NCBI RefSeq assembly: GCF_009908315.1
Contig: NZ_JAAATW010000002.1
Location: 1 to 64,000 of the forward strand
Length of the DNA stretch: 64,000 nucleotides
Direction: 5' to 3'
Source: Paragemmobacter ruber
GTDB taxonomy: Bacteria; Pseudomonadota; Alphaproteobacteria; Rhodobacterales; Rhodobacteraceae
Shown here: piece by piece, positions 1-64,000 of the stretch
How the letters are laid out: each line of letters starts with the position of its first letter
Numbering within the stretch: the stretch's first letter is position 1
Program-made: the position numbers and the translations under genes
The notes under the pieces: generated by a model
Databases searched by the model: none
What the model saw: only the letters and a program-made list of their open reading frames with translations
Told to the model about the DNA's origin: nothing

Positions 1-554
<554 letters not shown>

Positions 555-562
555 TGGGACAG

Positions 563-590
563 GTAGGATGGGCAGTAATGCCCATCCTAC
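563..590. repeat. Dispersed palindrome (GTAGGATGGGCA family), copy 1
   Basis: A perfect 12-bp inverted repeat, GTAGGATGGGCA / TGCCCATCCTAC, with a 4-nt loop, lies 8 bases after the tuf stop. The same palindrome recurs at 15303-15331 and twice at 32218-32284, so it is a dispersed REP-like element. No T-tract follows it, so it is not a canonical terminator. Confidence 0.85.
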
Positions 591-601
591 GGGAAGAAAA
601 C

Positions 602-629
602 CGCCGGGGGGCGGAAACGCCCCCCGGCG
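602..629 (+). other. Strong GC hairpin with GAAA tetraloop between tuf and rpsJ
   Basis: A perfect 12-bp stem, CGCCGGGGGGCG / CGCCCCCCGGCG, is closed by a GAAA tetraloop. There is no run of T after it, so it may be an RNA-stabilising, processing or Rho-associated element rather than an intrinsic terminator. It sits about 60 bases upstream of rpsJ. Confidence 0.6.
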
Positions 630-689
630 CAACGCAATCGCAATGTGAACCTATGGGCCGCTGAGGCCTACGTTCCGAAGGAAAAGAAG

Positions 690-998
690 ATGCAAGGTCA
701 GACCATCCGCATCCGGCTCAAGGCCTTCGATTACCGCGTTCTGGATGCCAGCACGCAGGAAATCGTGAACACGGCCAAGCGGACCGGCGCACAAGTGCGC
801 GGCCCGATCCCGCTGCCGAACAAGATCGAGAAGTTCACGGTTCTCCGTGGTCCGCATATCGACAAGAAGTCGCGCGACCAGTGGGAAATCCGCACGCACA
901 AGCGCCTTCTCGACATCGTCGATCCGACCCCCCAGACCGTGGACGCGCTGATGAAGCTCGACCTCGCCGCTGGCGTGGATGTCGAGATCAAGGTTTGA
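690..998 (+). CDS. rpsJ: 30S ribosomal protein S10
   Basis: S10 is a small-subunit head protein that also acts as NusE in transcription antitermination. The 102-residue product begins [19 protein letters not shown] and is full length for the family. An in-frame ATG exists at 645, but the conserved N-terminus and a GAAGGA ribosome-binding site at about 677-682 fix the start at 690. It is the first gene of the S10 cluster and is followed after 13 bases by rplC. Confidence 0.97.
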
Positions 999-1011
999 GG
1001 AGGGCAGACCC

Positions 1012-1731
1012 ATGCGCTCTGGCGTAATCGCAAAAAAGCTGGGCATGACCCGGCTGTTCCTTGAGAACGGAACGCAGGTTCCTGTGACCGTTCTTCAACT
1101 TGACAACCTGCAGGTCGTGGCACAACGCACCGCCGATAAGGATGGCTATACGGCTGTCCAACTGGGCGCCGGTGCGGCCAAGGCCAAGCGGACGACGGCC
1201 GCGCAGCGGGGCCACTTCGCCAAGGCGAATGTGGAGCCCAAGCGCAAGATCGCGGAGTTCCGCGTGTCGCCCGACAACCTGATCGACGTGGGCGCGGAAA
1301 TCACTGCCGACCACTACCTGGCGGGCCAGTTCGTGGATATCGCGGGCACCTCGATCGGTAAGGGTTTTGCCGGTGCGATGAAGCGGCACAACTTCGGCGG
1401 TCTGCGGGCCTCGCACGGTGTGTCGATCAGCCACCGTTCGCACGGGTCCACTGGCCAGTGCCAGGACCCCGGCAAGGTGTTCAAGGGCAAGAAGATGGCC
1501 GGCCATCTTGGCGCTGTCCGCGTGACCACGCAGAACCTGCAGGTCGTGCGCACGGATGCCGATCGCGGCCTGATCATGGTCAAGGGCGCTGTCCCGGGAT
1601 CGAAGGGTGGCTGGGTCACCGTGAAGGATGCGGTGAAGAAGCCCGCGCTGAAGGACGCTCCGCGTCCGGCGGCGATCCGCAGCGCGGCTGCTCCGGCGGC
1701 CGAAGTCGCGGTCGAAGGGGGTGAAGCATGA
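1012..1731 (+). CDS. rplC: 50S ribosomal protein L3
   Basis: L3 is an early-assembly 23S rRNA-binding protein near the peptidyl-transferase centre. The product is 239 residues, starting [16 protein letters not shown], and contains the conserved loop [20 protein letters not shown]. The start follows GGAGG at about 998-1002. An upstream in-frame ATG at 979 overlaps rpsJ and is not supported by conservation. An Ala/Pro-rich tail of about 30 residues extends the C-terminus. It overlaps rplD by 4 bases (ATGA), implying translational coupling. Confidence 0.97.
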
Positions 1732-2348
1732 AACTTGATGTGATCAAGCTGGACGGCGGCAAGGCCGGTTCCATCGATCTGGACGAGGCGCTGTTCGGCC
1801 TTGAGCCGCGCGCGGACATCCTGCATCGCGTGGTGCGCTGGCAGCGTGCGAAGGCACAGGCTGGCACCCATTCGGTTCTGGGCAAGTCGGACGTGTCCTA
1901 TTCGACCAAGAAGATCTATCGCCAGAAGGGCACCGGTGGCGCGCGTCACGGGTCCCGCAAGGCGCCGATCTTCCGTCATGGTGGCGTCTACAAGGGCCCG
2001 ACCCCGCGGTCGCACGCCCATGACCTGCCGAAGAAGTTCCGGGCCCTCGGCCTGCGTCATGCGCTTTCGGCCAAGGCCAAGGCGGGTGAGCTGGTGATTG
2101 TGGACAGCCTTGCCATGGCGGAAGCCAAGACGGCGATGCTGGCCAAGACCGTCAAGGAGCGGGGCTGGAAGCGCGTGCTGGTCATCGATGGTGCGGATGT
2201 TGACGCGAATTTCGCGCTGGCGGCCCGCAACCTCGAGGGGATCGACGTGCTGCCGACCATCGGCGCAAACGTCTATGACATCCTGAAGCGTGACACGCTG
2301 GTGATCACGAAGGCGGGTGTCGAAGCCTTGGAGGCTCGTCTGAAATGA
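1728..2348 (+). CDS. rplD: 50S ribosomal protein L4
   Basis: L4 binds 23S rRNA and lines the peptide exit tunnel; in enterobacteria it also autoregulates the S10 operon. The 206-residue product has the internal tunnel loop around [21 protein letters not shown]. Both ends overlap neighbours by 4 bases (ATGA with rplC before it and rplW after it), a compact coupled arrangement. No L4-responsive leader could be assigned by eye. Confidence 0.97.
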
Positions 2349-2641
2349 GCGCGAAACCCGAACATTACGACCTGATCAAGAAGCCGATCATCACCGAGAA
2401 GGCCACCATGGCATCGGAGAACGGTGCGGTCGTGTTTCAGGTGGCGATGGACGCCACCAAGCCCGCGATCAAGGAAGCCGTCGAGGCGGTCTTTGGCGTG
2501 AAGGTCAAGGCGGTGAACACCGTTGTGTCCAAGGGCAAGGCGAAGAAGTTCCGCGGTCGCCCCGGCGAGCGGTCGGACAAGAAGAAGGCCTATGTGACCC
2601 TCGAGGAGGGGAACACTATCGACGTGGCCACGGGCCTCTGA
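2345..2641 (+). CDS. rplW: 50S ribosomal protein L23
   Basis: L23 sits at the tunnel exit and docks SRP and trigger factor. The 98-residue product ([21 protein letters not shown]) is complete. It overlaps rplD by 4 bases. Translation ends with tandem stops, TGA followed at once by in-frame TAG. A terminator-like hairpin starts 20 bases after the gene, and rplB does not begin for another 160 bases. Confidence 0.97.
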
Positions 2642-2661
2642 TAGAAGCCGCACGAATCTTG

Positions 2662-2692
2662 CGGCCCCGGGTTTCCGGGGCCGTGGATTTTT
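2662..2692 (+). terminator. Terminator-like hairpin between rplW and rplB (possible attenuator)
   Basis: A 9-bp stem, CGGCCCCGG / CCGGGGCCG, with a GTTT loop is followed by GGATTTTT. It looks like an intrinsic terminator but lies inside the S10 cluster, so it is more likely a partial terminator or attenuator, or it is bypassed by a promoter further downstream. A TATAAC sequence at 2751-2756 could be a -10 box, but I see no clear -35 element. Confidence 0.55.
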
Positions 2693-2802
2693 AAGGAATC
2701 CGGTTTCTTGCCCGGCGGGCGGGAACCGAAATCGGGGATCTTCGGAGCCCTATAACCAACGGGTCGCTTGATGCGGCCCCTAGCTGACGGAAGACAGAGA
2801 GC

Positions 2803-3642
2803 ATGGCACTCAAGTCGTATAAACCGACGACGCCTGGCCAGCGTGGGCTGGTTCTGATCGACCGTTCGGAGCTGTGGAAAGGACGCCCTGTCAAAGCCCT
2901 TACCGAGGGTCTGACGAAGACGGGCGGCCGGAACAACACCGGACGTGTCACGATGTGGCACAAGGGCGGCGGCGCAAAGCGCCTGTACCGCGTTGTGGAT
3001 TTCAAGCGCCGCAAGTTCGACATTGCGGCGACCGTGGAGCGGATCGAATACGATCCGAACCGGACCGCCTTCATCGCGCTGGTGAAGTATGCGGATGGCG
3101 AGTTGTCCTACATTCTTGCGCCGCAGCGTCTGGCGGTGGGCGATCAGGTGATCGCCGGCGCCAAGACCGACGTGAAGCCGGGCAACGCCATGCCGTTCAG
3201 CGGCATGCCGATCGGGACGATCGTGCACAACGTCGAGCTGAAGCCCGGCAAGGGCGGCCAGCTGGCGCGTGCGGCGGGCACCTATGCCCAGTTCGTGGGC
3301 CGTGACGGTGGCTATGCGCAGATCCGCCTGTCTTCGGGCGAATTGCGGATGGTGCGTCAGGAGTGCATGGCGACCATCGGCGCCGTGTCCAACCCCGACA
3401 ACTCGAACCAGAACTTCGGCAAGGCCGGGCGCCGCCGTCACATGGGCATCCGCCCGACCGTGCGTGGTGTTGCGATGAACCCGATCGATCACCCGCATGG
3501 TGGTGGTGAAGGCCGCACCTCGGGTGGCCGTCACCCGGTCACGCCGTGGGGCAAGGGCACCAAGGGCAACCGGACCCGGTCGAACAAGCAGACGGACAAG
3601 TACATCGTCCGTTCGCGTCACGCCAAGAAAAAAGGGCGCTAA
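2803..3642 (+). CDS. rplB: 50S ribosomal protein L2
   Basis: L2 is required for subunit association and peptidyl-transferase activity. The 279-residue product starts [19 protein letters not shown] and contains the conserved near-C-terminal histidine region [20 protein letters not shown]. It is full length. It follows a 161-base gap holding the hairpin at 2662-2692 and is followed 3 bases later by rpsS, so a new sub-operon may begin here. Confidence 0.97.
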
Positions 3643-3645
3643 TCC

Positions 3646-3924
3646 ATGACTCGTTCCATCTGGAAAGGCCCGTTTGTCGATGCTTACGTCCTGAAGAAGG
3701 CCGAGAAGGCGCGGGAATCGGGCAAGAACGAAGTGATCAAGATCTGGTCGCGCCGTTCCACCATCCTGCCGCAGTTCGTTGGCCTGACCTTCGGGGTCTA
3801 CAACGGGCACAAGCACATCCCCGTCAACGTGACCGAAGAAATGATCGGCCAGAAGTTCGGGGAATACTCCCCCACGCGGACCTATTACGGTCACGCCGCC
3901 GACAAGAAAGCCAAGAGGAAGTAA
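3646..3924 (+). CDS. rpsS: 30S ribosomal protein S19
   Basis: S19 is a small-subunit head protein that pairs with S13 and contacts the A-site region. The 92-residue product ([20 protein letters not shown]) contains the typical stretch [19 protein letters not shown] and [20 protein letters not shown]. It is complete, with 3 bases separating it from rplB and rplV on either side. Confidence 0.97.
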
Positions 3925-3927
3925 GCC

Positions 3928-4308
3928 ATGGGTAAGGAAAAGAATCCGCGCCGCGTGGCGGACAACGAAGCGATGGCGATTGCCCGGATGCTTCGCACCT
4001 CGCCGCAGAAGCTGAACCTCGTGGCGGGCATGATCCGCGGCAAGAAGGTGGAAAAGGCGCTGGCCGACCTCACCTTCTCGAAGCGCCGTATCGCCGGTGA
4101 CGTGAAGAAGTGCCTGCAGTCGGCGATCGCCAATGCGGAGAACAACCACAATCTCGACGTTGACAGCCTTGTCGTCGCCGAAGCCTGGGTTGGCAAGAAC
4201 CTGGTGATGAAGCGTGGCCGTCCGCGTGCACGCGGCCGGTTCGGCAAGATCATGAAACCGTTCAGCGAGATCACCATCAAGGTGCGTCAAGTCGGGGAGT
4301 CTGCATAA
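3928..4308 (+). CDS. rplV: 50S ribosomal protein L22
   Basis: L22 extends a beta-hairpin into the exit tunnel and is a known macrolide-resistance site. The 126-residue product has the conserved core [20 protein letters not shown] and the hairpin region around [18 protein letters not shown]. Its stop overlaps the rpsC start by one base (TAATG), which implies termination-reinitiation coupling. Confidence 0.97.
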
Positions 4309-5024
4309 TGGGTCAGAAGGTCAACCCCATCGGGATGCGCCTGCAGGTCAACCGGACCTGGGATAGCCGCTGGTTTGCCGAGTCGAAGGATTACGGCAAC
4401 TTGCTGCTGGAAGACCTGCGCATGCGTGAGTTCATCCACGAAGAGTGCAAGCAGGCCGGTGTCAGCCGTGTGATCATCGAGCGTCCGCACAAGAAGTGCC
4501 GTGTGACCATCCACACCGCGCGTCCGGGCGTGATCATCGGCAAGAAGGGCGCGGATATCGAGACGCTTCGCAAGAAGCTGACGGTGTTCACCAAGTCGGA
4601 ACTGCACCTGAACATCGTCGAGGTCCGCAAGCCGGAAGTCGATGCCCAGCTGGTGGCGGAATCGATCGCCCAGCAGATGGAGCGCCGGGTGTCTTTCCGC
4701 CGTGCCATGAAGCGGGGCGTGCAGAACGCCATGCGGATGGGTGCGCTGGGGATCCGGGTCAACGTGTCGGGCCGTCTGGGTGGCGCGGAAATCGCGCGGA
4801 CCGAGTGGTACCGCGAAGGCCGCGTTCCGCTGCACACGCTGCGCGCCGACATCGACTATGCGCTGTCGGAAGCCGAGACGCCCTATGGGATCATCGGTGT
4901 GAAGGTGTGGATCTTCAAGGGCGAGATCCTTGAGCATGATCCGCAGGCCCATGATCGCCGTCAGGCCGAAGCGCAGGACGGTGCTGCACCGCGTGCGCCG
5001 CGCCGCGACCGCGAACGCGCGTAA
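4308..5024 (+). CDS. rpsC: 30S ribosomal protein S3
   Basis: S3 lines the mRNA entry channel and contributes helicase activity. The 238-residue product has an N-terminal region, a KH type-2 RNA-binding domain including the GKKG motif in [19 protein letters not shown], and a C-terminal S3 domain ([20 protein letters not shown]). The basic tail is Ala/Arg rich. The start overlaps the rplV stop by one base. Confidence 0.97.
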
Positions 5025-5038
5025 GGGAGTAGAAGGAA

Positions 5039-5452
5039 ATGCTGCAACCGAAACGGACCAAGTTCCGCAAACAGCACAAGGGCCGTATCCACGGCGAGGC
5101 GAAGGGCGGCTTTCTGCTGAACTTCGGCTCCTTTGCGCTGAAAGCCACCGAGCCCGAGCGTGTGACGGCGCGTCAGATCGAAGCGGCCCGCCGCGCGATC
5201 ACCCGCCACATGAAGCGTCAGGGCCGGGTCTGGATCCGCGTGTTCCCCGATGTGCCGGTGTCGTCGAAGCCGACCGAAGTGCGTATGGGTAAGGGCAAGG
5301 GTTCGGTCGATTACTGGGCGGCGAAGGTGAAGCCGGGCCGCATCATGTTCGAGATCGACGGAGTGTCCGAAGTGATCGCGCGTGAAGCGCTGCGTCTGGG
5401 CGCGATGAAGCTGCCGGTGACGACCCGCGTCGTGGCCCGCGAAGACTGGTAA
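5039..5452 (+). CDS. rplP: 50S ribosomal protein L16
   Basis: L16 organises the A-site tRNA elbow region of the large subunit. The 137-residue product begins [19 protein letters not shown] and contains [20 protein letters not shown] and [18 protein letters not shown], all diagnostic. It is the last gene before a strong terminator-like double hairpin, with rpmC starting only 240 bases later. Confidence 0.97.
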
Positions 5453-5457
5453 GGATC

Positions 5458-5520
5458 GGCGGGGAGAACCCCGCCCGATGCAGGGCCCCTGCCGGAAACG
5501 GCGGGGGCCTTTGCTTTTGT
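5458..5520 (+). terminator. Double hairpin terminator between rplP and rpmC
   Basis: The first hairpin has a 7-bp stem, GGCGGGG / CCCCGCC (5458-5475). The second has an 11-bp stem, GGCCCCTGCCG / CGGCGGGGGCC (5484-5509), with a GAAA loop, followed by TTTGCTTTTG. This is one of the strongest terminator-like signals in the window, although it lies inside the ribosomal cluster. Confidence 0.75.
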
Positions 5521-5548
5521 TGGATATGCTCGGCGATCAAACTAGGGC
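5520..5548 (+). promoter_or_regulatory. Weak candidate promoter upstream of rpmC
   Basis: TTGGAT and TAGGGC are separated by 17 bases, directly after the rplP terminator. It would drive rpmC and the spc genes with a leader of about 140 bases. The match is modest and based on spacing alone. Confidence 0.3.
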
Positions 5549-5692
5549 TTGCTCTTGGGACGGGTCACCTGTAAGTGGGCGCATCCACGGTTCCGGGGCG
5601 ACTCGGAATCGTTGATTCATCATTGATCCACCGGGTTCAGGGTTACCCTTCGTGTAAGGGGCTCTCTGGTGATTGAGAAAAGGACAAAGGCC

Positions 5693-5893
5693 GTGAAAGC
5701 CGAAGAACTGCGGGGCAAGACCCCTGACCAGCTGCGTGACAGCCTGGTCGCGCTGAAGAAGGAAGCCTTCAACCTGCGCTTCCAGCAGGCCACCGGCCAG
5801 CTTGAGAACACCGCCCGGTTCAACGCCATCCGCAAGGATGTGGCGCGCATCAAGACGGTGCTGAACCAAAAAGCCGCTGAAGCCGCGAAGTAA
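5693..5893 (+). CDS. rpmC: 50S ribosomal protein L29 (GTG start)
   Basis: L29 lies near the tunnel exit beside L23. The conserved N-terminus (M)[17 protein letters not shown] begins at the GTG codon 5693-5695, preceded by AAAAGGAC at a good distance. An upstream in-frame start at 5669 would add eight poorly conserved residues, so I choose the GTG. The product has 66 residues, as expected. It starts a group of genes after the terminator-like double hairpin. Confidence 0.93.
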
Positions 5894-5905
5894 GAGGACC
5901 ACGAA

Positions 5906-6139
5906 ATGCCCAAGCGTATCCTGCAAGGTGTCGTGACCTCGGACAAGAACGAGCAGACGATTACCGTTCTGGTAGAGCGCCGCTTCAAGCACCCGCTGCT
6001 GCAAAAGACCGTCCGCAAGTCCAAGAAGTACCGGGCCCACGACGAGCACAACAAGTTCAAGGTCGGTGACACTGTTCGCATCGAAGAGTGCGCGCCGATC
6101 TCGAAAACGAAACGCTGGACGGTGGTTGTCGAGGCGTAA
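5906..6139 (+). CDS. rpsQ: 30S ribosomal protein S17
   Basis: S17 is a primary 16S rRNA binder with an OB fold. The 77-residue product begins [20 protein letters not shown] and contains the typical [20 protein letters not shown]. It is complete and lies 12 bases after rpmC. An imperfect hairpin (GGGACGGT / ACCGTTCCC, 6174-6201) occupies the 81-base gap before rplN. Confidence 0.96.
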
Positions 6140-6220
6140 GCCTCAAACCTCCGTTCGGCACGAACGAAACCCTGGGACGGTTGCAGATCATGACCGTTCC
6201 CAAAGGTCGGGAGTAACCCA

Positions 6221-6589
6221 ATGATCCAGATGCAGACCAATCTGGATGTTGCTGACAACTCCGGCGCGCGCCGGGTTCAGTGCATCAAGGTTCTGGGCGG
6301 TTCGCACCGCCGCTATGCGTCCGTCGGCGACATCATCGTGGTGTCGGTGAAGGAAGCCATTCCGAAGGGCCGCGTGAAGAAGGGCGACGTCCGCAAGGCC
6401 GTTGTCGTGCGCACCGCCAAGGAAGTCCGCCGTGAAGACGGCACGTCGATCCGCTTTGACCGTAATGCCGCCGTCATCCTGAACAACCAGGGCGAACCGG
6501 TCGGCACCCGTATCTTCGGGCCGGTCGTGCGCGAGCTGCGTGCGAAGAACTTCATGAAGATCATCTCGCTGGCACCGGAGGTGCTGTGA
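6221..6589 (+). CDS. rplN: 50S ribosomal protein L14
   Basis: L14 forms inter-subunit bridges and is the anti-association target of RsfS. The 122-residue product ([20 protein letters not shown]) is full length and ends with the conserved [19 protein letters not shown]. Its stop overlaps the rplX start by one base (TGATG). Confidence 0.97.
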
Positions 6590-6894
6590 TGGCTGCGAAG
6601 CTGAAAAAGGGTGATACGGTCATCGTTCTGACCGGCAAGGACAAGGGCAAGAAGGGCGAGATTTCCGCCGTTATGCCCAAGGAAAACAAGGCCATCGTCG
6701 ACGGCGTGAACGTCGCGATCCGGCACACCAAGCAGTCGGCTTCGTCGCAGGGCGGCCGTCTGGCGAAGGCGCTGCCGGTCGATCTGTCGAACCTGGCCAT
6801 CGTTGACAAGAACGGCAAACCCACCCGCGTCGGCTTCCGCATGGAGGGCGACAAGAAGGTGCGTTACGCCAAGTCCACCGGGGATGCGATCTGA
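6589..6894 (+). CDS. rplX: 50S ribosomal protein L24
   Basis: L24 initiates 50S assembly at the 5' end of 23S rRNA. The 101-residue product starts [20 protein letters not shown], a KOW motif. A GTG one codon upstream (6586) is possible, but the ATG that overlaps the rplN stop is preferred. Its own stop overlaps the rplE start by one base (TGATG). Confidence 0.96.
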
Positions 6895-7454
6895 TGCTGG
6901 ACCAAGCCACCTATACCCCCCGCGCCAAGGCCGACTACATCGCCCGCATCCGCGCCGCGATGAAGGAAGAGTTTGGCTACAAGAACGACATGCAGATCCC
7001 CAAGCTCGACAAGATCGTGCTGAACATGGGCGTCGGCGAAGCGGTCAAGGACACCAAGAAGGTGAAGCAGGCCGCCGAGGAACTGTCGCAGATTGCCGGT
7101 CAGAAGGCGGTCATCACCCATGCCAAGAAGTCGATCGCCGGCTTCCGCGTGCGGGAAGAGATGCCGCTGGGCTGCAAGGTGACGCTGCGCGGCGACCGGA
7201 TGTATGAATTCCTTGACCGTCTGATCACGATCGCCCTGCCGCGCGTCCGCGACTTCCGCGGCGTGAAGGGCAACAGCTTTGACGGCCGCGGCAACTATGC
7301 CATGGGCCTGAAAGAGCACATCGTGTTCCCCGAGATCAACTTCGACAAGGTCGATGAGGTTCTGGGGATGGACATCATCATCTGCACCACCGCGAAGACC
7401 GACGCCGAAGCAAAGGCGCTGTTGAAGCACTTCAACATGCCGTTTGCGGCCTAA
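6894..7454 (+). CDS. rplE: 50S ribosomal protein L5
   Basis: L5 binds 5S rRNA and the P-site tRNA elbow. The 186-residue product contains [20 protein letters not shown] and [20 protein letters not shown], both characteristic. The start is coupled to rplX by the TGATG overlap. It is followed 18 bases later by rpsN. Confidence 0.97.
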
Positions 7455-7472
7455 GCGCGAGGAACCTGAGAT

Positions 7473-7778
7473 ATGGCAAAGAAATCCATGGTGAACCGCG
7501 AAGTGAAGCGCGCCAAACTTGTGAAGCAGCACGCTTCCAAGCGCGCGGCACTGAAGGCGGTGATCAACGACCAGTCCAAGCCGATGGAAGAGCGCTTCAA
7601 GGCGACTCTGAAACTGGCCGAACTGCCCCGCAACTCGTCCGCCACCCGGCTGCATAACCGCTGCCAGCTGACGGGCCGTCCCCATGCTTACTACCGTAAG
7701 CTGAAGCTGTCGCGGATCATGCTGCGTGAACTGGCCTCGTTCGGCCAGATCCCGGGCATGGTCAAGTCGAGCTGGTAA
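7473..7778 (+). CDS. rpsN: 30S ribosomal protein S14
   Basis: S14 is a small-subunit head protein. The 101-residue product ([20 protein letters not shown]) is the long form that lacks the zinc-binding CxxC motifs of the short type. It ends [16 protein letters not shown], the conserved C-terminus. It has a good ribosome-binding site (GAGGAA) and is followed 13 bases later by rpsH. Confidence 0.97.
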
Positions 7779-7791
7779 GGGAGGAGCACAG

Positions 7792-8190
7792 ATGTCTATG
7801 AACGATCCTCTCGGCGATATGCTGACCCGCATCCGCAACGCGCAACTGCGCGGCAAATCCACCGTCGCGACGCCGGCTTCCAAGCTGCGCGCCTGGGTTC
7901 TGGATGTGCTGGAATCGGAAGGCTACATCCGCGGCTACGAGAAGAAGACGACCGAGAATGGCCAGGGCGAACTGGTGATCTCGCTCAAGTACTTTGAAGG
8001 CACCCCGGTGATCCGCGAGCTTAAGCGCGTGTCCAAGCCGGGCCGCCGCGTCTATATGGGTGTCAAGGACATCCCGTCGGTGCGCAACGGTCTGGGTGTT
8101 TCCATCGTCTCCACGCCGAAAGGCGTCATGTCCGATGCAGCTGCACGGTCTGCCAATGTTGGCGGCGAAGTGCTCTGCACCGTGTTCTGA
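7792..8190 (+). CDS. rpsH: 30S ribosomal protein S8
   Basis: S8 is a primary 16S rRNA binder and, in E. coli, the spc-operon translational repressor. The 132-residue product begins [20 protein letters not shown]. An in-frame ATG at 7726 overlaps rpsN and is not conserved, so 7792, preceded by GGGAGGAG, is chosen. The C-terminal [20 protein letters not shown] is diagnostic. Confidence 0.97.
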
Positions 8191-8200
8191 GGAGGGTGGC

Positions 8201-8734
8201 ATGTCTCGTATTGGAAAGAAACCGGTCGAACTGCCCAAGGGCGTGTCGGCAAGCATCAGCGGCCAGACCATCGAGGTGAAGGGTCCGAAAGGCACCCGCA
8301 GCTTCACCGCCGGCGACGACGTGACGCTGACCGTCGAGGGGACCACCGTCAAGGTGACCCCGCGCGGCCTGTCGAAGCGCGCGCGCCAGCAGTGGGGGAT
8401 GACCCGGTCGATGGTTGCCAACCTTGTGGTCGGCGTGACCGAGGGCTTCAAGAAGGACCTGGAAATCCAGGGCGTGGGTTACCGCGCCGCGATGGCCGGG
8501 AATGTGCTGAAGCTGTCGCTCGGCTATTCGCATGAGGTGAACTTCGAAGTGCCGAAGGGGGTGACCGTCACCTCGCCGAAGCAGACCGAAATCGTTGTGG
8601 AAGGCATCGACCAGCAGCTTGTCGGACAGGTTGCGGCGAACATCCGCGAGTGGAAGCGCCCCGAGCCCTACAAGGGCAAGGGCATCCGCTACAAGGATGA
8701 GTACATCTTCCGCAAGGAAGGCAAGAAGAAGTAA
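8201..8734 (+). CDS. rplF: 50S ribosomal protein L6
   Basis: L6 sits at the base of the L7/L12 stalk near the factor-binding site. The 177-residue product starts [20 protein letters not shown] and has the family's C-terminal signature [15 protein letters not shown]. Earlier in-frame starts lie inside rpsH and are rejected. GAGGAGGG precedes the ATG. Confidence 0.97.
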
Positions 8735-8745
8735 GGGGCGCAACC

Positions 8746-9105
8746 ATGGCGAACAACAAGAGAGAGCTGTTCCTCAAGCGCCGCCTGCGCGTACGGAACA
8801 AGATCAAGGCGATGGCCAACGGGCGTTTGCGCCTGTCGGTCCACCGCTCGTCCAAGAACATCAGCGTCCAGCTGATCGACGACGTGAAGGGGGTCACCGT
8901 GGCCGCTGCCTCGTCGCTCGAGAAGGAACTGGGCGTCGTGGGCAAGAACAACGTCGAGGCTGCGGCCAAGATCGGCGCTGCGATTGCCGAGCGGGCGAAG
9001 AAGGCCGGTGTGGAAGAATGCTATTTCGACCGCGGCGGTTTCATTTTCCACGGGAAGATCAAGGCGCTTGCCGAAGCTGCCCGTGAAGGTGGCCTGAAGT
9101 TCTGA
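8746..9105 (+). CDS. rplR: 50S ribosomal protein L18
   Basis: L18 binds 5S rRNA in the central protuberance. The 119-residue product begins [20 protein letters not shown] and ends [20 protein letters not shown], as in other alphaproteobacteria. A 110-base gap with a 7-bp hairpin (GGGCGGC / GCCGCCC, 9113-9134) separates it from rpsE. Confidence 0.97.
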
Positions 9106-9215
9106 TTTAGGTGGGCGGCGCGCAAGTGCCGCCCCGATGATCCCGGCCCCGCCCCGCGGCGCACGAGGATTGGCCCATAACGGCGCCGTGCCGCGCCAAC
9201 ATGAAGGAATGCCTC

Positions 9216-9788
9216 ATGGCAGAACGTGAGAACCGCCGGGAGCGTCGTGACGACCGTCGCGACAACCGCCCGGAAGAAACCCCGGAATTCGCCGACCGTC
9301 TGGTCGCGATCAACCGCGTGTCGAAAACCGTGAAGGGCGGCAAGCGTTTCGGTTTTGCAGCCCTCGTCGTGGTGGGCGACCAGCGCGGCCGCGTCGGCTT
9401 TGGCAAGGGCAAGGCCAAGGAAGTGCCGGAAGCGATCCGCAAGGCCACGGAACAGGCCAAGCGTTCGCTGATCCGCGTGCCGCTGAAGGACAGCCGCACC
9501 CTGCATCATGACATCGAAGGCCGTCATGGCGCGGGCAAGGTGGTGATGCGGACGGCCGTTGCCGGTACCGGGATCATCGCCGGTGGTCCGATGCGCGCCG
9601 TGTTCGAGATGCTGGGCGTGCAGGACGTGGTGGCGAAATCCATCGGGTCGCAGAACCCCTACAACATGATCCGCGCCACCATCGACGGGTTGAAGCAGGA
9701 AACCTCGCCCCGCCAGATCGCGAACCGTCGCGGCAAGAAGGTGGCCGACATCCTGAAGAAGCCTGAAGCCGAAGCAGTGGAGGCGTGA
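9216..9788 (+). CDS. rpsE: 30S ribosomal protein S5
   Basis: S5 contributes to decoding fidelity and to the mRNA entry channel. The 190-residue product has a charged N-terminal extension ([20 protein letters not shown]), then the double-stranded RNA-binding domain [20 protein letters not shown]. The ATG at 9216 follows AAGGAAT; an ATG at 9201 would place the ribosome-binding site inside the gene, so it is rejected. Its stop lies 2 bases before the rpmD start. Confidence 0.96.
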
Positions 9789-9790
9789 TC

Positions 9791-9985
9791 ATGGCAGCCA
9801 AGAAAACCATCGTGGTGAAGCAGGTGGCCTCGGCCGCCCGCCGCCCGGCCGTGCAGACGGCCACGCTCAAGGGCCTGGGCCTGAACAAGATGCACCGCAC
9901 GCGCGAGCTGGAAGATACCCCGGCGGTGCGCGGCATGGTGCGGAAGATCCCGCATCTGGTGCAGATCATCGAAGAGCGCGGGTAA
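9791..9985 (+). CDS. rpmD: 50S ribosomal protein L30
   Basis: L30 is a small bacterial/archaeal-type large-subunit protein. The 64-residue product starts [20 protein letters not shown] and includes [24 protein letters not shown] two codons earlier (9785) overlaps the rpsE stop and is a possible alternative. A strong terminator follows, and the usual next gene rplO is displaced by an ectC-like gene. Confidence 0.95.
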
Positions 9986-10031
9986 GCGCGCGGCGGGGTG
10001 ACCCCGCCTTGCGCCTGACCGTGATAGAACG

Positions 10032-10062
10032 CGCCCCGGGGAAACCCGGGGCGTTTTGCGTT
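10032..10062 (+). terminator. Rho-independent terminator after rpmD
   Basis: A 9-bp stem, CGCCCCGGG / CCCGGGGCG, with a GAAA loop is followed by TTTTGCGTT. It separates the spc genes from the downstream ectC-like gene. Confidence 0.75.
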
Positions 10063-10129
10063 CCTGCGGGCCGGTTGCGGTGGTGGGCGAAAGGCGGCAG
10101 GCTGGGCGGGTGCGGAAAAGGGGAAATCC

Positions 10130-10513
10130 ATGATCGTCAGAACGCTTGCCTCTGTCATCGACACGCCGGCCCATGTGAAGGGCGCGGCTTTCGAGAGCCG
10201 CCGCATCCTGCTGGCCGCCGATGGGTTGGGCTATTCTCTGCATGACACGCTGTGCAAGGGCGGGACGGAGCAGCGGCTGGAATACCGCAACCATATCGAG
10301 ACGAACTATGTGATCGAAGGCATGGGCGAGGTGGAGAACATCGCCACGGGCGAGGTCTGGCCCTTGGGGCCGGGGACCGTCTATGTGCTGGACCGGCACG
10401 AGGCGCATCTGTTGCGGGCGGAGACGGATCTGCGGATCATCTGCGTCTTTACCCCTGCGCTGACCGGGCAGGAAAAGCATGACGCGGATGGAAGCTATCC
10501 CGCGGCGGGCTAG
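10130..10513 (+). CDS. ectC: Ectoine synthase-like cupin protein (orphan EctC) inside the spc operon
   Basis: EctC cyclises N-gamma-acetyl-diaminobutyrate to the compatible solute ectoine. The 127-residue product matches the family in length and along its whole sequence: SRRILLAADGLGYSLHDT, RLEYRNHIETNYVIEG, GTVYVLDRHEAHLLRAETD and the HDADGSYP tail. The metal ligands known in EctC fall at exactly the canonical numbers E57, Y85 and H93, and the substrate-contact positions S23, R25, T40, C105, F107 and H117 also fit. Position 21, usually Trp, is Phe. No ectA, ectB or ectD is in the window. It lies between rpmD and rplO, preceded by a terminator and followed by a candidate promoter. It may use or hydrolyse an imported or related substrate; ectoine synthesis itself is unproven. 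Confidence 0.88.
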   Translation: MIVRTLASVIDTPAHVKGAAFESRRILLAADGLGYSLHDTLCKGGTEQRLEYRNHIETNYVIEGMGEVENIATGEVWPLGPGTVYVLDRHEAHLLRAETDLRIICVFTPALTGQEKHDADGSYPAAG

Positions 10514-10530
10514 GGCGCGGGCCGCGATGC

Positions 10531-10559
10531 TTGCCAACGGGGGGGATGTGGGATAAGGC
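10531..10559 (+). promoter_or_regulatory. Candidate sigma-70-type promoter upstream of rplO
   Basis: TTGCCA and TAAGGC are separated by 17 bases, just after the ectC stop. It would restart transcription of rplO-secY-adk with a leader of about 90 bases. Assigned by pattern only. Confidence 0.35.
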
Positions 10560-10655
10560 CACGCGGTGCTTCTTCGGGGCACAGAATCAACAAGAAATGC
10601 CGTGTTGCCCTTCATCCGTCGCAGGTATGGGTATTCCGGCCAAGGAGTATGCGAC

Positions 10656-11135
10656 ATGAAACTGAATGAACTGCGCGATAATGACGGCGCCGCCCGCAAG
10701 CAGAAGCGTGTGGCGCGTGGCCCGGGTTCGGGCAAGGGCAAGACCGCCGGGCGCGGGATCAAGGGCCAGAAGTCCCGTTCGGGCGTGGCGCTTGGCGGGT
10801 ATGAGGGCGGCCAGATGCCGCTGTACCGCCGCCTGCCGAAGCGCGGCTTCAACAAGCCGAACCGTCTGGAATTCGCGGTGGTGAACCTTGGCCTGATCGA
10901 GAAGTTCATCGGTCTGGGCAAGCTGGACATCAAGGGCGAGATCACCGAGGACGCGCTGGTTGCGGCGGGCCTGACGTCGAACAAGCGTGACGGGATCCGC
11001 ATCCTGGGCAAGGGCGAGATCAAGTCGAAGGTCAAGCTGGTGGTCACCGGCGCGTCTGCCTCGGCCATCGAGGCCATCGAAAAGGCCGGTGGTTCGATCA
11101 CCGTGAAGGCATCGGCGGCGGCTGCGGCTGAATAA
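10656..11135 (+). CDS. rplO: 50S ribosomal protein L15
   Basis: L15 is a late-assembly large-subunit protein. The 159-residue product begins [20 protein letters not shown] and has the Gly-rich RNA-binding segment [26 protein letters not shown] at 10642-10647 places the start at 10656; an in-frame ATG at 10566 adds 30 unconserved residues. It ends with an Ala-rich tail. It is separated from rpmD by the inserted ectC gene. Confidence 0.97.
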
Positions 11136-11235
11136 CGGTTGTGAGCGGTCGCAGGACCGCTTACATCAGGGCGAGTTTTCCCGCGCCGCCGACCGGAAAA
11201 CGGTTCGGCGGCGCCTCCATGAAAGAAGTCTGGGC

Positions 11236-12594
11236 ATGGCATCTGCTGCAGAGCAAATGGCGGCGAACCTGAGCTGGTCCGCCCTTGGCAAGGCGACCGA
11301 TCTTCGCCAACGCATCTTCTATACCCTCGGGTTGCTGATCGTGTACCGGCTGGGGACCTATATCCCGGTGCCGGGCATTGACGGCACGGCGCTGCGCGAA
11401 TTCATGACGCAGGCGAGCCAGGGCATCGGCGGCATGCTGAACCTGTTCACGGGCGGTGCGATCAGCCGGATGGGGATCTTTGCGCTGGGGATCATGCCCT
11501 ATATCAGCGCCTCGATCATCGTGCAGCTGCTCGCGGCTATGGTGCCGTCGCTGGAGCAGCTGAAGAAAGAAGGCGAGCAGGGGCGCAAGAAGCTTAACCA
11601 GTACACCCGCTATGGCACGGTGGCGCTGGCGATCTTTCAGGCCTGGGGCATCGCCGTTTCCATCGAAGCGGGCGGATTGGCCCATGATCCGGGGCTGTTC
11701 TTCAAGGCGGCCTGCGTGATCACGCTGGTGGGCGGGACGATGTTCCTGATGTGGCTGGGCGAGCAGATCACCGCGCGCGGCATCGGCAACGGGATTTCGC
11801 TGATCATCTTCGTGGGCATCGTGGCCGAGATCCCGGCCGCGCTGGTGCAGTTCTTTGAACAGGGCCGGTCGGGGGCGATTTCGACGCCGCTGATCCTTGG
11901 CATCATCGTGATGGTGATCGCGGTCATCGCCTTTGTGGTGTTCATGGAGCGCGCGCTGCGCAAGATCCACATCCAATATCCGCGCCGTCAGGTGGGGATG
12001 AAGATTTTCGACGGCGGGTCGTCGCACCTGCCGGTGAAGGTGAACCCGGCCGGCGTGATCCCTGCGATCTTTGCGTCGTCGCTGCTGCTGTTGCCCACGA
12101 CGATCGGCACCTTCTCGGGGTCGGATACAAACCCGGTGCTGTCCACGATGATGGCCTATCTGGGCTATGGCCAGCCGCTGCATCTTTTGGCGATGGCGGC
12201 GATGATCGTGTTCTTCTCGTATTTCTATACGGCGAACGTGGCCTTCAAGGTCGAGGATGTGGCCGAGAACCTGAAGAACCAGCAGGGCTTCATCCCGGGC
12301 ATCCGCCCCGGCAAGAAGACCGAGGAATATCTGGAATATGTGGTGAACCGCGTGCTGGTGCTGGGGTCGGCCTATCTGGCGGCGGTCTGTCTGCTGCCCG
12401 AGGTGCTGATTGCCGAGGTCGGGCTGCCCTTCTATTTCGGGGGGACGTCGGTCCTGATCGTGGTGTCGGTGACGATGGATACGATCCAGCAGATCCAGTC
12501 ACATCTTCTGGCGCATCAGTATGAAGGGCTGATCGAAAAGTCCAATCTGCGCGGCAAGAAGCGGACGGCGCCCAAGGCGCCTGCGCGGCGCTGA
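11236..12594 (+). CDS. secY: Protein translocase subunit SecY
   Basis: SecY is the channel of the general secretion translocon. The 452-residue inner-membrane protein shows the expected series of about ten hydrophobic helices, including [20 protein letters not shown] near the N-terminus and the conserved loops [17 protein letters not shown] and [17 protein letters not shown]. The C-terminus is basic. It lies between rplO and adk, the normal alphaproteobacterial order. The preceding 100 bases contain a GC-rich imperfect hairpin (about 11184-11213). Confidence 0.97.
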
Positions 12595-12610
12595 TCGCGG
12601 CGGGGGGGAC

Positions 12611-13195
12611 ATGGCGAACATCATTCTTCTGGGCCCGCCGGGAGCGGGGAAGGGAACGCAGGCCAAGCGGCTGGTCGATGAGCGGGGCATGGTCCAGCTG
12701 TCCACCGGGGACATGCTGCGCGAGGCCAAGACCAGCGGCACCGAGATGGGCCGCAAGATGGCCGAGGTCATGGCGCGGGGCGAGCTTGTCACCGATGAGA
12801 TCGTGATCGGTCTGATCGAGGAGAAGCTGGCCGCAGGTGCGGCTGGTGGTTTCATCTTTGACGGCTTTCCGCGCACGCTGCGGCAGGCGGATGCGCTTGG
12901 GGCGCTGTTGGCGCGGTCCGGCGCGCGGCTGGATGCGGTGATCGAACTGGTGGTGGATGACGAGGCGCTGGTCGGGCGCATCGTCAAGCGCGCCGAAGAG
13001 GCGCAGGCTGCGGGCCAACCCGTGCGCGCCGATGACACGCCCGAGGTTTTTGCCGGGCGGCTGCGGGCCTATTACAAGCAGACCGCGCCGCTGATCGGCT
13101 ATTACCATGCCAAGGGCGACCTGCGGCAGGTTGATGGCATGGCCAGCATGGACGCCGTGGCCGCCGCCATTGCGGCGGTGCTTGACAAAGCGTGA
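12611..13195 (+). CDS. adk: Adenylate kinase (short-lid form)
   Basis: Adenylate kinase interconverts ATP + AMP and 2 ADP in the cytoplasm. The 194-residue product has the P-loop [11 protein letters not shown] at residues 8-18 and the AMP/lid motif [10 protein letters not shown]. It is about 20 residues shorter than the E. coli enzyme because the inserted LID domain, including any zinc cysteines, is absent. This short form is common in alphaproteobacteria. It follows secY by 16 bases. Confidence 0.96.
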
Positions 13196-13213
13196 AAAGG
13201 TCGTTCCGCGGCC

Positions 13214-13242
13214 TTGACGGGCCGGGGAAAAGCCCATACAGC
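13214..13242 (+). promoter_or_regulatory. Candidate sigma-70-type promoter for rpsM-rpsK-rpoA
   Basis: TTGACG and TACAGC are 17 bases apart in the 188-base gap after adk. It would give rpsM a leader of about 135 bases. Spacing and -35 match are good; the -10 match is moderate. Confidence 0.45.
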
Positions 13243-13383
13243 ACGGCGTCCCGCAAGGGAATCGTCCGGCCATATTGATGCTTGGCTGGTCAGATCGAAT
13301 CGGTGGCAAGGGAAGGCCCGCGCTGCCGGAGTTGTGAAAAAAGGTTCTGGCATCACGGAACCGCAACGAAAAGGAACATACGT

Positions 13384-13752
13384 TTGGCACGTATTGCTGG
13401 CGTCAACATCCCCACGCAGAAGCGGGTGCCGATTGCCCTGACTTATATCACCGGCATCGGTCCGCATAACGCGGAAATCATCTGCAGCTCTCTGAACATC
13501 GACCGCGCGCGCCGCGTGAACCAGCTGTCGGATGCCGAAGTTCTGGCGATCCGCGAGTTCATCGACGCGAACTTCACCGTCGAAGGCGACCTGCGCCGCG
13601 AAGTTTCGATGAACATCAAGCGTCTGATGGATCTGGGCTGCTATCGCGGCCTGCGTCACCGCAAGGGCCTGCCGGTCCGCGGTCAGCGTACCCACACGAA
13701 CGCCCGTACCCGCAAGGGCCCCGCCAAAGCCATCGCTGGCAAGAAGAAGTAA
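13384..13752 (+). CDS. rpsM: 30S ribosomal protein S13 (TTG start)
   Basis: S13 forms inter-subunit bridges and contacts P-site tRNA. The conserved N-terminus (M)[20 protein letters not shown] begins at a TTG codon, 13384-13386. AAGGAAC lies 8 bases upstream, and there is no nearby ATG. The frame opens further upstream, but those residues are unlike S13. The 122-residue product ends [11 protein letters not shown]. It is followed 12 bases later by rpsK. Confidence 0.94.
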
Positions 13753-13764
13753 GGAGGGGCATTC

Positions 13765-14163
13765 ATGGCACGTGATACCAAGAGCGCCGCGCGCACCAAG
13801 AAAAAAGAACGCAAGAACATTGCCGCCGGCGTGGCGCATGTGAATTCGTCGTTCAACAACACCAAGATCCTGATCTCTGACGTGCAGGGCAACGCCATTT
13901 CGTGGTCGTCGGCCGGCACCATGGGCTTTAAGGGATCGCGGAAATCCACGCCCTATGCCGCCCAGATGGCCGCCGAAGATGCGGGCCGCAAGGCGCAGGA
14001 ACATGGCGTGAAGACGCTGGAAGTCGAAGTGCAGGGCCCGGGTTCGGGCCGCGAGTCGGCGCTGCGCGCGCTGGCCGCCGTGGGTTTCAACATCACCTCG
14101 ATCCGCGATGTGACCCCGCTTGCGCATAACGGCTGCCGCCCGCCGAAGCGCCGCCGCGTCTAA
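13765..14163 (+). CDS. rpsK: 30S ribosomal protein S11
   Basis: S11 forms part of the platform near the mRNA exit. The 132-residue product contains [20 protein letters not shown] and the C-terminal [11 protein letters not shown], both invariant features. AAGGAGG precedes the ATG. A GC hairpin follows in the 116-base gap before rpoA. Confidence 0.97.
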
Positions 14164-14178
14164 GACCATTTCAAAGGG

Positions 14179-14206
14179 GCGGGCCGTGCCTTCGGGTGCG
14201 GCCCGC
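14179..14206 (+). other. Hairpin between rpsK and rpoA
   Basis: An 8-bp stem, GCGGGCCG / CGGCCCGC, with a 12-nt loop is followed by a T/C-rich stretch without a clean T-run. It could be a weak attenuator or an RNA processing site. Confidence 0.4.
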
Positions 14207-14279
14207 TTCCGCTATTTCTGATCCTCGGGCGTCTGCTGCTAACTGGACATGGGCAGCGGGCAAGTATGGAGGCGAAAGC

Positions 14280-15296
14280 ATGATCCACAAGAACTGGCAG
14301 GAATTGATCAAACCGTCGCAGCTGGTGGTCAAGCCCGGGGCTGATCCGTCGCGCGTGGCGACGGTGATCGCCGAGCCGCTGGAGCGCGGGTTCGGCCTGA
14401 CGCTGGGCAACGCGCTGCGCCGCGTGCTGATGTCGTCGCTGCAGGGCGCGGCCATCACCAGCGTGCAGATCGACAACGTGCTGCATGAGTTCTCGAGCGT
14501 GGCCGGTGTGCGTGAAGACGTGACCGACATCGTGCTGAACCTGAAAGGCGTGAGCCTGAAGATGGAAGTCGAGGGGCCGAAGCGGCTGTCGATTTCGGCC
14601 AAGGGGCCGGGCGTGGTGACGGCGGGTGACATCTCGGAAAGCAACGGGATCGAGGTTCTGAACAAGGACCACGTGATCTGCCACCTCGACGATGGCGCGG
14701 ATGTGTTCATGGAACTGACGGTGAATACCGGCAAGGGCTATGTCGCGGCCGACAAGAACCGCCCGGAGGATGCGCCGATCGGTCTGATCCCGATTGATGC
14801 GATCTATTCGCCGGTGAAGAAGGTTTCTTACGAAGTGCAGCCCACCCGCGAGGGGCAGGTGCTGGACTATGACAAGCTGACCATGAAGATCGAAACCGAC
14901 GGGTCGCTGACGCCGGATGACGCCGTGGCCTATGCCGCGCGCATCCTTCAGGATCAGCTGTCGATCTTCGTCAACTTCGACGAGCCGGAATCGGCCAAGC
15001 TGGGCGAAGTGGATGCGGGGCTCGAGTTCAACCCGCTGCTTCTGAAGAAGGTGGACGAGCTGGAACTGTCGGTGCGTTCGGCCAACTGCCTGAAGAACGA
15101 CAACATCGTCTATATCGGCGACCTGATCCAGAAGACCGAGGCCGAGATGCTGCGGACCCCGAACTTTGGCCGCAAGTCGCTGAACGAGATCAAGGAAGTG
15201 CTTTCGGGCATGGGCCTGCACCTTGGCATGGAAGTCGAGGATTGGCCGCCGGAGAACATCGAAGATCTGGCAAAACGCTTCGAAGACCAGTTCTGA
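14280..15296 (+). CDS. rpoA: DNA-directed RNA polymerase subunit alpha
   Basis: The alpha subunit dimerises to nucleate RNA polymerase, and its C-terminal domain contacts UP elements and activators. The 338-residue product starts [20 protein letters not shown]. The N-terminal domain contains [20 protein letters not shown] and the C-terminal domain contains [20 protein letters not shown] and [17 protein letters not shown] at 14268-14272 supports the start; an ATG 28 codons upstream is not conserved. A dispersed palindrome begins 7 bases after the stop. Confidence 0.97.
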
Positions 15297-15302
15297 GGAA
15301 AG

Positions 15303-15331
15303 GTAGGATGGGCAAGCATTGCCCATCCTAC
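15303..15331. repeat. Dispersed palindrome (GTAGGATGGGCA family), copy 2
   Basis: A 13-bp perfect inverted repeat, GTAGGATGGGCAA / TTGCCCATCCTAC, with a 3-nt spacer lies between rpoA and rplQ. It is the same element as at 563-590 and 32218-32284. Confidence 0.85.
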
Positions 15332-15381
15332 GCAAGACAATGCCCGCGCTGGCGGGGAATGACCGGCGAAAGCCCAACGAC

Positions 15382-15404
15382 GGACCCCGCTACGCACGGG
15401 GTCC
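15382..15404 (+). other. Hairpin upstream of rplQ
   Basis: A perfect 8-bp stem, GGACCCCG / CGGGGTCC, with a 7-nt loop lies 35 bases before rplQ. It lacks a T-tract. It may be a processing or regulatory structure. Confidence 0.4.
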
Positions 15405-15438
15405 AACACAAAGCAAAACGAGACGATAGGAGAACATC

Positions 15439-15858
15439 ATGCGTCACGCCCGCGGCTATCGCCGCCTGAACCGTACCCACGAACACCGCAAGGCCCTGTG
15501 GGCCAACATGGCCGGATCGCTGATCGAGCACGAGCAGATCAAGACGACCCTGCCCAAGGCCAAGGAACTGCGCCCGATCGTGGAAAAGCTGATCACGCTG
15601 GCCAAGCGTGGTGATCTGCATGCCCGCCGTCAGGCGGCGGCGCAGCTGAAGGAAGACCGCCATGTGGCGCGTCTGTTCGAAATCCTCGGCCCGCGCTACA
15701 AGGCGCGCAACGGGGGCTATCTGCGCGTCCTGAAGGCCGGGTTCCGCTATGGCGACATGGCGCCGATGGCCATCATCGAGTTTGTGGACCGCGATCCCAA
15801 TGCCAAGGGCGCCGCTGATCGCGCCCGCCTCGAAGCGGCCGAAGCCGCCGAGGATTGA
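15439..15858 (+). CDS. rplQ: 50S ribosomal protein L17
   Basis: L17 lies near the tunnel exit. The 139-residue product begins [20 protein letters not shown] and contains [20 protein letters not shown]. It is the last gene of the alpha cluster, with a leader carrying the dispersed palindrome and a hairpin, and it is closed by a textbook terminator. Confidence 0.97.
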
Positions 15859-15893
15859 TCCCCGGATCTGTGCCGGTCTGCCCGGTTTCTGTG

Positions 15894-15918
15894 AAAGCCC
15901 GCCGAAAGGCGGGCTTTT
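15894..15918 (+). terminator. Rho-independent terminator after rplQ
   Basis: A perfect 10-bp stem, AAAGCCCGCC / GGCGGGCTTT, with a GAAA loop ends in TTTT. It marks the end of the ribosomal supercluster. Confidence 0.9.
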
Positions 15919-16107
15919 GTCATTCCGGGACCCGGGTGCAATCAGCGTTACGCGGCGTCATGCGAGCGGGACTTGTGGGCGCGCTTGGCCCGCCGGAGCC
16001 CCGATTGTAAGCTGCCGATGTGGGTGTGGGCTGTTTCCCCTTGTGCGGATGTGCGCGTCATGGGTAACAATCTTTGGTTGAAGGGGGCGCGCTCGCGCAG
16101 GGCGGAC

Positions 16108-16719
16108 ATGTCAGAACGTAAGGTGGTTAACCAGTTGCTTGATGCGCTCGATCAGCTCGCCCCGATGGGGTATTCCGTTGGGCTGCACATCCGCTATGCC
16201 AGTCCGCTGGTCTACAAGAGCAGTTATCCGGCGGAGTGGCGCGATTTCTATAACAGCCATTCCTACTATCTGCGGGATCCTCTGGTGTTCTGGGGCGTGG
16301 GTGTCGAGGGCACCACGCGGTGGAGCGCCATCCCCCTGCCTGATCCTTTCAGCGTCATGGCCAAGGCGGCGTCGCACGGGCTGAAATTCGGTGCGGTGTC
16401 GTCTTACGGTCCCATCACCTCGCGGTCGATCGTGGGCGTTGCCCGTGCGGATCGCGAGTTCGACGATGCGGAACTGGCTGCGCTGAGGGAGATAACGATC
16501 CGGCTGCATATCGAAGCGAAACCGCCGAACGAACTGACGCGGGCTCAGATCGAGGCGCTTCAATGTCTGGCCGATGGGGATCGCCATGCGGCAGCGGCGG
16601 GGAAACTCGGCATCTCGGAAAGCGCCCTGAAGGCGCGGCTTGTGTCGGCGCGTGTCCGGCTTGAGGCGCGGACAACGTCGGAAGCGATCAGAAAGGCGCG
16701 CGAATACAGGCTGCTGTGA
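16108..16719 (+). CDS. LuxR-family quorum-sensing regulator
   Basis: This is a 203-residue protein with an N-terminal autoinducer-binding domain (about residues 15-130) and a C-terminal LuxR-type helix-turn-helix (about 145-203). The ligand-domain landmarks YPAEW, Y48, DP at 57-58 and W72 agree with acyl-homoserine-lactone receptors. The HTH is divergent: the conserved Glu of the first helix appears as Gln (LTRAQIEAL), and the recognition-helix TV pair is AL. The start at 16108 is chosen by domain length; an in-frame ATG at 16060 is possible. It lies 49 bases upstream of a luxI homologue and probably forms a pair with it. No lux box was recognised. Confidence 0.85.
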   Translation: MSERKVVNQLLDALDQLAPMGYSVGLHIRYASPLVYKSSYPAEWRDFYNSHSYYLRDPLVFWGVGVEGTTRWSAIPLPDPFSVMAKAASHGLKFGAVSSYGPITSRSIVGVARADREFDDAELAALREITIRLHIEAKPPNELTRAQIEALQCLADGDRHAAAAGKLGISESALKARLVSARVRLEARTTSEAIRKAREYRLL

Positions 16720-16768
16720 CGCAGGCCATCCCTTCGCAGGTTTACCCACCCTGAGAAGGAGACCACCG

Positions 16769-17356
16769 ATGGAAGTCACGACCCTTTCCTACAACAACCT
16801 GCATGACCATGGCACGTTGTTCGCCGATCTGTTCCGCGCCCGGCACCGCACCTTTATCCGCAACAACGGATGGAACCTGCCCGAAGCGGACGGGATGGAG
16901 TTTGATCAGTATGACACCCCTGCCAGCCGCTGGGTGGCCGTGCATGAGGGCGGCGCGGTGATGGCGGGTGTGCGGCTGACGCCGACGGTGCATCGCTGTG
17001 GCATCTATTCCTACATGATCCGGGATGCGCAGCGGGGGCTGCTGGAGACGATCCCGGCCGATCTGCTGGGTTTCGAGGCGCCGGTCGATCCAAACATCTG
17101 GGAATCGAGCCGGGTCTTCGTATCCGACCTTGTGCCTGCGGCAGACCGGCTGCGGGTACAGATGCGGCTGATCCATGAGATGGTCATCTCTGCCCGTGCG
17201 CTGGGGGCGGTGTCGCTGCTGGGGATTATCCCGGAACATGCGCCGCGGCTGGCGCGGCGGGTGGGGCTGGACTGCATCCCCGCCGGGCCGGTGCTGGATA
17301 CGGGCGGGATGCGCAGCGTCTGCGTCACGATCAGCATGCAGACGCGGATGCACTGA
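16769..17356 (+). CDS. Acyl-homoserine-lactone synthase (LuxI family)
   Basis: LuxI-type enzymes make N-acyl-homoserine lactones from S-adenosylmethionine and an acyl carrier. The 195-residue product carries the invariant residues: R25, F29 and W35 (RHRTFIRNNGW), E44, D46 and D49 (EFDQYDT), R69 (AGVRLTPT), and E112 with R115 (WESSRVFV). AGAAGGAGA precedes the ATG. It lies directly downstream of the LuxR gene on the same strand. The acyl chain length cannot be inferred. Confidence 0.92.
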   Translation: MEVTTLSYNNLHDHGTLFADLFRARHRTFIRNNGWNLPEADGMEFDQYDTPASRWVAVHEGGAVMAGVRLTPTVHRCGIYSYMIRDAQRGLLETIPADLLGFEAPVDPNIWESSRVFVSDLVPAADRLRVQMRLIHEMVISARALGAVSLLGIIPEHAPRLARRVGLDCIPAGPVLDTGGMRSVCVTISMQTRMH

Positions 17357-17433
17357 CCGCCGCGCCGCGCGGTGCTTGTGTGCCGCGCGGCGCAGGCGCA
17401 TATCGGGGGCAAGGCCAATCAAGGAGTGACCCC

Positions 17434-18828
17434 ATGATCCGCTCGCTTCACCTTGTGCTCGCGCTTTCCGCGGTCCAGCCGATGGTGGCTTTTGCACAGA
17501 CCGAGGTGCAGGTGCCGCAGGCGCAGGCCGAGATTGCCCTGTCCTTTGCGCCCGTTGTGAAACAGGCGGCGCCTGCCGTTGTGAACATCTATGCCACGCG
17601 GATCGTGCAGGCGCGGCGGTCTATGTTTGCCGATGATCCCTTCTTCAACCAGTTCTTCGAGGCGCTGGGGCCGGCGCAGCCGCGGGTGCAGAACTCGCTG
17701 GGGTCGGGGGTGATCGTCAGCGCCGATGGGATTGTGGTGTCGAACTATCATGTCGTGGGGCAGGCGACGGAGATCCGCGTCGTGCTGAACGACCGGCGCG
17801 AATATGCGGCGGATGTGATCCTGGGGGATGAGGAAAGCGATCTGGCCGTGCTGCGGTTGCGGGATGCGGAGGGGTTGCCCTTCCTGCCCTTGCGGAATTC
17901 GGACGAGCTGGAGGTGGGCGATCTGGTGCTGGCCATCGGCAACCCGTTCGGGGTGGGGCAGACGGTTTCGTCGGGGATCGTGTCGGGGCTGGCGCGATCG
18001 GCCCTGCAGGTGGGGGAGGGCCGTGGGTATTTCATCCAGACCGATGCCGCCATCAACCCGGGCAATTCCGGCGGCGCGCTGGTGGATGTGCAGGGGCGGC
18101 TGGTGGGGATCAACACCGCGATCCTGACGCGGGGGGGCGGATCGAACGGGATCGGTTTCGCGATCCCGGCCAATCTGGTGCGAAGCATCGTGGATCAGGC
18201 GCAGGCGGGGGCGACGCGCTTTGCCCGGCCTTGGGCGGGGGTGACGGGACAGGCGATGGATGCGGCGCTGGCCGAGGGGCTGGGTCTGGCGCGGCCTGAC
18301 GGGGTGGTGATTGCCGAGGTGCATCCGCAAAGCCCCTTTGCGGCGGCGGGGGTGCAGCCGGGCGATGTGATCCTGTCGCTGGGGGGCGCGCCCACCAACA
18401 CGCCGCAGGAGGTGATCTTCCGCATGGCGGCGCTGGGGGTGGGTGCGGAGGCGGAACTGGTCTGGTTGCGGGGCGGGCAGGAGCAGCGGGCCACCATGAT
18501 GCTGGCGCCCGCGCCGGATGACCCCCCGCGCGACCAGACGACGGTGATCGAGGATGTGGCGCTGCGGGGGCTGACGGTGGTGCGGATCAATCCGGCGGTG
18601 ACGGAGGAGTTGGGCCTGCCGATGCAGGCCACGGGCGTGGCGGTGTTGCAGGCCGAGGATCTGGCCGAGCGGGCGGGGTTCCAGCGGGGGGATGTGATTT
18701 TGGGCATCAATGGCGCTGCGGTGGGCAGCCCGGCGGATGTGGAGGCGCTGGCCGCGATGGGCGCGCGGGTCTGGGAGATCGATCTGATCCGGCAGGGGCA
18801 GCCCATGCGGCTGCGCTTCCGGTTCTGA
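17434..18828 (+). CDS. Periplasmic serine protease, DegP/DegQ (HtrA) family
   Basis: This enzyme should degrade or refold misfolded envelope proteins. The 464-residue product has a signal peptide (about residues 1-22, ending VAFAQ), a trypsin-like domain with catalytic H106 (NYHVVG), D136 (SDLAVLRL) and S212 (GNSGGAL), a first PDZ domain (about 275-365) and a second, shorter PDZ near the C-terminus (RAGFQRGDVILGINGAAVGS). AAGGAG at 17421-17426 fixes the start. Two PDZ domains favour DegP/DegQ over DegS. It follows luxI by 77 bases and may be separately transcribed. Confidence 0.9.
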   Translation: MIRSLHLVLALSAVQPMVAFAQTEVQVPQAQAEIALSFAPVVKQAAPAVVNIYATRIVQARRSMFADDPFFNQFFEALGPAQPRVQNSLGSGVIVSADGIVVSNYHVVGQATEIRVVLNDRREYAADVILGDEESDLAVLRLRDAEGLPFLPLRNSDELEVGDLVLAIGNPFGVGQTVSSGIVSGLARSALQVGEGRGYFIQTDAAINPGNSGGALVDVQGRLVGINTAILTRGGGSNGIGFAIPANLVRSIVDQAQAGATRFARPWAGVTGQAMDAALAEGLGLARPDGVVIAEVHPQSPFAAAGVQPGDVILSLGGAPTNTPQEVIFRMAALGVGAEAELVWLRGGQEQRATMMLAPAPDDPPRDQTTVIEDVALRGLTVVRINPAVTEELGLPMQATGVAVLQAEDLAERAGFQRGDVILGINGAAVGSPADVEALAAMGARVWEIDLIRQGQPMRLRFRF

Positions 18829-18866
18829 GGCTTTCGCAGGCCGGGTGGCGGGGATATGGTGCTGGC

Positions 18867-20180
18867 ATGGCCGATCTGTTTGACAGCGTTCCGAAAAGCA
18901 ATGCCGAGGGCCCCCGCCCGTTGGCCGACAGGTTGCGGCCGAAGCGGCTGGCCGAGGTGATCGGGCAGGGGCATGTGCTGTCGCCCGATGGGCCGCTGGG
19001 GGCGATGCTGGCGGCGCGGTCCTTGAGTTCGCTGATCCTGTGGGGGCCGCCGGGGGTGGGCAAGACCACCATCGCGCGGCTTCTGGCGGATGAGACGGAT
19101 CTGGCTTTCGTGCAGATCAGCGCGATCTTCACCGGGGTGCCGGACCTGAAGAAGGTGTTCGAGCAGGCGAAGATCCGGCGGCAGAACGGGCAGGGGACGC
19201 TTTTGTTCGTGGATGAGATCCACCGTTTCAACAAGGCGCAGCAGGACGGGTTCCTGCCGCATATGGAGGATGGGACGATCCTTCTGGTGGGGGCGACGAC
19301 GGAGAACCCCAGTTTCGAGTTGAACGCTGCGCTGTTGAGCCGGGCGCAGGTGATCGTGCTGGAACGGCTGTCCCTGGCCGATCTGGAATTGCTGGCGCAG
19401 CGGGCGGAAAAGGAGCTGGGCCGCAACCTGCCGCTGACGGGCGAGGCGCGGGAGGCGATGCTGGAGATGGCGGATGGGGATGGGCGGGCCTGTCTGAACC
19501 TGATCGAGCAGGTGGCGGCGTGGAAGGTGGAGCGGCCGCTGGACCGGGCGCAACTGGCGAGCCGCCTGATGCGGCGGGCGGCGAAGTATGACAAGTCGGG
19601 CGAGGAGCATTACAACCTGATCTCGGCCCTGCACAAATCCATCCGGGGATCGGACCCGGACGGGGCGCTGTACTGGTTCGCGCGGATGCTGGAAGGGGGG
19701 GAGGACCCCCGCTTTCTGGCGCGGCGGCTGGTGCGGATGGCGGTGGAGGATATCGGTCTGGCCGATCCGCAGGCGCAGGGGATCTGCATCGACAGCTGGC
19801 AGACCTATGAGCGGCTGGGATCGCCCGAGGGCGAGTTGGCGCTGGCGAATGCCGTGGTCTATCTGGCGCTGGCGCCGAAATCGAACGGGGTCTACGTGGC
19901 CTACAAGGCGGCGCGGGCCGCCGCGCGGGAGACGGGTTCGCTGATGCCGCCGCGCCATATCCTGAATGCGCCCACGAAGCTGATGAAGGAGATCGGCTAT
20001 GGGGCGGGCTATGCCTATGACCATGATGCTGAGGACGGGTTTTCGGGGCAGGACTATTTCCCCGAAGGAATGAAGCGCCCGGTCTTCTATGCGCCGCCCG
20101 AGCGGGGGTTCGAGCGCGAGTTGAAAAAGCGGGTGGAGTATTTCGCCCGGCTGCGCGCGAAGCGGCAGGGCGGGCAGTAG
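18867..20180 (+). CDS. rarA: Replication-associated recombination ATPase RarA (MgsA)
   Basis: RarA is an AAA+ ATPase related to clamp loaders that acts at stalled replication forks. The 437-residue product has Walker A GPPGVGKTT (residues 60-68), Walker B LLFVDEIHRF, sensor segment GATTENPSF, and the C-terminal MgsA domain with HKSIRGSDPDGALYWFARML. Family length is normal. It lies 38 bases after the protease gene. The 341 bases after it carry several repeats. Confidence 0.94.
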   Translation: MADLFDSVPKSNAEGPRPLADRLRPKRLAEVIGQGHVLSPDGPLGAMLAARSLSSLILWGPPGVGKTTIARLLADETDLAFVQISAIFTGVPDLKKVFEQAKIRRQNGQGTLLFVDEIHRFNKAQQDGFLPHMEDGTILLVGATTENPSFELNAALLSRAQVIVLERLSLADLELLAQRAEKELGRNLPLTGEAREAMLEMADGDGRACLNLIEQVAAWKVERPLDRAQLASRLMRRAAKYDKSGEEHYNLISALHKSIRGSDPDGALYWFARMLEGGEDPRFLARRLVRMAVEDIGLADPQAQGICIDSWQTYERLGSPEGELALANAVVYLALAPKSNGVYVAYKAARAAARETGSLMPPRHILNAPTKLMKEIGYGAGYAYDHDAEDGFSGQDYFPEGMKRPVFYAPPERGFERELKKRVEYFARLRAKRQGGQ

Positions 20181-20242
20181 GATTTTAAATCTTTTCAAGC
20201 GCTTGGGCGGGATCGGCGGTGCCGCATCCGGTGCAGCGGGCC

Positions 20243-20274
20243 GTGCATACCGGTGTGCATACCGACGTGCATAC
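20243..20274. repeat. Three direct repeats of GTGCATAC at 12-bp spacing
   Basis: Copies start at 20243, 20255 and 20267, giving a 12-bp period with a CCG-containing spacer. Regular spacing of about one helical turn suggests a multimeric binding site, but no cognate protein can be named. Confidence 0.7.
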
Positions 20275-20347
20275 AAATTTCGAGAGAGAGGGTGGCGAGA
20301 ACATGGTTAACGGTGCGCTGATGCGCGAAGTTGCCCCCTCTCCCTGA

Positions 20348-20375
20348 CCCTCTCCCCCGGAAGTGGGGGAGAGGG
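20348..20375. repeat. Palindrome CCCTCTCCCCC / GGGGGAGAGGG
   Basis: A perfect 11-bp inverted repeat with a 6-nt loop. An extra partial CCCTCTCCCTGA lies just upstream. It resembles a purine/pyrimidine-segregated palindrome seen dispersed in many proteobacterial genomes. There is no T-tract. Confidence 0.65.
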
Positions 20376-20420
20376 AAAGGCGCTGTTGCCGGGCCGAGGC
20401 GCGGGGTGGGGGCGTGGGAT

Positions 20421-20451
20421 TGGGGTATTTGGGCCAAGGTGAAGGGGCAGG
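20421..20451 (+). repeat. Dispersed motif GGGTATTTGGGCCAAGGTGAAG, copy 1
   Basis: The stretch shares GGTATTTGGGCCAAG and TGAAGGGGCAGG with 40611-40639. Diverged copies lie at 46220-46293. Confidence 0.65.
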
Positions 20452-20521
20452 CCGGGTGGTGGGGGGCGTGGACGGGGTGTCGCCGGTTGACATTCCGGCC
20501 CCTTGGCGCAATGGAAAGCCC

Positions 20522-20890
20522 ATGATCCAGACCATTCTTCTTGTTGCCTTGGGCGGGGCCGCGGGTTCCGTGGCGCGCTTCCTCGTTCTGGTTGGGGCCG
20601 GGCGGGTGATGCCCGGCTGGCCGCTCGGGACGCTGGTGGTGAATGTTGCAGGCTCTTTTGCGATCGGAATGGTTTATGTGGCCCTGACGGAGCGAACGCC
20701 GCTTGCGCCCCTGCTGGTGGCGGGTTTCCTTGGCGGGTTCACCACATTTTCGGCCTTTTCGCTGGATGCCTTGAAGCTGTGGGAGGCGGGGCAGGCGGTG
20801 CAGGCGGCGGCCTATGTCGCGGCGTCGGTTGTCCTGTCCCTTGCTGCCGTGGCGCTTGGCGCGGCCCTTGCCCGGAGTATCGCCCCATGA
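20522..20890 (+). CDS. crcB: Fluoride efflux channel CrcB/Fluc
   Basis: Fluc channels expel fluoride as dual-topology dimers in the inner membrane. The 122-residue product has four hydrophobic helices and the family signatures GGAAGSVARF, VNVAGSFAIG and GFLGGFTTFSAFSLD. The start is the ATG at 20522. Its last four bases overlap the downstream pseudouridine synthase gene (ATGA), so the two are probably co-translated. Confidence 0.93.
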   Translation: MIQTILLVALGGAAGSVARFLVLVGAGRVMPGWPLGTLVVNVAGSFAIGMVYVALTERTPLAPLLVAGFLGGFTTFSAFSLDALKLWEAGQAVQAAAYVAASVVLSLAAVALGAALARSIAP

Positions 20891-21933
20891 ATGGCGTGCA
20901 GACCCTGACCGTATCGGAAGACGAGGGGGAACAGCGGCTGGACCGCTGGTTCAAGCGGCGGTTTCCGCATGTGACGCAAGGTGCGGTGGAGAAGATGTGC
21001 CGCACGGGGCAGGTGCGGGTGGATGGCGCGCGGGCCAAGGCATCGGACCGGGTGATCCCCGGTCAGGCGATCCGGGTGCCGCCTTTGCCCGATCCTAATG
21101 CCCCGGCGCGGCCCCGGGTGGAAGGGGTGAGCGCGGCGGATGCCAAGATGATCCAGGACTGCGTGCTGTGGATGGATGAGCATATGATCGTGCTGAACAA
21201 GCCCGCAGGTCTGCCGTCGCAGGGGGGCAGCGGGCAGGGCGACCGGCATGTGGACGGGCTGACCGAGGCGTTGAAGTTCGGCTACAAGGAGCGGCCCAAG
21301 CTGGTGCACCGGCTGGACAAGGATACCTCTGGCCTCTTGATGCTGGCGCGCACCGACCGGGTGGCGCGGAACCTGTCGGAGGCGCTGCGGCATCGCAACA
21401 CGCGCAAGATCTATTGGGCGGTGGTGGCGGGGGTGCCGAACCCCAAGAAGGGATCCATCAAATACGGGCTGATGAAGGCGCCGGGCCATGGCAAGCGCGG
21501 CGAGGGGGAGAAGATGATCTGTGTCCATCCCGCGAAGATGGGCGATTTCCCCGAGGCCAAGCGCGCGCATACGGATTACTTCGTGCTGTGGTTCCTTGGG
21601 ACGCGGTTGAGCTGGATGGCGCTGGAGCCGGTGACGGGGCGGACGCATCAGCTGCGCGCGCATATGGCGGAGCTGGGGCATCCGATCATCGGGGATGGCA
21701 AGTATGGCGGTTCGGAGGCCGACAATCAGGGCGATGGCTGGGGCGCGGCGGTGGGGGGCGACATCAGCCGCAAGCTGCATCTGCACGCGCGGATGCTGGT
21801 GGTGGAGCATCCGGTGACCAAGGAGGAGATGACCTTCACCGCGCCTCTGCCCGAGCATATGGCGCGGACGTGGAAGGTGCTGGACTGGAAAGAGGGGGAT
21901 GTGCCGGCCGATCCCTTCACGGTGTTCAAGTGA
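20887..21933 (+). CDS. RluC/RluD-type 23S rRNA pseudouridine synthase (RluA family)
   Basis: This enzyme isomerises specific uridines to pseudouridine in RNA. The 348-residue product has an N-terminal S4 RNA-binding domain (about residues 15-60) and the RluA catalytic core with the nucleophile Asp144 in HRLDKDTSG, plus GRTHQLRAHMAELGHPIIGD. The S4 domain favours RluC/RluD over RluA; the exact target uridine is not inferable. The start overlaps crcB by 4 bases, and its stop overlaps the ATP12 gene by 4 bases (GTGA). Confidence 0.92.
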   Translation: MNGVQTLTVSEDEGEQRLDRWFKRRFPHVTQGAVEKMCRTGQVRVDGARAKASDRVIPGQAIRVPPLPDPNAPARPRVEGVSAADAKMIQDCVLWMDEHMIVLNKPAGLPSQGGSGQGDRHVDGLTEALKFGYKERPKLVHRLDKDTSGLLMLARTDRVARNLSEALRHRNTRKIYWAVVAGVPNPKKGSIKYGLMKAPGHGKRGEGEKMICVHPAKMGDFPEAKRAHTDYFVLWFLGTRLSWMALEPVTGRTHQLRAHMAELGHPIIGDGKYGGSEADNQGDGWGAAVGGDISRKLHLHARMLVVEHPVTKEEMTFTAPLPEHMARTWKVLDWKEGDVPADPFTVFK

Positions 21934-22637
21934 GCGGCTGGAAGGCGAAACGGTTCTGGCAGGCGGCGGTGGCCGAGCCCTGTGCGGGCGGCTTTACCGT
22001 GCGGCTGGACGGGCGGGCGGTGAAGACCCCGGCCAAGGCGCCGCTGGTGGTGCCGACGCTGGAGATGGCGCAGGCCATCGCGGCGGAGTGGGACGCGCAG
22101 ACGGGCGAGGTGCGGCCTGACACGATGCCGGTGACGCGGGCGGCCAATTCGGCGATCGACAAGATCGTGCCCCAGCGCGCCGAGGTGGTGGCGATCGTGG
22201 TGGCCTATGGCGGATCGGATCTCTTGTGCTATCGCGCGACGGGGCCGGAGCCGCTGATCGCGCGGCAGGCGGCGGGGTGGGATCCGCTGCTGGGCTGGGC
22301 GGCGGATGTGCTGGGCGCGGAATTGCGCGTGACATCGGGCGTGATCCCGGTGCCGCAGCCCGAGGCCGCGGTCGCGGCGCTGCGCGACCGCGTGGCGGCG
22401 CAATCGGAATTCCGGCTGGCGGCGTTGCATGATCTGGTGGCGATTTCGGGTTCGCTGGTGCTGGGCCTTGCCGTCACGGAAGGGCGGCTGAGCGCGCAAG
22501 AGGCCTGGGCGCTGTCGCGGATCGACGAGACGTGGCAGATCGAGCAATGGGGCGAGGACGAGGACGCCGCCGCGATGGAGGCGCATAAGCGGGCGGCTTT
22601 CGATGCGGCGAGTCGATTCTATGCATTGTGCGGGTGA
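21930..22637 (+). CDS. ATP12-family F1-ATPase assembly chaperone (GTG start)
   Basis: ATP12 proteins bind the free alpha subunit of F1-ATPase during assembly; the family is shared by mitochondria and alphaproteobacteria. The 235-residue product starts at a GTG overlapping the previous stop (GTGA), reading (M)SGWKAKRFWQAA. Family features are the FTVRLDGRAVKTPAKAPLVV motif, AAEWDAQ and the DLLCYRA segment. The atpIBEXF genes are about 35 kb away, so it is functionally linked but not co-transcribed with them. Confidence 0.9.
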   Translation: MSGWKAKRFWQAAVAEPCAGGFTVRLDGRAVKTPAKAPLVVPTLEMAQAIAAEWDAQTGEVRPDTMPVTRAANSAIDKIVPQRAEVVAIVVAYGGSDLLCYRATGPEPLIARQAAGWDPLLGWAADVLGAELRVTSGVIPVPQPEAAVAALRDRVAAQSEFRLAALHDLVAISGSLVLGLAVTEGRLSAQEAWALSRIDETWQIEQWGEDEDAAAMEAHKRAAFDAASRFYALCG

Positions 22638-22885
22638 CAATGCTGCCCGATTTTGCGGCAGGATGCGCCCAAAGCGGCAGCAGGGGTAGGCAAAGCCTTG
22701 ATATGGCAATGGTTTTCGATTGTTTTCGGGTAGTGCTTGACCTTTCAAACCGCTTCGGAAGAAACTGCAAAGCACTGGGAGAGGCGCATCTCCTGTCGGT
22801 TCCGCCTCTGGGGCGCGAAGATGTGCCACAGGGGACAAATAACCGCCGCTCGGGACAAGGGCGGCATACTCAGGAAGAGGTAAGA

Positions 22886-23905
22886 ATGAAAAAATCCGTA
22901 TTCCTCGGCGTTGTAGCGGCCACCACGATGGTGGCGGGTGCGGCGTCGGCTCAGGCGACGCTGGAAGCGGTCAAGGCACGGGGCGAACTGATCTGCGGTT
23001 CCAACACCGGCCTGACGGGCTTTGGCGCGCCGGATGCAAGCGGCAACTGGACCGGCTTTGACGTGGACCTGTGCCGCGCTCTGGCCGCGGCGATCTTTGG
23101 CGATGCGACGAAAGTGCGCTTTGTGCCGACCACGGGCGAGACGCGCTTCACGGCGCTGCAGTCGGGCGAAGTGGACGTGCTGATCCGCAACTCCACCTGG
23201 ACCTATTCGCGCGACACGGAACTGGCGCTCGATTTCGTGGCGGTGAACTACTATGACGGCCAGGGCTTCATGGTGAAGAGCGATCTGGGCGTGTCTTCGG
23301 CCAAGGAGCTGGACGGCGCGACGGTCTGCATCCAGACCGGCACCACGACCGAGCTGAACCTTGCCGACTTCTTCAAGCAGAACAACATCAGCTATCAGCC
23401 GGTGACCGTGGCCGACGATTCGGAAGCGCAGCGCCAGTATCTGGCCGGTGCTTGCGACGCCTATACCACGGATGCGTCGGGTCTGGCCGCGTCGCGCGCG
23501 ACGATGCCGGATGCCGCCAACCACATCATCCTGCCCGAGATCATCTCGAAAGAGCCGCTCGGCCCGGTGGTGCGCCATGGCGACAACAACTGGGGCGATA
23601 TCGTCCGCTGGACCTATTACGCGCTGCTGATCGCGGAAGAGAAGGGCATCACCAAGGCCAATGTGGAAGAGGTTGCCACCTCGACCGCGGATGAGGAAGT
23701 GAAGCGTCTTCTGGGCCTGTCGGGTGACATGGGCGTGAAGATCGGCCTGGACAATGCGGCGTTCAAGAACGCGATCGCGGCGGTCGGCAACTATGGCGAG
23801 GTCTTTGCCGCCAATATCGGCGAAGGCACCGCGATCAACCTGGCGCGCGGTCTGAACGCGCTGTGGACGCAGGGCGGCCTGCAATACGCCCCGCCGCTCC
23901 GTTGA
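22886..23905 (+). CDS. bztA: Glutamate/glutamine/aspartate/asparagine-binding periplasmic protein
   Basis: BztA captures amino acids in the periplasm for the BztBCD importer (AapJ in rhizobia). The 339-residue product has a signal peptide ending near AGAASA (residue about 22), then a type-3 solute-binding domain starting TLEAVKARGELICGSNTGLT. AGGAAGAGG precedes the ATG at 22886. It is the first gene of bztABCD and is separated from bztB by 129 bases containing tandem hairpins, a layout typical of binding-protein genes expressed above their permeases. Confidence 0.94.
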   Translation: MKKSVFLGVVAATTMVAGAASAQATLEAVKARGELICGSNTGLTGFGAPDASGNWTGFDVDLCRALAAAIFGDATKVRFVPTTGETRFTALQSGEVDVLIRNSTWTYSRDTELALDFVAVNYYDGQGFMVKSDLGVSSAKELDGATVCIQTGTTTELNLADFFKQNNISYQPVTVADDSEAQRQYLAGACDAYTTDASGLAASRATMPDAANHIILPEIISKEPLGPVVRHGDNNWGDIVRWTYYALLIAEEKGITKANVEEVATSTADEEVKRLLGLSGDMGVKIGLDNAAFKNAIAAVGNYGEVFAANIGEGTAINLARGLNALWTQGGLQYAPPLR

Positions 23906-23916
23906 TCTGAGACTGA

Positions 23917-23959
23917 CCGGGGGCGTCCGCAGGGGCGCCCCCGGCCCATTCCGGGCCGG
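23917..23959 (+). other. Tandem hairpins between bztA and bztB
   Basis: A 9-bp stem, CCGGGGGCG / CGCCCCCGG (23917-23944), is followed by a second 7-bp stem, CCGGCCC / GGGCCGG (23941-23959). They share four bases, so they are partly mutually exclusive. No T-tract is present. They may protect the bztA transcript 3' end. Confidence 0.5.
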
Positions 23960-24034
23960 AACCGGCAACCGAAGGAACACCCGGACCACCGGGGTTCGCG
24001 TTTCGCAAAAGCGCGCAAACACAGGGGAAATTCA

Positions 24035-25312
24035 ATGGCAGTGGCCAGTGACGTGCCGAAGGAATCCTTTCGGCTCTCGATGCTCATCTACGATACGCGG
24101 TACCGGTCGGTCACCATTCAGGTGTTCGTGCTGATCCTGTTCGCGCTGTTTCTGGCCTGGCTGTTGAACAACACGGCCAACAACCTTGCAACGCGGGGGA
24201 AGGAGTTCAATTTTGGCTTCCTGTGGCAGCGTGCCGGATATGACATCGGGCAGGCGCTGATCCCTTACACGAATGACAGCACCCATTTCCGCGCGCTGCT
24301 GGTGGGGCTGATCAACACGCTGGTGGTGGCGATCATCGGCTGTGTGCTGGCGACGGTCATTGGGGTGGTCGTGGGTGTGCTGCGGCTGTCGAAGAACTGG
24401 CTCGTGGCCGGGCTGATGACCGTCTATGTCGAGATGTTTCGTAATGTGCCGCTGCTTCTGTGGATCCTGCTGTCTTATGTGATCCTGTCCGAGACGACGC
24501 CGCAACCGCGCGATTTCCGGGTGACGGATGAGATGGCGGCGGCGGGTGAGGCGCCGGCGGCATCCATGATCCTGTGGGATTCGGTGGCGGTGACGAACCG
24601 GGGGACGAACATTCCGTCACCGCTGTTTGATCGTGGCCTTGGCAGTGCGGACCTTGGGTTCATGTCGGTGAACCTGACGACGCTGGCCTATATCCTTGTG
24701 ATTGCGGGATCGGTCTGGGTGAACCGGCGCATCCTCGCCTCGGCGCGGGCGCAGCAGGAGGCGACCGGGGATCGGCCCGTCACATGGTGGAAGTCGATCC
24801 TTGTGCTATTCGGGCCGGTGATCGCGCTGAGCGTGGCGCTGGGCCTGCATCTGGAAATCCCGGAATTGCGCGGCTTCAACTTTCAGGGCGGCATCCTTGT
24901 GGCCCATTCCTTTACCGCGCTGGTGATCGCGCTGGCGCTGTATACGGCGGCCTTCATCGCGGAAATCGTGCGGGCGGGGATCCTTGCGATTTCGCGCGGG
25001 CAGTCGGAGGCTGCTTTCGCGCTGGGCCTGCGGCCGGGGCGGACGATGAACCTGATCATCCTGCCGCAGGCGCTGCGCGTGATCATCCCGCCGCTGATCA
25101 GCCAGTATCTGAACCTGACGAAGAACACCTCGCTGGGGATCGCGGTTTCCTATCTGGACCTGCGCGGCACGCTGGGCGGCATCACGCTGAACCAGACGGG
25201 GCGCGAGCTGGAATGCATGCTGCTGATGATGCTAATTTATCTGACGATCAGCCTGATCATCTCGGCGTTGATGAACTTCTACAACTCCACCGTTCAGATC
25301 AAGGCGCGTTGA
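24035..25312 (+). CDS. bztB: Amino-acid ABC transporter permease BztB
   Basis: BztB is one of two permeases for glutamate-family amino acid uptake. The 425-residue inner-membrane protein has the long-form topology of this subfamily, with extra helices and a periplasmic insert before the HisM-type core. The coupling-helix motif EAAFALGLRPGRTMNLIILPQAL contacts the ATPase BztD. It lies between bztA and bztC, ending 1 base before bztC starts. Confidence 0.94.
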   Translation: MAVASDVPKESFRLSMLIYDTRYRSVTIQVFVLILFALFLAWLLNNTANNLATRGKEFNFGFLWQRAGYDIGQALIPYTNDSTHFRALLVGLINTLVVAIIGCVLATVIGVVVGVLRLSKNWLVAGLMTVYVEMFRNVPLLLWILLSYVILSETTPQPRDFRVTDEMAAAGEAPAASMILWDSVAVTNRGTNIPSPLFDRGLGSADLGFMSVNLTTLAYILVIAGSVWVNRRILASARAQQEATGDRPVTWWKSILVLFGPVIALSVALGLHLEIPELRGFNFQGGILVAHSFTALVIALALYTAAFIAEIVRAGILAISRGQSEAAFALGLRPGRTMNLIILPQALRVIIPPLISQYLNLTKNTSLGIAVSYLDLRGTLGGITLNQTGRELECMLLMMLIYLTISLIISALMNFYNSTVQIKAR

Positions 25313-25313
25313 G

Positions 25314-26753
25314 ATGGACAAGCATTTTGCACGCACTGAGATGCTGCCTCCTCTGGCCCCGCCCGTGACGGAGCGGGGGGTGGTCAAATGGCTGCGCGAG
25401 AACCTGTTTTCAGGGCCGTTCAACACCATCCTGACGCTGGTTGCGCTGGTGGTGATCTACAAGCTGGTCAGCGCGGCGCTGCCGTGGTGGCTGAATTCGG
25501 TCTGGACGGCCGAAAGCCTGAGCCAGTGCCGCGAGATCGTGGCGGCCACGGCGGGCGAGGGGGCGAGCGGGGCCTGCTGGGCCATGATCCGCGAGCGCTG
25601 GCACCAGTTCATCTTCGGTTTCTATCCGCCCGATCTGTGGTGGCGGCCGGTGCTAGCCTTTGGCCTGCTGATCGCGGCGCTGGGGCCGGTGCTGTATTCG
25701 GGCCAGAAGCGGAGCCTGACGATCCTTCTGGGCATCGTGGCGGCCTATCTGGTGGTGACGCTGTCGCTGACGGGGGCGCCGACGGGGGCCTTTGTTGCGG
25801 CGGCGGTGGTGGTGGTGGCGTTGTTCGCGGCCGTGCAGGTGGCGCCCGGGCGGATGCTTCTGTTCACGGCGATCTATCCGGCGCTGTGCTTCTGGCTGCT
25901 GTGGGGCGGGTCGATCTGGACGCCTGTGGTGGCGATGCTGGGCTTTGTCGTGATGGGCGTGGTATATATGGCGCTGGTCGGGCGGTTCGGGCCGACGGCT
26001 TCGGCCATCGCCGGGGTCGTGGCGGCGGTGCTGTGGTGGCTGTTCCTGGACATCCCGATCACGCAGGCGTTGGCCGACATGATCGGCGGCGGGCTGCGAT
26101 CCGTGGAGTCGGATGAGTTCGGCGGCTTCCTGCTGGCGATCACCATCGGCGTCACGGCGATCAGCTTTTCGCTGCCGATCGGCATCCTGCTGGCGCTGGG
26201 GCGGCAGTCGGACATGCTGATCGTGAAGACGCTCTGCGTGGGGTTCATCGAGTTTATCCGCGGGGTGCCGCTGATCACGCTGCTGTTCACGGCATCGCTG
26301 CTGTTGCAGTATTTTCTGCCGCCGGGGACGAATTTCGACATCATCCTGCGGGTCATCATCCTGGTGACGCTGTTTGCCGCGGCCTATCTGGCCGAGGTGA
26401 TCCGCGGGGGCCTCGCGGCGCTGCCGCGCGGGCAGTATGAGGCGGCGGATGCGCTGGGGCTGGATTACTGGCGGGCGCAGCGGTTGATCATCCTGCCGCA
26501 GGCGTTGAAGATTTCCATCCCGGCCATCGTGTCCACCTTCATCGGCCTGTTCAAGGATACGACGCTGGTGGCCTTTGTCGGCCTGATGGACCCGCTGAAA
26601 GGCGTCACGCAAATCGTGCGCGCGGACATCAACTGGAAGGGCATCTACTGGGAGCCCTACATCTTTGTCGGCGCCATCTTCTTTGTCATCTGCTTCGGCA
26701 TGTCGCGCTATTCCATGTATCTGGAGCGCAAGCTGAAGACCGATCATCGGTAA
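25314..26753 (+). CDS. bztC: Amino-acid ABC transporter permease BztC
   Basis: BztC is the second permease. The 479-residue protein has many hydrophobic helices, including three or more extra N-terminal ones, and the EAA-like loop QYEAADALGLDYWRAQRLII in the C-terminal HisM-type core. It starts 1 base after bztB and precedes bztD by 9 bases, supporting co-transcription. Confidence 0.94.
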   Translation: MDKHFARTEMLPPLAPPVTERGVVKWLRENLFSGPFNTILTLVALVVIYKLVSAALPWWLNSVWTAESLSQCREIVAATAGEGASGACWAMIRERWHQFIFGFYPPDLWWRPVLAFGLLIAALGPVLYSGQKRSLTILLGIVAAYLVVTLSLTGAPTGAFVAAAVVVVALFAAVQVAPGRMLLFTAIYPALCFWLLWGGSIWTPVVAMLGFVVMGVVYMALVGRFGPTASAIAGVVAAVLWWLFLDIPITQALADMIGGGLRSVESDEFGGFLLAITIGVTAISFSLPIGILLALGRQSDMLIVKTLCVGFIEFIRGVPLITLLFTASLLLQYFLPPGTNFDIILRVIILVTLFAAAYLAEVIRGGLAALPRGQYEAADALGLDYWRAQRLIILPQALKISIPAIVSTFIGLFKDTTLVAFVGLMDPLKGVTQIVRADINWKGIYWEPYIFVGAIFFVICFGMSRYSMYLERKLKTDHR

Positions 26754-26762
26754 GGATTAGAT

Positions 26763-27542
26763 ATGTCTGAACATGCCATCGACCGTTCGAAGATGAAGGT
26801 CTCGGATGAGGTTGCCATCCAGATCAGCGGAATGAACAAGTGGTACGGGACGTTCCACGTTCTGCGCGACATCAACATGACCGTGCAGCGGGGCGAGCGG
26901 ATCGTGATCTGCGGGCCGTCGGGTTCGGGGAAATCGACGCTGATCCGCTGCATCAACCGGCTGGAGGAACACCAGCAGGGCCAGATCGTGGTGGACGGGA
27001 CGGAACTGACCAACGACCTGAAGAACATCGACAAGGTGCGGTCGGAGGTGGGGATGGTGTTCCAGCACTTCAACCTGTTCCCGCATTTGACCATCCTTGA
27101 GAATTGCACGCTGGCGCCGATCTGGGTGCGGAAGGTGCCGAAGAAGGAAGCCGAAGAGACGGCGATGCATTTCCTGCGCAAGGTGAAGATCCCCGAGCAG
27201 GCGAACAAGTATCCCGGTCAGTTGTCGGGCGGGCAGCAGCAGCGGGTGGCGATTGCGCGCAGCTTGTGCATGAAGCCGCGGATCATGCTGTTTGACGAGC
27301 CGACATCGGCGCTGGACCCCGAGATGATCAAGGAAGTGCTGGATACGATGATCCAGCTGGCCGAAGAGGGGATGACGATGCTTTGCGTGACCCATGAGAT
27401 GGGCTTTGCGCAGGCGGTGGCGAACCGGGTGATCTTCATGGATCAGGGCCAGATCGTGGAGCAGAACGAGCCGAAGGAGTTCTTCAACAACCCCAAGAGC
27501 GACCGGACGAAGCTGTTCCTGAGCCAGATCCTGGGCCACTGA
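26763..27542 (+). CDS. bztD: Amino-acid ABC transporter ATP-binding protein BztD
   Basis: BztD is the nucleotide-binding subunit that energises BztBC. The 259-residue product has Walker [10 protein letters not shown] (residues 51-59), Q-loop [12 protein letters not shown], signature LSGGQQQR, Walker [13 protein letters not shown] and the switch His in CVTHEMGFA. It is the last gene of the operon and is closed by a perfect terminator 25 bases after its stop. Confidence 0.96.
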
Positions 27543-27567
27543 CGCGGCGGCCATCCGCCGGGTGGAG

Positions 27568-27595
27568 AAAAAGGGGGGCAGAGGCCCCCCTTTTT
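27568..27595 (+). terminator. Rho-independent terminator after bztD
   Basis: An 11-bp perfect stem, AAAAAGGGGGG / CCCCCCTTTTT, with a 6-nt loop. The A-run and T-run make it potentially bidirectional. Confidence 0.9.
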
Positions 27596-27671
27596 GCGTG
27601 TAGCGGGGTGAAGCGCGCTAAACCTTTGCGAAACCACGCCGATTTCTGATCCAGACGGGCTGCATCGGTCC

Positions 27672-27995
27672 GTGCTGGCAAAGAAGCAGCGGTTGATGTC
27701 AAATCACATGACTTGGGTTTTGATGATGGTCGGGCTGACCACGTTGGCCGCCACCATCCCCTTCGCCATGGCACCGGGTCATGCGGGCGCGCCGGATGAG
27801 CCGGTGCTGGTCGTGACGCTGCCTTGGGGCGCGGACCCGATCGAGGTGGTGGCCCGCGCGGGCGGGCAGCCGATCGGGCCGGTCTCGGCCCCGCTGGCGG
27901 TGCTGGCTTCAGGCGCGACTGTCGCGGCCTTCAAGGCCGAGGGCGCCTTTGCCGTGCTTCCTGCCACTGCTCTTTCTCTCTTCTGTAAAGGCTGA
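27672..27995 (+). CDS. Small putative membrane-anchored protein of unknown function
   Basis: I do not recognise this protein. It has 107 residues from the ATG at 27672, or about 99 from the ATG at 27696, which looks more natural. One hydrophobic segment ([20 protein letters not shown]) near the N-terminus suggests a membrane anchor or signal; the rest is Ala/Gly/Val-rich. It ends 5 bases before the chemoreceptor gene, which suggests coupled expression. Confidence 0.55.
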
Positions 27996-28000
27996 ATTCC

Positions 28001-29290
28001 ATGACGACCAAGACCCTGTTCGAAGCGAAACAGGCCGATGAATACGGGCTGGCGCGCAATGCCGCCCTGGTGATGATCCCGGTGGCGCCGATTTCGGCGC
28101 TGGTGACGGGGGGGCCGCTGGTGCCGATCCTTGTTGCCTCGGCCGTGTTCGCGGGGCTGGCCTTTGCCGGGCGCAAAGGGGGCGGAACGGGGCCTGCGCT
28201 TTTGACCACGCTGGCATTGGTGGGGCAATGCGCGCTGTTCACGGCCGCCTTTGCAGGGCATGCGTGGCAGTTGGACACGCATATGGTGTTCTTTGCCGTG
28301 CTGGCGGTGATCGCCACGATGGGCAGCATTCCGGCGCTGATCTTCGGGGTGGGGGTGATTGCGGTGCATCACCTGTCGCTGGGCCTATTGCTGCCGTCGC
28401 TGGTCTATCCTTCGGCCGATCTTCTGGGCAATCTGGCACGGACGGTGCTGCATGCGGTGATCGTGCTGGGGGAGGCAGCGGTGCTGCTGCTGGCCATTCT
28501 GGCGCGAAAGCGGAGTGCGGCAGAGATCGAGGCGGGGCGGCAGCGGCTGGCGCGCATCGCCGAAGAGGCGGAGGTGGCGCGGTCCATGGCGGAAGCGGCG
28601 CGGGAACGGGCGCAGCGTGTATCCGAGCGCACGCGCGAGGAAGGGCGGCGTGCGGCGGCGGCGATGGAGCAGATCGCCGGTGCCGCGCGGGCGGCAGCGG
28701 AACAGGCCGAGGGATCGCGCAGCCTGTTCGGGCGCGCGCGGCAGGATGCGGACCTGTCCAGCCAGACCTTTGCCCAGTCGGTGGACGCGATGAGATCCAT
28801 CCGCGAGTCGTCGGACCGGATCAGTCAGATCGTCGGGCTGATCGACGAGATTTCCCGCCGGACGGACCTGCTGGCCCTGAACGCCGCGGTGGAATCGGCC
28901 CGGGCCGGCGAGGCGGGGCGCGGGTTCAGCGTGGTGGCGCATGAGGTGCGTAAACTGTCGCAGCAATCGGCGGAAGCCGCCTTGCAGATCCGGTCGCTGG
29001 TCGCGTCTTCTTCAAGGCAGGTGAAGGATGGGGCGGCGTTGGTCGAAGAGGCGGGCGTGGCGCTTGGGCGGATCACCCAGACCATCACCACGCTGGAAGG
29101 CCGGATGCGCGACATCTCGACCACGGCGGATGAGCAGTTCAGCGGGCTGCAGGAGGTGAAGGTGGCGATCAAGCGGATCGACACCCTTGCCGAGGAAGAC
29201 GTGCCGCCAGCGGACGGCGGCGCGCGACACCCGCCCGTCATGGCGGTGCAGCAGGATGCTGGCTTTTCGCAGGGCCGGTTGGCGGCGTGA
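28001..29290 (+). CDS. Methyl-accepting chemotaxis protein with membrane-embedded sensor
   Basis: Chemoreceptors signal to CheA/CheW. The 429-residue product has about six hydrophobic helices in its first 165 residues instead of a periplasmic ligand domain, including a [13 protein letters not shown] segment. A long coiled coil follows, with the CheA/CheW-binding hairpin [20 protein letters not shown]. No HAMP domain or CheR-docking C-terminal pentapeptide is evident. No che genes are nearby, so it is an orphan receptor. The small upstream protein ends 5 bases before it. Confidence 0.87.
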
Positions 29291-29296
29291 CCGCGG

Positions 29297-29800
29297 TCAG
29301 GCCATGATTTCGCGCGGGACGATGAAATCGTCCACCACGCCGCTGCCGAAGCCCACCTGTTCCCAGCGGTCCACGTTGAAATCGGCGACCAGCGTGGCGC
29401 CGGTCGGGTAGCGGGCGAATTCGGGGTTCTGCGGGGCGTGGGCCACCAGCCGGGACGCGAATTCCGAAATGCCGGGGTTGTGGCCGATCATCATGACGGT
29501 GTCGCCCGTGGCATGGCGCAGGACGGCCAGCATCACATCGGGGCCAGCGTGATAGAGCGCGGGCTTGAGTTCCAGCACGGGCGAGCCGGGCAGGGCGGGG
29601 GCGATCCCGCTCCATGTCTTGCGGGTGCGGAGCGCGTCGGAGCAGAGCACCTCGTCCGGGACATAGCCGCGCGAGGCGAGCCATTGGCCCAGATCGGCGG
29701 CGGCGGCCTTACCGCGGTCGTTCAGCGGGCGGTCATGATCGGGGGTGAGCGGGTCGTCCCAGCTGGATTTCGCGTGGCGTGTCAGGATCAGCCGTTTCAT
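29297..29800 (-). CDS. sixA: SixA-type phosphohistidine phosphatase
   Basis: SixA removes phosphate from histidine of phosphotransfer proteins; the family belongs to the histidine phosphatase superfamily. The 167-residue product starts MKRLILTRHAKSSWDDP, with catalytic His9 in the RHA motif, and has the second histidine in MIGHNPGISEFA. A GGGGGG stretch precedes the ATG. It converges on the chemoreceptor gene with only 6 bases between stops. The substrate is not evident. Confidence 0.88.
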   Translation of the reverse strand: MKRLILTRHAKSSWDDPLTPDHDRPLNDRGKAAAADLGQWLASRGYVPDEVLCSDALRTRKTWSGIAPALPGSPVLELKPALYHAGPDVMLAVLRHATGDTVMMIGHNPGISEFASRLVAHAPQNPEFARYPTGATLVADFNVDRWEQVGFGSGVVDDFIVPREIMA

Positions 29801-29823
29801 GGAACCCCCCCTTATGGGGTGGT

Positions 29824-30468
29824 TCAGTCCACCCCGTGGAATCGGCGCATGTGGTAGGCCGACTGTTCGGGAAGTCTTGCATAGGCCTGTGACACCGGGC
29901 AAGCGCGGCGCGTTTCGCAGCCGGTGGTCAGGCAGGGGGCGCCCGGGGGCGTATCGAGGAAGGCGTGGCAGGCAGGGACATCGTAGCCGTCGGCGGTCAG
30001 CGCCGTGGCGGGGCAGGCGGTCAGGCAGGGGGCGGCGCAGCCGTTGCAGGGGCGCGGGGCGGGGGCGGGCAGGGCGATGCGGTCCTTCAGCGCAAGCGCG
30101 CCCCGGAAGCTGACCATCAGGCCCTGATCGGCGCTGACGAGCAGCCGGACGGGGCTATCCCAGATGCGGCCTGTGCGCAGCGCCCAAGTGTAGAAAGGGT
30201 GATATGGCGGCCCGCCAAAGGGGAACAGCGCCTTGGCCCCCAGATCGCAGGCGATGCGCCCGATCACGCGGCGCGACCAGCGGTCGATGGGATCGGGCTG
30301 GCCATCCTGCCATTCGGGCTGGGCGGTCAGATGCGCCCAGAAGCCGGGTTCTGCCGGGCCGAGGAGGAGCAGGGTCTGCGTGCCGGGGGGGACCGCGTCA
30401 TCGGCCTCGGGATGGAAGCCGCCCAGAACGGCAAGGTGATGGGCGGCGAGCGTATCGGTCAGCGTCAC
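29824..30468 (-). CDS. Small 4Fe-4S protein resembling the C-terminal domain of QueG (GTG start)
   Basis: The 214-residue product has the cluster motif [13 protein letters not shown] (Cys141, 144, 148, 152) and a second cysteine set ending ETRRACP, spaced like the ferredoxin part of epoxyqueuosine reductase. It is far shorter than QueG (about 350-380 residues), so an epoxyqueuosine role is not assured. The GTG start overlaps the argB stop by 4 bases (GTGA), indicating translational coupling. A function in redox or cofactor metabolism is inference. Confidence 0.75.
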
Positions 30469-31364
30469 CGCTTGACGCGCGGTTTCACGCGCGGCTCTGT
30501 CGAGCGGATCTGTGAGCCTGCGCCGTGATCGGTGAACAGCTCCATCAGGCAGGCATTGGCGACGCGGCCATCAAGGATGGTGACGGCGCGGACGCCTTCC
30601 TCCAGCGCCTTCAGCGCGGTTTCGGTCTTGGGGATCATGCCGCCCGCAATGATGCCGGAGGCAGTCATCTGGCGGATTTCCTCGGGCGTGATCTGGGTCA
30701 TCACGGTGCCATCCGCGCCCTTGACGCCGGCCACATCGGTGAGAAGGAGCAGACGGTCGGCCTTGAGCGCGCCGGCGATGGCCCCGGCGGCGGTGTCGCC
30801 GTTGACATTGAAGGTTTCATTGTCGGCCATGCCCGTGGCGACGGGGGCCACGACGGGGATGATGCCCGCATTGTAAAGATCGCGCAGGACCTGCACGTTC
30901 ATTTCGACCGGGCGGCCGACGAAGCCCAGTTCGGGATCGTCAGCCTCACACACCATCAAGTCGTCATCCTTGCCGGAAATGCCCACGGCGCGGCCGCCTG
31001 CATCCATGATGGCCTGAACGATGCGCTTGTTCACGAGGCCCGACAGGATCATCTCCACCACCTGAACGGTGGCCTTGTCGGTGACGCGCTTGCCGCGGAC
31101 GAAATCGGACTTGATGCCCAGCTTTTCCAGCATCTCGTTGATCATCGGGCCGCCGCCATGCACGACGACGGGGTTCACGCCGACCTGCCGCATCAGCACG
31201 ATGTCGCGGGCAAACTCGGCCATGGCGGCATCGTCGCCCATGGCATTGCCGCCGAATTTCACCACCACCACCGCGCCCGAATAGCGCTGGAGGTAGGGCA
31301 GGGCTTCGGACAGCATCTTGGCAGTGTGGGCGGCGTCGGACATGGTGCTCGTCTGCGGTTTCAT
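30465..31364 (-). CDS. argB: Acetylglutamate kinase
   Basis: ArgB phosphorylates N-acetylglutamate in arginine biosynthesis. The 299-residue product shows [10 protein letters not shown] near the N-terminus, the substrate loop [18 protein letters not shown], and [20 protein letters not shown] with the ATP-site segment [19 protein letters not shown]. Length is typical. It is the first gene of a two-gene unit with the Fe-S protein. The upstream region (31365-31481) separates it from a divergent SDR gene. Confidence 0.95.
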
Positions 31365-31481
31365 GGGGGCCTCGGGTAGGGGTTGCGCTTTGGTAATGCC
31401 TCAGGCGCGGCCTGCCAAGCGGCAATGGCTTTCCCCGGCCAAAGCGTCCAGAATGGGCGCAACGATCAGGAGTAGAGTCGG

Positions 31482-32213
31482 ATGGATGCGCAGAAAACGC
31501 TTGTGTTGACGGGGGCTTCGCGCGGGATCGGACATGCGACGGTGAAGCGGTTTTCGGCCGAGGGCTGGCGCGTGCTCACCTGTTCGCGCCATCCCTTCGA
31601 TGCGCGCTGTCCGTGGCCCGGGGGCGAGGAGAACCACATCCAGATTGATCTGGCGAGCCCCGACAAGACCATCGCCGCCATCGAGACGATCAAGGCCCGG
31701 ATCAACGGGCGGCTGGATGCGCTGGTGAACAATGCCGGGATCAGCCCGAAGGGCGAGGGGGGCAAGCGGCTGAACACGCTGGAAACTGACCTCAGGACGT
31801 GGGGCCAGGTGTTCCATGTGAATTTCTTTGCCTCCATCGTGCTGGCGCGGGGGTTGCAGGCGGAACTGTCGGCGGCGCGGGGATCGGTGGTGAATGTGAC
31901 CTCGATCGCGGGAAGCCGGGTGCATCCCTTTGCCGGGGCGGCCTATGCCACGTCGAAGGCGGCGCTGGCGGCGCTGACGCGGGAGATGGCGCATGATTTC
32001 GGCCCCCTGGGGGTGCGGGTCAATGCGATTGCCCCGGGCGAGATCGAGACGGCGATCCTGAGCCCCGGGACGGACAAGATCGTGGAAGGCTTGCCGATGC
32101 GGCGGCTGGGCCAGCCACGGGAAGTGGCGGATGCGATCTGGTTTCTGTGTTCGGATCAGTCGTCCTACATTTCCGGTGCGGAGATACAGGTGAACGGCGC
32201 GCAGCATGTGTGA
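31482..32213 (+). CDS. Short-chain dehydrogenase/reductase
   Basis: This is an NAD(P)-dependent oxidoreductase of unknown substrate. The 243-residue product has the nucleotide-binding TGASRGIG (residues 10-17), NNAGISPKG, a catalytic Ser region (VTSIAGSR) and the YATSKAALAAL motif with catalytic Tyr and Lys. The C-terminus SGAEIQVNGAQHV is typical of classical SDRs. It sits alone on the + strand between argB and engB. A double palindrome follows its stop. Confidence 0.88.
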   Translation: MDAQKTLVLTGASRGIGHATVKRFSAEGWRVLTCSRHPFDARCPWPGGEENHIQIDLASPDKTIAAIETIKARINGRLDALVNNAGISPKGEGGKRLNTLETDLRTWGQVFHVNFFASIVLARGLQAELSAARGSVVNVTSIAGSRVHPFAGAAYATSKAALAALTREMAHDFGPLGVRVNAIAPGEIETAILSPGTDKIVEGLPMRRLGQPREVADAIWFLCSDQSSYISGAEIQVNGAQHV

Positions 32214-32217
32214 CAGT

Positions 32218-32284
32218 TAGAATGGGCAGGATTGCCCATCCTACGGGGGATCGAGCGTAGGATGGGCAATCCTGCCCATCCTAC
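32218..32284. repeat. Nested double palindrome (GTAGGATGGGCA family), copies 3 and 4
   Basis: Copy 3 (32218-32243) has one arm mismatch; copy 4 (32257-32284) is a perfect 12-bp inverted repeat. The two copies are themselves mirror images, with 24-bp arms at 32222-32245 and 32256-32279, so the region can fold as two small hairpins or one long one. It lies between the convergent stops of the SDR gene and engB. Confidence 0.88.
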
Positions 32285-32288
32285 CGGA

Positions 32289-32942
32289 TCATTCCAGCGT
32301 GGCGATGATGGCGCGCAGGGTTTCGAGCCCTTCGCCCTTTTCCGAGGAGGTGACCACGATCTCGGGGTAGGCGGCGGGGTGTTTGGTCAGTGCGCCCTTG
32401 ACCTGTGCGATCACGGCGTCGCGCTCGGCCCGGTTGATCTTGTCCACCTTGGTCAGCACCGTCTGGAAAGTGACGGCGGAGCGGTCGAGCAGGTTCAGGA
32501 TGTCCTCATCCACCGCCTTGATGCCGTGGCGGGCGTCGATCAGGACGAAGGCGCGGCGCAGGGTCTGGCGTCCGGCGAGGTAGGATTTGAGCAATTCCTG
32601 CCATTTCTTCACCACGGCGACCGGGGCCTCGGCATAGCCATAGCCGGGCAGGTCGGTCATGTAGCGGGTCTCACCCAAAGCGAAATAGTTGATTTCCTGT
32701 GTGCGGCCCGGCGTGTTGGAGGCGCGGGCCAGCGTCTTGCGCCCCGTCAGCGCGTTGATCAGGCTGGATTTGCCCACGTTGGATCGGCCTGCGAAGCAGA
32801 CCTCGAGCCGGTCGGCAGGGGGCAGGCCGGACATGGCGACCACGCCTTTGACGAAGGTGACGGGGCCAGCAAAGAGCAGGCGGCCCGCTTCGCGCGCCTC
32901 ATCCGACGGGTCGGGGGCGAGGGTGAATTGAAGCTGTGTCAT
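32289..32942 (-). CDS. engB: Ribosome biogenesis GTP-binding protein EngB (YihA/YsxC)
   Basis: EngB is an essential TRAFAC GTPase in 50S maturation. The 217-residue product has G1 GRSNVGKSS, the switch region NTPGRTQEINYF, G3 DLPGYGYAE and G4 TKVDK. It is last in the minus-strand chain yidC - MOSC - engB, and its start overlaps the MOSC stop by 4 bases (ATGA). Confidence 0.95.
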   Translation of the reverse strand: MTQLQFTLAPDPSDEAREAGRLLFAGPVTFVKGVVAMSGLPPADRLEVCFAGRSNVGKSSLINALTGRKTLARASNTPGRTQEINYFALGETRYMTDLPGYGYAEAPVAVVKKWQELLKSYLAGRQTLRRAFVLIDARHGIKAVDEDILNLLDRSAVTFQTVLTKVDKINRAERDAVIAQVKGALTKHPAAYPEIVVTSSEKGEGLETLRAIIATLE

Positions 32943-33688
32943 GCCAGCGTCCAGGCATCGTTCGTGGCGATGGTCCCGCCGTTGACCACCACAGCGTAGA
33001 GGCCGAAATCCTGATGGCCGAAATGGGATTGCAGCGCGTCGAGGGTGTTGGCGTTGCTGATCCCCGTGGCGGGCTCCACGGTGGTGGCCATGCAGCGGGT
33101 GATGCGTTCGCGGATGTTCAGCACCGCCTCACCGATGCGGATGTCGCGGCCGATCCAATCCCATTCCGCCCAAGGTGCCACACCGTCAAGCCAGAGATTG
33201 CCGCGCCAGCGGTGGATCGACAGGTCATGGCCCATGCGGGCGGACAGGTCCTTGAGGCTGGCCGTGTTCAGGATGGCGACGGAGGGGAAATCGCTGTCGG
33301 TCATGCCGCGCGCTGCGCTGATGATCTGGGCGGGTTGGGCGCGGTTTTCGGGGTTGAGGGGGCGGACCCAGTCGAGGAAGCGCGGCAGGTCTGCCGGATC
33401 ATCGGGGCGGAAGGTGATCGCGCCCCGGTCGGGGTGGCGCAGGGTGACGGTGGCGGTGGCCTCGTCCAGATCGCTTTCGATGGCGTTCAGGGCATAGGCC
33501 TTGGCCCCGCGTGCGAAGTTCATGCAGGGGTTCCAGCCTTCGGTCAGTTTGGCCGCGTCATGGGCCACGGCCCAGTGCCTGTCCCATGGCAGACATTCGC
33601 CCGCCGAAAGACGAACGGACGCGAGAACCTCGCGTCCGTGGCCCTTGATCGGGTGGCGGATGATATGGGCAAGCCGCCCGCCTGTCAT
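32939..33688 (-). CDS. MOSC domain protein
   Basis: MOSC domains occur in molybdenum-cofactor sulfurases and related sulfur-transfer proteins. The 249-residue product begins MTGGRLAHIIRHPIKGHGRE, with the N-terminal beta-barrel segment and RWRGNLWLDGVAPWAE, then a Cys in RITRCMATTVEPATG that fits the MOSC core. The start at 33688 overlaps the yidC stop by 4 bases; longer in-frame extensions lie within yidC. The substrate is unknown. Confidence 0.85.
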   Translation of the reverse strand: MTGGRLAHIIRHPIKGHGREVLASVRLSAGECLPWDRHWAVAHDAAKLTEGWNPCMNFARGAKAYALNAIESDLDEATATVTLRHPDRGAITFRPDDPADLPRFLDWVRPLNPENRAQPAQIISAARGMTDSDFPSVAILNTASLKDLSARMGHDLSIHRWRGNLWLDGVAPWAEWDWIGRDIRIGEAVLNIRERITRCMATTVEPATGISNANTLDALQSHFGHQDFGLYAVVVNGGTIATNDAWTLA

Positions 33689-35526
33689 TTCCGCCCCTTC
33701 TTGGATTTGTCGGCCACGGGGACCGGTTCCTTCTTCTTCATGCCGGCCTTGATGTTGCCGAAGATGTCGGGCTTGTGCCCGTGGCTGCGCATGATGAGGT
33801 ATTGCTGGGCGAAGGTGATGAGGTTGTTGGTGATCCAGTAGACCACGAGGCCCGAAGCGAAGCCGCCCAGCATGAACATGAAGATCCACGGCATCCAGGC
33901 GAAGACCTGCTGCTGGACGGGGTCGGTGGGGGCGGGGTTCAGCTTCTGTTGCAGCCACATGGTGATGCCCAGAAGGATGGGCAGGATGCCGATGAAGATC
34001 AGCGCCATCAGGCTGCCATGTTCCGGCGCGGCCCAGGGCAAGAGGCCAAACAGGTTGAAGATCGAGGACGGATCGGGGGCCGACAGATCCTTGAGCCAGC
34101 CAAAGAACGGCGCGTGGCGCAGTTCGATGGTGACGAAGATCACCTTGTAGAGCGCGAAGAAGATCGGGATCTGGATCAGGATAGGCAGGCAGCCCGCGGC
34201 GGGGTTGACCTTCTTGTCCTTGTAAAGCTGCATCATTTCCTTTTGCAGCTTCTGCTTGTCTTCGCCCGCGCGTTCCTTGATCGCCTCAAGCTCGGGCTGG
34301 AGTTCCTTCATCTTGGCCATGCTGACATAGGATTTGTAGGCCAAGGGCAGGACGAGGAATTTCAGGAAGAAGGTCAGCGCGATGATGGCGAGGCCCATGT
34401 TCCCGATCATGGCGTTGAGCCAGTGCAGGACGGCGAAGATCGGTTTCGTCAGGAAGAAGAACCAGCCCCAGTCGATGGAGTCGATGAAGCCCGGGATGCT
34501 TTGGTCGCGTTCATAGGCGCGGATCGTGGCCCATTCCTTGGCCCCCGCGAAGAGGCGGGTGGAGGAGGTGATGGTCGCGCCAGCCGCCAGTTCCTGCACG
34601 GGTTTGCGGGTTTCGGTCTGGTAGATGTCGGCGCCGGGGACGTATTTGGTGACGGCGGTGAAGGGGGTGCCCTGTTCGGGGATCAGCGTCGTCATCCAGT
34701 ATTTGTCGGTGAAACCGATCCAGCCATCGGCGCCCGCATCCACCACTTCGGCCTGCGCGCCTTCGCGTTCGACCACGGGGAGTTCGCGCAGGTCATCGTA
34801 TTTCTGTTCGGTCAGCGTGCCGTCGGTGCGGCTGACCATGCCTTCGTGCAGGACGAAGAAGTTCTGCAGTCCGGTGGGTTCGCCGTGGCGGGCGACGATG
34901 CCGTAGGGGTAAAGCGAGACGGCGGTGGTGCCTGAATTCTGGACCGTGTCGGTCACGGTGAACATGAAGTTTTCATCGACCGCGATTTCGCGGGTGAAGG
35001 TCATGCCCTTGCTGTTTTGCCATTGCAGGGTGACGGGGGCGCCGGGCGACAGGGTGCCGCCTTGGGCGATGCGCCATTCGGTGCGCGGACCGGGCACGTC
35101 TTCGGGTGCAAGGCCGGTGCCGGGACCCCAGCCGAAGACGGCGTAATAGGGGTGCGCCTCGCCCACGGGCGACAGGAGGCGGACGATGGGCGAGGCCGGA
35201 TCCAGCGTTTCCTTGTAGGATTTCAGCGACAGATCGTCGATGCGGCCGCCCAGAAGCGAGATGGAGCCCACGAGTTCCGGCGTGTCCACGGTCAGGCGCG
35301 GGGCTTCGGGCAGGGGTTCGGCGGCCTCGGTCGTGGCGGTGGCGGTGGCGGTTGCCGTGCCGGCTGCGGCGCCGGGCGCGGCGGGGGCGTCCGTCTGGGT
35401 GACGGCGGCCGGGGCGTTCGGATCAGCCGGCGGCGCCTCGGGTGGGGGGAAGAGCACGAACCAGACGAGGATCACGATGAAGCTCAGCACGGTTGCGAGC
35501 AGGAGGTTCTTGTTCTGATCTTCCAT
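33685..35526 (-). CDS. yidC: Membrane protein insertase YidC
   Basis: YidC inserts and folds inner-membrane proteins alone or with SecYEG. The 613-residue product has an N-terminal helix (LLLATVLSFIVILVWFVLFP), a Pro/Ala/Thr-rich linker with an ATATATAT run, a large periplasmic beta domain (about 75-345), and the C-terminal insertase core including AAGCLPILIQIPIFFALYKV. It is followed by overlapping MOSC and engB genes. The usual upstream neighbour yidD is 1.7 kb away. Confidence 0.96.
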   Translation of the reverse strand: MEDQNKNLLLATVLSFIVILVWFVLFPPPEAPPADPNAPAAVTQTDAPAAPGAAAGTATATATATTEAAEPLPEAPRLTVDTPELVGSISLLGGRIDDLSLKSYKETLDPASPIVRLLSPVGEAHPYYAVFGWGPGTGLAPEDVPGPRTEWRIAQGGTLSPGAPVTLQWQNSKGMTFTREIAVDENFMFTVTDTVQNSGTTAVSLYPYGIVARHGEPTGLQNFFVLHEGMVSRTDGTLTEQKYDDLRELPVVEREGAQAEVVDAGADGWIGFTDKYWMTTLIPEQGTPFTAVTKYVPGADIYQTETRKPVQELAAGATITSSTRLFAGAKEWATIRAYERDQSIPGFIDSIDWGWFFFLTKPIFAVLHWLNAMIGNMGLAIIALTFFLKFLVLPLAYKSYVSMAKMKELQPELEAIKERAGEDKQKLQKEMMQLYKDKKVNPAAGCLPILIQIPIFFALYKVIFVTIELRHAPFFGWLKDLSAPDPSSIFNLFGLLPWAAPEHGSLMALIFIGILPILLGITMWLQQKLNPAPTDPVQQQVFAWMPWIFMFMLGGFASGLVVYWITNNLITFAQQYLIMRSHGHKPDIFGNIKAGMKKKEPVPVADKSKKGRK

Positions 35527-35653
35527 AGGGAGAGACTGCCGCCAATGGTGGAAAGAGGTCAGCGCCGCTTGAACAGAAGGGGGGGCGAAAGGTCAAGGCC
35601 TTTCGCCGTGCCGCAGGCGGGGGGGCCTGCGAAAGTGATCGGGCCGGGGCCTG

Positions 35654-36523
35654 CTAGCGCAAGGCGGGGGGGAGGCCTTCGTCCTGCCCGGGCTGGGCCA
35701 TGCCGGGCGCGAGGTTCAGGAAATCGAAGAGCGCCGGATCGGCCAGATGCGAGGGGCGGACATTCATCAGGGCGCGGAACATCACGTTGCGGCGGCCTGG
35801 GGTGCGGGCTTCCCAGTCATCCAGAAGTTTCTTGACCTGCATCCTTTGCAGCCCTTCCTGACTGCCGCAAAGATCACAGGGGATGATGGGATAGTTCATG
35901 GCGCGGGCGAATTTGTCGCAATCCTCTTCGGCCACGAAGGACAGCGGGCGCAGGACCATCAGATCGCCGTCTTCGTTCACCAGTTTGGGCGGCATCGCGG
36001 CGAGGCGGCCGCCGTGGAAGAGGTTCATGAAGAATGTCTCGAGGATGTCGTCGCGGTGGTGGCCGAGGACGACGGCGGAACAGCCTTCCTCGCGGGCGAT
36101 GCGGTAGAGGTTGCCGCGCCGCAGGCGCGAGCAGAGCGCGCAGTAGGTGCGGCCTTGGGGCACCTTATCCACCACGATGGAGTAGGTGTCCTGATATTCG
36201 ATGCGGTGGGGGACGCCCATCTTGGTGAGGAACTCGGGCAGGACGGTGGCGGGAAAGCCGGGCTGACCCTGATCGAGATTGCAGGCCAGCAGGTCCACCG
36301 GCAGGAGGCCGCGCCATTTGAGTTCGTAGAGGACGGCGAGGAGGGTATAGCTGTCCTTGCCGCCCGAGAGGCAGACGAGCCAGCGGTCGCCGCGGTTGGC
36401 CATGCCGTAGGTCTCGATCGCGTCGCGCGCTTCGCGCACGATGCGTTTGCGGAGTTTCTTGAACTCGGTCGTCGAGGGGGCGCCGTGGAACAGCGGGTGG
36501 ATGTCGTCGAGATCGTCGAGCAT
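35654..36523 (-). CDS. ttcA: tRNA 2-thiocytidine(32) synthetase TtcA
   Basis: TtcA thiolates cytidine 32 of certain tRNAs using ATP and a 4Fe-4S cluster. The 289-residue product has the PP-loop [14 protein letters not shown] and two cysteine pairs, [11 protein letters not shown] and PCDLCGSQ, as in the family. It lies on the minus strand between yidC and the oppositely oriented DUF3833 gene, so it is probably transcribed from the 105-base divergent region. Confidence 0.94.
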
Positions 36524-36628
36524 GGGGGGCTTTCACGCCAATGTGCAGGATGGCTATGCCAGAAGGGCGGGCCTTGGGCAATCCGGCAGGGGCGGCGGGG
36601 CGTATGAGGGACAGATGGGGATGACGGG

Positions 36629-37183
36629 ATGGTGATGGGAATGATGCGGGTGGGGATGATGTTGGGGGCGCTGGCGGTGCTGACGGCCTGTACGGGCAAG
36701 CCGTCGCTGAACGATGCGTCGCTTTCGACGCGGGAGTTCGAGCTGGAGGAGTTCTTTGACGGGCGGCTGGTGGCCTATGGCCAGTTTCAGGACATATTCG
36801 GGACGGTCCGGCGGCAGTTCAAGGTGCAGATCCAGGGCGACTGGGATGGGGAGCGGCTGCGGCTGGTGGAGGATTTCGTCTATGAGGACGGATCGACCGA
36901 GCAGCGCATCTGGACCCTGCGCAAGACCGGGGACGAGACGTGGGAAGGCACGGCGCCCGGCGTGATCGGCGTGGCCAAGGGGGTGGAGACGGGCGACCGG
37001 TTCAACTGGCAATACACCATCGACTTGCCGGTGCCTTCGGCCGACGGGCCGACCGAGACGCTGCGTGTGACCTTTGATGACTGGATGTGGCAGCTGAGCG
37101 AGGACCGGCTGTTCAACCGCGCCTATATGAAGCGGTTCGGCATCAATATCGGGGATGTGTCGATCAGTTTCGAGAAGCTGTAG
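36629..37183 (+). CDS. DUF3833 family lipoprotein
   Basis: The 184-residue product has a lipoprotein signal with lipobox LTAC (Cys about residue 21), then a beta-rich domain: FELEEFFDGRLVAYGQFQDI and RVTFDDWMWQLSEDRLFNRA. This resembles the DUF3833/lipocalin-like family. Several alternative ATG starts lie within the first ten codons. It is transcribed toward yidD, and a duplicated hairpin follows its stop. Function unknown. Confidence 0.8.
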   Translation: MVMGMMRVGMMLGALAVLTACTGKPSLNDASLSTREFELEEFFDGRLVAYGQFQDIFGTVRRQFKVQIQGDWDGERLRLVEDFVYEDGSTEQRIWTLRKTGDETWEGTAPGVIGVAKGVETGDRFNWQYTIDLPVPSADGPTETLRVTFDDWMWQLSEDRLFNRAYMKRFGINIGDVSISFEKL

Positions 37184-37185
37184 AG

Positions 37186-37247
37186 GCGATTTTCCTGCGA
37201 AAAATCGGGTTGGTCGGGGGGAGCGATTTTCCTGCGAAAAATCGGGT
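37186..37247. repeat. Two tandem copies of a 25-bp hairpin-forming repeat
   Basis: Identical 25-bp copies at 37186-37210 and 37223-37247 are separated by 12 bases. Each contains the inverted repeat CGATTTT / AAAATCG around CCTGCGA. They lie between the convergent DUF3833 and yidD genes and could act as bidirectional termination or processing elements. Confidence 0.8.
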
Positions 37248-37275
37248 GGGCCGGGGGCGATGGGTGGGGGCTGGG

Positions 37276-37539
37276 TCAGGTCTTCTGGTGTGGCGGGTGG
37301 GCGTCATGGTCGGGGTCCGATCCTGGCACGGGATCGTAGCCCTGCCCGCCCCACGGATGGCAGCGGCAAAGGCGGTGGGCGGTCAGGTAGCCGCCCTTGA
37401 GGCCGCCGTGGCGTTCCAGCGCCTCGAGCGCGTAGGCGGAACAGGTGGGCTGGAAGCGGCAGCCGTGACCAACCCAGGGTGACAGGATCAGGCGATAGGC
37501 GCGGACGGGAAGTGACAGGAGGCGCGCGAGGGGGGTCAC
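37276..37539 (-). CDS. yidD: Membrane protein insertion efficiency factor YidD
   Basis: YidD is a small membrane-associated protein that assists YidC. The 87-residue product has the signature GCRFQPTCSAYALEALERHG and LCRCHPWGGQGYDPVP. Its start overlaps the rnpA stop by 4 bases. It ends the rpmH-rnpA-yidD unit; yidC is not immediately next here. Confidence 0.94.
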   Translation of the reverse strand: MTPLARLLSLPVRAYRLILSPWVGHGCRFQPTCSAYALEALERHGGLKGGYLTAHRLCRCHPWGGQGYDPVPGSDPDHDAHPPHQKT

Positions 37540-37979
37540 TTGCGGGCCTGATGCACGGAGGTTAGCGCCGCGCGCAGGTCATCGCACAGGGCGGCGAAGT
37601 CGCGGGTGACCGTGGCCTCGGGGCGGGCGACGAGGACGTAATCCCAGCCAGGGCGGGCGAGGGGGGGCAGTACCCCGCGCACCAGCGCGCGCAGGCGGCG
37701 CTTGGCGCGGTTGCGCAGCACGGCGTTGCCGATTTTCTTGGAGGCGGTGAAGCCCACGCGGATGGCAGGATCGCCATCGCCGCGGTCGCGGGCCTGCAGC
37801 AGGAAGCCGCCGGTGCCCTGACGCCTGGCGGAGGCGGCGCGGAGGAAATCGGCGCGGTGGCGCAGGGTGGCGGGGCTTTGCGCCGGGTCTGGGCAAAGCG
37901 AAACCGCCGACGGCGCGGCGGGCGCTTCGGCGGTGTCGCCTTTGCCCGTGTCCATCGGCGGTGTCATCGCGTCACCCAT
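37536..37979 (-). CDS. rnpA: Ribonuclease P protein component
   Basis: RnpA supports the catalytic RNA of RNase P in 5' tRNA maturation. The 147-residue product contains FLRAASARRQGTGGFLLQAR and the RNP motif AVLRNRAKRRLRALVR. Length exceeds the usual ~120 because of a 30-residue low-complexity N-terminus rich in Ala and Pro; the true start may be the ATG at 37967 or further in. It lies 28 bases after rpmH and overlaps yidD. Confidence 0.93.
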   Translation of the reverse strand: MGDAMTPPMDTGKGDTAEAPAAPSAVSLCPDPAQSPATLRHRADFLRAASARRQGTGGFLLQARDRGDGDPAIRVGFTASKKIGNAVLRNRAKRRLRALVRGVLPPLARPGWDYVLVARPEATVTRDFAALCDDLRAALTSVHQARK

Positions 37980-38007
37980 GTCCGGCCCCGGAGGACCGTG
38001 AAAGGGA

Positions 38008-38142
38008 TCAGGCCGAAAGGCGCTTGCGGCCCTTGGCGCGGCGCGCGGCCAGAACCAGACGGCCGCCCTTGGTGGCCATGCGGGCGCGGAAGCCGTGGCG
38101 ACGGCTGCGAACCAGGTTCGACGGTTGGAATGTACGCTTCAT
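38008..38142 (-). CDS. rpmH: 50S ribosomal protein L34
   Basis: L34 is a 44-residue basic protein: [20 protein letters not shown] at the start and [11 protein letters not shown] at the end, both invariant. It is the first gene of the rpmH-rnpA-yidD operon, with a candidate promoter about 70 bases upstream. No dnaA gene lies next to it, as is common in alphaproteobacteria. Confidence 0.97.
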
Positions 38143-38212
38143 GGCGGCTCTCCGTGACAATCAGGCAGCGCAAACCCGACGGATTCGAGCGCCGCTTCTA
38201 TTCGAAGCCCGT

Positions 38213-38241
38213 CCTTTACGAGGGGTTGTGTGGCAAGTCAA
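38213..38241 (-). promoter_or_regulatory. Candidate sigma-70-type promoter for rpmH-rnpA-yidD
   Basis: On the minus strand TTGACT (38241-38236) and TAAAGG (38218-38213) are 17 bases apart. It predicts a leader of about 60 bases before rpmH. Confidence 0.5.
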
Positions 38242-38370
38242 CGCAAGGCGGGCCGTTTTTATGAAACATTTCGCCGGGGCGCGGGCCGCATTTGTTGCAA
38301 GGGGCGGGGTTGCGGTCAATGCGGCGTGAGGCGGGTGGCGGCGCGGGGGGGATTTGGTCATGTTCGCCGC

Positions 38371-39114
38371 ATGGAAAACGCTGACATGTCCGAACCTCAG
38401 GGGGATGCCCCGAAACGCCCGGGGCGCATGATTCCCGTGCTGATCCTCTTGGCTGTCGCTGTGCTGGGGGCTGTGTTCCTGCGCGACAGCCTGACCTTCG
38501 ACGCGCTGGCCCGGCATCGCGAGACCCTGATCGCCTATCGCGATGCGCATTACGCGCTGGCGGTGGTGATCTTCGTGCTGGCCTATGTGGGGATCGTGGC
38601 CTTTTCGCTGCCGGGCGCGACGGTGGCCACGCTGACGGGCGGGTTCCTGTTCGGGCTGTTTCCGGGGGTGTTCTACAATCTGGCCGGGGCGACGGTGGGG
38701 GCGGTCGTGCTGTTTCTGGCGGCGCGGGCGGGGTTCGGCGCGGGGCTTGCGGCGAAGATCGAGGCGCAGGGCGGCAAGGTGGCCCGTCTGCGCGCGGCGC
38801 TGGCGGCGAATGAGTGGGAGGTGCTGTTCCTGATGCGGGTCACGCCCATCGTGCCCTTCTTCATGGCGAACCTGATCCCGGCGCTTCTGAACGTGTCTTT
38901 GGTGAAGTTCGCGGTGACGACGGCGGTGGGAATCGTGCCCGGTGCGCTGGTGCTGACATCGGTCGGGTCGGGGCTGGGGGAGGTGTTCGCCACGGGCGGG
39001 ACGCCGGATCTTTCGGTGTTTCTGGAGCCCTATGTGCTGTGGCCCATCATCGGGCTGGTGGCGCTGGGGGTGATGCCGATCGTGGTGCGGTCGCTGCGCC
39101 GGAAGGAGTTGTGA
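38371..39114 (+). CDS. TVP38/TMEM64-like VTT-domain membrane protein
   Basis: VTT (SNARE-associated/DedA-related) proteins are inner-membrane proteins, often linked to lipid scrambling or transport. The product is 247 residues from 38371, or 242 from the ATG at 38386, which has GGAA upstream and may be the true start. It shows about six hydrophobic helices and the family core FSLPGATVATLTGGFLFGLF with RVTPIVPFFMANLIPALLNV. It ends 2 bases before the flavin oxidoreductase gene, so the two are probably co-expressed. Confidence 0.85.
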   Translation: MENADMSEPQGDAPKRPGRMIPVLILLAVAVLGAVFLRDSLTFDALARHRETLIAYRDAHYALAVVIFVLAYVGIVAFSLPGATVATLTGGFLFGLFPGVFYNLAGATVGAVVLFLAARAGFGAGLAAKIEAQGGKVARLRAALAANEWEVLFLMRVTPIVPFFMANLIPALLNVSLVKFAVTTAVGIVPGALVLTSVGSGLGEVFATGGTPDLSVFLEPYVLWPIIGLVALGVMPIVVRSLRRKEL

Positions 39115-39116
39115 GC

Positions 39117-40538
39117 ATGGAAGAGCTGCGGACGGATATCTGCGTGATCGGGGCCGGGTCGGGCGGGCTGTCGGTGGCGGCGGGCGCGGTGCAGATGGGG
39201 GCGCGCGTCGTGCTGATCGAGGCGGGCGAGATGGGCGGGGACTGCCTGAATGCGGGCTGCGTGCCGTCAAAGGCGCTGATCGCGGCGGCGGAAGCGGCCG
39301 CAATGCAGCGGGGATCGGCGCGGTTCGGGGTGGGCGCGGTGGAGCCTGCGGTGGATTTCGGGGCGGTGAAGGATCATGTGGCGGGGGTGATCGCGGCGAT
39401 TGCCCCGGTGGACAGTCAGGAGCGGTTCGAGGGGCTGGGCTGCACGGTGATCCGCGACTGGGCGCGCTTCGTGTCGCCCCGCGCGGTGGAGGCCGGGGGG
39501 CGGCGGATCGTGGCGCGGCGGTTCGTGATCGCCACGGGATCGCGGGCGGTGGTCCCGCCGGTGCCGGGGATCGAGGCGGTGCCCTATCTGACCAACGAGA
39601 CGGTCTTTGGCCTGCGCGAGCGGCCGGAGCATCTGCTGATCCTTGGCGGTGGGCCGATCGGGATGGAGATGGCGCAGGCGCATCGGCGGCTGGGATCGGC
39701 GGTGACGGTGATCGAAGGCGCGCGCGCGCTGGGGCGCGAGGATGCGGAGGCGGCGGCGGTGGTGCTTGCGGCGCTGCGGGCGGAAGGTGTGGAGATCCGC
39801 GAAGGGCAGGGCGTGATGCGGCTGCAGGCGCTGAGCCCCGGGGTGGAGGCGGTGCTGGCGGATGGCACGGTGGTAAAGGGGACGCATCTTCTGGTTGCGG
39901 CCGGGCGCAAGGTGGCGCTGGAGGGGCTGGGGCTGGAAGCGGCGGGGGTGGCCCATGACGCCCGCGGCGTGACGGTGGGGGCAGGCCTGCGATCGGTCAG
40001 CAACCGGCGCGTCTATGCGGTGGGCGACGCGGCGGGGGGCGCGCAGTTCACCCATCTGGCGGGCTATCATGCGGGCATCGTGATCCGGCAGGCGGTGCTG
40101 GGCCTGCCCGCGCGGGTGCGGGGCGACCATATCCCGCGCGTCACCTATACCGAGCCGGAACTGGCGCAGGTGGGGCCGACCGAGGCCGAGGCGCGGGCGC
40201 TGTGGGGCGACAGGCTTTCGGTCAGCCGGGCGGAGTTCCATCATAACGACCGGGCGCAGGCGATGCGGGCGGGCGAGGGCTTTGCCAAGGTGATGATCGC
40301 GCGGGGCCGCGTGGTGGGGGCAACGGTGGTGGGACCCCATGCGGGCGAGGTGCTGGCGCCGCTTGCGCTGGCGGTATCGGCGCGGATGAAGGTTTCGGCG
40401 CTGGCGGGGGTGGTGCTGCCCTATCCGACGCTGGCCGAGATCGGGAAACGCGCGGCGGGGGCCCATTTCGCGCCGAAGCTGTTCGAGAATCCCCGGCTGA
40501 AGCAGGTGGTGCGGCTGGTCCAGCGCTGGTTGCCCTGA
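39117..40538 (+). CDS. Mercuric reductase/dihydrolipoamide dehydrogenase-like flavoprotein
   Basis: The 473-residue product is a class-I pyridine nucleotide-disulfide oxidoreductase. It has the FAD motif VIGAGSGGLSVAAGA, the redox-active CLNAGC (CxxxxC), the NAD(P) motif ILGGGPIGMEMAQ and a second FAD segment VYAVGDAAGG. The C-terminal motif that reads HPTLSE in lipoamide dehydrogenase is YPTLAE here, so the catalytic His is Tyr. The substrate is therefore probably not dihydrolipoamide. GGAAGGAG precedes the ATG. It is adjacent to the VTT protein. Confidence 0.88.
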   Translation: MEELRTDICVIGAGSGGLSVAAGAVQMGARVVLIEAGEMGGDCLNAGCVPSKALIAAAEAAAMQRGSARFGVGAVEPAVDFGAVKDHVAGVIAAIAPVDSQERFEGLGCTVIRDWARFVSPRAVEAGGRRIVARRFVIATGSRAVVPPVPGIEAVPYLTNETVFGLRERPEHLLILGGGPIGMEMAQAHRRLGSAVTVIEGARALGREDAEAAAVVLAALRAEGVEIREGQGVMRLQALSPGVEAVLADGTVVKGTHLLVAAGRKVALEGLGLEAAGVAHDARGVTVGAGLRSVSNRRVYAVGDAAGGAQFTHLAGYHAGIVIRQAVLGLPARVRGDHIPRVTYTEPELAQVGPTEAEARALWGDRLSVSRAEFHHNDRAQAMRAGEGFAKVMIARGRVVGATVVGPHAGEVLAPLALAVSARMKVSALAGVVLPYPTLAEIGKRAAGAHFAPKLFENPRLKQVVRLVQRWLP

Positions 40539-40610
40539 GCGCTGCGCGGGTGCGCCGCTGACATTGCGCCTTTGCGCCGATGTGGTGCCCCGGGGTGGGC
40601 GTTGATTTTT

Positions 40611-40639
40611 GGGTATTTGGGCCAAGATGAAGGGGCAGG
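40611..40639 (+). repeat. Dispersed motif GGGTATTTGGGCCAAGATGAAG, copy 2
   Basis: Nearly identical to 20421-20451 over about 29 bases, with one A/G difference in the CAAGRTG part. It lies in the gap between the flavoprotein and histidine kinase genes. Confidence 0.65.
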
Positions 40640-40781
40640 GCGCGCGATGTGATTGCGCGCGATCTGGGCGCGATGTTCCGTCGTCTTGCGCAGATTGATG
40701 CCTTTTCGCCGGTATCGCCACCTTGCGGGGTTGCGGGCGGGCGGGGGCGATGCGTATTTCAGGGCAGGCAAGGCAGGGAGC

Positions 40782-42218
40782 GTGGTTTTCGTGCGGATCG
40801 GGCGGGGGCGGTTCCTCAACACGCTGTCGGGACGGTTCCTGCTGCTGACCGTGGCCTTTGTCATGCTGGCCGAGGTTCTGATCTTTGTGCCGTCGATCGC
40901 GCGGTTCCGGGCGGATTATATGCTGCTCAGGCTGGAGAAGGCGCAGATCGCCTCGCTGGCACTGCTTGCGGCGGATGATGCGACCGTGGGCGCGGAGCTT
41001 GAGACCGAGCTTCTGAAGAATGCGGAAGTGTTCAACGTCGTGCTGCGGCGCGATGAGGTGCGGCAATTGGTGCTGTCTTCGCCCATTCCGGCGCCGATCC
41101 ATGACACGTTCGATCTGCGGCTGGCGGGGCCGTGGGAATTGATCCGGGATGCGATGGCGGTGCTGGCGGACCCGGAGAACCGGGTGGTGCGGGTGATCGG
41201 CAATCCGGTGCAGGATGCGGGTCTGCTGATCGAGATCACGATGGAGACGGGGCCGCTGCGCAAGGCGATGCTGGAATACGGGTTGCGGATCCTGTTCCTG
41301 TCGGCGCTGATTTCGGTGGTCACGGCCTTTTTGCTGTTTCTGGCGACGCAGCGATTGCTGGTGGTGCCGATCCGCCGGGTGGTTGAGCATATGACCGCCT
41401 ATGCCGAGGCGCCCGAGGATGCGCGGCGCGTGATCGCGCCATCGGCGGAGGTAGAGGAATTGCGCGTGGCGGAAGAGGCGCTGGCGTCGATGCAGACGCA
41501 GTTGACCGGGGCGCTGCGGCAGAAGGAGCGGCTGGCGCAGCTGGGCGGCGCGGTGGCCAAGATCAGCCATGACCTGCGCAACATCCTGACCACGTCGCAA
41601 CTTTTTGCCGACCGGCTGGGGGCGAGCGCCGATCCGGCGGTGGCGCGGGCGGCGCCCAAGCTGGTGGGGTCAATCTCGCGCGCGGTGAGTTTGTGCGAAT
41701 CGACTTTGGCTTTCGGCAAGGCCGAGGAGCCGCCACCGCAACTCAAGCGCTTTGCGCTGCGCACGCTGGTCGAGGATGTGATCGAGGGCGAGGGGCTGGC
41801 AGGCGAGGAGACGGCGGTGGCCTTTCTGGTGGATGTCCCGCCGGGGTTGGTGATCCGGGCCGACAGCGAACAGCTGTATCGGGTGCTGTCGAACCTTGTG
41901 CGCAACGCGCGGCAGGCGATCGAGGCGACCGGACAGCCGGGCACGATCGAGGTGTCGGGCAGCGAGGATGAGCAGGACTGGTGCATCCGCGTGGGCGATA
42001 CCGGGCCGGGCTTGCCGCCGCGCGCCAAGGAGCACCTGTTCGAGGCGTTTCAGGGCGGTGCGCGCAAGGGCGGCACGGGGCTGGGGCTGGCCATCGCGGC
42101 GGAACTGGTGCGCGGGCATGGCGGACGGCTGGAGCTGGCGCGCAGCGATGCCGAAGGGACGGAGTTCATGATCCGCCTGCCCAAGCGGCTGTCGGCGACG
42201 GAGGTGGAGGCGGAGTGA
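40782..42218 (+). CDS. Orphan sensor histidine kinase
   Basis: The product has two membrane helices (RFLLLTVAFVMLAEVLIFVP and FLSALISVVTAFLLFLAT) flanking a periplasmic sensor region of about 160 residues. A HAMP-like linker follows, then an H-box with ISHDLRNIL (phospho-accepting His), N-box VLSNLVRNARQAI, G1 GDTGPGLP and G2 GGTGLGLAIA. The start is uncertain: GTG 40782 or 40791 fit the membrane segment, while the frame is open to an ATG at 40653. No response regulator is adjacent, so its partner is unknown. Confidence 0.82.
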   Translation: MVFVRIGRGRFLNTLSGRFLLLTVAFVMLAEVLIFVPSIARFRADYMLLRLEKAQIASLALLAADDATVGAELETELLKNAEVFNVVLRRDEVRQLVLSSPIPAPIHDTFDLRLAGPWELIRDAMAVLADPENRVVRVIGNPVQDAGLLIEITMETGPLRKAMLEYGLRILFLSALISVVTAFLLFLATQRLLVVPIRRVVEHMTAYAEAPEDARRVIAPSAEVEELRVAEEALASMQTQLTGALRQKERLAQLGGAVAKISHDLRNILTTSQLFADRLGASADPAVARAAPKLVGSISRAVSLCESTLAFGKAEEPPPQLKRFALRTLVEDVIEGEGLAGEETAVAFLVDVPPGLVIRADSEQLYRVLSNLVRNARQAIEATGQPGTIEVSGSEDEQDWCIRVGDTGPGLPPRAKEHLFEAFQGGARKGGTGLGLAIAAELVRGHGGRLELARSDAEGTEFMIRLPKRLSATEVEAE

Positions 42219-42243
42219 TGCGCCGCCTGATTGCTTTTTCCCC

Positions 42244-42272
42244 TTGCGCCCCCGCGGGACCGGGGCTAAACG
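42244..42272 (+). promoter_or_regulatory. Candidate promoter for tRNA-Arg
   Basis: TTGCGC and TAAACG are 17 bases apart, ending about 12 bases before the tRNA 5' end, the right distance for a tRNA promoter. Confidence 0.45.
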
Positions 42273-42284
42273 CAGCGCCACGAC

Positions 42285-42361
42285 GGACCCGTAGCTCAGC
42301 TGGATAGAGCATCAGACTACGAATCTGAGGGTCGGGCGTTCGAATCGCTCCGGGTCCGCCA
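42285..42361 (+). tRNA. tRNA-Arg (anticodon ACG)
   Basis: The full cloverleaf folds: acceptor GGACCCG / CGGGTCC, D-stem GCTC / GAGC, anticodon stem TCAGA / TCTGA with loop CTACGAA (anticodon ACG, which decodes CGN after A-to-I editing), T-arm GGGCG-TTCGAAT-CGCTC, and an encoded CCA end. It is 77 nt with no intron. Confidence 0.96.
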
Positions 42362-42392
42362 CTTCCACAAAGGTTTGAAAACGATGCCCGCC

Positions 42393-43166
42393 TCAATAGG
42401 CGGGGATGCCCAAGGTTCTTTGCAAGAGCCTGCGCAGCTTGCGGTAGTGCGGGTTGCGGCGGTAGCCATCAAGATAGCGCGCGGGGCGTGTGTAGCCGTC
42501 GATCGGCCATTGGTGGAAGGGCGAGCGGATGTTGTCGAGCGCGGCGATGTGGCGGCGGGCGGCGGGCATCTGCGACAGGATCAGCGGCAGGGTCAGCTGA
42601 TCGCGCCGGGCGTAGCGCAGGATATGGGCAAACCATGCCTCCATCGCGTCGATGCAGGCGGGGTGATTGTGCCGCCGCGCGATGACGCCGCCCCAGTAGG
42701 GGGGCTGGGCCAGAAGATCGGGGTGGCGGTCTTGCAGCATGTTGCGCAATTCCCGCAGGATGCGGGCATGTTCCATGGATGCCCTGTCGACCTCGTCGAA
42801 TTCGTCGGCGAGACTGGTGCGGAAGCTGTGGTGCATGCAGCCGAACACTTGGTCGGGCGCTGGCACCAGCGCGGCCCAGAGCGCCTGTGCCGGGGCCAGC
42901 AGATCGACGGTCGGGTCGATGAAGAGAGAGCGGCTGTACTGCGGCAGAAAGCGGTGGGGTCTGACCTTGGGATCGCGCGAACTGCGGGCGGGATCCGCAG
43001 GCAGGATGGGCGTGATCGGCACGAGTTCCCAGCCATTCGGATCGAGTCGCTGATCGGTGAAGCACAGATGCGGGGCATCCTGCACGGACCGCACAGGGGG
43101 CAGGCGGTAGCCGTCGCCGATGATGACAGTATAGACGACCAGAGGGTCGGACGGATCATGTTCCAT
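42393..43166 (-). CDS. DUF616 family protein, possible glycosyltransferase
   Basis: The product of about 257 residues (265 if the GTG at 43190 is used) starts MEHDPSDPLVVYTVIIGDGY and has LCFTDQRLDPNGWELVPI, DPKVRPHRFLPQYSRSLFID and FGCMHHSFRTSLADEFDEV. These fit the DUF616 family, whose members carry a glycosyltransferase-like fold. It lies just after tRNA-Arg, on the opposite strand, and diverges from an acyltransferase gene. A role in surface polysaccharide modification is inference. Confidence 0.7.
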   Translation of the reverse strand: MEHDPSDPLVVYTVIIGDGYRLPPVRSVQDAPHLCFTDQRLDPNGWELVPITPILPADPARSSRDPKVRPHRFLPQYSRSLFIDPTVDLLAPAQALWAALVPAPDQVFGCMHHSFRTSLADEFDEVDRASMEHARILRELRNMLQDRHPDLLAQPPYWGGVIARRHNHPACIDAMEAWFAHILRYARRDQLTLPLILSQMPAARRHIAALDNIRSPFHQWPIDGYTRPARYLDGYRRNPHYRKLRRLLQRTLGIPAY

Positions 43167-43462
43167 CAAAAGAGATGCCCAGAAAACCACATCTGTTCAT
43201 AATAATGAAACCGCTGTGGGCATTCACGAAAATCATCACAGAACAGCCCGCCGCCCCAAGGATCGTTGCGCGAAAGCCTATCGCTGCGCTGCTGGAAGGG
43301 GGTTGCCGTCGGGTCTGGTCTGGGCGTTCGGCCTGTGGTTGTCGGTGTGTTCAGGTTGCACTCGTCCGGCGAATGGCGCAGCATAATGGCAACCGTCGTG
43401 GATGTTGAGGCCAGAGCGGCGCGGTTCGAAATTTCGCCCCATTTGCCCGATAGCGCGTTTGC

Positions 43463-44470
43463 ATGCCCAGAATCCACTCGATCGACTACCTGAAACTGAT
43501 CATCGCCAGCGGCATCGTCTGGGCCCATGTGATGATGCTGACGCAACAGGGGGGCGCAGTCGATTATGTGATCGGGCAGGGGCTCGTGCGCACGGTGGTG
43601 CCGACCTTTGCGGTCATCTCGGGCTTTCTGTTCTACTCTACGCTGCAGCGCGGCAAGGCGGTGCGGTGGATCCTGCAGCTGACGGCGCTTTATGCCTTTT
43701 GGTGGCTGGCCTATCTGCTGGAATGGCTGCCCTATGTCGGGGACAGGCGCACCATCATCCTGGAGGCGGTGTTCGGGCCGCTGCACCTTTGGTACGTGGT
43801 CGCACTGATAATGGCGGTGGTGATGATCACGGTGATCCATCGGTTGGCCGGAGGGGGACGGACAGGGCGTCTTGTTCTGGTCTGGAGCGCCGTCATCTGC
43901 CTGCTGATCGGGACGGGGCTTCATTCGGTGCACTATTTCACGGATGCACATCTGTCGATCCACGTTTATCGCAACGGGCCGTTCCTGATCTTTCCCTATG
44001 CGGTGCTGGGCTATCTGATAGCAGACAGGCTGAACCGTCAGGGCGATGGATGGATGCCGTCGCTGCAGGCAGGATGTCTGATCCTGCTGGGGCTGGCGTT
44101 GCTGCGGCTTGCCGAGGCCGGGCTGGCGCTGATTACCTTCGGGGCGAGCTTTGAGGCCCCGCCGGAGTTTCCCGTTCTTGCCGTCGCCTTCAGCGCGATG
44201 TTCGTGCTGGTGGCGCTGCGGGTTCGGCTGGCGGAACCGCCGGTCAACCTCGCCTTCCTGTCGATGCTGATCTACTTTTTGCATTTCATGGTGGTGGTGA
44301 CGCTGCTCAATTTCGGGATCACGCGTGTCTTTGTGCTGACGGCGCTGGGGGTGGCTGTTCCGGCCGTGCTGGGGCTGGGGATGCTGGCGCTGGCCCCTGT
44401 GGTGGCGGGACTGGTTCCCGAAGGACTGGCGCGGCGGATGAGCATCCGCGACCCTGCGGGGCGGCGCTGA
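43463..44470 (+). CDS. Acyltransferase-3 family membrane protein
   Basis: This family O-acylates sugars of surface polysaccharides or similar molecules. The 335-residue product has about ten hydrophobic helices and the N-terminal signature IDYLKLIIASGIVWAHVMML with the expected histidine; the Arg usually before it is Lys. It includes PTFAVISGFLFYSTL and GPLHLWYVVALI, also typical. It is divergent from the DUF616 gene, and the pair may act on cell-surface glycans. Confidence 0.82.
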   Translation: MPRIHSIDYLKLIIASGIVWAHVMMLTQQGGAVDYVIGQGLVRTVVPTFAVISGFLFYSTLQRGKAVRWILQLTALYAFWWLAYLLEWLPYVGDRRTIILEAVFGPLHLWYVVALIMAVVMITVIHRLAGGGRTGRLVLVWSAVICLLIGTGLHSVHYFTDAHLSIHVYRNGPFLIFPYAVLGYLIADRLNRQGDGWMPSLQAGCLILLGLALLRLAEAGLALITFGASFEAPPEFPVLAVAFSAMFVLVALRVRLAEPPVNLAFLSMLIYFLHFMVVVTLLNFGITRVFVLTALGVAVPAVLGLGMLALAPVVAGLVPEGLARRMSIRDPAGRR

Positions 44471-44590
44471 ACCGGGCCACAGGGCGGCGCGGTCGGCCTT
44501 TCCCTTTGGTTGCGAAGGTGGCATGTCTGCGGCGGGCGCGCATCGCCTAAGGCGGTGCGGGACGGACGGACAAGCCAAGGAGACCGGGCG

Positions 44591-46096
44591 ATGCTGAGCG
44601 GGAAGCACCTGATTGCGGGGGAATGGGTCGGCGGGGGGGAGACCTTCACCTCGGCCCCGGCCAGCGGGGAAGGCCAGATTTTTGCCAGCGGTGGCGCGGC
44701 CGAGGTGGAGCGCGCGGTGGCTGCGGCAGAGGCGGCCTTCTGGTCCTATTCCGCCCTCGCGCGGGAAGATCGGGCGGCCTTCCTGAACCGCATCGCCGAT
44801 GAGATCGAGGCGCGCGGGGCAGACCTTACGGCCATCGGCACCGCCGAGACGGGCCTGCCCGCCGCACGGCTGGAAGGCGAGCGGGGGCGCACCACGGGGC
44901 AGTTGCGCCTGTTTGCCAAGCATATCCTGTCGGACGCCTATCTGGATCTGCGCCATGACGTGGCGCTGCCCGACCGCCAGCCCTTGCCGCGCCCCGACAT
45001 CCGCCTGATGCAGCGCCCGGTGGGACCGGTGGCGGTGTTCGGGGCATCGAACTTTCCGCTGGCCTTTTCCACGGCGGGTGGGGATACGGCCTCGGCCCTT
45101 GCGGCGGGGTGCCCGGTGGTGGTGAAGGGGCATCCGGCCCATCCGGGGACCGGCGAGGTGGTGGCGCAGGCGATCCATGCGGCGATCAAGGCCACAGGCG
45201 TGCATCCGGGCGTGTTCAGCCTGATCCAGGGTGTGGGCAATGATCTGGGCGAGGCACTGGTGCAGCATCCGCTGATCACGGCGGTGGGTTTCACCGGGTC
45301 GCTGCGCGGGGGGCGGGCGCTGTTTGATCTCTGTGCGCGGCGGCCGGTGCCGATCCCGTTCTTTGGTGAATTGGGATCGGTCAACCCGGTCTTCCTGCTG
45401 CCCGGCGCCCTTGCCGCGCGGGGCGAGGCGGTGGCGAAGGGCTGGGTCGGGTCCCTGACCATGGGGGCGGGGCAGTTCTGCACCAATCCGGGCATTGTCC
45501 TGATGATCGACGGGGTGGGGGCGGATGGTTTTGTCACCGCAGCGCAGGAGGCGGCTGGGGCGGTGGCGGCGCAGGTGATGCTCACGGACGGGATTGCCGC
45601 GGCCTATCGCGCGGGGCGCGACCGGGTGGCAGCGCAGGGGGGCGTGCGCGAGGTGCTGGCCACGCCCTGCGACGGGCGCCGCGCGACGCCTGCGATCTAT
45701 GAGGTGGCGGGCAAGGACTGGCTGGCCAATCATGCCTTGGGCGACGAGGTGTTTGGGCCGATGGGTCTGATCGTCCGCGTGTCCGATTTCGCCGAGATGG
45801 AGGCGATGGCGCGGTCGCTGGAGGGGCAGTTGACCTGCACCTTGCAGATGGAGGACGGCGATACCGATCTGGCCCGGCGCCTGATGCCGGTGCTGGAGCG
45901 CAAGGCGGGCCGCGTGCTTGCCAACGGTTTCCCGACGGGGGTCGAGGTCTGCGAGGCGATGGTCCATGGCGGGCCCTACCCGGCCAGCACCAATTTCGGC
46001 GCGACGAGCGTGGGCACCATGGCCATCCGCCGCTGGTTGCGGCCGGTGAGCTATCAGAACCTGCCCGAGGCTTTGTTGCCGGACGCGTTGCGCTGA
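44591..46096 (+). CDS. Aldehyde dehydrogenase, alpha-ketoglutaric semialdehyde type
   Basis: The enzyme oxidises an aldehyde to an acid with NAD(P); the closest recognisable family is 2,5-dioxovalerate (alpha-ketoglutaric semialdehyde) dehydrogenase. The 501-residue product has the NAD-binding region GPVAVFGASNFPLAF, FFGELGSVNPVF with the catalytic Glu, and catalytic Cys297 in GQFCTNPG. AAGGAGA precedes the ATG. No sugar-acid or hydroxyproline degradation genes are adjacent, so its pathway is unresolved. Confidence 0.85.
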   Translation: MLSGKHLIAGEWVGGGETFTSAPASGEGQIFASGGAAEVERAVAAAEAAFWSYSALAREDRAAFLNRIADEIEARGADLTAIGTAETGLPAARLEGERGRTTGQLRLFAKHILSDAYLDLRHDVALPDRQPLPRPDIRLMQRPVGPVAVFGASNFPLAFSTAGGDTASALAAGCPVVVKGHPAHPGTGEVVAQAIHAAIKATGVHPGVFSLIQGVGNDLGEALVQHPLITAVGFTGSLRGGRALFDLCARRPVPIPFFGELGSVNPVFLLPGALAARGEAVAKGWVGSLTMGAGQFCTNPGIVLMIDGVGADGFVTAAQEAAGAVAAQVMLTDGIAAAYRAGRDRVAAQGGVREVLATPCDGRRATPAIYEVAGKDWLANHALGDEVFGPMGLIVRVSDFAEMEAMARSLEGQLTCTLQMEDGDTDLARRLMPVLERKAGRVLANGFPTGVEVCEAMVHGGPYPASTNFGATSVGTMAIRRWLRPVSYQNLPEALLPDALR

Positions 46097-46219
46097 TCTG
46101 ATTGCGCGGGCCAGATTGCGCGGGCCGGGCCGGGGCGGCCCTGCCCGCATTTCCTTTGTCTCGCCTGCGCGCCTTCGCGCTTCGGCTCGGCTGATGGGGG
46201 TTCCACCCCCAAACCCCCT

Positions 46220-46293
46220 GGATACTTGGGCAACGGGGAAGGGGCGTGCGGGAAGTGGTGGGGGTTCCTGTCTTCCCCGTTGCTAAAATATCC
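46220..46293. repeat. Inverted pair of GGATAyTTkrGCAACGGGGAAG motifs
   Basis: A forward copy, GGATACTTGGGCAACGGGGA, starts at 46220; a reverse-complement copy, reading GGATATTTTAGCAACGGGGA, spans 46293-46272. They are related to the dispersed motif at 20421 and 40611. They lie in the gap between the aldehyde dehydrogenase and the convergent DMT exporter gene, so they may form a bidirectional stem. Confidence 0.65.
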
Positions 46294-46355
46294 TCGGGGG
46301 TGAGGAGCGTCAGCGACGAGGGGGCAGACAGCCCCCTGCGCCGCCGGGGCCAAGA

Positions 46356-47243
46356 TCAGCCTTCGTCTTTCAGGAGCAACAGCAGGGCCAGGATCGACAG
46401 CGCCACGCCGCCAAGGATGAGGGCGGGCGGCGCGCGGCCGCCGAGGGCGATTTCCCACAGGATCACCCAGCTTGGCACCAGATAGGTATAGGCCATGACC
46501 TTGGCCGCAGGCAGGCGCAGCGTGGCGTACTGCAACAGGACGAAGGTCGCCGCGCTGGCGAAGATGGCGGTGTAGAGAAGCGTGATCCAGACGATGGCGG
46601 GAAGCGCCAGCCAGTCGGTGGACAGGATCGAGGGGATGCCCGTCAGGGTAAGGATGACCCAGCCTGCGATCATCATGCCGAAGGTGAAGACGACGGCGGG
46701 TTCGCCGCGGTTGTACTTGCGCACCAGAGGCGCATAGAGCGCATGTGCGACGCAGCCAGCAAAATAGATCACCTCGCCCCGCCCGATCTGCAGGGCCAGA
46801 AGGCGCTGGGGATCGGCGCGGAAGATCACCCACAGCGCGCCCACGGCCCCGATGGCCAGCGCGGCGCCCATGCGCGCGGTCAGGCGCTGGCGCAGGGTGA
46901 GCCAGCCAAAGCCTGCGGCCATGGCCGGGGTGAGGGTGAAGACGGCGGCGGTGGCCACGGGTTCAGCGGTCTTGAGCCCTTCGAACATCAGCACGAAATA
47001 GGCCGCGAGCAGCGCGCCGAGCACGAGGTAGCGCCATGGCGCGCGGGTCGCGCTGCGGGTGATGCCGGTGGTGGCGAAGGCGGCGGCGCCGACGATCACG
47101 CCCGCGAGCAGGAAGCGCAGCGCCGACAGGGCCAGCGGGTCGATCAGCGGGGCCGCCAGTGCGCCGAGGCTGAACGACCCTGCGACGAGGGCCGAGAAGG
47201 TGAGCATGGCAAGATGGCCGCGCGCCGGATCGCCGAGGGTCAC
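46356..47243 (-). CDS. DMT-superfamily (EamA) permease
   Basis: This is a 295-residue inner-membrane transporter with about ten hydrophobic helices in two EamA repeats. Starting at GTG 47243, the protein reads (M)TLGDPARGHLAMLTFSALVA; an ATG at 47217 is the alternative. The start lies 5 bases after the stop of the LysR gene, so the two form an operon, probably a regulator with its regulated exporter. The substrate is unknown. Confidence 0.82.
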   Translation of the reverse strand: MTLGDPARGHLAMLTFSALVAGSFSLGALAAPLIDPLALSALRFLLAGVIVGAAAFATTGITRSATRAPWRYLVLGALLAAYFVLMFEGLKTAEPVATAAVFTLTPAMAAGFGWLTLRQRLTARMGAALAIGAVGALWVIFRADPQRLLALQIGRGEVIYFAGCVAHALYAPLVRKYNRGEPAVVFTFGMMIAGWVILTLTGIPSILSTDWLALPAIVWITLLYTAIFASAATFVLLQYATLRLPAAKVMAYTYLVPSWVILWEIALGGRAPPALILGGVALSILALLLLLKDEG

Positions 47244-47248
47244 GGTGA

Positions 47249-48133
47249 TCAGAGCGCCCAATCGCGGGCGGCGTCCTTGAGCACGGTCAGGAAGGCCTGC
47301 ACCTTTCGGGTGCGGTGCAGATCGACATGGGTGACGATCCAGAGCGGCGCGTCCCATTCGGGGCGGGGGGGCATCACCTCGACCAGATCGGGATCGGGGG
47401 CGGCGCGGTAGGCCGACATGAAGCCGATGCCGAGACCGGCGCGGATCGCGGCCTCGATCGCGGGGCTTTCGGTGCCACGGAAGCGCAGCGCGTCGGGCGG
47501 CACGGTGGCGCGGAGCCAGCGGTTGAAGGGGGCGCGGCTTTCGGCGCTGTCGGCGCCCACGAAGCTGTGCCCGGCGAGATCGGCCTCGGAGGTGGGAAGG
47601 CCATGGGCGGCGGCGTAGCTGCGCGCGGCATAGAGGCCGGTGCGGATGCGGGCCAGCGGCTGGACCACGTTATCGGGTTCCTCAGGCGCGGCCCCGGCGC
47701 GGATGGCGACATGCGCCTCGCCATAGTCCAGCCGGAAGACGCGCATGTCGGTGAGGAAGCGCAGGATGACCGCCGGGTAGCTGGTCTGGAACCGGGCGAG
47801 GACCGGGACCAGAAGATCGGCTGCGCCGGCGATGGAGGTGACCACCAGTTCGCCCGCGACGGTTTCGCCGATGCCCTTGATGCGGCTGGCGAGCTGGGCG
47901 AATTGCTCATCCGTGGTCTGGGCGACGGAGAGCAGGTCATGGCCGGCCTCGGTGGGCGTGTAGCCGCGGGCGTGGCGCTGGAACAGCTTGGTTCCCAGCC
48001 GCTTTTCCAGCGCGTCGATATGGCGGATGACGGTGGCGTGGTGCACCCCCAGAACCTCGGCCGCGCCGGAAACGGTGCCCAGTCGCGCCACCTGATAGGC
48101 GGTGCGGATTTCGTCCCAGGTATCAATGCCCAT
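47249..48133 (-). CDS. LysR-family transcriptional regulator
   Basis: The 294-residue product has an N-terminal winged HTH (AYQVARLGTVSGAAEVLGVH, then ATVIRHIDALEKRLGTKLFQ) and a C-terminal effector domain (VVTSIAGAADLLVPVLARF). The start at 48133 is set by the HTH; longer extension upstream is Pro-rich and unlike LysR. It is co-oriented with the DMT exporter 5 bases downstream and diverges from ffh. The ligand is unknown. Confidence 0.88.
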   Translation of the reverse strand: MGIDTWDEIRTAYQVARLGTVSGAAEVLGVHHATVIRHIDALEKRLGTKLFQRHARGYTPTEAGHDLLSVAQTTDEQFAQLASRIKGIGETVAGELVVTSIAGAADLLVPVLARFQTSYPAVILRFLTDMRVFRLDYGEAHVAIRAGAAPEEPDNVVQPLARIRTGLYAARSYAAAHGLPTSEADLAGHSFVGADSAESRAPFNRWLRATVPPDALRFRGTESPAIEAAIRAGLGIGFMSAYRAAPDPDLVEVMPPRPEWDAPLWIVTHVDLHRTRKVQAFLTVLKDAARDWAL

Positions 48134-48487
48134 AGCTGTGCATCCGTGAACAATCTGCCCGTGCATCTGGCGGCGATGCACAGGGGATTGCAAGAGGCAA
48201 ATCCCGAGGCGGCGGGGCCGCCCCGGTTGGCGGGCGGTGCTGGCTGGCGGTGCTGACGGGGGGTCTGAATGGGGCGGGGTTGCGTGGGGCGGGGTTGACT
48301 TGGGCCGCGCACAGGCGTATCGCCCTGCGCAATTCCCCGGAGGCTGATCGCTTCCGGTCCCGTCGCATTTGCGGGGATCGCCATCCGTCAGCGCGTTGCG
48401 CCCACGGGTGCCATTCTGCTTTGCGGCGGTGTTATCCCGCCGCCGGACCCCCATATCCGGCTTTTGCCACGAACCCGGAGGGTCGCC
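48134..48487. other. Divergent intergenic region between the LysR gene and ffh
   Basis: These 354 bases contain no convincing gene. A tandem GGGGCGGGGTTG pair (48271-48296) leads into a promoter-like TTGACT at 48295. I looked for a short signal recognition particle RNA and did not find one by eye. Confidence 0.5.
48295..48323 (+). promoter_or_regulatory. Candidate sigma-70-type promoter for ffh
   Basis: TTGACT and TATCGC are separated by 17 bases, about 165 bases upstream of ffh. Good -35 and spacing. Confidence 0.45.
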
Positions 48488-49984
48488 ATGTTCGAGAGCC
48501 TGTCAGAACGTCTGGGTGGCGTATTCGACCGTCTGACCAAAGCGGGCGCCCTGACGGAGGCCGATGTGGTGGCGGCGCTGCGCGAGGTGCGGGTGGCGCT
48601 GCTGGAGGCGGATGTCTCGCTGCCCGTGGCGCGCGATTTCATCAAGCGGGTGCAGGACAAGGCCACGGGTGTGGCGGTGACGAAGTCGGTCACGCCGGGG
48701 CAGATGGTGGTGAAGATCGTCCATGACGAGCTGATCCGCGTCTTGCAGGGCGAGGGGCCTGCCGATGCGCTGAAGATCGACAATCCTCCGGCGACGGTGC
48801 TGATGGTGGGCTTGCAGGGGTCGGGGAAGACGACGACCACGGCGAAGCTGGCCAAGCGGTTGAAGGAGCGGAACGGCAAGCGGGTGCTGCTGGCTTCGCT
48901 CGACACCAACCGCCCGGCGGCGATGGAGCAGTTGGCGATCCTTGGCGCGCAGATCGGTGTGGATTCCTTGCCCATCGTGAAGGGCGAAAGCGCGGTGCAG
49001 ATCGCCAAGCGCGCCAAGACGCAGGCCAATCTGGGCGGCTATGACGTGCTGTTTCTGGATACCGCGGGCCGTCTGCATATCGACGAAGTGCTGATGGACG
49101 AGGTGCAGGCGGTGCGCGACATCGCCCAGCCGCGCGAGGTGCTGCTGGTGGTCGATGGCCTGACCGGGCAGGACGCCGTGAATGTGGCGACCGAGTTCGA
49201 TGGCAAGGTGGGCATCTCGGGCGTGGTGCTGACGCGGATGGATGGCGACGGGCGCGGCGGTGCGGCGCTGTCGATGCGGGCCATTACGGGCAAGCCCATC
49301 CGCTTTGTCGGCCTTGGCGAGAAGATGGATGCGCTGGAGACCTTTGAGGCGGACCGCGTGGCGGGGCGCATTCTGGGCATGGGCGACATCGTCGCCCTGG
49401 TCGAGAAGGCGCAGGAAACCTTCGAGGCCGAGCAGGCCGAGCGGATGGCCAAGCGCTTTGCCAAGGGTCTGTTCAACATGAACGACCTGAAGATGCAGCT
49501 GGAGCAGATGATCAAGATGGGCGGCATGCAGGGCCTGATGGGCATGCTGCCGGGCATGGGCAAGATGCAGGCCGCCGCGGCCGAGGCGGGCTTGGACGAC
49601 AAGATGCTGAAGCGGCAGATCGCGCTGATCCAGTCGATGACGAAGAAGGAACGCGCCAACCCCGACCTGTTGCAGGCGAGCCGGAAAAAGCGGATCGCGG
49701 CGGGGGCGGGGCTGGATGTGGCCGATCTGAACCGCCTGCTGAAGCAGCACAAGCAGATGGCCGAGATGATGAAGAAGATGGGCAAGGGCGGCATGATGAA
49801 GCAAGCCATGCGCCAGATGATGGGCAAGGGGGGCCTGCCCGATCCATCGAAGATGACGCCCGAGCAGTTGGAAGAGGCTGCGCGCGGCATGAAGCAGGGG
49901 CTGGGGCAGGGCGGGGGCTTCCCCGGCATGCCGCGGGGCATGAGCCTGCCGTCGGGCCTGTCGGGGTTGATGAAGAAGAAATGA
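48488..49984 (+). CDS. ffh: Signal recognition particle protein Ffh
   Basis: Ffh binds signal sequences and SRP RNA to target proteins co-translationally. The 498-residue product has an N domain (MFESLSERLGGVFDRLT), the GTPase G domain with GLQGSGKTTTTAKLAK, DTAGR and TRMDGDGRGGAAL, and a Met-rich M domain at the C-terminus. The start codon follows GGAGGGTCGCC. Its stop overlaps the first GNAT gene (ATGATG region), beginning a coupled chain to rpsP. Confidence 0.97.
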   Translation: MFESLSERLGGVFDRLTKAGALTEADVVAALREVRVALLEADVSLPVARDFIKRVQDKATGVAVTKSVTPGQMVVKIVHDELIRVLQGEGPADALKIDNPPATVLMVGLQGSGKTTTTAKLAKRLKERNGKRVLLASLDTNRPAAMEQLAILGAQIGVDSLPIVKGESAVQIAKRAKTQANLGGYDVLFLDTAGRLHIDEVLMDEVQAVRDIAQPREVLLVVDGLTGQDAVNVATEFDGKVGISGVVLTRMDGDGRGGAALSMRAITGKPIRFVGLGEKMDALETFEADRVAGRILGMGDIVALVEKAQETFEAEQAERMAKRFAKGLFNMNDLKMQLEQMIKMGGMQGLMGMLPGMGKMQAAAAEAGLDDKMLKRQIALIQSMTKKERANPDLLQASRKKRIAAGAGLDVADLNRLLKQHKQMAEMMKKMGKGGMMKQAMRQMMGKGGLPDPSKMTPEQLEEAARGMKQGLGQGGGFPGMPRGMSLPSGLSGLMKKK

Positions 49985-50523
49985 TGCAGCCCGTGACCGC
50001 GCAACTGACCGGCCTGCCCGTCCTTGAGACGGCGCGTCTGGTGCTGCGCGGGCCGCAGATGGCGGATTGGCCGGTGTTTCGCGACTATCGCCTGTCGCCG
50101 CGCACGGCCTTTACGGGCGGGATGAAGAAGCCGCATGAGGCGGCAGAGCAGTTTGCGTCGTTCTTCGGGCATTGGGTGCTGCGCGGTTTCGGTCGGCTGA
50201 TTGCCGAGGATCGGGCGACGGGGCGGCCCTTGGGCCATTTCGGACCGATGCAATGGGAAGACGGCGGCGAGGTGGAGCTAACCTGGTCGCTCTGGACGGC
50301 CGAGGCCGAGGGGCGGGGGCTGGCGACCGAGGCGGCGCTAGCGCTGCGCGACTGGGTCTTCGGGCGGCTGAGGCTGCCGCTGGCGATTGCGGCGGTGCAT
50401 CGCGACAATGCCGCATCCCACGCCATCGCGCGGCGGCTGGGCGGGCAGGTGATCGCGGGGCGTGTGCCGAACTGGGTTGAGGTGGGATCGGTCTATCGTT
50501 TCCTGCCGGGAGGAGCGGCATGA
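49981..50523 (+). CDS. GNAT-family N-acetyltransferase 1 of 3
   Basis: The 180-residue product resembles RimJ/RimL-type acetyltransferases: LETARLVLRGPQMADWPVFR, ELTWSLWTAEAEGRGLATEA (acetyl-CoA motif) and AVHRDNAASHAIARRLGG. It starts at 49981 (or 49984), overlapping the ffh stop, and its own stop overlaps GNAT 2 by 4 bases (ATGA). It is one of three related paralogues in a row; the substrate is unknown. Confidence 0.87.
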   Translation: MMQPVTAQLTGLPVLETARLVLRGPQMADWPVFRDYRLSPRTAFTGGMKKPHEAAEQFASFFGHWVLRGFGRLIAEDRATGRPLGHFGPMQWEDGGEVELTWSLWTAEAEGRGLATEAALALRDWVFGRLRLPLAIAAVHRDNAASHAIARRLGGQVIAGRVPNWVEVGSVYRFLPGGAA

Positions 50524-51023
50524 TCGCGCCCTTCCTGACAACCGAGCGGCTGACGCTGCGGATGCCCGTGCTTGCGGATTTCGAGCCGCGGGCGGCGTTT
50601 TACGCCTCCGACCGGGCGGTCTGGGAGGGGGGGCCTTTGTCCCGGGTTGAGGCGTGGCGCATCTGGGCATCCGAGGTGGGGCTCTGGCCGCTGCGGGGGT
50701 ATGGACCCTTTACCGTAGAGGCGGACGGGGCCTATGTCGGCGAGGTGGGCATCTATCAGGCCGAGGATTACCCCGAGGCGGAGCTTGGCTGGTTCGTGCT
50801 GCCCGAGGCCGAGGGGCGGGGCTATGCGGCCGAGGCCGCGCGCGCGGTGATGGTCTGGGCGCGGCAGAGCTTTGGCTGGGATGAGATCGTCAACATCATT
50901 GATCCCGGCAATGCGCGGTCCATCGCGCTGGGCCTGCGGTTGGGCGGGCGTGTCGATGCGGCGCGGGCGGGCATTGATCCGGGCGATGTGGTGATCGTGC
51001 ATGATCTGCGGGGGCTGGCATGA
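50520..51023 (+). CDS. GNAT-family N-acetyltransferase 2 of 3
   Basis: The 167-residue product has LTTERLTLRMPVLADFEPRA, the acetyl-CoA loop VLPEAEGRGYAAEAARAVMV and DPGNARSIALGLRLGG. It overlaps both neighbours by 4 bases (ATGA). It is more divergent than GNAT 1 and 3, so the triplication is old. The substrate is unknown; proximity to rpsP and rimM would allow a ribosomal-protein target, but this is inference. Confidence 0.87.
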   Translation: MIAPFLTTERLTLRMPVLADFEPRAAFYASDRAVWEGGPLSRVEAWRIWASEVGLWPLRGYGPFTVEADGAYVGEVGIYQAEDYPEAELGWFVLPEAEGRGYAAEAARAVMVWARQSFGWDEIVNIIDPGNARSIALGLRLGGRVDAARAGIDPGDVVIVHDLRGLA

Positions 51024-51571
51024 TCGCGCTGTCTGGTGTGCCGGTGATCGAGACGGAACGGCTGGTGCTGCGTGCGCCCGAGGCGGGGGATTGGCCTGCT
51101 TTCGATGCCATGCTGGCATCGGAGCGGGGGCAGTTCATCCGATCGGGCGGATATGACCTGTCGAACACGTGGCGCGGCTTCTGCCATCTGATCGGGCATT
51201 GGGTGGCGCGGGGCTTTGGCATGTTCGTCTTTCAGGCCAAGGGTGATGCGTCGCCGCTTGGCATGGCGGGGCCGTGGTTCCCTGAGACATGGCCCGAGCG
51301 CGAGATCGGCTGGTCGATCTGGAACCCGGTGGCCGAAGGCAAGGGTTTCGCGCATGAGGCGGCGCAGGCGGCGCGGGATTACGCGTTCCGCAATCTTGGC
51401 TGGACGACCGCCGTTTCCTATGTGGCCGCGGACAACGCGCGGTCGCGCGCGCTGGCGTTGCGGCTGGGGGCGGTGGTCGATCCCGATGCGCCATCTATCG
51501 GCACCCCGCCCTGCCTTGTGTTCCGCCATCCCGCCCCCGCCCCCACAGCCGCCAGCATGAGGACCGCATGA
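51020..51571 (+). CDS. GNAT-family N-acetyltransferase 3 of 3
   Basis: The 183-residue product closely parallels GNAT 1: IETERLVLRAPEAGDWPAFD, IGHWVARGFGMFVFQ, WSIWNPVAEGKGFAHEAAQA and AADNARSRALALRLGA. It overlaps GNAT 2 and chorismate mutase genes by 4 bases each, keeping the whole chain translationally coupled. Confidence 0.87.
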   Translation: MIALSGVPVIETERLVLRAPEAGDWPAFDAMLASERGQFIRSGGYDLSNTWRGFCHLIGHWVARGFGMFVFQAKGDASPLGMAGPWFPETWPEREIGWSIWNPVAEGKGFAHEAAQAARDYAFRNLGWTTAVSYVAADNARSRALALRLGAVVDPDAPSIGTPPCLVFRHPAPAPTAASMRTA

Positions 51572-51879
51572 CCGACGCCAGACGCGATGATGCAGGCCGC
51601 GCGGCCGAGTTGCTGAAGGAGCATCGCCAGTCGATCGACAGGCTGGATGCGATCCTTGTCTATACGCTGGCCGAACGCTTCAAGCACACGCAGGCGGTGG
51701 GGCGGCTGAAGGCGGCGCATGACCTGCCGCCCAGCGATCCCGCACGCGAGGCGCGGCAGATGGCGCGGCTGGAACAGTTGGCCAAGGAGGCCGATCTGGA
51801 CCCTGACCTTGCGAAGAAATTCCTGAACTTCATCATCAGCGAAGTCATCAGGCATCACGAGAAACTGCAATCCCCGTAG
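51568..51879 (+). CDS. Chorismate mutase, AroQ type
   Basis: Chorismate mutase converts chorismate to prephenate for Phe and Tyr synthesis. The 103-residue product is the all-helical AroQ type: [40 protein letters not shown] and [17 protein letters not shown]. It overlaps GNAT 3 by 4 bases and precedes rpsP by 47 bases. Placement beside rpsP in the SRP operon is also familiar from other alphaproteobacteria. Confidence 0.92.
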
Positions 51880-51926
51880 GTGGCCCCGTGCCCCCTGCGC
51901 CAAACGCCATTCAAAGGAGAAACGAC

Positions 51927-52280
51927 ATGGCAATGAAGATCCGTCTGGCCCGTGGTGGGTCGAAGAAGCGCCCGCACTATTCCATCGTGGCGTCCGATTC
52001 GCGCATGCCGCGCGATGGCCGCTTCCTGGAAAAGCTGGGGACCTACAACCCGCTGCTCGCCAAGGATGACGAGAACCGCATCAAGATGGACATGGACCGC
52101 GTGAAGCACTGGCTGTCGCAGGGCGCCCAGCCGACCGACCGGATCGCGCGCATGCTGGAGAATGCGGGCGTGCTGGCCAAGAAGACCCGCAACAACCCGA
52201 AATCGGCCGTGCCGGGCAAGCAGATGGCCGAGCGCGCCGCGAAGAAGGCCGCGCGCGCCGCGGCCCCGGCCGAAGAGTAA
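51927..52280 (+). CDS. rpsP: 30S ribosomal protein S16
   Basis: S16 is a small-subunit assembly protein. The 117-residue product begins [20 protein letters not shown] and includes [15 protein letters not shown] and a long Ala/Lys-rich tail. AAAGGAGA at about 51913-51920 supports the start; an ATG at 51888 is upstream and unconserved. It precedes rimM by 67 bases. Confidence 0.97.
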
Positions 52281-52347
52281 GCCTGACATCGCCGGGGGGC
52301 CGCATCGGCCCCCCGGACCCCCCCATCCCCTTCCTGCAACCGGGTGA

Positions 52348-52866
52348 ATGACCATGACGCGACCTGACCGCATCTGCGTGGGCGCCATCGCCGGGTCTTT
52401 CGGCGTGCAGGGTGAGGTGAGGCTGAAGAGTTTCTGCGCCGCGCCCGAGGCGATTGCCGAATACGGGCCGCTCTGGACCGAGGATGGCGCGCGGTCCTTT
52501 ACGATAAAGCTGACGCGGGCGGCGGTGTCGGGCGGGCTTGGCGCGCGCCTGTCGGGCGTGGCGACCAAGGAACAGGCGGATGCGCTGAAGGGTGTGCAGC
52601 TTTTTGCCGACCGTGACCGGCTGCCTGCGCTGCCGGATGATGAATTCTATCATGCCGATCTGATCGGGCTGACCGCGCAGGATGCGGGCGGGGCGATCCT
52701 TGGCAAGGTGCGCGCGGTCCACAATCACGGCGCGGGCGATCTGCTGGAAATCTTCGGCCCCGGGCAGAAGACCGCGCTGCTGGTGCCGTTCACGCGGGCG
52801 GTGGTGCCGACGGTGGACCTTGCGGCGGGGCGGATCGTCGTCGATCTGCCGGAAGACGTGGAATAG
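52348..52866 (+). CDS. rimM: 16S rRNA processing protein RimM
   Basis: RimM binds S19 and aids 30S head maturation. The 172-residue product has the N-terminal [20 protein letters not shown] and the PRC-barrel segment [20 protein letters not shown]. The start is ATG 52348 or 52354. It precedes trmD by 5 bases, the conserved rpsP-rimM-trmD order. Confidence 0.94.
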
Positions 52867-52871
52867 CGCCG

Positions 52872-53690
52872 ATGACCGATGCTTCGGAAAAGGCCCCGCA
52901 ACAGGGCCGTTCGCACGGGCGGCTGAAGGTGCAGGTGACGGCGGTGCCGCGCGACCTGATGGAAGAGCCGCGCCGGGTGAAGGGCGCGTGGGAAGCGCGG
53001 ATCGTGACGCTGTTCCCGGAGGCATTTCCCGGTGTGCTGGGCCTGTCGCTGACAGGCAAGGCGCTGGATCAGGGGCTGTGGCGGCTGGAGACGCTGGATT
53101 TGCGGAGCTTTGGCGAAGGCAAGCACCGCAATGTGGACGATACGCCTGCAGGCGGCGGTGCGGGCATGGTGCTGCGCGCCGATGTGGTGGACCGGGCGCT
53201 GCGGCAGGCGATGGCCGGCGCGCCCATGGACCGGGGGCGGTGGCCGGTGGTCTATCTGTCGCCCCGCGGGCGGCGGTTCGATCAGGCGCAGGCGCGGGCC
53301 TGGGCGGCGGCGGAGGGTGTGACGATCCTGTGCGGGCGGTTCGAAGGCGTGGATCAGCGGGTTCTGGACCATTGGGACATCGAGGAAGTTTCGCTTGGTG
53401 ATTTCGTGCTGACCGGGGGCGAGATCGCGGCGCAGGCGATGATCGACGCCACCGTGCGGTTGCTGCCCGATGTGCTGGGCAATGCGGCAAGCACGGAGGA
53501 GGAGAGCTTTTCCGACGGGCTGCTGGAGCATCCGCAATACACGCGGCCGGCGGTCTGGGAAGGGCGAGAGATCCCGCCTGTCCTGATGTCGGGCCATCAT
53601 GGCGAGATCGAGAAGTGGCGGCGGGCGCAGCGCGAAGAGTTGACGCAGGCGCGACGCCCGGATCTGTGGGCGAAGCGGCAGGGGACGTGA
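52872..53690 (+). CDS. trmD: tRNA (guanine-37-N1) methyltransferase TrmD with N-terminal extension
   Basis: TrmD methylates G37 of tRNAs, preventing +1 frameshifts, using S-adenosylmethionine in a trefoil knot. The 272-residue product has a charged N-terminal extension of about 40 residues before ARIVTLFPEAFPGVLG, then FGEGKHRNVDDTPAGGGAGM, CGRFEGVDQRVLDHW and EVSLGDFVLTGGEIAAQAM. The extension is unusual compared with enterobacterial enzymes and may be a lineage feature. Confidence 0.95.
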   Translation: MTDASEKAPQQGRSHGRLKVQVTAVPRDLMEEPRRVKGAWEARIVTLFPEAFPGVLGLSLTGKALDQGLWRLETLDLRSFGEGKHRNVDDTPAGGGAGMVLRADVVDRALRQAMAGAPMDRGRWPVVYLSPRGRRFDQAQARAWAAAEGVTILCGRFEGVDQRVLDHWDIEEVSLGDFVLTGGEIAAQAMIDATVRLLPDVLGNAASTEEESFSDGLLEHPQYTRPAVWEGREIPPVLMSGHHGEIEKWRRAQREELTQARRPDLWAKRQGT

Positions 53691-54029
53691 CCCCGCCCGG
53701 GTCACGCCCGGGGCGCGGGGTTGGTCAAGCGGCAAAGCCCCGCTTCGGCCCGTGTTACGGCCTGTGTTTCGGCCCGTGTTTCATCCCTTGACCGCAAGGC
53801 GGTTTCGCCCCTATACGCCCCCGGTCCGGGGTGGTTTCACCGTTCGGATCCGATTCCCTTTTGCCTCTGCCTTCTTCGGCGGGAACAAGGTGCGGGGGCG
53901 GCGCATGACAAGCAGGCCTGAACCTCTGGCGGGCGGATCCCTTGCGGGATGCGGACCCGATCGAAGACCGAGAGCTCTGGGGCGGCATAACCGCTGCGGG
54001 ATCACCGCAGGCAGATGGAGACGGAAGCG
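53691..54029 (+). other. trmD-rplS intergenic region with promoter and structured leader
   Basis: A hairpin GTGACCC / GGGTCAC (53687-53705) overlaps the trmD stop. A good promoter is at 53788-53817. The following leader of about 205 bases to rplS has short hairpins ATCCC-TTGC-GGGAT (53937-53950) and CTGCGG-GATCA-CCGCAG (53994-54010), the latter 20 bases before the start. No gene is seen. Confidence 0.55.
53788..53817 (+). promoter_or_regulatory. Candidate sigma-70-type promoter for rplS-rpmE
   Basis: TTGACC and TATACG are separated by 18 bases. This is one of the best -35/-10 pairs in the window. It predicts an unusually long leader before rplS. Confidence 0.55.
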
Positions 54030-54404
54030 ATGAACCTTATCGCACAGATCGAGGCGGAGCAGATTGCCGCTCTCGGCAAGACGATCCCTGATTTCAAGGC
54101 GGGCGACACCATTCGCGTGGGCTACAAGGTCACCGAAGGGTCGCGGTCGCGGGTGCAGATGTATGAAGGCGTGTGCATCGGCCGCAAGGGCGGGCTGACG
54201 ATCTCGGCCTCGTTCACGGTGCGCAAGATTTCCTTTGGCGAAGGCGTCGAGCGGGTGTTCCCGCTGTATTCGACCAACATCGATTCGATCGAAGTGGTCC
54301 GCCGTGGCCGGGTGCGCCGCGCCAAGCTGTACTATCTGCGCGACCGTCGCGGCAAATCGGCCCGTATCGCCGAAGTGACGAACTACAAAGAAAAGTCCGA
54401 GTAA
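54030..54404 (+). CDS. rplS: 50S ribosomal protein L19
   Basis: L19 lies at the inter-subunit interface. The 124-residue product starts [20 protein letters not shown] and contains [20 protein letters not shown] and [17 protein letters not shown]. An ATG at 54015 gives a five-residue longer product, but the conserved start is 54030. A leader of about 200 bases and a candidate promoter precede it. It ends 12 bases before rpmE. Confidence 0.96.
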
Positions 54405-54416
54405 GGAGCCGGAGCG

Positions 54417-54638
54417 ATGAAAAAGGGCATTCACCCCGACTATCACATGATCACGGTCAAGATGACCGATGGCTCCACCTTCCAGACCCGCACCACCTGG
54501 GGCAAGGAAGGCGAGACGATGGCGCTGGACATCGACCCGCTGGCGCATCCGGCCTGGACCGGGCAGTCGGCCAAGCTGATGGATACCGGCGGCCGCGTGT
54601 CGAAGTTCAAGAACAAGTACGCGGGTCTGGGGTTCTGA
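54417..54638 (+). CDS. rpmE: 50S ribosomal protein L31
   Basis: L31 bridges the subunits. The 73-residue product ([20 protein letters not shown]) lacks the CxxC zinc motif, so it is the zinc-free form, which is usual in this lineage. It is the last gene of the unit, with a clear terminator 23 bases after the stop. Confidence 0.95.
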
Positions 54639-54661
54639 TCCCCACACCCATGCAAAGGTTC

Positions 54662-54689
54662 AACGCCGCCCCCCCATGGGCGGCGTTTT
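54662..54689 (+). terminator. Rho-independent terminator after rpmE
   Basis: A 10-bp perfect stem, AACGCCGCCC / GGGCGGCGTT, with a 6-nt loop is followed by TT, reading through GTTTTCC. Confidence 0.85.
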
Positions 54690-54797
54690 CCGTTGGGGCA
54701 GGGTAAGGAAGGGCTTGCGGATTTCCGCCAACTGGGCCTTATCCCTGTCTCGCCCTGCGGTCTGCCGCGCGGGGGTGCGAAGGTTCGGGGGTGCTGC

Positions 54798-55607
54798 ATG
54801 GCGCATATCATCGTTGTCGGGAACGAGAAGGGCGGGTCGGGGAAATCGACCACCTGCATGCATGTGGCCACCGCGCTGGTGCGGATGGGGTTTCGCGTGG
54901 GGGCGCTTGACCTTGACCTCAGGCAGCGGAGTTTCGGCCGCTATGTGGAGAACCGCCGCGCCTATCTGGCGCGGGCGGGGCTGACGCTGCCCAGCCCGGA
55001 CTATCGCGAATTGCCCGAGGTGCCGGCGGATCAGCTGCAGGCGGGCGAGAACGCCTTTGACGCTCGGCTCGCGGCGGCGATTGCCGCGCTGGAGCCGGTG
55101 TCGGATTTCATCGTGATCGACTGCCCGGGGTCGCATACGCGGCTGAGCCAAGTGGCCCATTCGCTGGCCGATACGCTGATCACGCCCTTGAACGACAGTT
55201 TCGTGGATTTCGATCTGCTGGCGCGGGTGGATCCTGAGACAGGCCGCGTGAAGGGGCCGTCGATCTATTCCGAGATGGTGTGGAATGCGCGGCAGCTGCG
55301 GGCGCAGGCAGGGCTGAAGCCCATCGACTGGATCGTGCTGCGCAACCGTCTGGGCGCGCAGCAGATGCACAACAAGAAGAAGGTGGGGGCGGCGCTGGAG
55401 GAATTGTCGCGGCGGATCGGGTTCCGCGTGGCGCCGGGCTTTTCCGAACGCGTGATCTTTCGCGAATTGTTTCCGCGGGGGCTGACGCTTCTTGATCTGC
55501 GCGACACGGGGGTGGATCAGTTGAACCTGTCCAACATCGCCGCGCGGCAGGAAGTGCGCGATCTGGTGGCCGAGCTTAGGCTGCCGGGTGTTCGGGTCGA
55601 TTTCTGA
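54798..55607 (+). CDS. mipZ: Division-plane positioning ATPase MipZ
   Basis: MipZ is a ParA-type ATPase that forms polar gradients and keeps FtsZ at midcell. The 269-residue product starts MAHIIVVGNEKGGSGKSTTC, with the deviant Walker A motif in GNEKGGSGKST, and contains FIVIDCPGSHTRLSQ and VLRNRLG. An upstream ATG at 54693 is unconserved. The 3' end overlaps a small minus-strand ORF by 32 bases. It does not lie beside parB here. Confidence 0.94.
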   Translation: MAHIIVVGNEKGGSGKSTTCMHVATALVRMGFRVGALDLDLRQRSFGRYVENRRAYLARAGLTLPSPDYRELPEVPADQLQAGENAFDARLAAAIAALEPVSDFIVIDCPGSHTRLSQVAHSLADTLITPLNDSFVDFDLLARVDPETGRVKGPSIYSEMVWNARQLRAQAGLKPIDWIVLRNRLGAQQMHNKKKVGAALEELSRRIGFRVAPGFSERVIFRELFPRGLTLLDLRDTGVDQLNLSNIAARQEVRDLVAELRLPGVRVDF

Positions 55608-55767
55608 GCGTGTCGAACGTCTGGCCCGTGAAGGGGCCGGTCTGCGGGACGCGCAGGGTTTCACGGGCGCCGATGCGTTGCAGGCGCTGGTCATAGGTCG
55701 GGTCGATCTGCCCGGCCTTGTGCGGCAGAAGGCCGATCTTTTCCAGAAGGGTAAGCCCGAATTGCAT
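55576..55767 (-). CDS. Small unknown protein overlapping the mipZ 3' end
   Basis: I do not recognise this 63-residue product. It begins MQFGLTLLEKIGLLPHKAGQ and is not low-complexity. Support comes from a strong ribosome-binding site, GGAGAAGGAC, immediately before the ATG. It converges with mipZ, overlapping its last 32 bases. Conservation in relatives would confirm it. Confidence 0.5.
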   Translation of the reverse strand: MQFGLTLLEKIGLLPHKAGQIDPTYDQRLQRIGARETLRVPQTGPFTGQTFDTLRNRPEHPAA

Positions 55768-55966
55768 GTCCTTCTCCCGTCTTGTTGCCGGTGGGGCGGT
55801 GATGAGCTTCTCTCACTCTGACAGAGAAGCGCGGCAAGACTGGGGCGGTGGTTTGGTGATTTCCCGCCCGATTGGACGGAATGTCGGAAACAGGCGTCGC
55901 GGTGGACGGGGTTGAGCGGCGCGCAGTCTCTGTGCGATGACGGGCGCGGACGGGGGAGGAAGACCG

Positions 55967-57472
55967 ATGGCCAACATGCTGTTTGATGCGCTGTTCGCGC
56001 CGCTGGACGGGCGGGAGGCGGTGCTTCTGGTGCTACCCGACGGGCGGCGGATCAGCGGGGATGGGTTTCTGCGCCTGGTGGCGCGGCAGGCGCAGGCGCT
56101 GCGCGGGCTTGGCCTTGGCAAGGGCGACCGGATCGTGGTGCAGGTGGGCAAGTCGCCCGAGGCGCTGGCGCTGTACGGTGCGGCGGTCGCGCTGGGCGCG
56201 ATCTTCGTGCCGCTGAACACGGCCTACACGGCGGATGAGGTGGGGTATTTCCTGACCAATGCCGCGCCGCGCCTGTTCGTCTGCGACGGGGCAAAGGCCG
56301 GGGTCATGGCCCCGGTGGCGGCAGAGGCGGGCGCGCGGCTGGTTGTGCTGAATGCCGATGGATCGGGAGAGTTGTCCGATCTGGCGGCCGGTGCGGCGGA
56401 TCGGGTGGAGCCGGTCGCTTGCGGGCCGGACGATCTGGCGGCCTTTCTCTACACATCGGGGACCACGGGGCGGTCGAAGGGGGCGATGCTTTCGCATCGG
56501 AACCTTTTGTCCAATGCCGAGGTTCTGGTGCGGGAATGGCGCTTTACGGGCGGGGATGTGCTGCTGCACGCACTGCCGATCTTTCACACGCATGGGCTGT
56601 TTGTGGCGTCGAACGTGGCGCTTTTGTCCGGGGCGGCGATGATCTGGCTGCCGGGCTTTGACGCGGGCGAGGTGCTGCGGCTGCTGCCGCAGGCGAGCGT
56701 GATGATGGGGGTGCCCACCTTCTATACCCGGCTGCTGGAGGATGCGCGGCTGGACCGTGATCTGGTGGGGCATATGCGGCTTTTCGTGTCGGGATCGGCG
56801 CCCCTCTTGGCCGAGACGCATGAGGCATGGGAGGCGCGGACGGGGCATCGCATCCTTGAACGCTATGGGATGACCGAGACGAACATGAACACCTCGAACC
56901 CCTACGCGGGCGAGCGGCGGGCGGGGACGGTGGGGTTCCCTCTGCCGGGTGTGGAGTTGCGCATCATAGCGGACGGGCAGGCGGTCGGCCCCGAAGAGGT
57001 GGGGATGATCGAGGTGCGGGGGCCGAACGTGTTTCAGGGCTACTGGCAGATGCCCGAAAAGACGGCTGAAGAATTGCGCTCGGACGGGTGGTTCATCACC
57101 GGCGATCTGGGGAAGCGGGATGCGGAGGGGTATGTCCATATCGTCGGGCGGGCGAAGGATCTGGTGATCACCGGGGGATACAACGTCTATCCCAAGGAGG
57201 TGGAACTCTTGCTCGATGAGGTGCCGGGGGTGGCCGAGAGCGCGGTGATCGGCGTGCCGCATCCGGATTTCGGCGAGGCGGTCTTTGCCGTGCTGGTGGC
57301 ACAGAAGGGGGCGGCGGTGCAGCCGGAGGCGGCGCTGGCGGCGATCGCGGACAGGCTGGCACGGTTCAAGCAGCCGAAGGCGGCGGTGGTGGTGGACAGC
57401 CTGCCGCGCAATACGATGGGCAAGGTGCAGAAGAACCTGCTGCGGGACACCTACAGGGGATGGTTCAGCTGA
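55967..57472 (+). CDS. matB: Malonyl-CoA synthetase
   Basis: MatB ligates malonate to CoA using ATP. The 501-residue acyl-CoA synthetase starts MANMLFDALFAPLDG and has P-loop YTSGTTGRSKGAMLSHRN, the family stretch RYGMTETNMNTSNPY and the hinge motif TGDLGKRDAEGYVHIVGRAK with GGYNVYPKEVE. GAGGAAG precedes the ATG at 55967. No malonyl-CoA decarboxylase gene is adjacent, so the product probably feeds fatty acid or polyketide synthesis, or malonate is catabolised by genes elsewhere. Confidence 0.88.
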   Translation: MANMLFDALFAPLDGREAVLLVLPDGRRISGDGFLRLVARQAQALRGLGLGKGDRIVVQVGKSPEALALYGAAVALGAIFVPLNTAYTADEVGYFLTNAAPRLFVCDGAKAGVMAPVAAEAGARLVVLNADGSGELSDLAAGAADRVEPVACGPDDLAAFLYTSGTTGRSKGAMLSHRNLLSNAEVLVREWRFTGGDVLLHALPIFHTHGLFVASNVALLSGAAMIWLPGFDAGEVLRLLPQASVMMGVPTFYTRLLEDARLDRDLVGHMRLFVSGSAPLLAETHEAWEARTGHRILERYGMTETNMNTSNPYAGERRAGTVGFPLPGVELRIIADGQAVGPEEVGMIEVRGPNVFQGYWQMPEKTAEELRSDGWFITGDLGKRDAEGYVHIVGRAKDLVITGGYNVYPKEVELLLDEVPGVAESAVIGVPHPDFGEAVFAVLVAQKGAAVQPEAALAAIADRLARFKQPKAAVVVDSLPRNTMGKVQKNLLRDTYRGWFS

Positions 57473-57480
57473 GGCGGCTC

Positions 57481-57499
57481 GAAATCTGCGTCAGATTTC
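57481..57499. other. Palindrome between matB and arsR
   Basis: A perfect 8-bp inverted repeat, GAAATCTG / CAGATTTC, with a 3-nt loop lies between two convergent stops, overlapping the regulator stop. It could act as a bidirectional termination aid; there is no T-run. Confidence 0.45.
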
Positions 57500-57838
57500 G
57501 CTGTCCTCGGGAAGTTCCGCGGCGAGGAACCGCTCGAACGCATCCAGATCGACCGGGTCGAATTGTCCAAAGCCCTGCATCCAGACTGATGCCGCGCGCA
57601 GGGCATCGGGTTCGAGCTTGCACCATTTCACGCGGCCGCGCTTTTCCTGCGTGATGAGGCCCGCTTCGGCCAGCACGGTGAGGTGCTTGGAAATGGCCGC
57701 CAGCGACATCTCGAAAGGGTGGGCCACATCGGTGACGGCCATGTCATCCTCGAGCAGCATGGTCAGGATCGCACGGCGCGTGGGATCGGCGAGGGCCGCG
57801 AAGACGGTGTCGAGCGAGGCAGGGACGGGGAGGGGCAT
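57491..57838 (-). CDS. ArsR-family HTH regulator
   Basis: The 115-residue product has the winged-helix segment LADPTRRAILTMLLEDDMAV and SLAAISKHLTVLAEAGLITQ, typical of ArsR/SmtB repressors. The residues expected for the metal-binding CxC motif are not evident, so it may respond to something other than metal. It converges with matB and diverges from atpI 220 bases away. Confidence 0.85.
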   Translation of the reverse strand: MPLPVPASLDTVFAALADPTRRAILTMLLEDDMAVTDVAHPFEMSLAAISKHLTVLAEAGLITQEKRGRVKWCKLEPDALRAASVWMQGFGQFDPVDLDAFERFLAAELPEDSEI

Positions 57839-57999
57839 GCAGATATCTTTGCGGGGTGGGGCGGGGATCGTCAACCGCGCGGTTGAATATGGCATGGAGG
57901 GCATGTGGCCTGCGATGGGCGGCAGGTGCCCATGATCCCGAGGCAGAAAACATCGTATTTTGAACAGGATAGGGGAAGCGCGCCTAGGGATTTCGGCGC

Positions 58000-58028
58000 T
58001 TGACTCAGGCCAGCCCCCTTCGTAGGTA
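58000..58028 (+). promoter_or_regulatory. Candidate sigma-70-type promoter for atpIBEXF
   Basis: TTGACT and TAGGTA are separated by 17 bases, about 30 bases upstream of atpI. The spacing and -35 are close to consensus. Confidence 0.55.
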
Positions 58029-58057
58029 TCCCGCGACTGTTCTGGGGGCGCCCGACC

Positions 58058-58390
58058 ATGGCTGAGGAACCCGATCACGCGCGTCTGCGGGCGCTCGAGG
58101 AGAGGATCGCCAAGGTGAAGGGCGCGGTCGAAGGACCGCGCAAGCGCCATCAGGACAACCAGTATTCGCAGGCGCAATTGGCGTGGCGGATGGTGGTGGA
58201 GCTTGTGGCCGGTCTCGGGATCGGTTTCGGCATCGGATACGGGTTGGATGTCCTGTTCGGGACGCTGCCCATCTTCATGGTGCTGTTCATTTTCGCGGGC
58301 CTCGCGGCGGGTGTGAAAACCATGCTGCGGTCCGCGAAAGAGGTGCAGGAACGCAAGGCGGCACAGGCCGCCGCAGAAGGGGACGACTGA
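58058..58390 (+). CDS. atpI: ATP synthase protein I (AtpI)
   Basis: AtpI is a small membrane protein that assists c-ring assembly. The 110-residue product has a charged N-terminus, then two hydrophobic helices ([20 protein letters not shown] and [20 protein letters not shown]), matching the AtpI family. It is the first gene of the F0 operon and ends 1 base before atpB. Confidence 0.9.
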
Positions 58391-58391
58391 C

Positions 58392-59144
58392 GTGGCGGAA
58401 GAGGCGCATAGCGAAGGCGGTCTGGTGTTTCACCCGATGGACCAGTTCATCGTCAAGCCGCTGTTCGGCGAGGGTCCGGTGGAGTGGTACACGCCCACCA
58501 ACGTGACCCTGTGGCTGGGCATTGCGGTGCTGTGCACGGTGGCGCTGTTCGTTCTGGGCACGCGCGGGCGCGCCATCATCCCGACGCGGGTGCAGTCGAT
58601 TGCCGAACTCGCCTACGGCTTCATCTACAAGATGGTGGAAGACATCGCCGGCCCGGATGGCGCGCGGTATTTCCCGAAGATCTTCACGCTCTTCGTCTTC
58701 ATCATCATGACGAACTATCTGGCGCTGATCCCGATGTCGTTCAGCCCTACGTCGCATATCGCGGCGACGGCGGTGCTGGGCTTTGGCGTGTTCATCGCCG
58801 TGACGGTTCTGGGCTTCGTCAAGAACGGGACGCATTTCCTTGGCCTGTTCTGGATGTCGGATGCGCCGCTGGTGCTGCGCCCGATCATCGCGGTGATCGA
58901 GGTGATTTCCTACTTCGTGCGCCCGGTCAGCCATTCCATCCGACTGGCGGGCAACATCATGGCCGGTCATACCGTGATCAAGGTCTTTGCCGCTTTTGCC
59001 GGTGTTGCGGCGCTGGCGCCGGTGTCGGTGCTGGCCATCGTCGCCATCTATGGCCTTGAGGTGCTGGTCGCCTTCATCCAGGCCTACGTCTTTACCATCC
59101 TGACCTGCGTCTACCTGCGGGATGCCCTGCATCCCGGCCACTGA
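58392..59144 (+). CDS. atpB: F0 ATP synthase subunit a
   Basis: Subunit a carries the proton half-channels against the c-ring. The 250-residue product has the essential Arg in [16 protein letters not shown] and several hydrophobic helices. An alternative start codon (GTG) is used or the ATG is at 58392 as read; the family N-terminus fits. It lies between atpI and atpE. Confidence 0.94.
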
Positions 59145-59192
59145 GGCGCGGTTCGGTTCAAATCAACAGCATTCCATCGCAAGGAGAAAATC

Positions 59193-59429
59193 ATGGAAGG
59201 CGATATCGCAAGCATGGGTCAGTTCATCGGTGCCGGCCTCGCCGCCATCGGTTCGGGCATGGCTGCCATCGGTGTGGGCAATGTGGCGGCGAACTTCCTC
59301 GCCGGTGCGCTGCGCAACCCGTCGGCTGCCGGTTCGCAGACCGCCACGCTGTTCATCGGTCTGGCCTTTGCCGAAGCTCTGGGGATCTTCGCGTTCCTCG
59401 TCGCGCTTCTGCTGATGTTCGCCGTCTGA
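59193..59429 (+). CDS. atpE: F0 ATP synthase subunit c
   Basis: Subunit c forms the rotating proton ring. The 78-residue product has two hairpin helices, the polar-loop RNP (residues 41-43) and the proton-carrying Glu61 in [15 protein letters not shown] precedes the ATG. It is a standard length. Confidence 0.97.
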
Positions 59430-59509
59430 TCTGACTTCGTATCCTTGTTGGAGGGCGCGCCGGTGGACCGGCGCCCCTTCGAAGTTCAAAGGGTCCGGCG
59501 GAGGACAAG

Positions 59510-60058
59510 ATGGCAACTGAAACGACTGGCGCGGCAATCGGGGCCTGCGTGGATGGCAATGGCGGCGCCATCGGCATGCCGCAGCTTTGCGTCGAGTGGA
59601 TGCCGAACCAGATCTTCTGGTTGGTCGTCGCACTGATCGTGATCTATTTCGTGCTGTCGCGCATCGCGCTGCCGCGCATCGGCGGGGTTCTTGCCGAGCG
59701 CAAGGGCACGATCACGAATGACCTGACGGCGGCGGAAGAGCTGAAGGCCAAGGCGGTGGAAGCCGAGAAGGCCTATCAGGATGCGCTGGCGCGCGCCCGG
59801 GCAGAAGCGGCCAAGATCGTGGCCGAGGCACGGGCGGAGATCCAGAAGGATCTGGACGCGGCCACGGCGCGGGCCGATGCCGAGATCGCGGCGCGGTCGG
59901 CGGAATCGGAAAAGCGGATCGGCGAGATTCGCGCCGGTGCGCTGGAGGCCGTGACCGAGGTGGCGAAGGACACCGCCAAGGAACTGGTGTCGGCGCTGGG
60001 CGGCAAGGCGGATGCGCGGTCGGTGACCGCGGCTGTCAATGCACGGCTGAAGGGGTAA
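59510..60058 (+). CDS. atpX: F0 ATP synthase subunit b' (B')
   Basis: Subunit b' pairs with b as a heterodimeric stator stalk, a feature of photosynthetic and related alphaproteobacteria. The 182-residue product has one N-terminal membrane helix ([20 protein letters not shown]) and a long Ala/Glu/Lys-rich coiled coil. It lies 80 bases after atpE and 5 bases before atpF. Confidence 0.92.
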
Positions 60059-60063
60059 GGGCG

Positions 60064-60621
60064 ATGAAAAAGCTTCTGGCAATCTTCGCCCTGGGCGCCT
60101 CGCCCGCCATGGCGGCGAGCGGCAAGCCGTTCTTTTCGCTGTCGAACACCGATTTCGTGGTGAGCATCGGCTTCCTCGTCTTTATCGGCATCATCCTGTA
60201 CTACAAGGTTCCGGCCAAGATCACCGGGCTGCTGGATGCGCGGGCCGCGCAGATCAAGGCGGAACTGGATGAGGCGCGTGCCCTGCGGGACGAGGCGAAG
60301 GCGCTGCTTGCGTCCTATGAGCGCAAGCAGAAAGAGGTGCAGGAGCAATCCGATCGCATCGTCGCCAATGCCAAGGAAGAGGCCATGACGGCGGCAGCGC
60401 AGGCCAAGGCCGATCTGCAGACGTCGATCGCGCGGCGGATGGCGGCGGCAGAGGATCAGATCGCCTCGGCCGAGGCGTCGGCGATCCGCGCGGTGCGCGA
60501 GCAGGCCATCGCGGTGGCCGTCGCGGCGGCGGGTGACGTGCTGGCCAAGCAGATGACGGCAGAGGGGGCCTCTGCATCCATCGACGCGGCCATCAAGCAG
60601 GTCGAAGCCAAGCTGCACTGA
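60064..60621 (+). CDS. atpF: F0 ATP synthase subunit b
   Basis: Subunit b is the other stator stalk partner. The 185-residue product has an N-terminal segment that looks partly signal-like, a membrane helix (DFVVSIGFLVFIGIILYYKV) and a coiled coil. It is the last gene of the F0 operon, closed by a terminator. F1 genes (atpHAGDC) are not in the window, which fits the split F0/F1 arrangement known in Rhodobacter. Confidence 0.93.
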   Translation: MKKLLAIFALGASPAMAASGKPFFSLSNTDFVVSIGFLVFIGIILYYKVPAKITGLLDARAAQIKAELDEARALRDEAKALLASYERKQKEVQEQSDRIVANAKEEAMTAAAQAKADLQTSIARRMAAAEDQIASAEASAIRAVREQAIAVAVAAAGDVLAKQMTAEGASASIDAAIKQVEAKLH

Positions 60622-60643
60622 CCGCAGAAAGATCCCATTGAGG

Positions 60644-60677
60644 AAACCCGGTGCGCTGCGCCGGGTTTTTTCTTTTG
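60644..60677 (+). terminator. Rho-independent terminator after atpF
   Basis: The stem AAACCCGG / CCGGGTTT with additional inner pairs is followed by a TTTTTTCTTTT tract. Confidence 0.88.
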
Positions 60678-60681
60678 CCTG

Positions 60682-61449
60682 TCAGCGATCCTGTTCGTGT
60701 TCAAGGCGCTGGCGGGCCACGGCCTCGTTCCTCGCGGCGCGGGCCTGTTCGTTCAGCGCCACCTCGACATAGGTGAGGTGATCTTCGACCGCGCGGCGGG
60801 CGGCGGCCGGGTTGCGCGCCTGCAGGGCGGTGTTGATCGCGCGGTGCTGGTCAAGAAGCGCCTCGCGCGTGGTGCGGGCCTTGAACATCATCTGGCGATT
60901 GTAGAACACGCCCTGACGGAGCAGGTCGAACATCGACCGCATCATGTGCAGCATCACCACGTTGTGGCTGGCCTCGATGATGGCCATGTGGAATTCGGCA
61001 TCCAGCGCGGCCTCGTCCGACGGATCGCGCTTGCCATGGGCGGCTTCCATCTTGGTGAAGATGGCGTTGATCACCATCAGGTCGGTGTCGGAGGCAAGGC
61101 GGGCGGCGCGTTCGGCGGCGAGCCCCTCCATATCGCGGCGAAAGGCGATGTAGTCGAACACCGCCTCGTCATGCCGGGCGAAGAGATCGACCAGCGCGGG
61201 GGCGAAGGCGCCGCCCAGCACCTCGGCCACGTAGATCCCGGCATTGGGGCGGGCGACGAGGAGGCCGCGGTCCTGCAGATCGCCGATGGCTTCGCGCAGC
61301 GACGGGCGCGACACATCCATGCGTTCGGCCAGTTCACGTTCGGACGGCAGGCGTTCGCCGGGCCGCAGGATGCCGCGCAGGATCAGAAGTTCGATCTGCC
61401 GGATTACGGTCTGCGACAGCTTCTCGGGGCGGACTTTGTGGAAGGGCAT
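60682..61449 (-). CDS. FadR/GntR-family regulator with FCD domain
   Basis: The 255-residue product has an N-terminal winged HTH (LLILRGILRPGERLPSEREL, then MDVSRPSLREAIGDLQDRGL) and a C-terminal FCD domain with metal-site-like histidines (EFHMAIIEASHN and DQHRAINTAL). Such regulators control carboxylic-acid metabolism. The start at 61449 is set by the HTH. Its 3' end converges with the atpF terminator. The target is not evident. Confidence 0.87.
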   Translation of the reverse strand: MPFHKVRPEKLSQTVIRQIELLILRGILRPGERLPSERELAERMDVSRPSLREAIGDLQDRGLLVARPNAGIYVAEVLGGAFAPALVDLFARHDEAVFDYIAFRRDMEGLAAERAARLASDTDLMVINAIFTKMEAAHGKRDPSDEAALDAEFHMAIIEASHNVVMLHMMRSMFDLLRQGVFYNRQMMFKARTTREALLDQHRAINTALQARNPAAARRAVEDHLTYVEVALNEQARAARNEAVARQRLEHEQDR

Positions 61450-61519
61450 GGCATCCTCGGGGATTGGTCGGAATTTATGACCAAAACCGGGGGGCAGCAA
61501 TGGCAAAGGCCCGGATGCG

Positions 61520-61548
61520 AAAGGGCCGGGCGCAGGGGCCCGGCCTTT
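61520..61548 (-). terminator. Terminator-like hairpin for the OmpA-family lipoprotein gene
   Basis: AAAGG-GCCGGGC pairs with GCCCGGC-CTTT with one bulged base. On the minus strand it lies about 20 bases after the lipoprotein stop and ends in TTTCGC. Confidence 0.5.
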
Positions 61549-61568
61549 CCTGGCGTTCTGCCGTGCGC

Positions 61569-62222
61569 TTAGCGCGTCGGGCGGATGATGATTTCCACGC
61601 GGCGGTTCTGGGCGCGCCCTTCCGGCGTGAGGTTCGAGGCGATGGGCTGATCCTCGCCCCGGCCGAAGGCGGTGATGCGGGGCGACGGCACGCCGCTGCC
61701 ACGCAGGATATCGGCGACCGATACGGCGCGGCGCTGCGACAGATCCTGATTGTAGCTGGCCGAGCCGGTGTTGTCGGTGTGGCCGATGATCTGGATCTGG
61801 CTGTTGGGATAGCGCAGCAGGTTCTGCGCCACCGAGCGGATGTCGTCCTGCAGGTCGGGGCGCAGGGCGGCGCTGTCCACGGCAAAGAGCAGGTCCTGCG
61901 GCATGTTGACGACAAGGTAATCGCCCATGTTCGTCACGTTGAACTGGCCGTTGATGCCGCGCAATTCGGCGGCCTGCGCGTCCAGCGTGGCCCCGATGGC
62001 CCCGCCCACAACGGCACCGATGCCCGCGCCCACGGCGGTTTTCAGCAGGCGGTCATCGCTGCTTTGCGATCCCAGAAGGCCACCCGCCATGGCGCCGATC
62101 AGGGCGCCCGACTGGGTGCGCGGGCCAGCGGCGGGTTGCGTGGCGTAAGGGTCGGCCGGAACGCAGGCCGTAAGCGCCAGAACGCCGAGGGCGGACAGGG
62201 TGAGGGGTGTCTTGAGGGTCAT
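61569..62222 (-). CDS. OmpA-family peptidoglycan-associated lipoprotein
   Basis: The 217-residue product has a lipoprotein signal with lipobox LTAC (Cys about residue 20), a glycine-zipper segment (SGALIGAMAGGLLGSQ and AVGAGIGAVVGGAIGA), and a C-terminal OmpA domain with IQIIGHTDNTGSASYNQDLS, QRRAVSVADIL and NRRVEIIIRP, which binds peptidoglycan. It probably anchors the outer membrane to the wall. Confidence 0.9.
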   Translation of the reverse strand: MTLKTPLTLSALGVLALTACVPADPYATQPAAGPRTQSGALIGAMAGGLLGSQSSDDRLLKTAVGAGIGAVVGGAIGATLDAQAAELRGINGQFNVTNMGDYLVVNMPQDLLFAVDSAALRPDLQDDIRSVAQNLLRYPNSQIQIIGHTDNTGSASYNQDLSQRRAVSVADILRGSGVPSPRITAFGRGEDQPIASNLTPEGRAQNRRVEIIIRPTR

Positions 62223-62332
62223 AGCAATCGCCTTGATGGTTATGTCCCGCCACGCGCGGGTGCAGGTGGTTCTTATACCAATCGGCGCTTCGGCTGGATA
62301 GCGATGGCCCTTCTGCGGCAACATTCCGCGCA

Positions 62333-63172
62333 TCACATTCCGGTGCGGGCCGACTCCCAGGCCAGGATCGCGCGCTTGACCGGCAGGCCCCAGTGATAGC
62401 CGCCAAGGCTGCCGTCGCGGCGCAAGGCACGGTGGCAAGGGATCAGAAAACTGATCGGATTGCGCCCCACGGCGGTGCCGACGGCGCGCACCGCCTTTGG
62501 GTTGCCGATGATGCCTGCGATTTCGCTGTAGGTGGTGACATGGCCCGTGGGGATGCGCATGAGCGCCTCCCAGACCTTGATCTGGAAGGGCGCGCCGATC
62601 AGGTGAAGGGGGGTCTTGCCCACGCCATCGGTTCCGAAGGCATCCAGCACCCAGGGGCGCAGGGCGGTGGGGTCTTCCACGAAGGTTGCCTTGGGCCAGC
62701 GGCGCAGCAGGTCTTCAAAGGCGGCCTCTGCCCCCATCTCGGCGGCAAAGCCCATGCCGCAGAGCCCCCTGTCGGTGCCCATGACGATGGCGGGGCCGAA
62801 GGGGCTGTCGAACCAGCCCCAGCGGATGGTCAGCCCTTCGCCCCCGCGGGCAAAATCGCCGGGGGTCATGGCTTCCCATGTCAGGAACAGGTCATGCAGG
62901 CGGCCCGTGCCGGACAGGCCGGTTTCAATCGCGGTTTCCAGCGTGGTGAAGCGGTCGGCCAGCATCCGGCGGGCGTGGTCGAGCGTCAGGTATTGCTGAT
63001 AGCGCTTGGGCGATATGCCCACCCATTGCGAAAAGGTGCGCTGGAAATGGGCGGGCGACATGTCCATCCGCTGGGCGAGATCGTCGAGCGTCAGATTGGG
63101 ACCAGCCTCGTCGATCACCTTCAGGGCGCGGGCGATGACGGCGTAGTGATAGGCGGGGGATTGATCGGTCAT
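62333..63172 (-). CDS. Ada-like protein: AraC domain plus O6-methylguanine-DNA methyltransferase
   Basis: The 279-residue product joins an N-terminal AraC HTH (LTLDDLAQRMDMSPAHFQRT) to a C-terminal MGMT domain with the acceptor Cys in PISFLIPCHRALRRDG. The metal-binding N-Ada domain that senses methylphosphotriesters in E. coli Ada is absent. It likely repairs O6-methylguanine and may regulate transcription. It diverges from nth. Confidence 0.9.
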   Translation of the reverse strand: MTDQSPAYHYAVIARALKVIDEAGPNLTLDDLAQRMDMSPAHFQRTFSQWVGISPKRYQQYLTLDHARRMLADRFTTLETAIETGLSGTGRLHDLFLTWEAMTPGDFARGGEGLTIRWGWFDSPFGPAIVMGTDRGLCGMGFAAEMGAEAAFEDLLRRWPKATFVEDPTALRPWVLDAFGTDGVGKTPLHLIGAPFQIKVWEALMRIPTGHVTTYSEIAGIIGNPKAVRAVGTAVGRNPISFLIPCHRALRRDGSLGGYHWGLPVKRAILAWESARTGM

Positions 63173-63287
63173 TGCGGTCTCCTTGGCCCCAATCTATGGG
63201 CGCGGGCGGCCACAGGCGACCCGGATTCTGCGCATCCCGCCCGGTTCCCGCCTTGCCGGGTTTCGCGGTGTCGCTTAAGGCAGGGGC

Positions 63288-63932
63288 ATGGCCAAGCAGC
63301 TTTCCTATGCCCCGATGAAGGAGATCTTCACCCGCTTCCACGCGCTGGAGGCGGAGCCGGAGGGGGAGTTGGAGCATGTCAACGCCTTCACCCTGCTGGT
63401 GGCGGTGGCGCTGTCGGCGCAGGCGACCGATGTGGGGGTGAACCGCGCGACACGGGGCCTGTTCGCGGTGGCGGACACGCCCGAAAAGATGCTCGCCTTG
63501 GGCGAAGAGGGGCTGATCCAGCATATCAAGACGATCGGGCTTTATCGCAACAAGGCGAAGAACGTCATCAAGCTGTGCCGGATCCTGATCGAGGAGTTCG
63601 GGGGAGAGGTGCCATCGTCCCGCGCGGCGCTGCAATCCCTGCCCGGCGTGGGGCGCAAGACGGCGAATGTGGTGCTGAACATGTGGTTCCGCCAGCCCGC
63701 GCAGGCGGTGGACACGCATATCTTCCGCGTCGGCAACCGCACCGGGATCGCGCCGGGAAAGGACGAGACGGCGGTGGAACGCGCCATCGAGGACCATGTA
63801 CCCGCCGAGTTCCAATTGCACGCGCATCACTGGCTGATCCTGCATGGCCGCTATATCTGCGTGGCGCGCAAACCCAAATGCGGCATCTGCCCGATCCGCG
63901 ACCTTTGCCAGTATGAGGAAAAGACCGAATGA
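63288..63932 (+). CDS. nth: Endonuclease III
   Basis: Nth is a DNA glycosylase/AP lyase for oxidised pyrimidines. The 214-residue product has the helix-hairpin-helix LPGVGRKTANVVLN with catalytic Lys124, catalytic Asp142 in VDTHIFRVGNR, and the 4Fe-4S motif CVARKPKCGICPIRDLC (C-x6-C-x2-C-x5-C). It overlaps the following gene by 4 bases (ATGA). Confidence 0.96.
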   Translation: MAKQLSYAPMKEIFTRFHALEAEPEGELEHVNAFTLLVAVALSAQATDVGVNRATRGLFAVADTPEKMLALGEEGLIQHIKTIGLYRNKAKNVIKLCRILIEEFGGEVPSSRAALQSLPGVGRKTANVVLNMWFRQPAQAVDTHIFRVGNRTGIAPGKDETAVERAIEDHVPAEFQLHAHHWLILHGRYICVARKPKCGICPIRDLCQYEEKTE

Positions 63933-64000
63933 AGACCTATGATGTCGTCGGCATCGGCAATGCCATCGTCGATGTGTTCACCCAGGCCGATGACAGCTTC
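63929..64000 (+). CDS. PfkB-family sugar/nucleoside kinase (3' truncated by window edge)
   Basis: Only 24 residues are visible: MKTYDVVGIGNAIVDVFTQA, matching the N-terminus of PfkB/ribokinase-type kinases often annotated as adenosine kinase in alphaproteobacteria. The start overlaps the nth stop by 4 bases (ATGA). The substrate cannot be assigned from this fragment. Confidence 0.75.
   Translation, partial: MKTYDVVGIGNAIVDVFTQADDSF

Follow-up and report, generated by a model that had tools for sequence, protein, structure and literature searches.

An orphan EctC-like gene between rpmD and rplO in Paragemmobacter ruber and related Rhodobacteraceae

Orphan ectoine synthases and the gene next to rplO

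Substrate binding by ectoine synthase (EctC) is described in passages of PMC6344544, where six contacts to N-gamma-acetyl-diaminobutyrate (ADABA) are named: W21, R25, N38, T40, Y52 and E57. According to the same passages Trp21 is conserved in 437 EctCs from ect clusters and in 145 orphan EctCs, being shifted by two positions in some of the orphans, and the W21A variant of the P. lautus enzyme retains 9.7% activity. According to passages of both PMC5924519 and PMC6344544, the role played by orphan EctCs is not settled. An ectC within a ribosomal operon was not found in titles and abstract openings of the papers searched on orphan or solitary ectC and on Rhodobacter spc, rpmD or rplO, and the string "ribosom" is absent from the main texts of PMC5924519 and PMC6344544. 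PMC7174638 gave no lead; its passages deal with a canonical ect cluster.

The window, a stretch of 64,000 nucleotides of Paragemmobacter ruber, contains an intact ORF of 127 aa (10130–10513, +), which starts with ATG and is preceded by GGGG at 10120–10123. It is located between the ORF of rpmD (L30; 9791–9985, +), which also served as query for rpmD in relatives, and the ORF of rplO (L15; 10656–11135, +). Along its full length the product matches the EctC families PF06339 (E 6.4e-50, 169.1 bits at a Pfam cut-off of 27) and NF009806 (169.1 bits at an NCBIfam cut-off of 128), and a sequence search of the PDB returned four matches, all of them L-ectoine synthases. The predicted structure, built on 29 sequences, reaches a mean pLDDT of 86.4, although the C-terminal end is weak with the last 17 residues poorly predicted and blocks from residue 111 on at 53. 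Comparing this model with the PDB by Foldseek gave ectoine synthases as the best eight matches and a far weaker next one, which points to the cupin fold of ectoine synthases. A preliminary description of this DNA had reported an orphan EctC-like gene of 127 residues between rpmD and rplO, and this assignment is confirmed.

As that description had proposed, the whole genome, rated 100% complete, was searched with profiles for further ect genes. It holds a single EctC copy and gave no match to EctA. Seven hits to the EctB model all remained below the cut-off, and such hits were found in all 14 control genomes as well. No EctB gene is present among the neighbours of ectC in the window. The gene is encoded neither with nor beside ectA and ectB and is an orphan ectC, located outside an ect cluster in a genome where ectAB were not found by these searches. 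The lack of ectA and ectB, noted before for the window only, extends at these cut-offs to the genome.

Of the 19 genomes of the genus, 4 encode EctC, each of them within the rpmD–rplO gap. Among 295 genomes drawn from the family, 92 had an EctC match. We opened 30 of these places as loci with 1.5 kb flanks and 20 as stretches in addition to the window; about 45 were left out, about 43 of which score 182–194 bits like canonical EctCs and two of which are below the cut-off. The gene was seen in the rpmD–rplO gap in five genera (G000, G036, G073, G135 and G178). A scan of named genomes yielded 36 EctC loci, several of them duplicates of genomes found under other locus ids (e.g. L066 and L045): 24 lie between rpmD and rplO, three adjoin rplO only, two adjoin rpmD at a contig end and seven are located elsewhere. 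Named carriers include Tabrizicola oligotrophica, Pseudotabrizicola formosa, Gemmobacter aestuarii, Pseudohalocynthiibacter aestuariivivens and Falsiruegeria mediterranea. At a Roseovarius locus (L078) two EctC genes are found within the gap. The carriers share ancestry and the counts are accordingly not independent of each other.

The rpmD–rplO gap and a leader RNA of rplO

We determined the size of the gap across the family, a comparison also suggested by the preliminary description. Searching 295 genomes for each gene, 93 passed the cut-offs for both rpmD and rplO. In 78 of these the two genes lie in order on one strand, in one (G243) they are in the wrong order and 158 kb apart, and in 14 they are on different contigs or strands, possibly due to contig breaks. 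Two family genomes have rpmD and rplO apart on one contig. The gap measures at least 600 bp in 51 of the 78 genomes, its median is 1000 bp over 79 values with G243 included, and a wide gap is the usual situation. In the 15 genus members that lack ectC the gap spans 171–943 bp, and varied ORFs are found in 20 gaps of other genera measuring at least 650 bp (L118–L137). The rpmD–rplO joint is a family-wide opening of the ribosomal gene cluster which harbors varied ORFs. The proposal that an spc operon which would otherwise be intact is interrupted by ectC was rejected, since the gap is wide in most of the measured family members. By eye GFA-like and DUF1127-like proteins seem to be recurrent in the gaps; one example of each, in the carriers L045 and L046, was confirmed by Pfam.

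A terminator had previously been described before ectC and a promoter after it. Both sequences are indeed present: a terminator-like hairpin with TTTT (10031–10054, +), which probably forms the end of the rpmD unit, and a promoter-like TTGCCA-17-TAAGGC (10531–10559, +) of the rplO unit. However, the scan that detected the hairpin found 2 sites in comparison to 1.2 in shuffles, a count not above chance by itself, and the promoter was read by eye and is absent from the list of the consensus scan. A similar TTGCC..TATACG is seen by eye in several genus members. In most of the 19 members of the genus, with and without ectC, a hairpin following rpmD can be recognized by eye, and a strict script detected one in 9 of 20 gaps of other genera. 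Because the gap is wide in most genomes measured, and because a leader RNA of rplO and, by eye, the hairpin occur also in genus members without ectC, the rpmD unit most likely terminates at the hairpin and the rplO unit most likely starts from the promoter, ectC being located between them. The earlier suggestions that ectC forms a self-contained cassette and that its place ties its expression to growth find no support. The gene would rather be one of the passengers in a pocket that separates two transcription units. A weak possible promoter of ectC itself (TTGCGG-17-CAGGCT, 10075–10103, +) was likewise recognized by eye and is absent from the consensus scan list; ectC might be transcribed from such a weak promoter or else through read-through.

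The leader RNA (10595–10658, +), identified by covariation and model search, comprises the 62 nt before rplO and contains two helices. Besides the window, it was noted at the loci L098–L116, L118–L137 and L179–L183. Helix 1 (4 bp) is nearly invariant with 100% of cells paired; helix 2 (6 bp) is paired in 92.3% and shows changes on both sides in 6 of 6 pairs. Both helices together have 51 cells changed on both sides in comparison to 14.3 in shuffles (0 of 500 as high), while extra pair types alone are unremarkable (51 of 500 shuffles). A segment of the loop can also pair with the nucleotides immediately ahead of the start codon. Of 184 possible pairs 149 are present, in 23 distinct combinations, which is reached by 1 of 20000 shuffles; the corresponding figure for an earlier, smaller set was 16 of 10000. 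None of these shuffles corrects for relatedness, and the sequences used are also those from which the structure was chosen.

The leader is present in all 19 genus members irrespective of ectC, and in the 20 gaps of other genera the pattern fits 19 and the loop fits 20. When 385 Alphaproteobacteria were searched with the leader model, all five family members were recovered, each with the hit directly before rplO and four of them not contained in the model. The remaining six hits stay below 29 bits, and none has a gene of this ribosomal cluster in its vicinity. No family of Rfam 15 matches the leader, and Rfam hits near the gap were weak and below gathering scores. A literature search for L15 leaders listed one paper, PMC7247131, which deals with 20 ribosomal leaders and whose L15 passages concern archaeal eL15 only. 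The element may represent a feedback leader for L15. A known L2-Alphaproteobacteria ribosomal protein leader (RF03142, 53.2 bits) is located at 2734–2800 (+) of the window.

Descent and substrate pocket of the clade

In a tree of 82 EctCs, computed without eight duplicate or short rows (L062, L063, L065, L066, L082, L086, L092 and L097) and from few alignment columns according to a warning of the tool, 37 rows form a branch with an SH-aLRT of 86, apart from the EctB-linked EctCs of the family. Thirty of these rows lie in or beside the rpmD–rplO gap and seven elsewhere (L042, L044, L059, L080, L088, L093 and L094). The tree does not sort the two kinds of location cleanly (5 changes, a number at least as low being found in 39 of 500 shuffles). 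No partner gene shared by the seven was recognizable by eye from protein starts. In two MAGs (L093 and L094, about 4800–8600) the clade ectC lies between genes that, from their protein starts, resemble a methyltetrahydrofolate-corrinoid methyltransferase and a corrinoid activator.

Purifying selection on ectC is indicated by NG86 dN/dS values of 0.07–0.18 in six within-genus pairs, a set that leaves out four pairs with L045. Since the same gene is found in the same gap of other species and is under purifying selection, the ORF is evidently not a chance ORF. Kept by relatives at one and the same site with an altered active site, it looks like a real, selected enzyme. Its GC3 of 0.82 resembles that of its neighbours (0.81–0.91). 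Over 23 carriers the distances of EctC and SecY are correlated with r 0.726 (0 of 9999 permutations as high), in comparison to 0.83 for rplO and secY. A recent foreign insertion was therefore rejected. As its divergence tracks that of the flanking ribosomal proteins, the data fit an ectC that is old at the rpmD–rplO site and was inherited in place. The gene has probably been lost repeatedly, the 15 genus members without it being read as such losses.

In the alignment the metal ligands E57, Y85 and H93 (own numbering) are all present in the EctC of the window, as the preliminary description had stated, and they are kept in 36 of the 37 clade rows, the remaining one having Phe85. At the six ADABA contact positions we read F21, R25, H38, T40, Y52 and E57. 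H38 is also found in 30 of 30 EctB-linked EctCs, so that of the six contacts only position 21 departs from canonical relatives. Both the retention of most substrate contacts and the exchange of Trp21 for Phe had been recognized before. The set of EctB-linked EctCs (n = 30) consists of 29 of the 30 best-scoring family EctCs, which have an adjoining EctB gene, and L095. The latter (4668–6387, from an Ectothiorhodospiraceae MAG) has an EctB gene over the cut-off beside it in a probable ectoine cluster and carries Phe21. Across the clade, position 21 is F in 25 rows, L in 4, Y in 3 and W in 5. Taken by itself, Phe21 argues only weakly for a new function because the EctC of L095 has the same residue beside an EctB gene, and we dropped it as the main argument for a new chemistry.

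Asn occupies position 59 in 37 of 37 rows of the clade, in comparison to Val in 30 of 30 EctB-linked EctCs. One of the two patterns used in the named-genome scan includes Asn59, by which the named clade rows were partly selected for this residue; the 11 members of the clade that were detected with the Pfam model likewise all carry Asn59. In the predicted structure residues 55–63 form a single strand carrying both Glu57 and Asn59, and Asn59 should therefore point in the same direction as Glu57. Asn59, to which the preliminary description did not refer, is a stronger mark than Phe21.

Function and comparison with known systems

With modest confidence we regard the ectC of the window as encoding a functional, metal-dependent cupin of the EctC fold that belongs to an orphan subfamily, is located in a variable pocket between the rpmD and rplO units and acts on a relative of ADABA. 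Such an EctC would close or open a cyclic amidine, its substrate being related to N-gamma-acetyl-diaminobutyrate and not identical with it. With Asn rather than Val next to the metal, a more polar group would fit, and the Trp that is mobile in the known enzyme would give way to a smaller residue at position 21. The preliminary description proposed a role different from standard ectoine synthesis, and this is likely. Phe21 in the EctB-linked L095 and Trp21 in five clade rows count against a new function. Plain ectoine synthesis also stays compatible with the sequence, which shares its core catalytic residues and most of its contacts with true ectoine synthases.

Searching the class with a clade profile matched 37 of 385 genomes and revealed further arrangements. 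Seven loci (L168, L170–L174 and L176) have two EctC units in one ORF, and NCBIfam confirms the two EctC stretches for L170 and L172. Rows of seven or eight EctC units are found in L169 and L168, and two adjacent single EctC genes in L096 and L175, which look like the same region. Asn59 is present in 33 of 33 units read from the double and array loci and four neighbouring loci, a number that includes both L096 and L175 as well as the L168 array, while positions 21, 38 and 40 vary. The genomes with double EctCs were found with the Asn59-clade model, which favours Asn59 proteins; however, it also returned many proteins with Val59 or Cys59. Some of these loci adjoin EamA-type transporter genes, the scores being below curated cut-offs. 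The uniform Asn59 supports a separate class without proving it. We tentatively suggest that the Asn59 EctCs, i.e. the rpmD–rplO clade together with the double EctCs and arrays, might be a distinct class of enzymes making or opening cyclic amidines other than ectoine, in which residues 38 and 40 of the double forms would tune the substrate.

Alternatively, the enzyme might be a scavenging ectoine synthase, the cell taking up N-gamma-ADABA released by other organisms and the enzyme closing it to ectoine, which we consider unlikely. Such scavenging agrees with the retained metal ligands and most of the substrate contacts, and a few carriers could make ADABA themselves: EctA was above the cut-off in 5 of 37 genomes searched (L074 being left out of this set), one of which is the genome of L095 outside the clade. 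The idea is reported for Pseudomonas syringae, the solitary ectC of which complemented an ectC mutant of H. elongata (passages of PMC5924519). However, addition of ADABA yielded no ectoine in P. syringae, data which the same passages call not conclusive. Asn59 throughout the clade and the frequent loss of Trp21 also speak against it, as does the 9.7% activity of the W21A variant in PMC6344544.

An enzyme that mainly opens cyclic amidines, such as ADPC to glutamine or ectoine analogues, in clean-up or salvage is a doubtful reading. According to passages of PMC5924519 the EctC of H. elongata converts glutamine to ADPC in an equilibrium that favours glutamine, and it also hydrolyses analogues of ectoine, but hydrolysis of ectoine itself is called negligible. 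EutD, the known ectoine hydrolase, was above the cut-off in 9 of 51 genomes searched, all nine being carriers, so some carriers meet ectoine. In the Paragemmobacter ruber genome, however, the best EutD-type hit reached 38.7 bits at a cut-off of 613, ectoine use by that route was not seen, and ectoine breakdown as the partner pathway of ectC gave no lead. With EctA and EutD each in a minority of the genomes searched and EutD below the cut-off here, no single ectoine route explains ectC. A functionless relic of a lost ectoine cluster, an option that passages of PMC6344544 name for orphans and that would suit the patchy presence in the genus, is highly improbable in view of the low dN/dS, the metal ligands kept in all but one clade row and the separation of the clade from the EctB-linked EctCs of the family.

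The rpmD–rplO clade offers a testable handle on orphan EctCs, as the gene is intact, selected and stably placed, and occurs in a genome for which no ectoine synthesis was detected. One pocket residue, Asn59, separates the clade from every EctB-linked EctC examined. The same locus also exposes the family-wide opening of the ribosomal cluster and the covarying leader RNA before rplO.

In comparison to canonical EctC (PF06339, NF009806; PDB 5ONM/5ONN/5ONO and 5BXX/5BY5) the window EctC shares the full-length match, the predicted cupin fold, the metal ligands and R25, T40, Y52 and E57; it differs by N59 in place of V59, F21 in place of W21 and the lack of a detected ectA or ectB, and is 36–46% identical to the canonical EctCs of its own family. 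With the orphan EctCs described in passages of PMC5924519 and PMC6344544 it has the location outside an ect cluster in common, whereas by the description in PMC6344544 the 145 orphans have Trp21 where Phe is found here, and the fixed rpmD–rplO place sets the present gene apart. By description the solitary EctC of Pseudomonas syringae (passages of PMC5924519) is similar in being an EctC without ectAB. The double-EctC proteins and arrays of other Alphaproteobacteria (L168–L174 and L176) resemble the window EctC in having Asn59 in every EctC unit examined; unlike it they carry two units per ORF or many in a row, vary at positions 21, 38 and 40 and, as far as seen, are not located in the rpmD–rplO gap.
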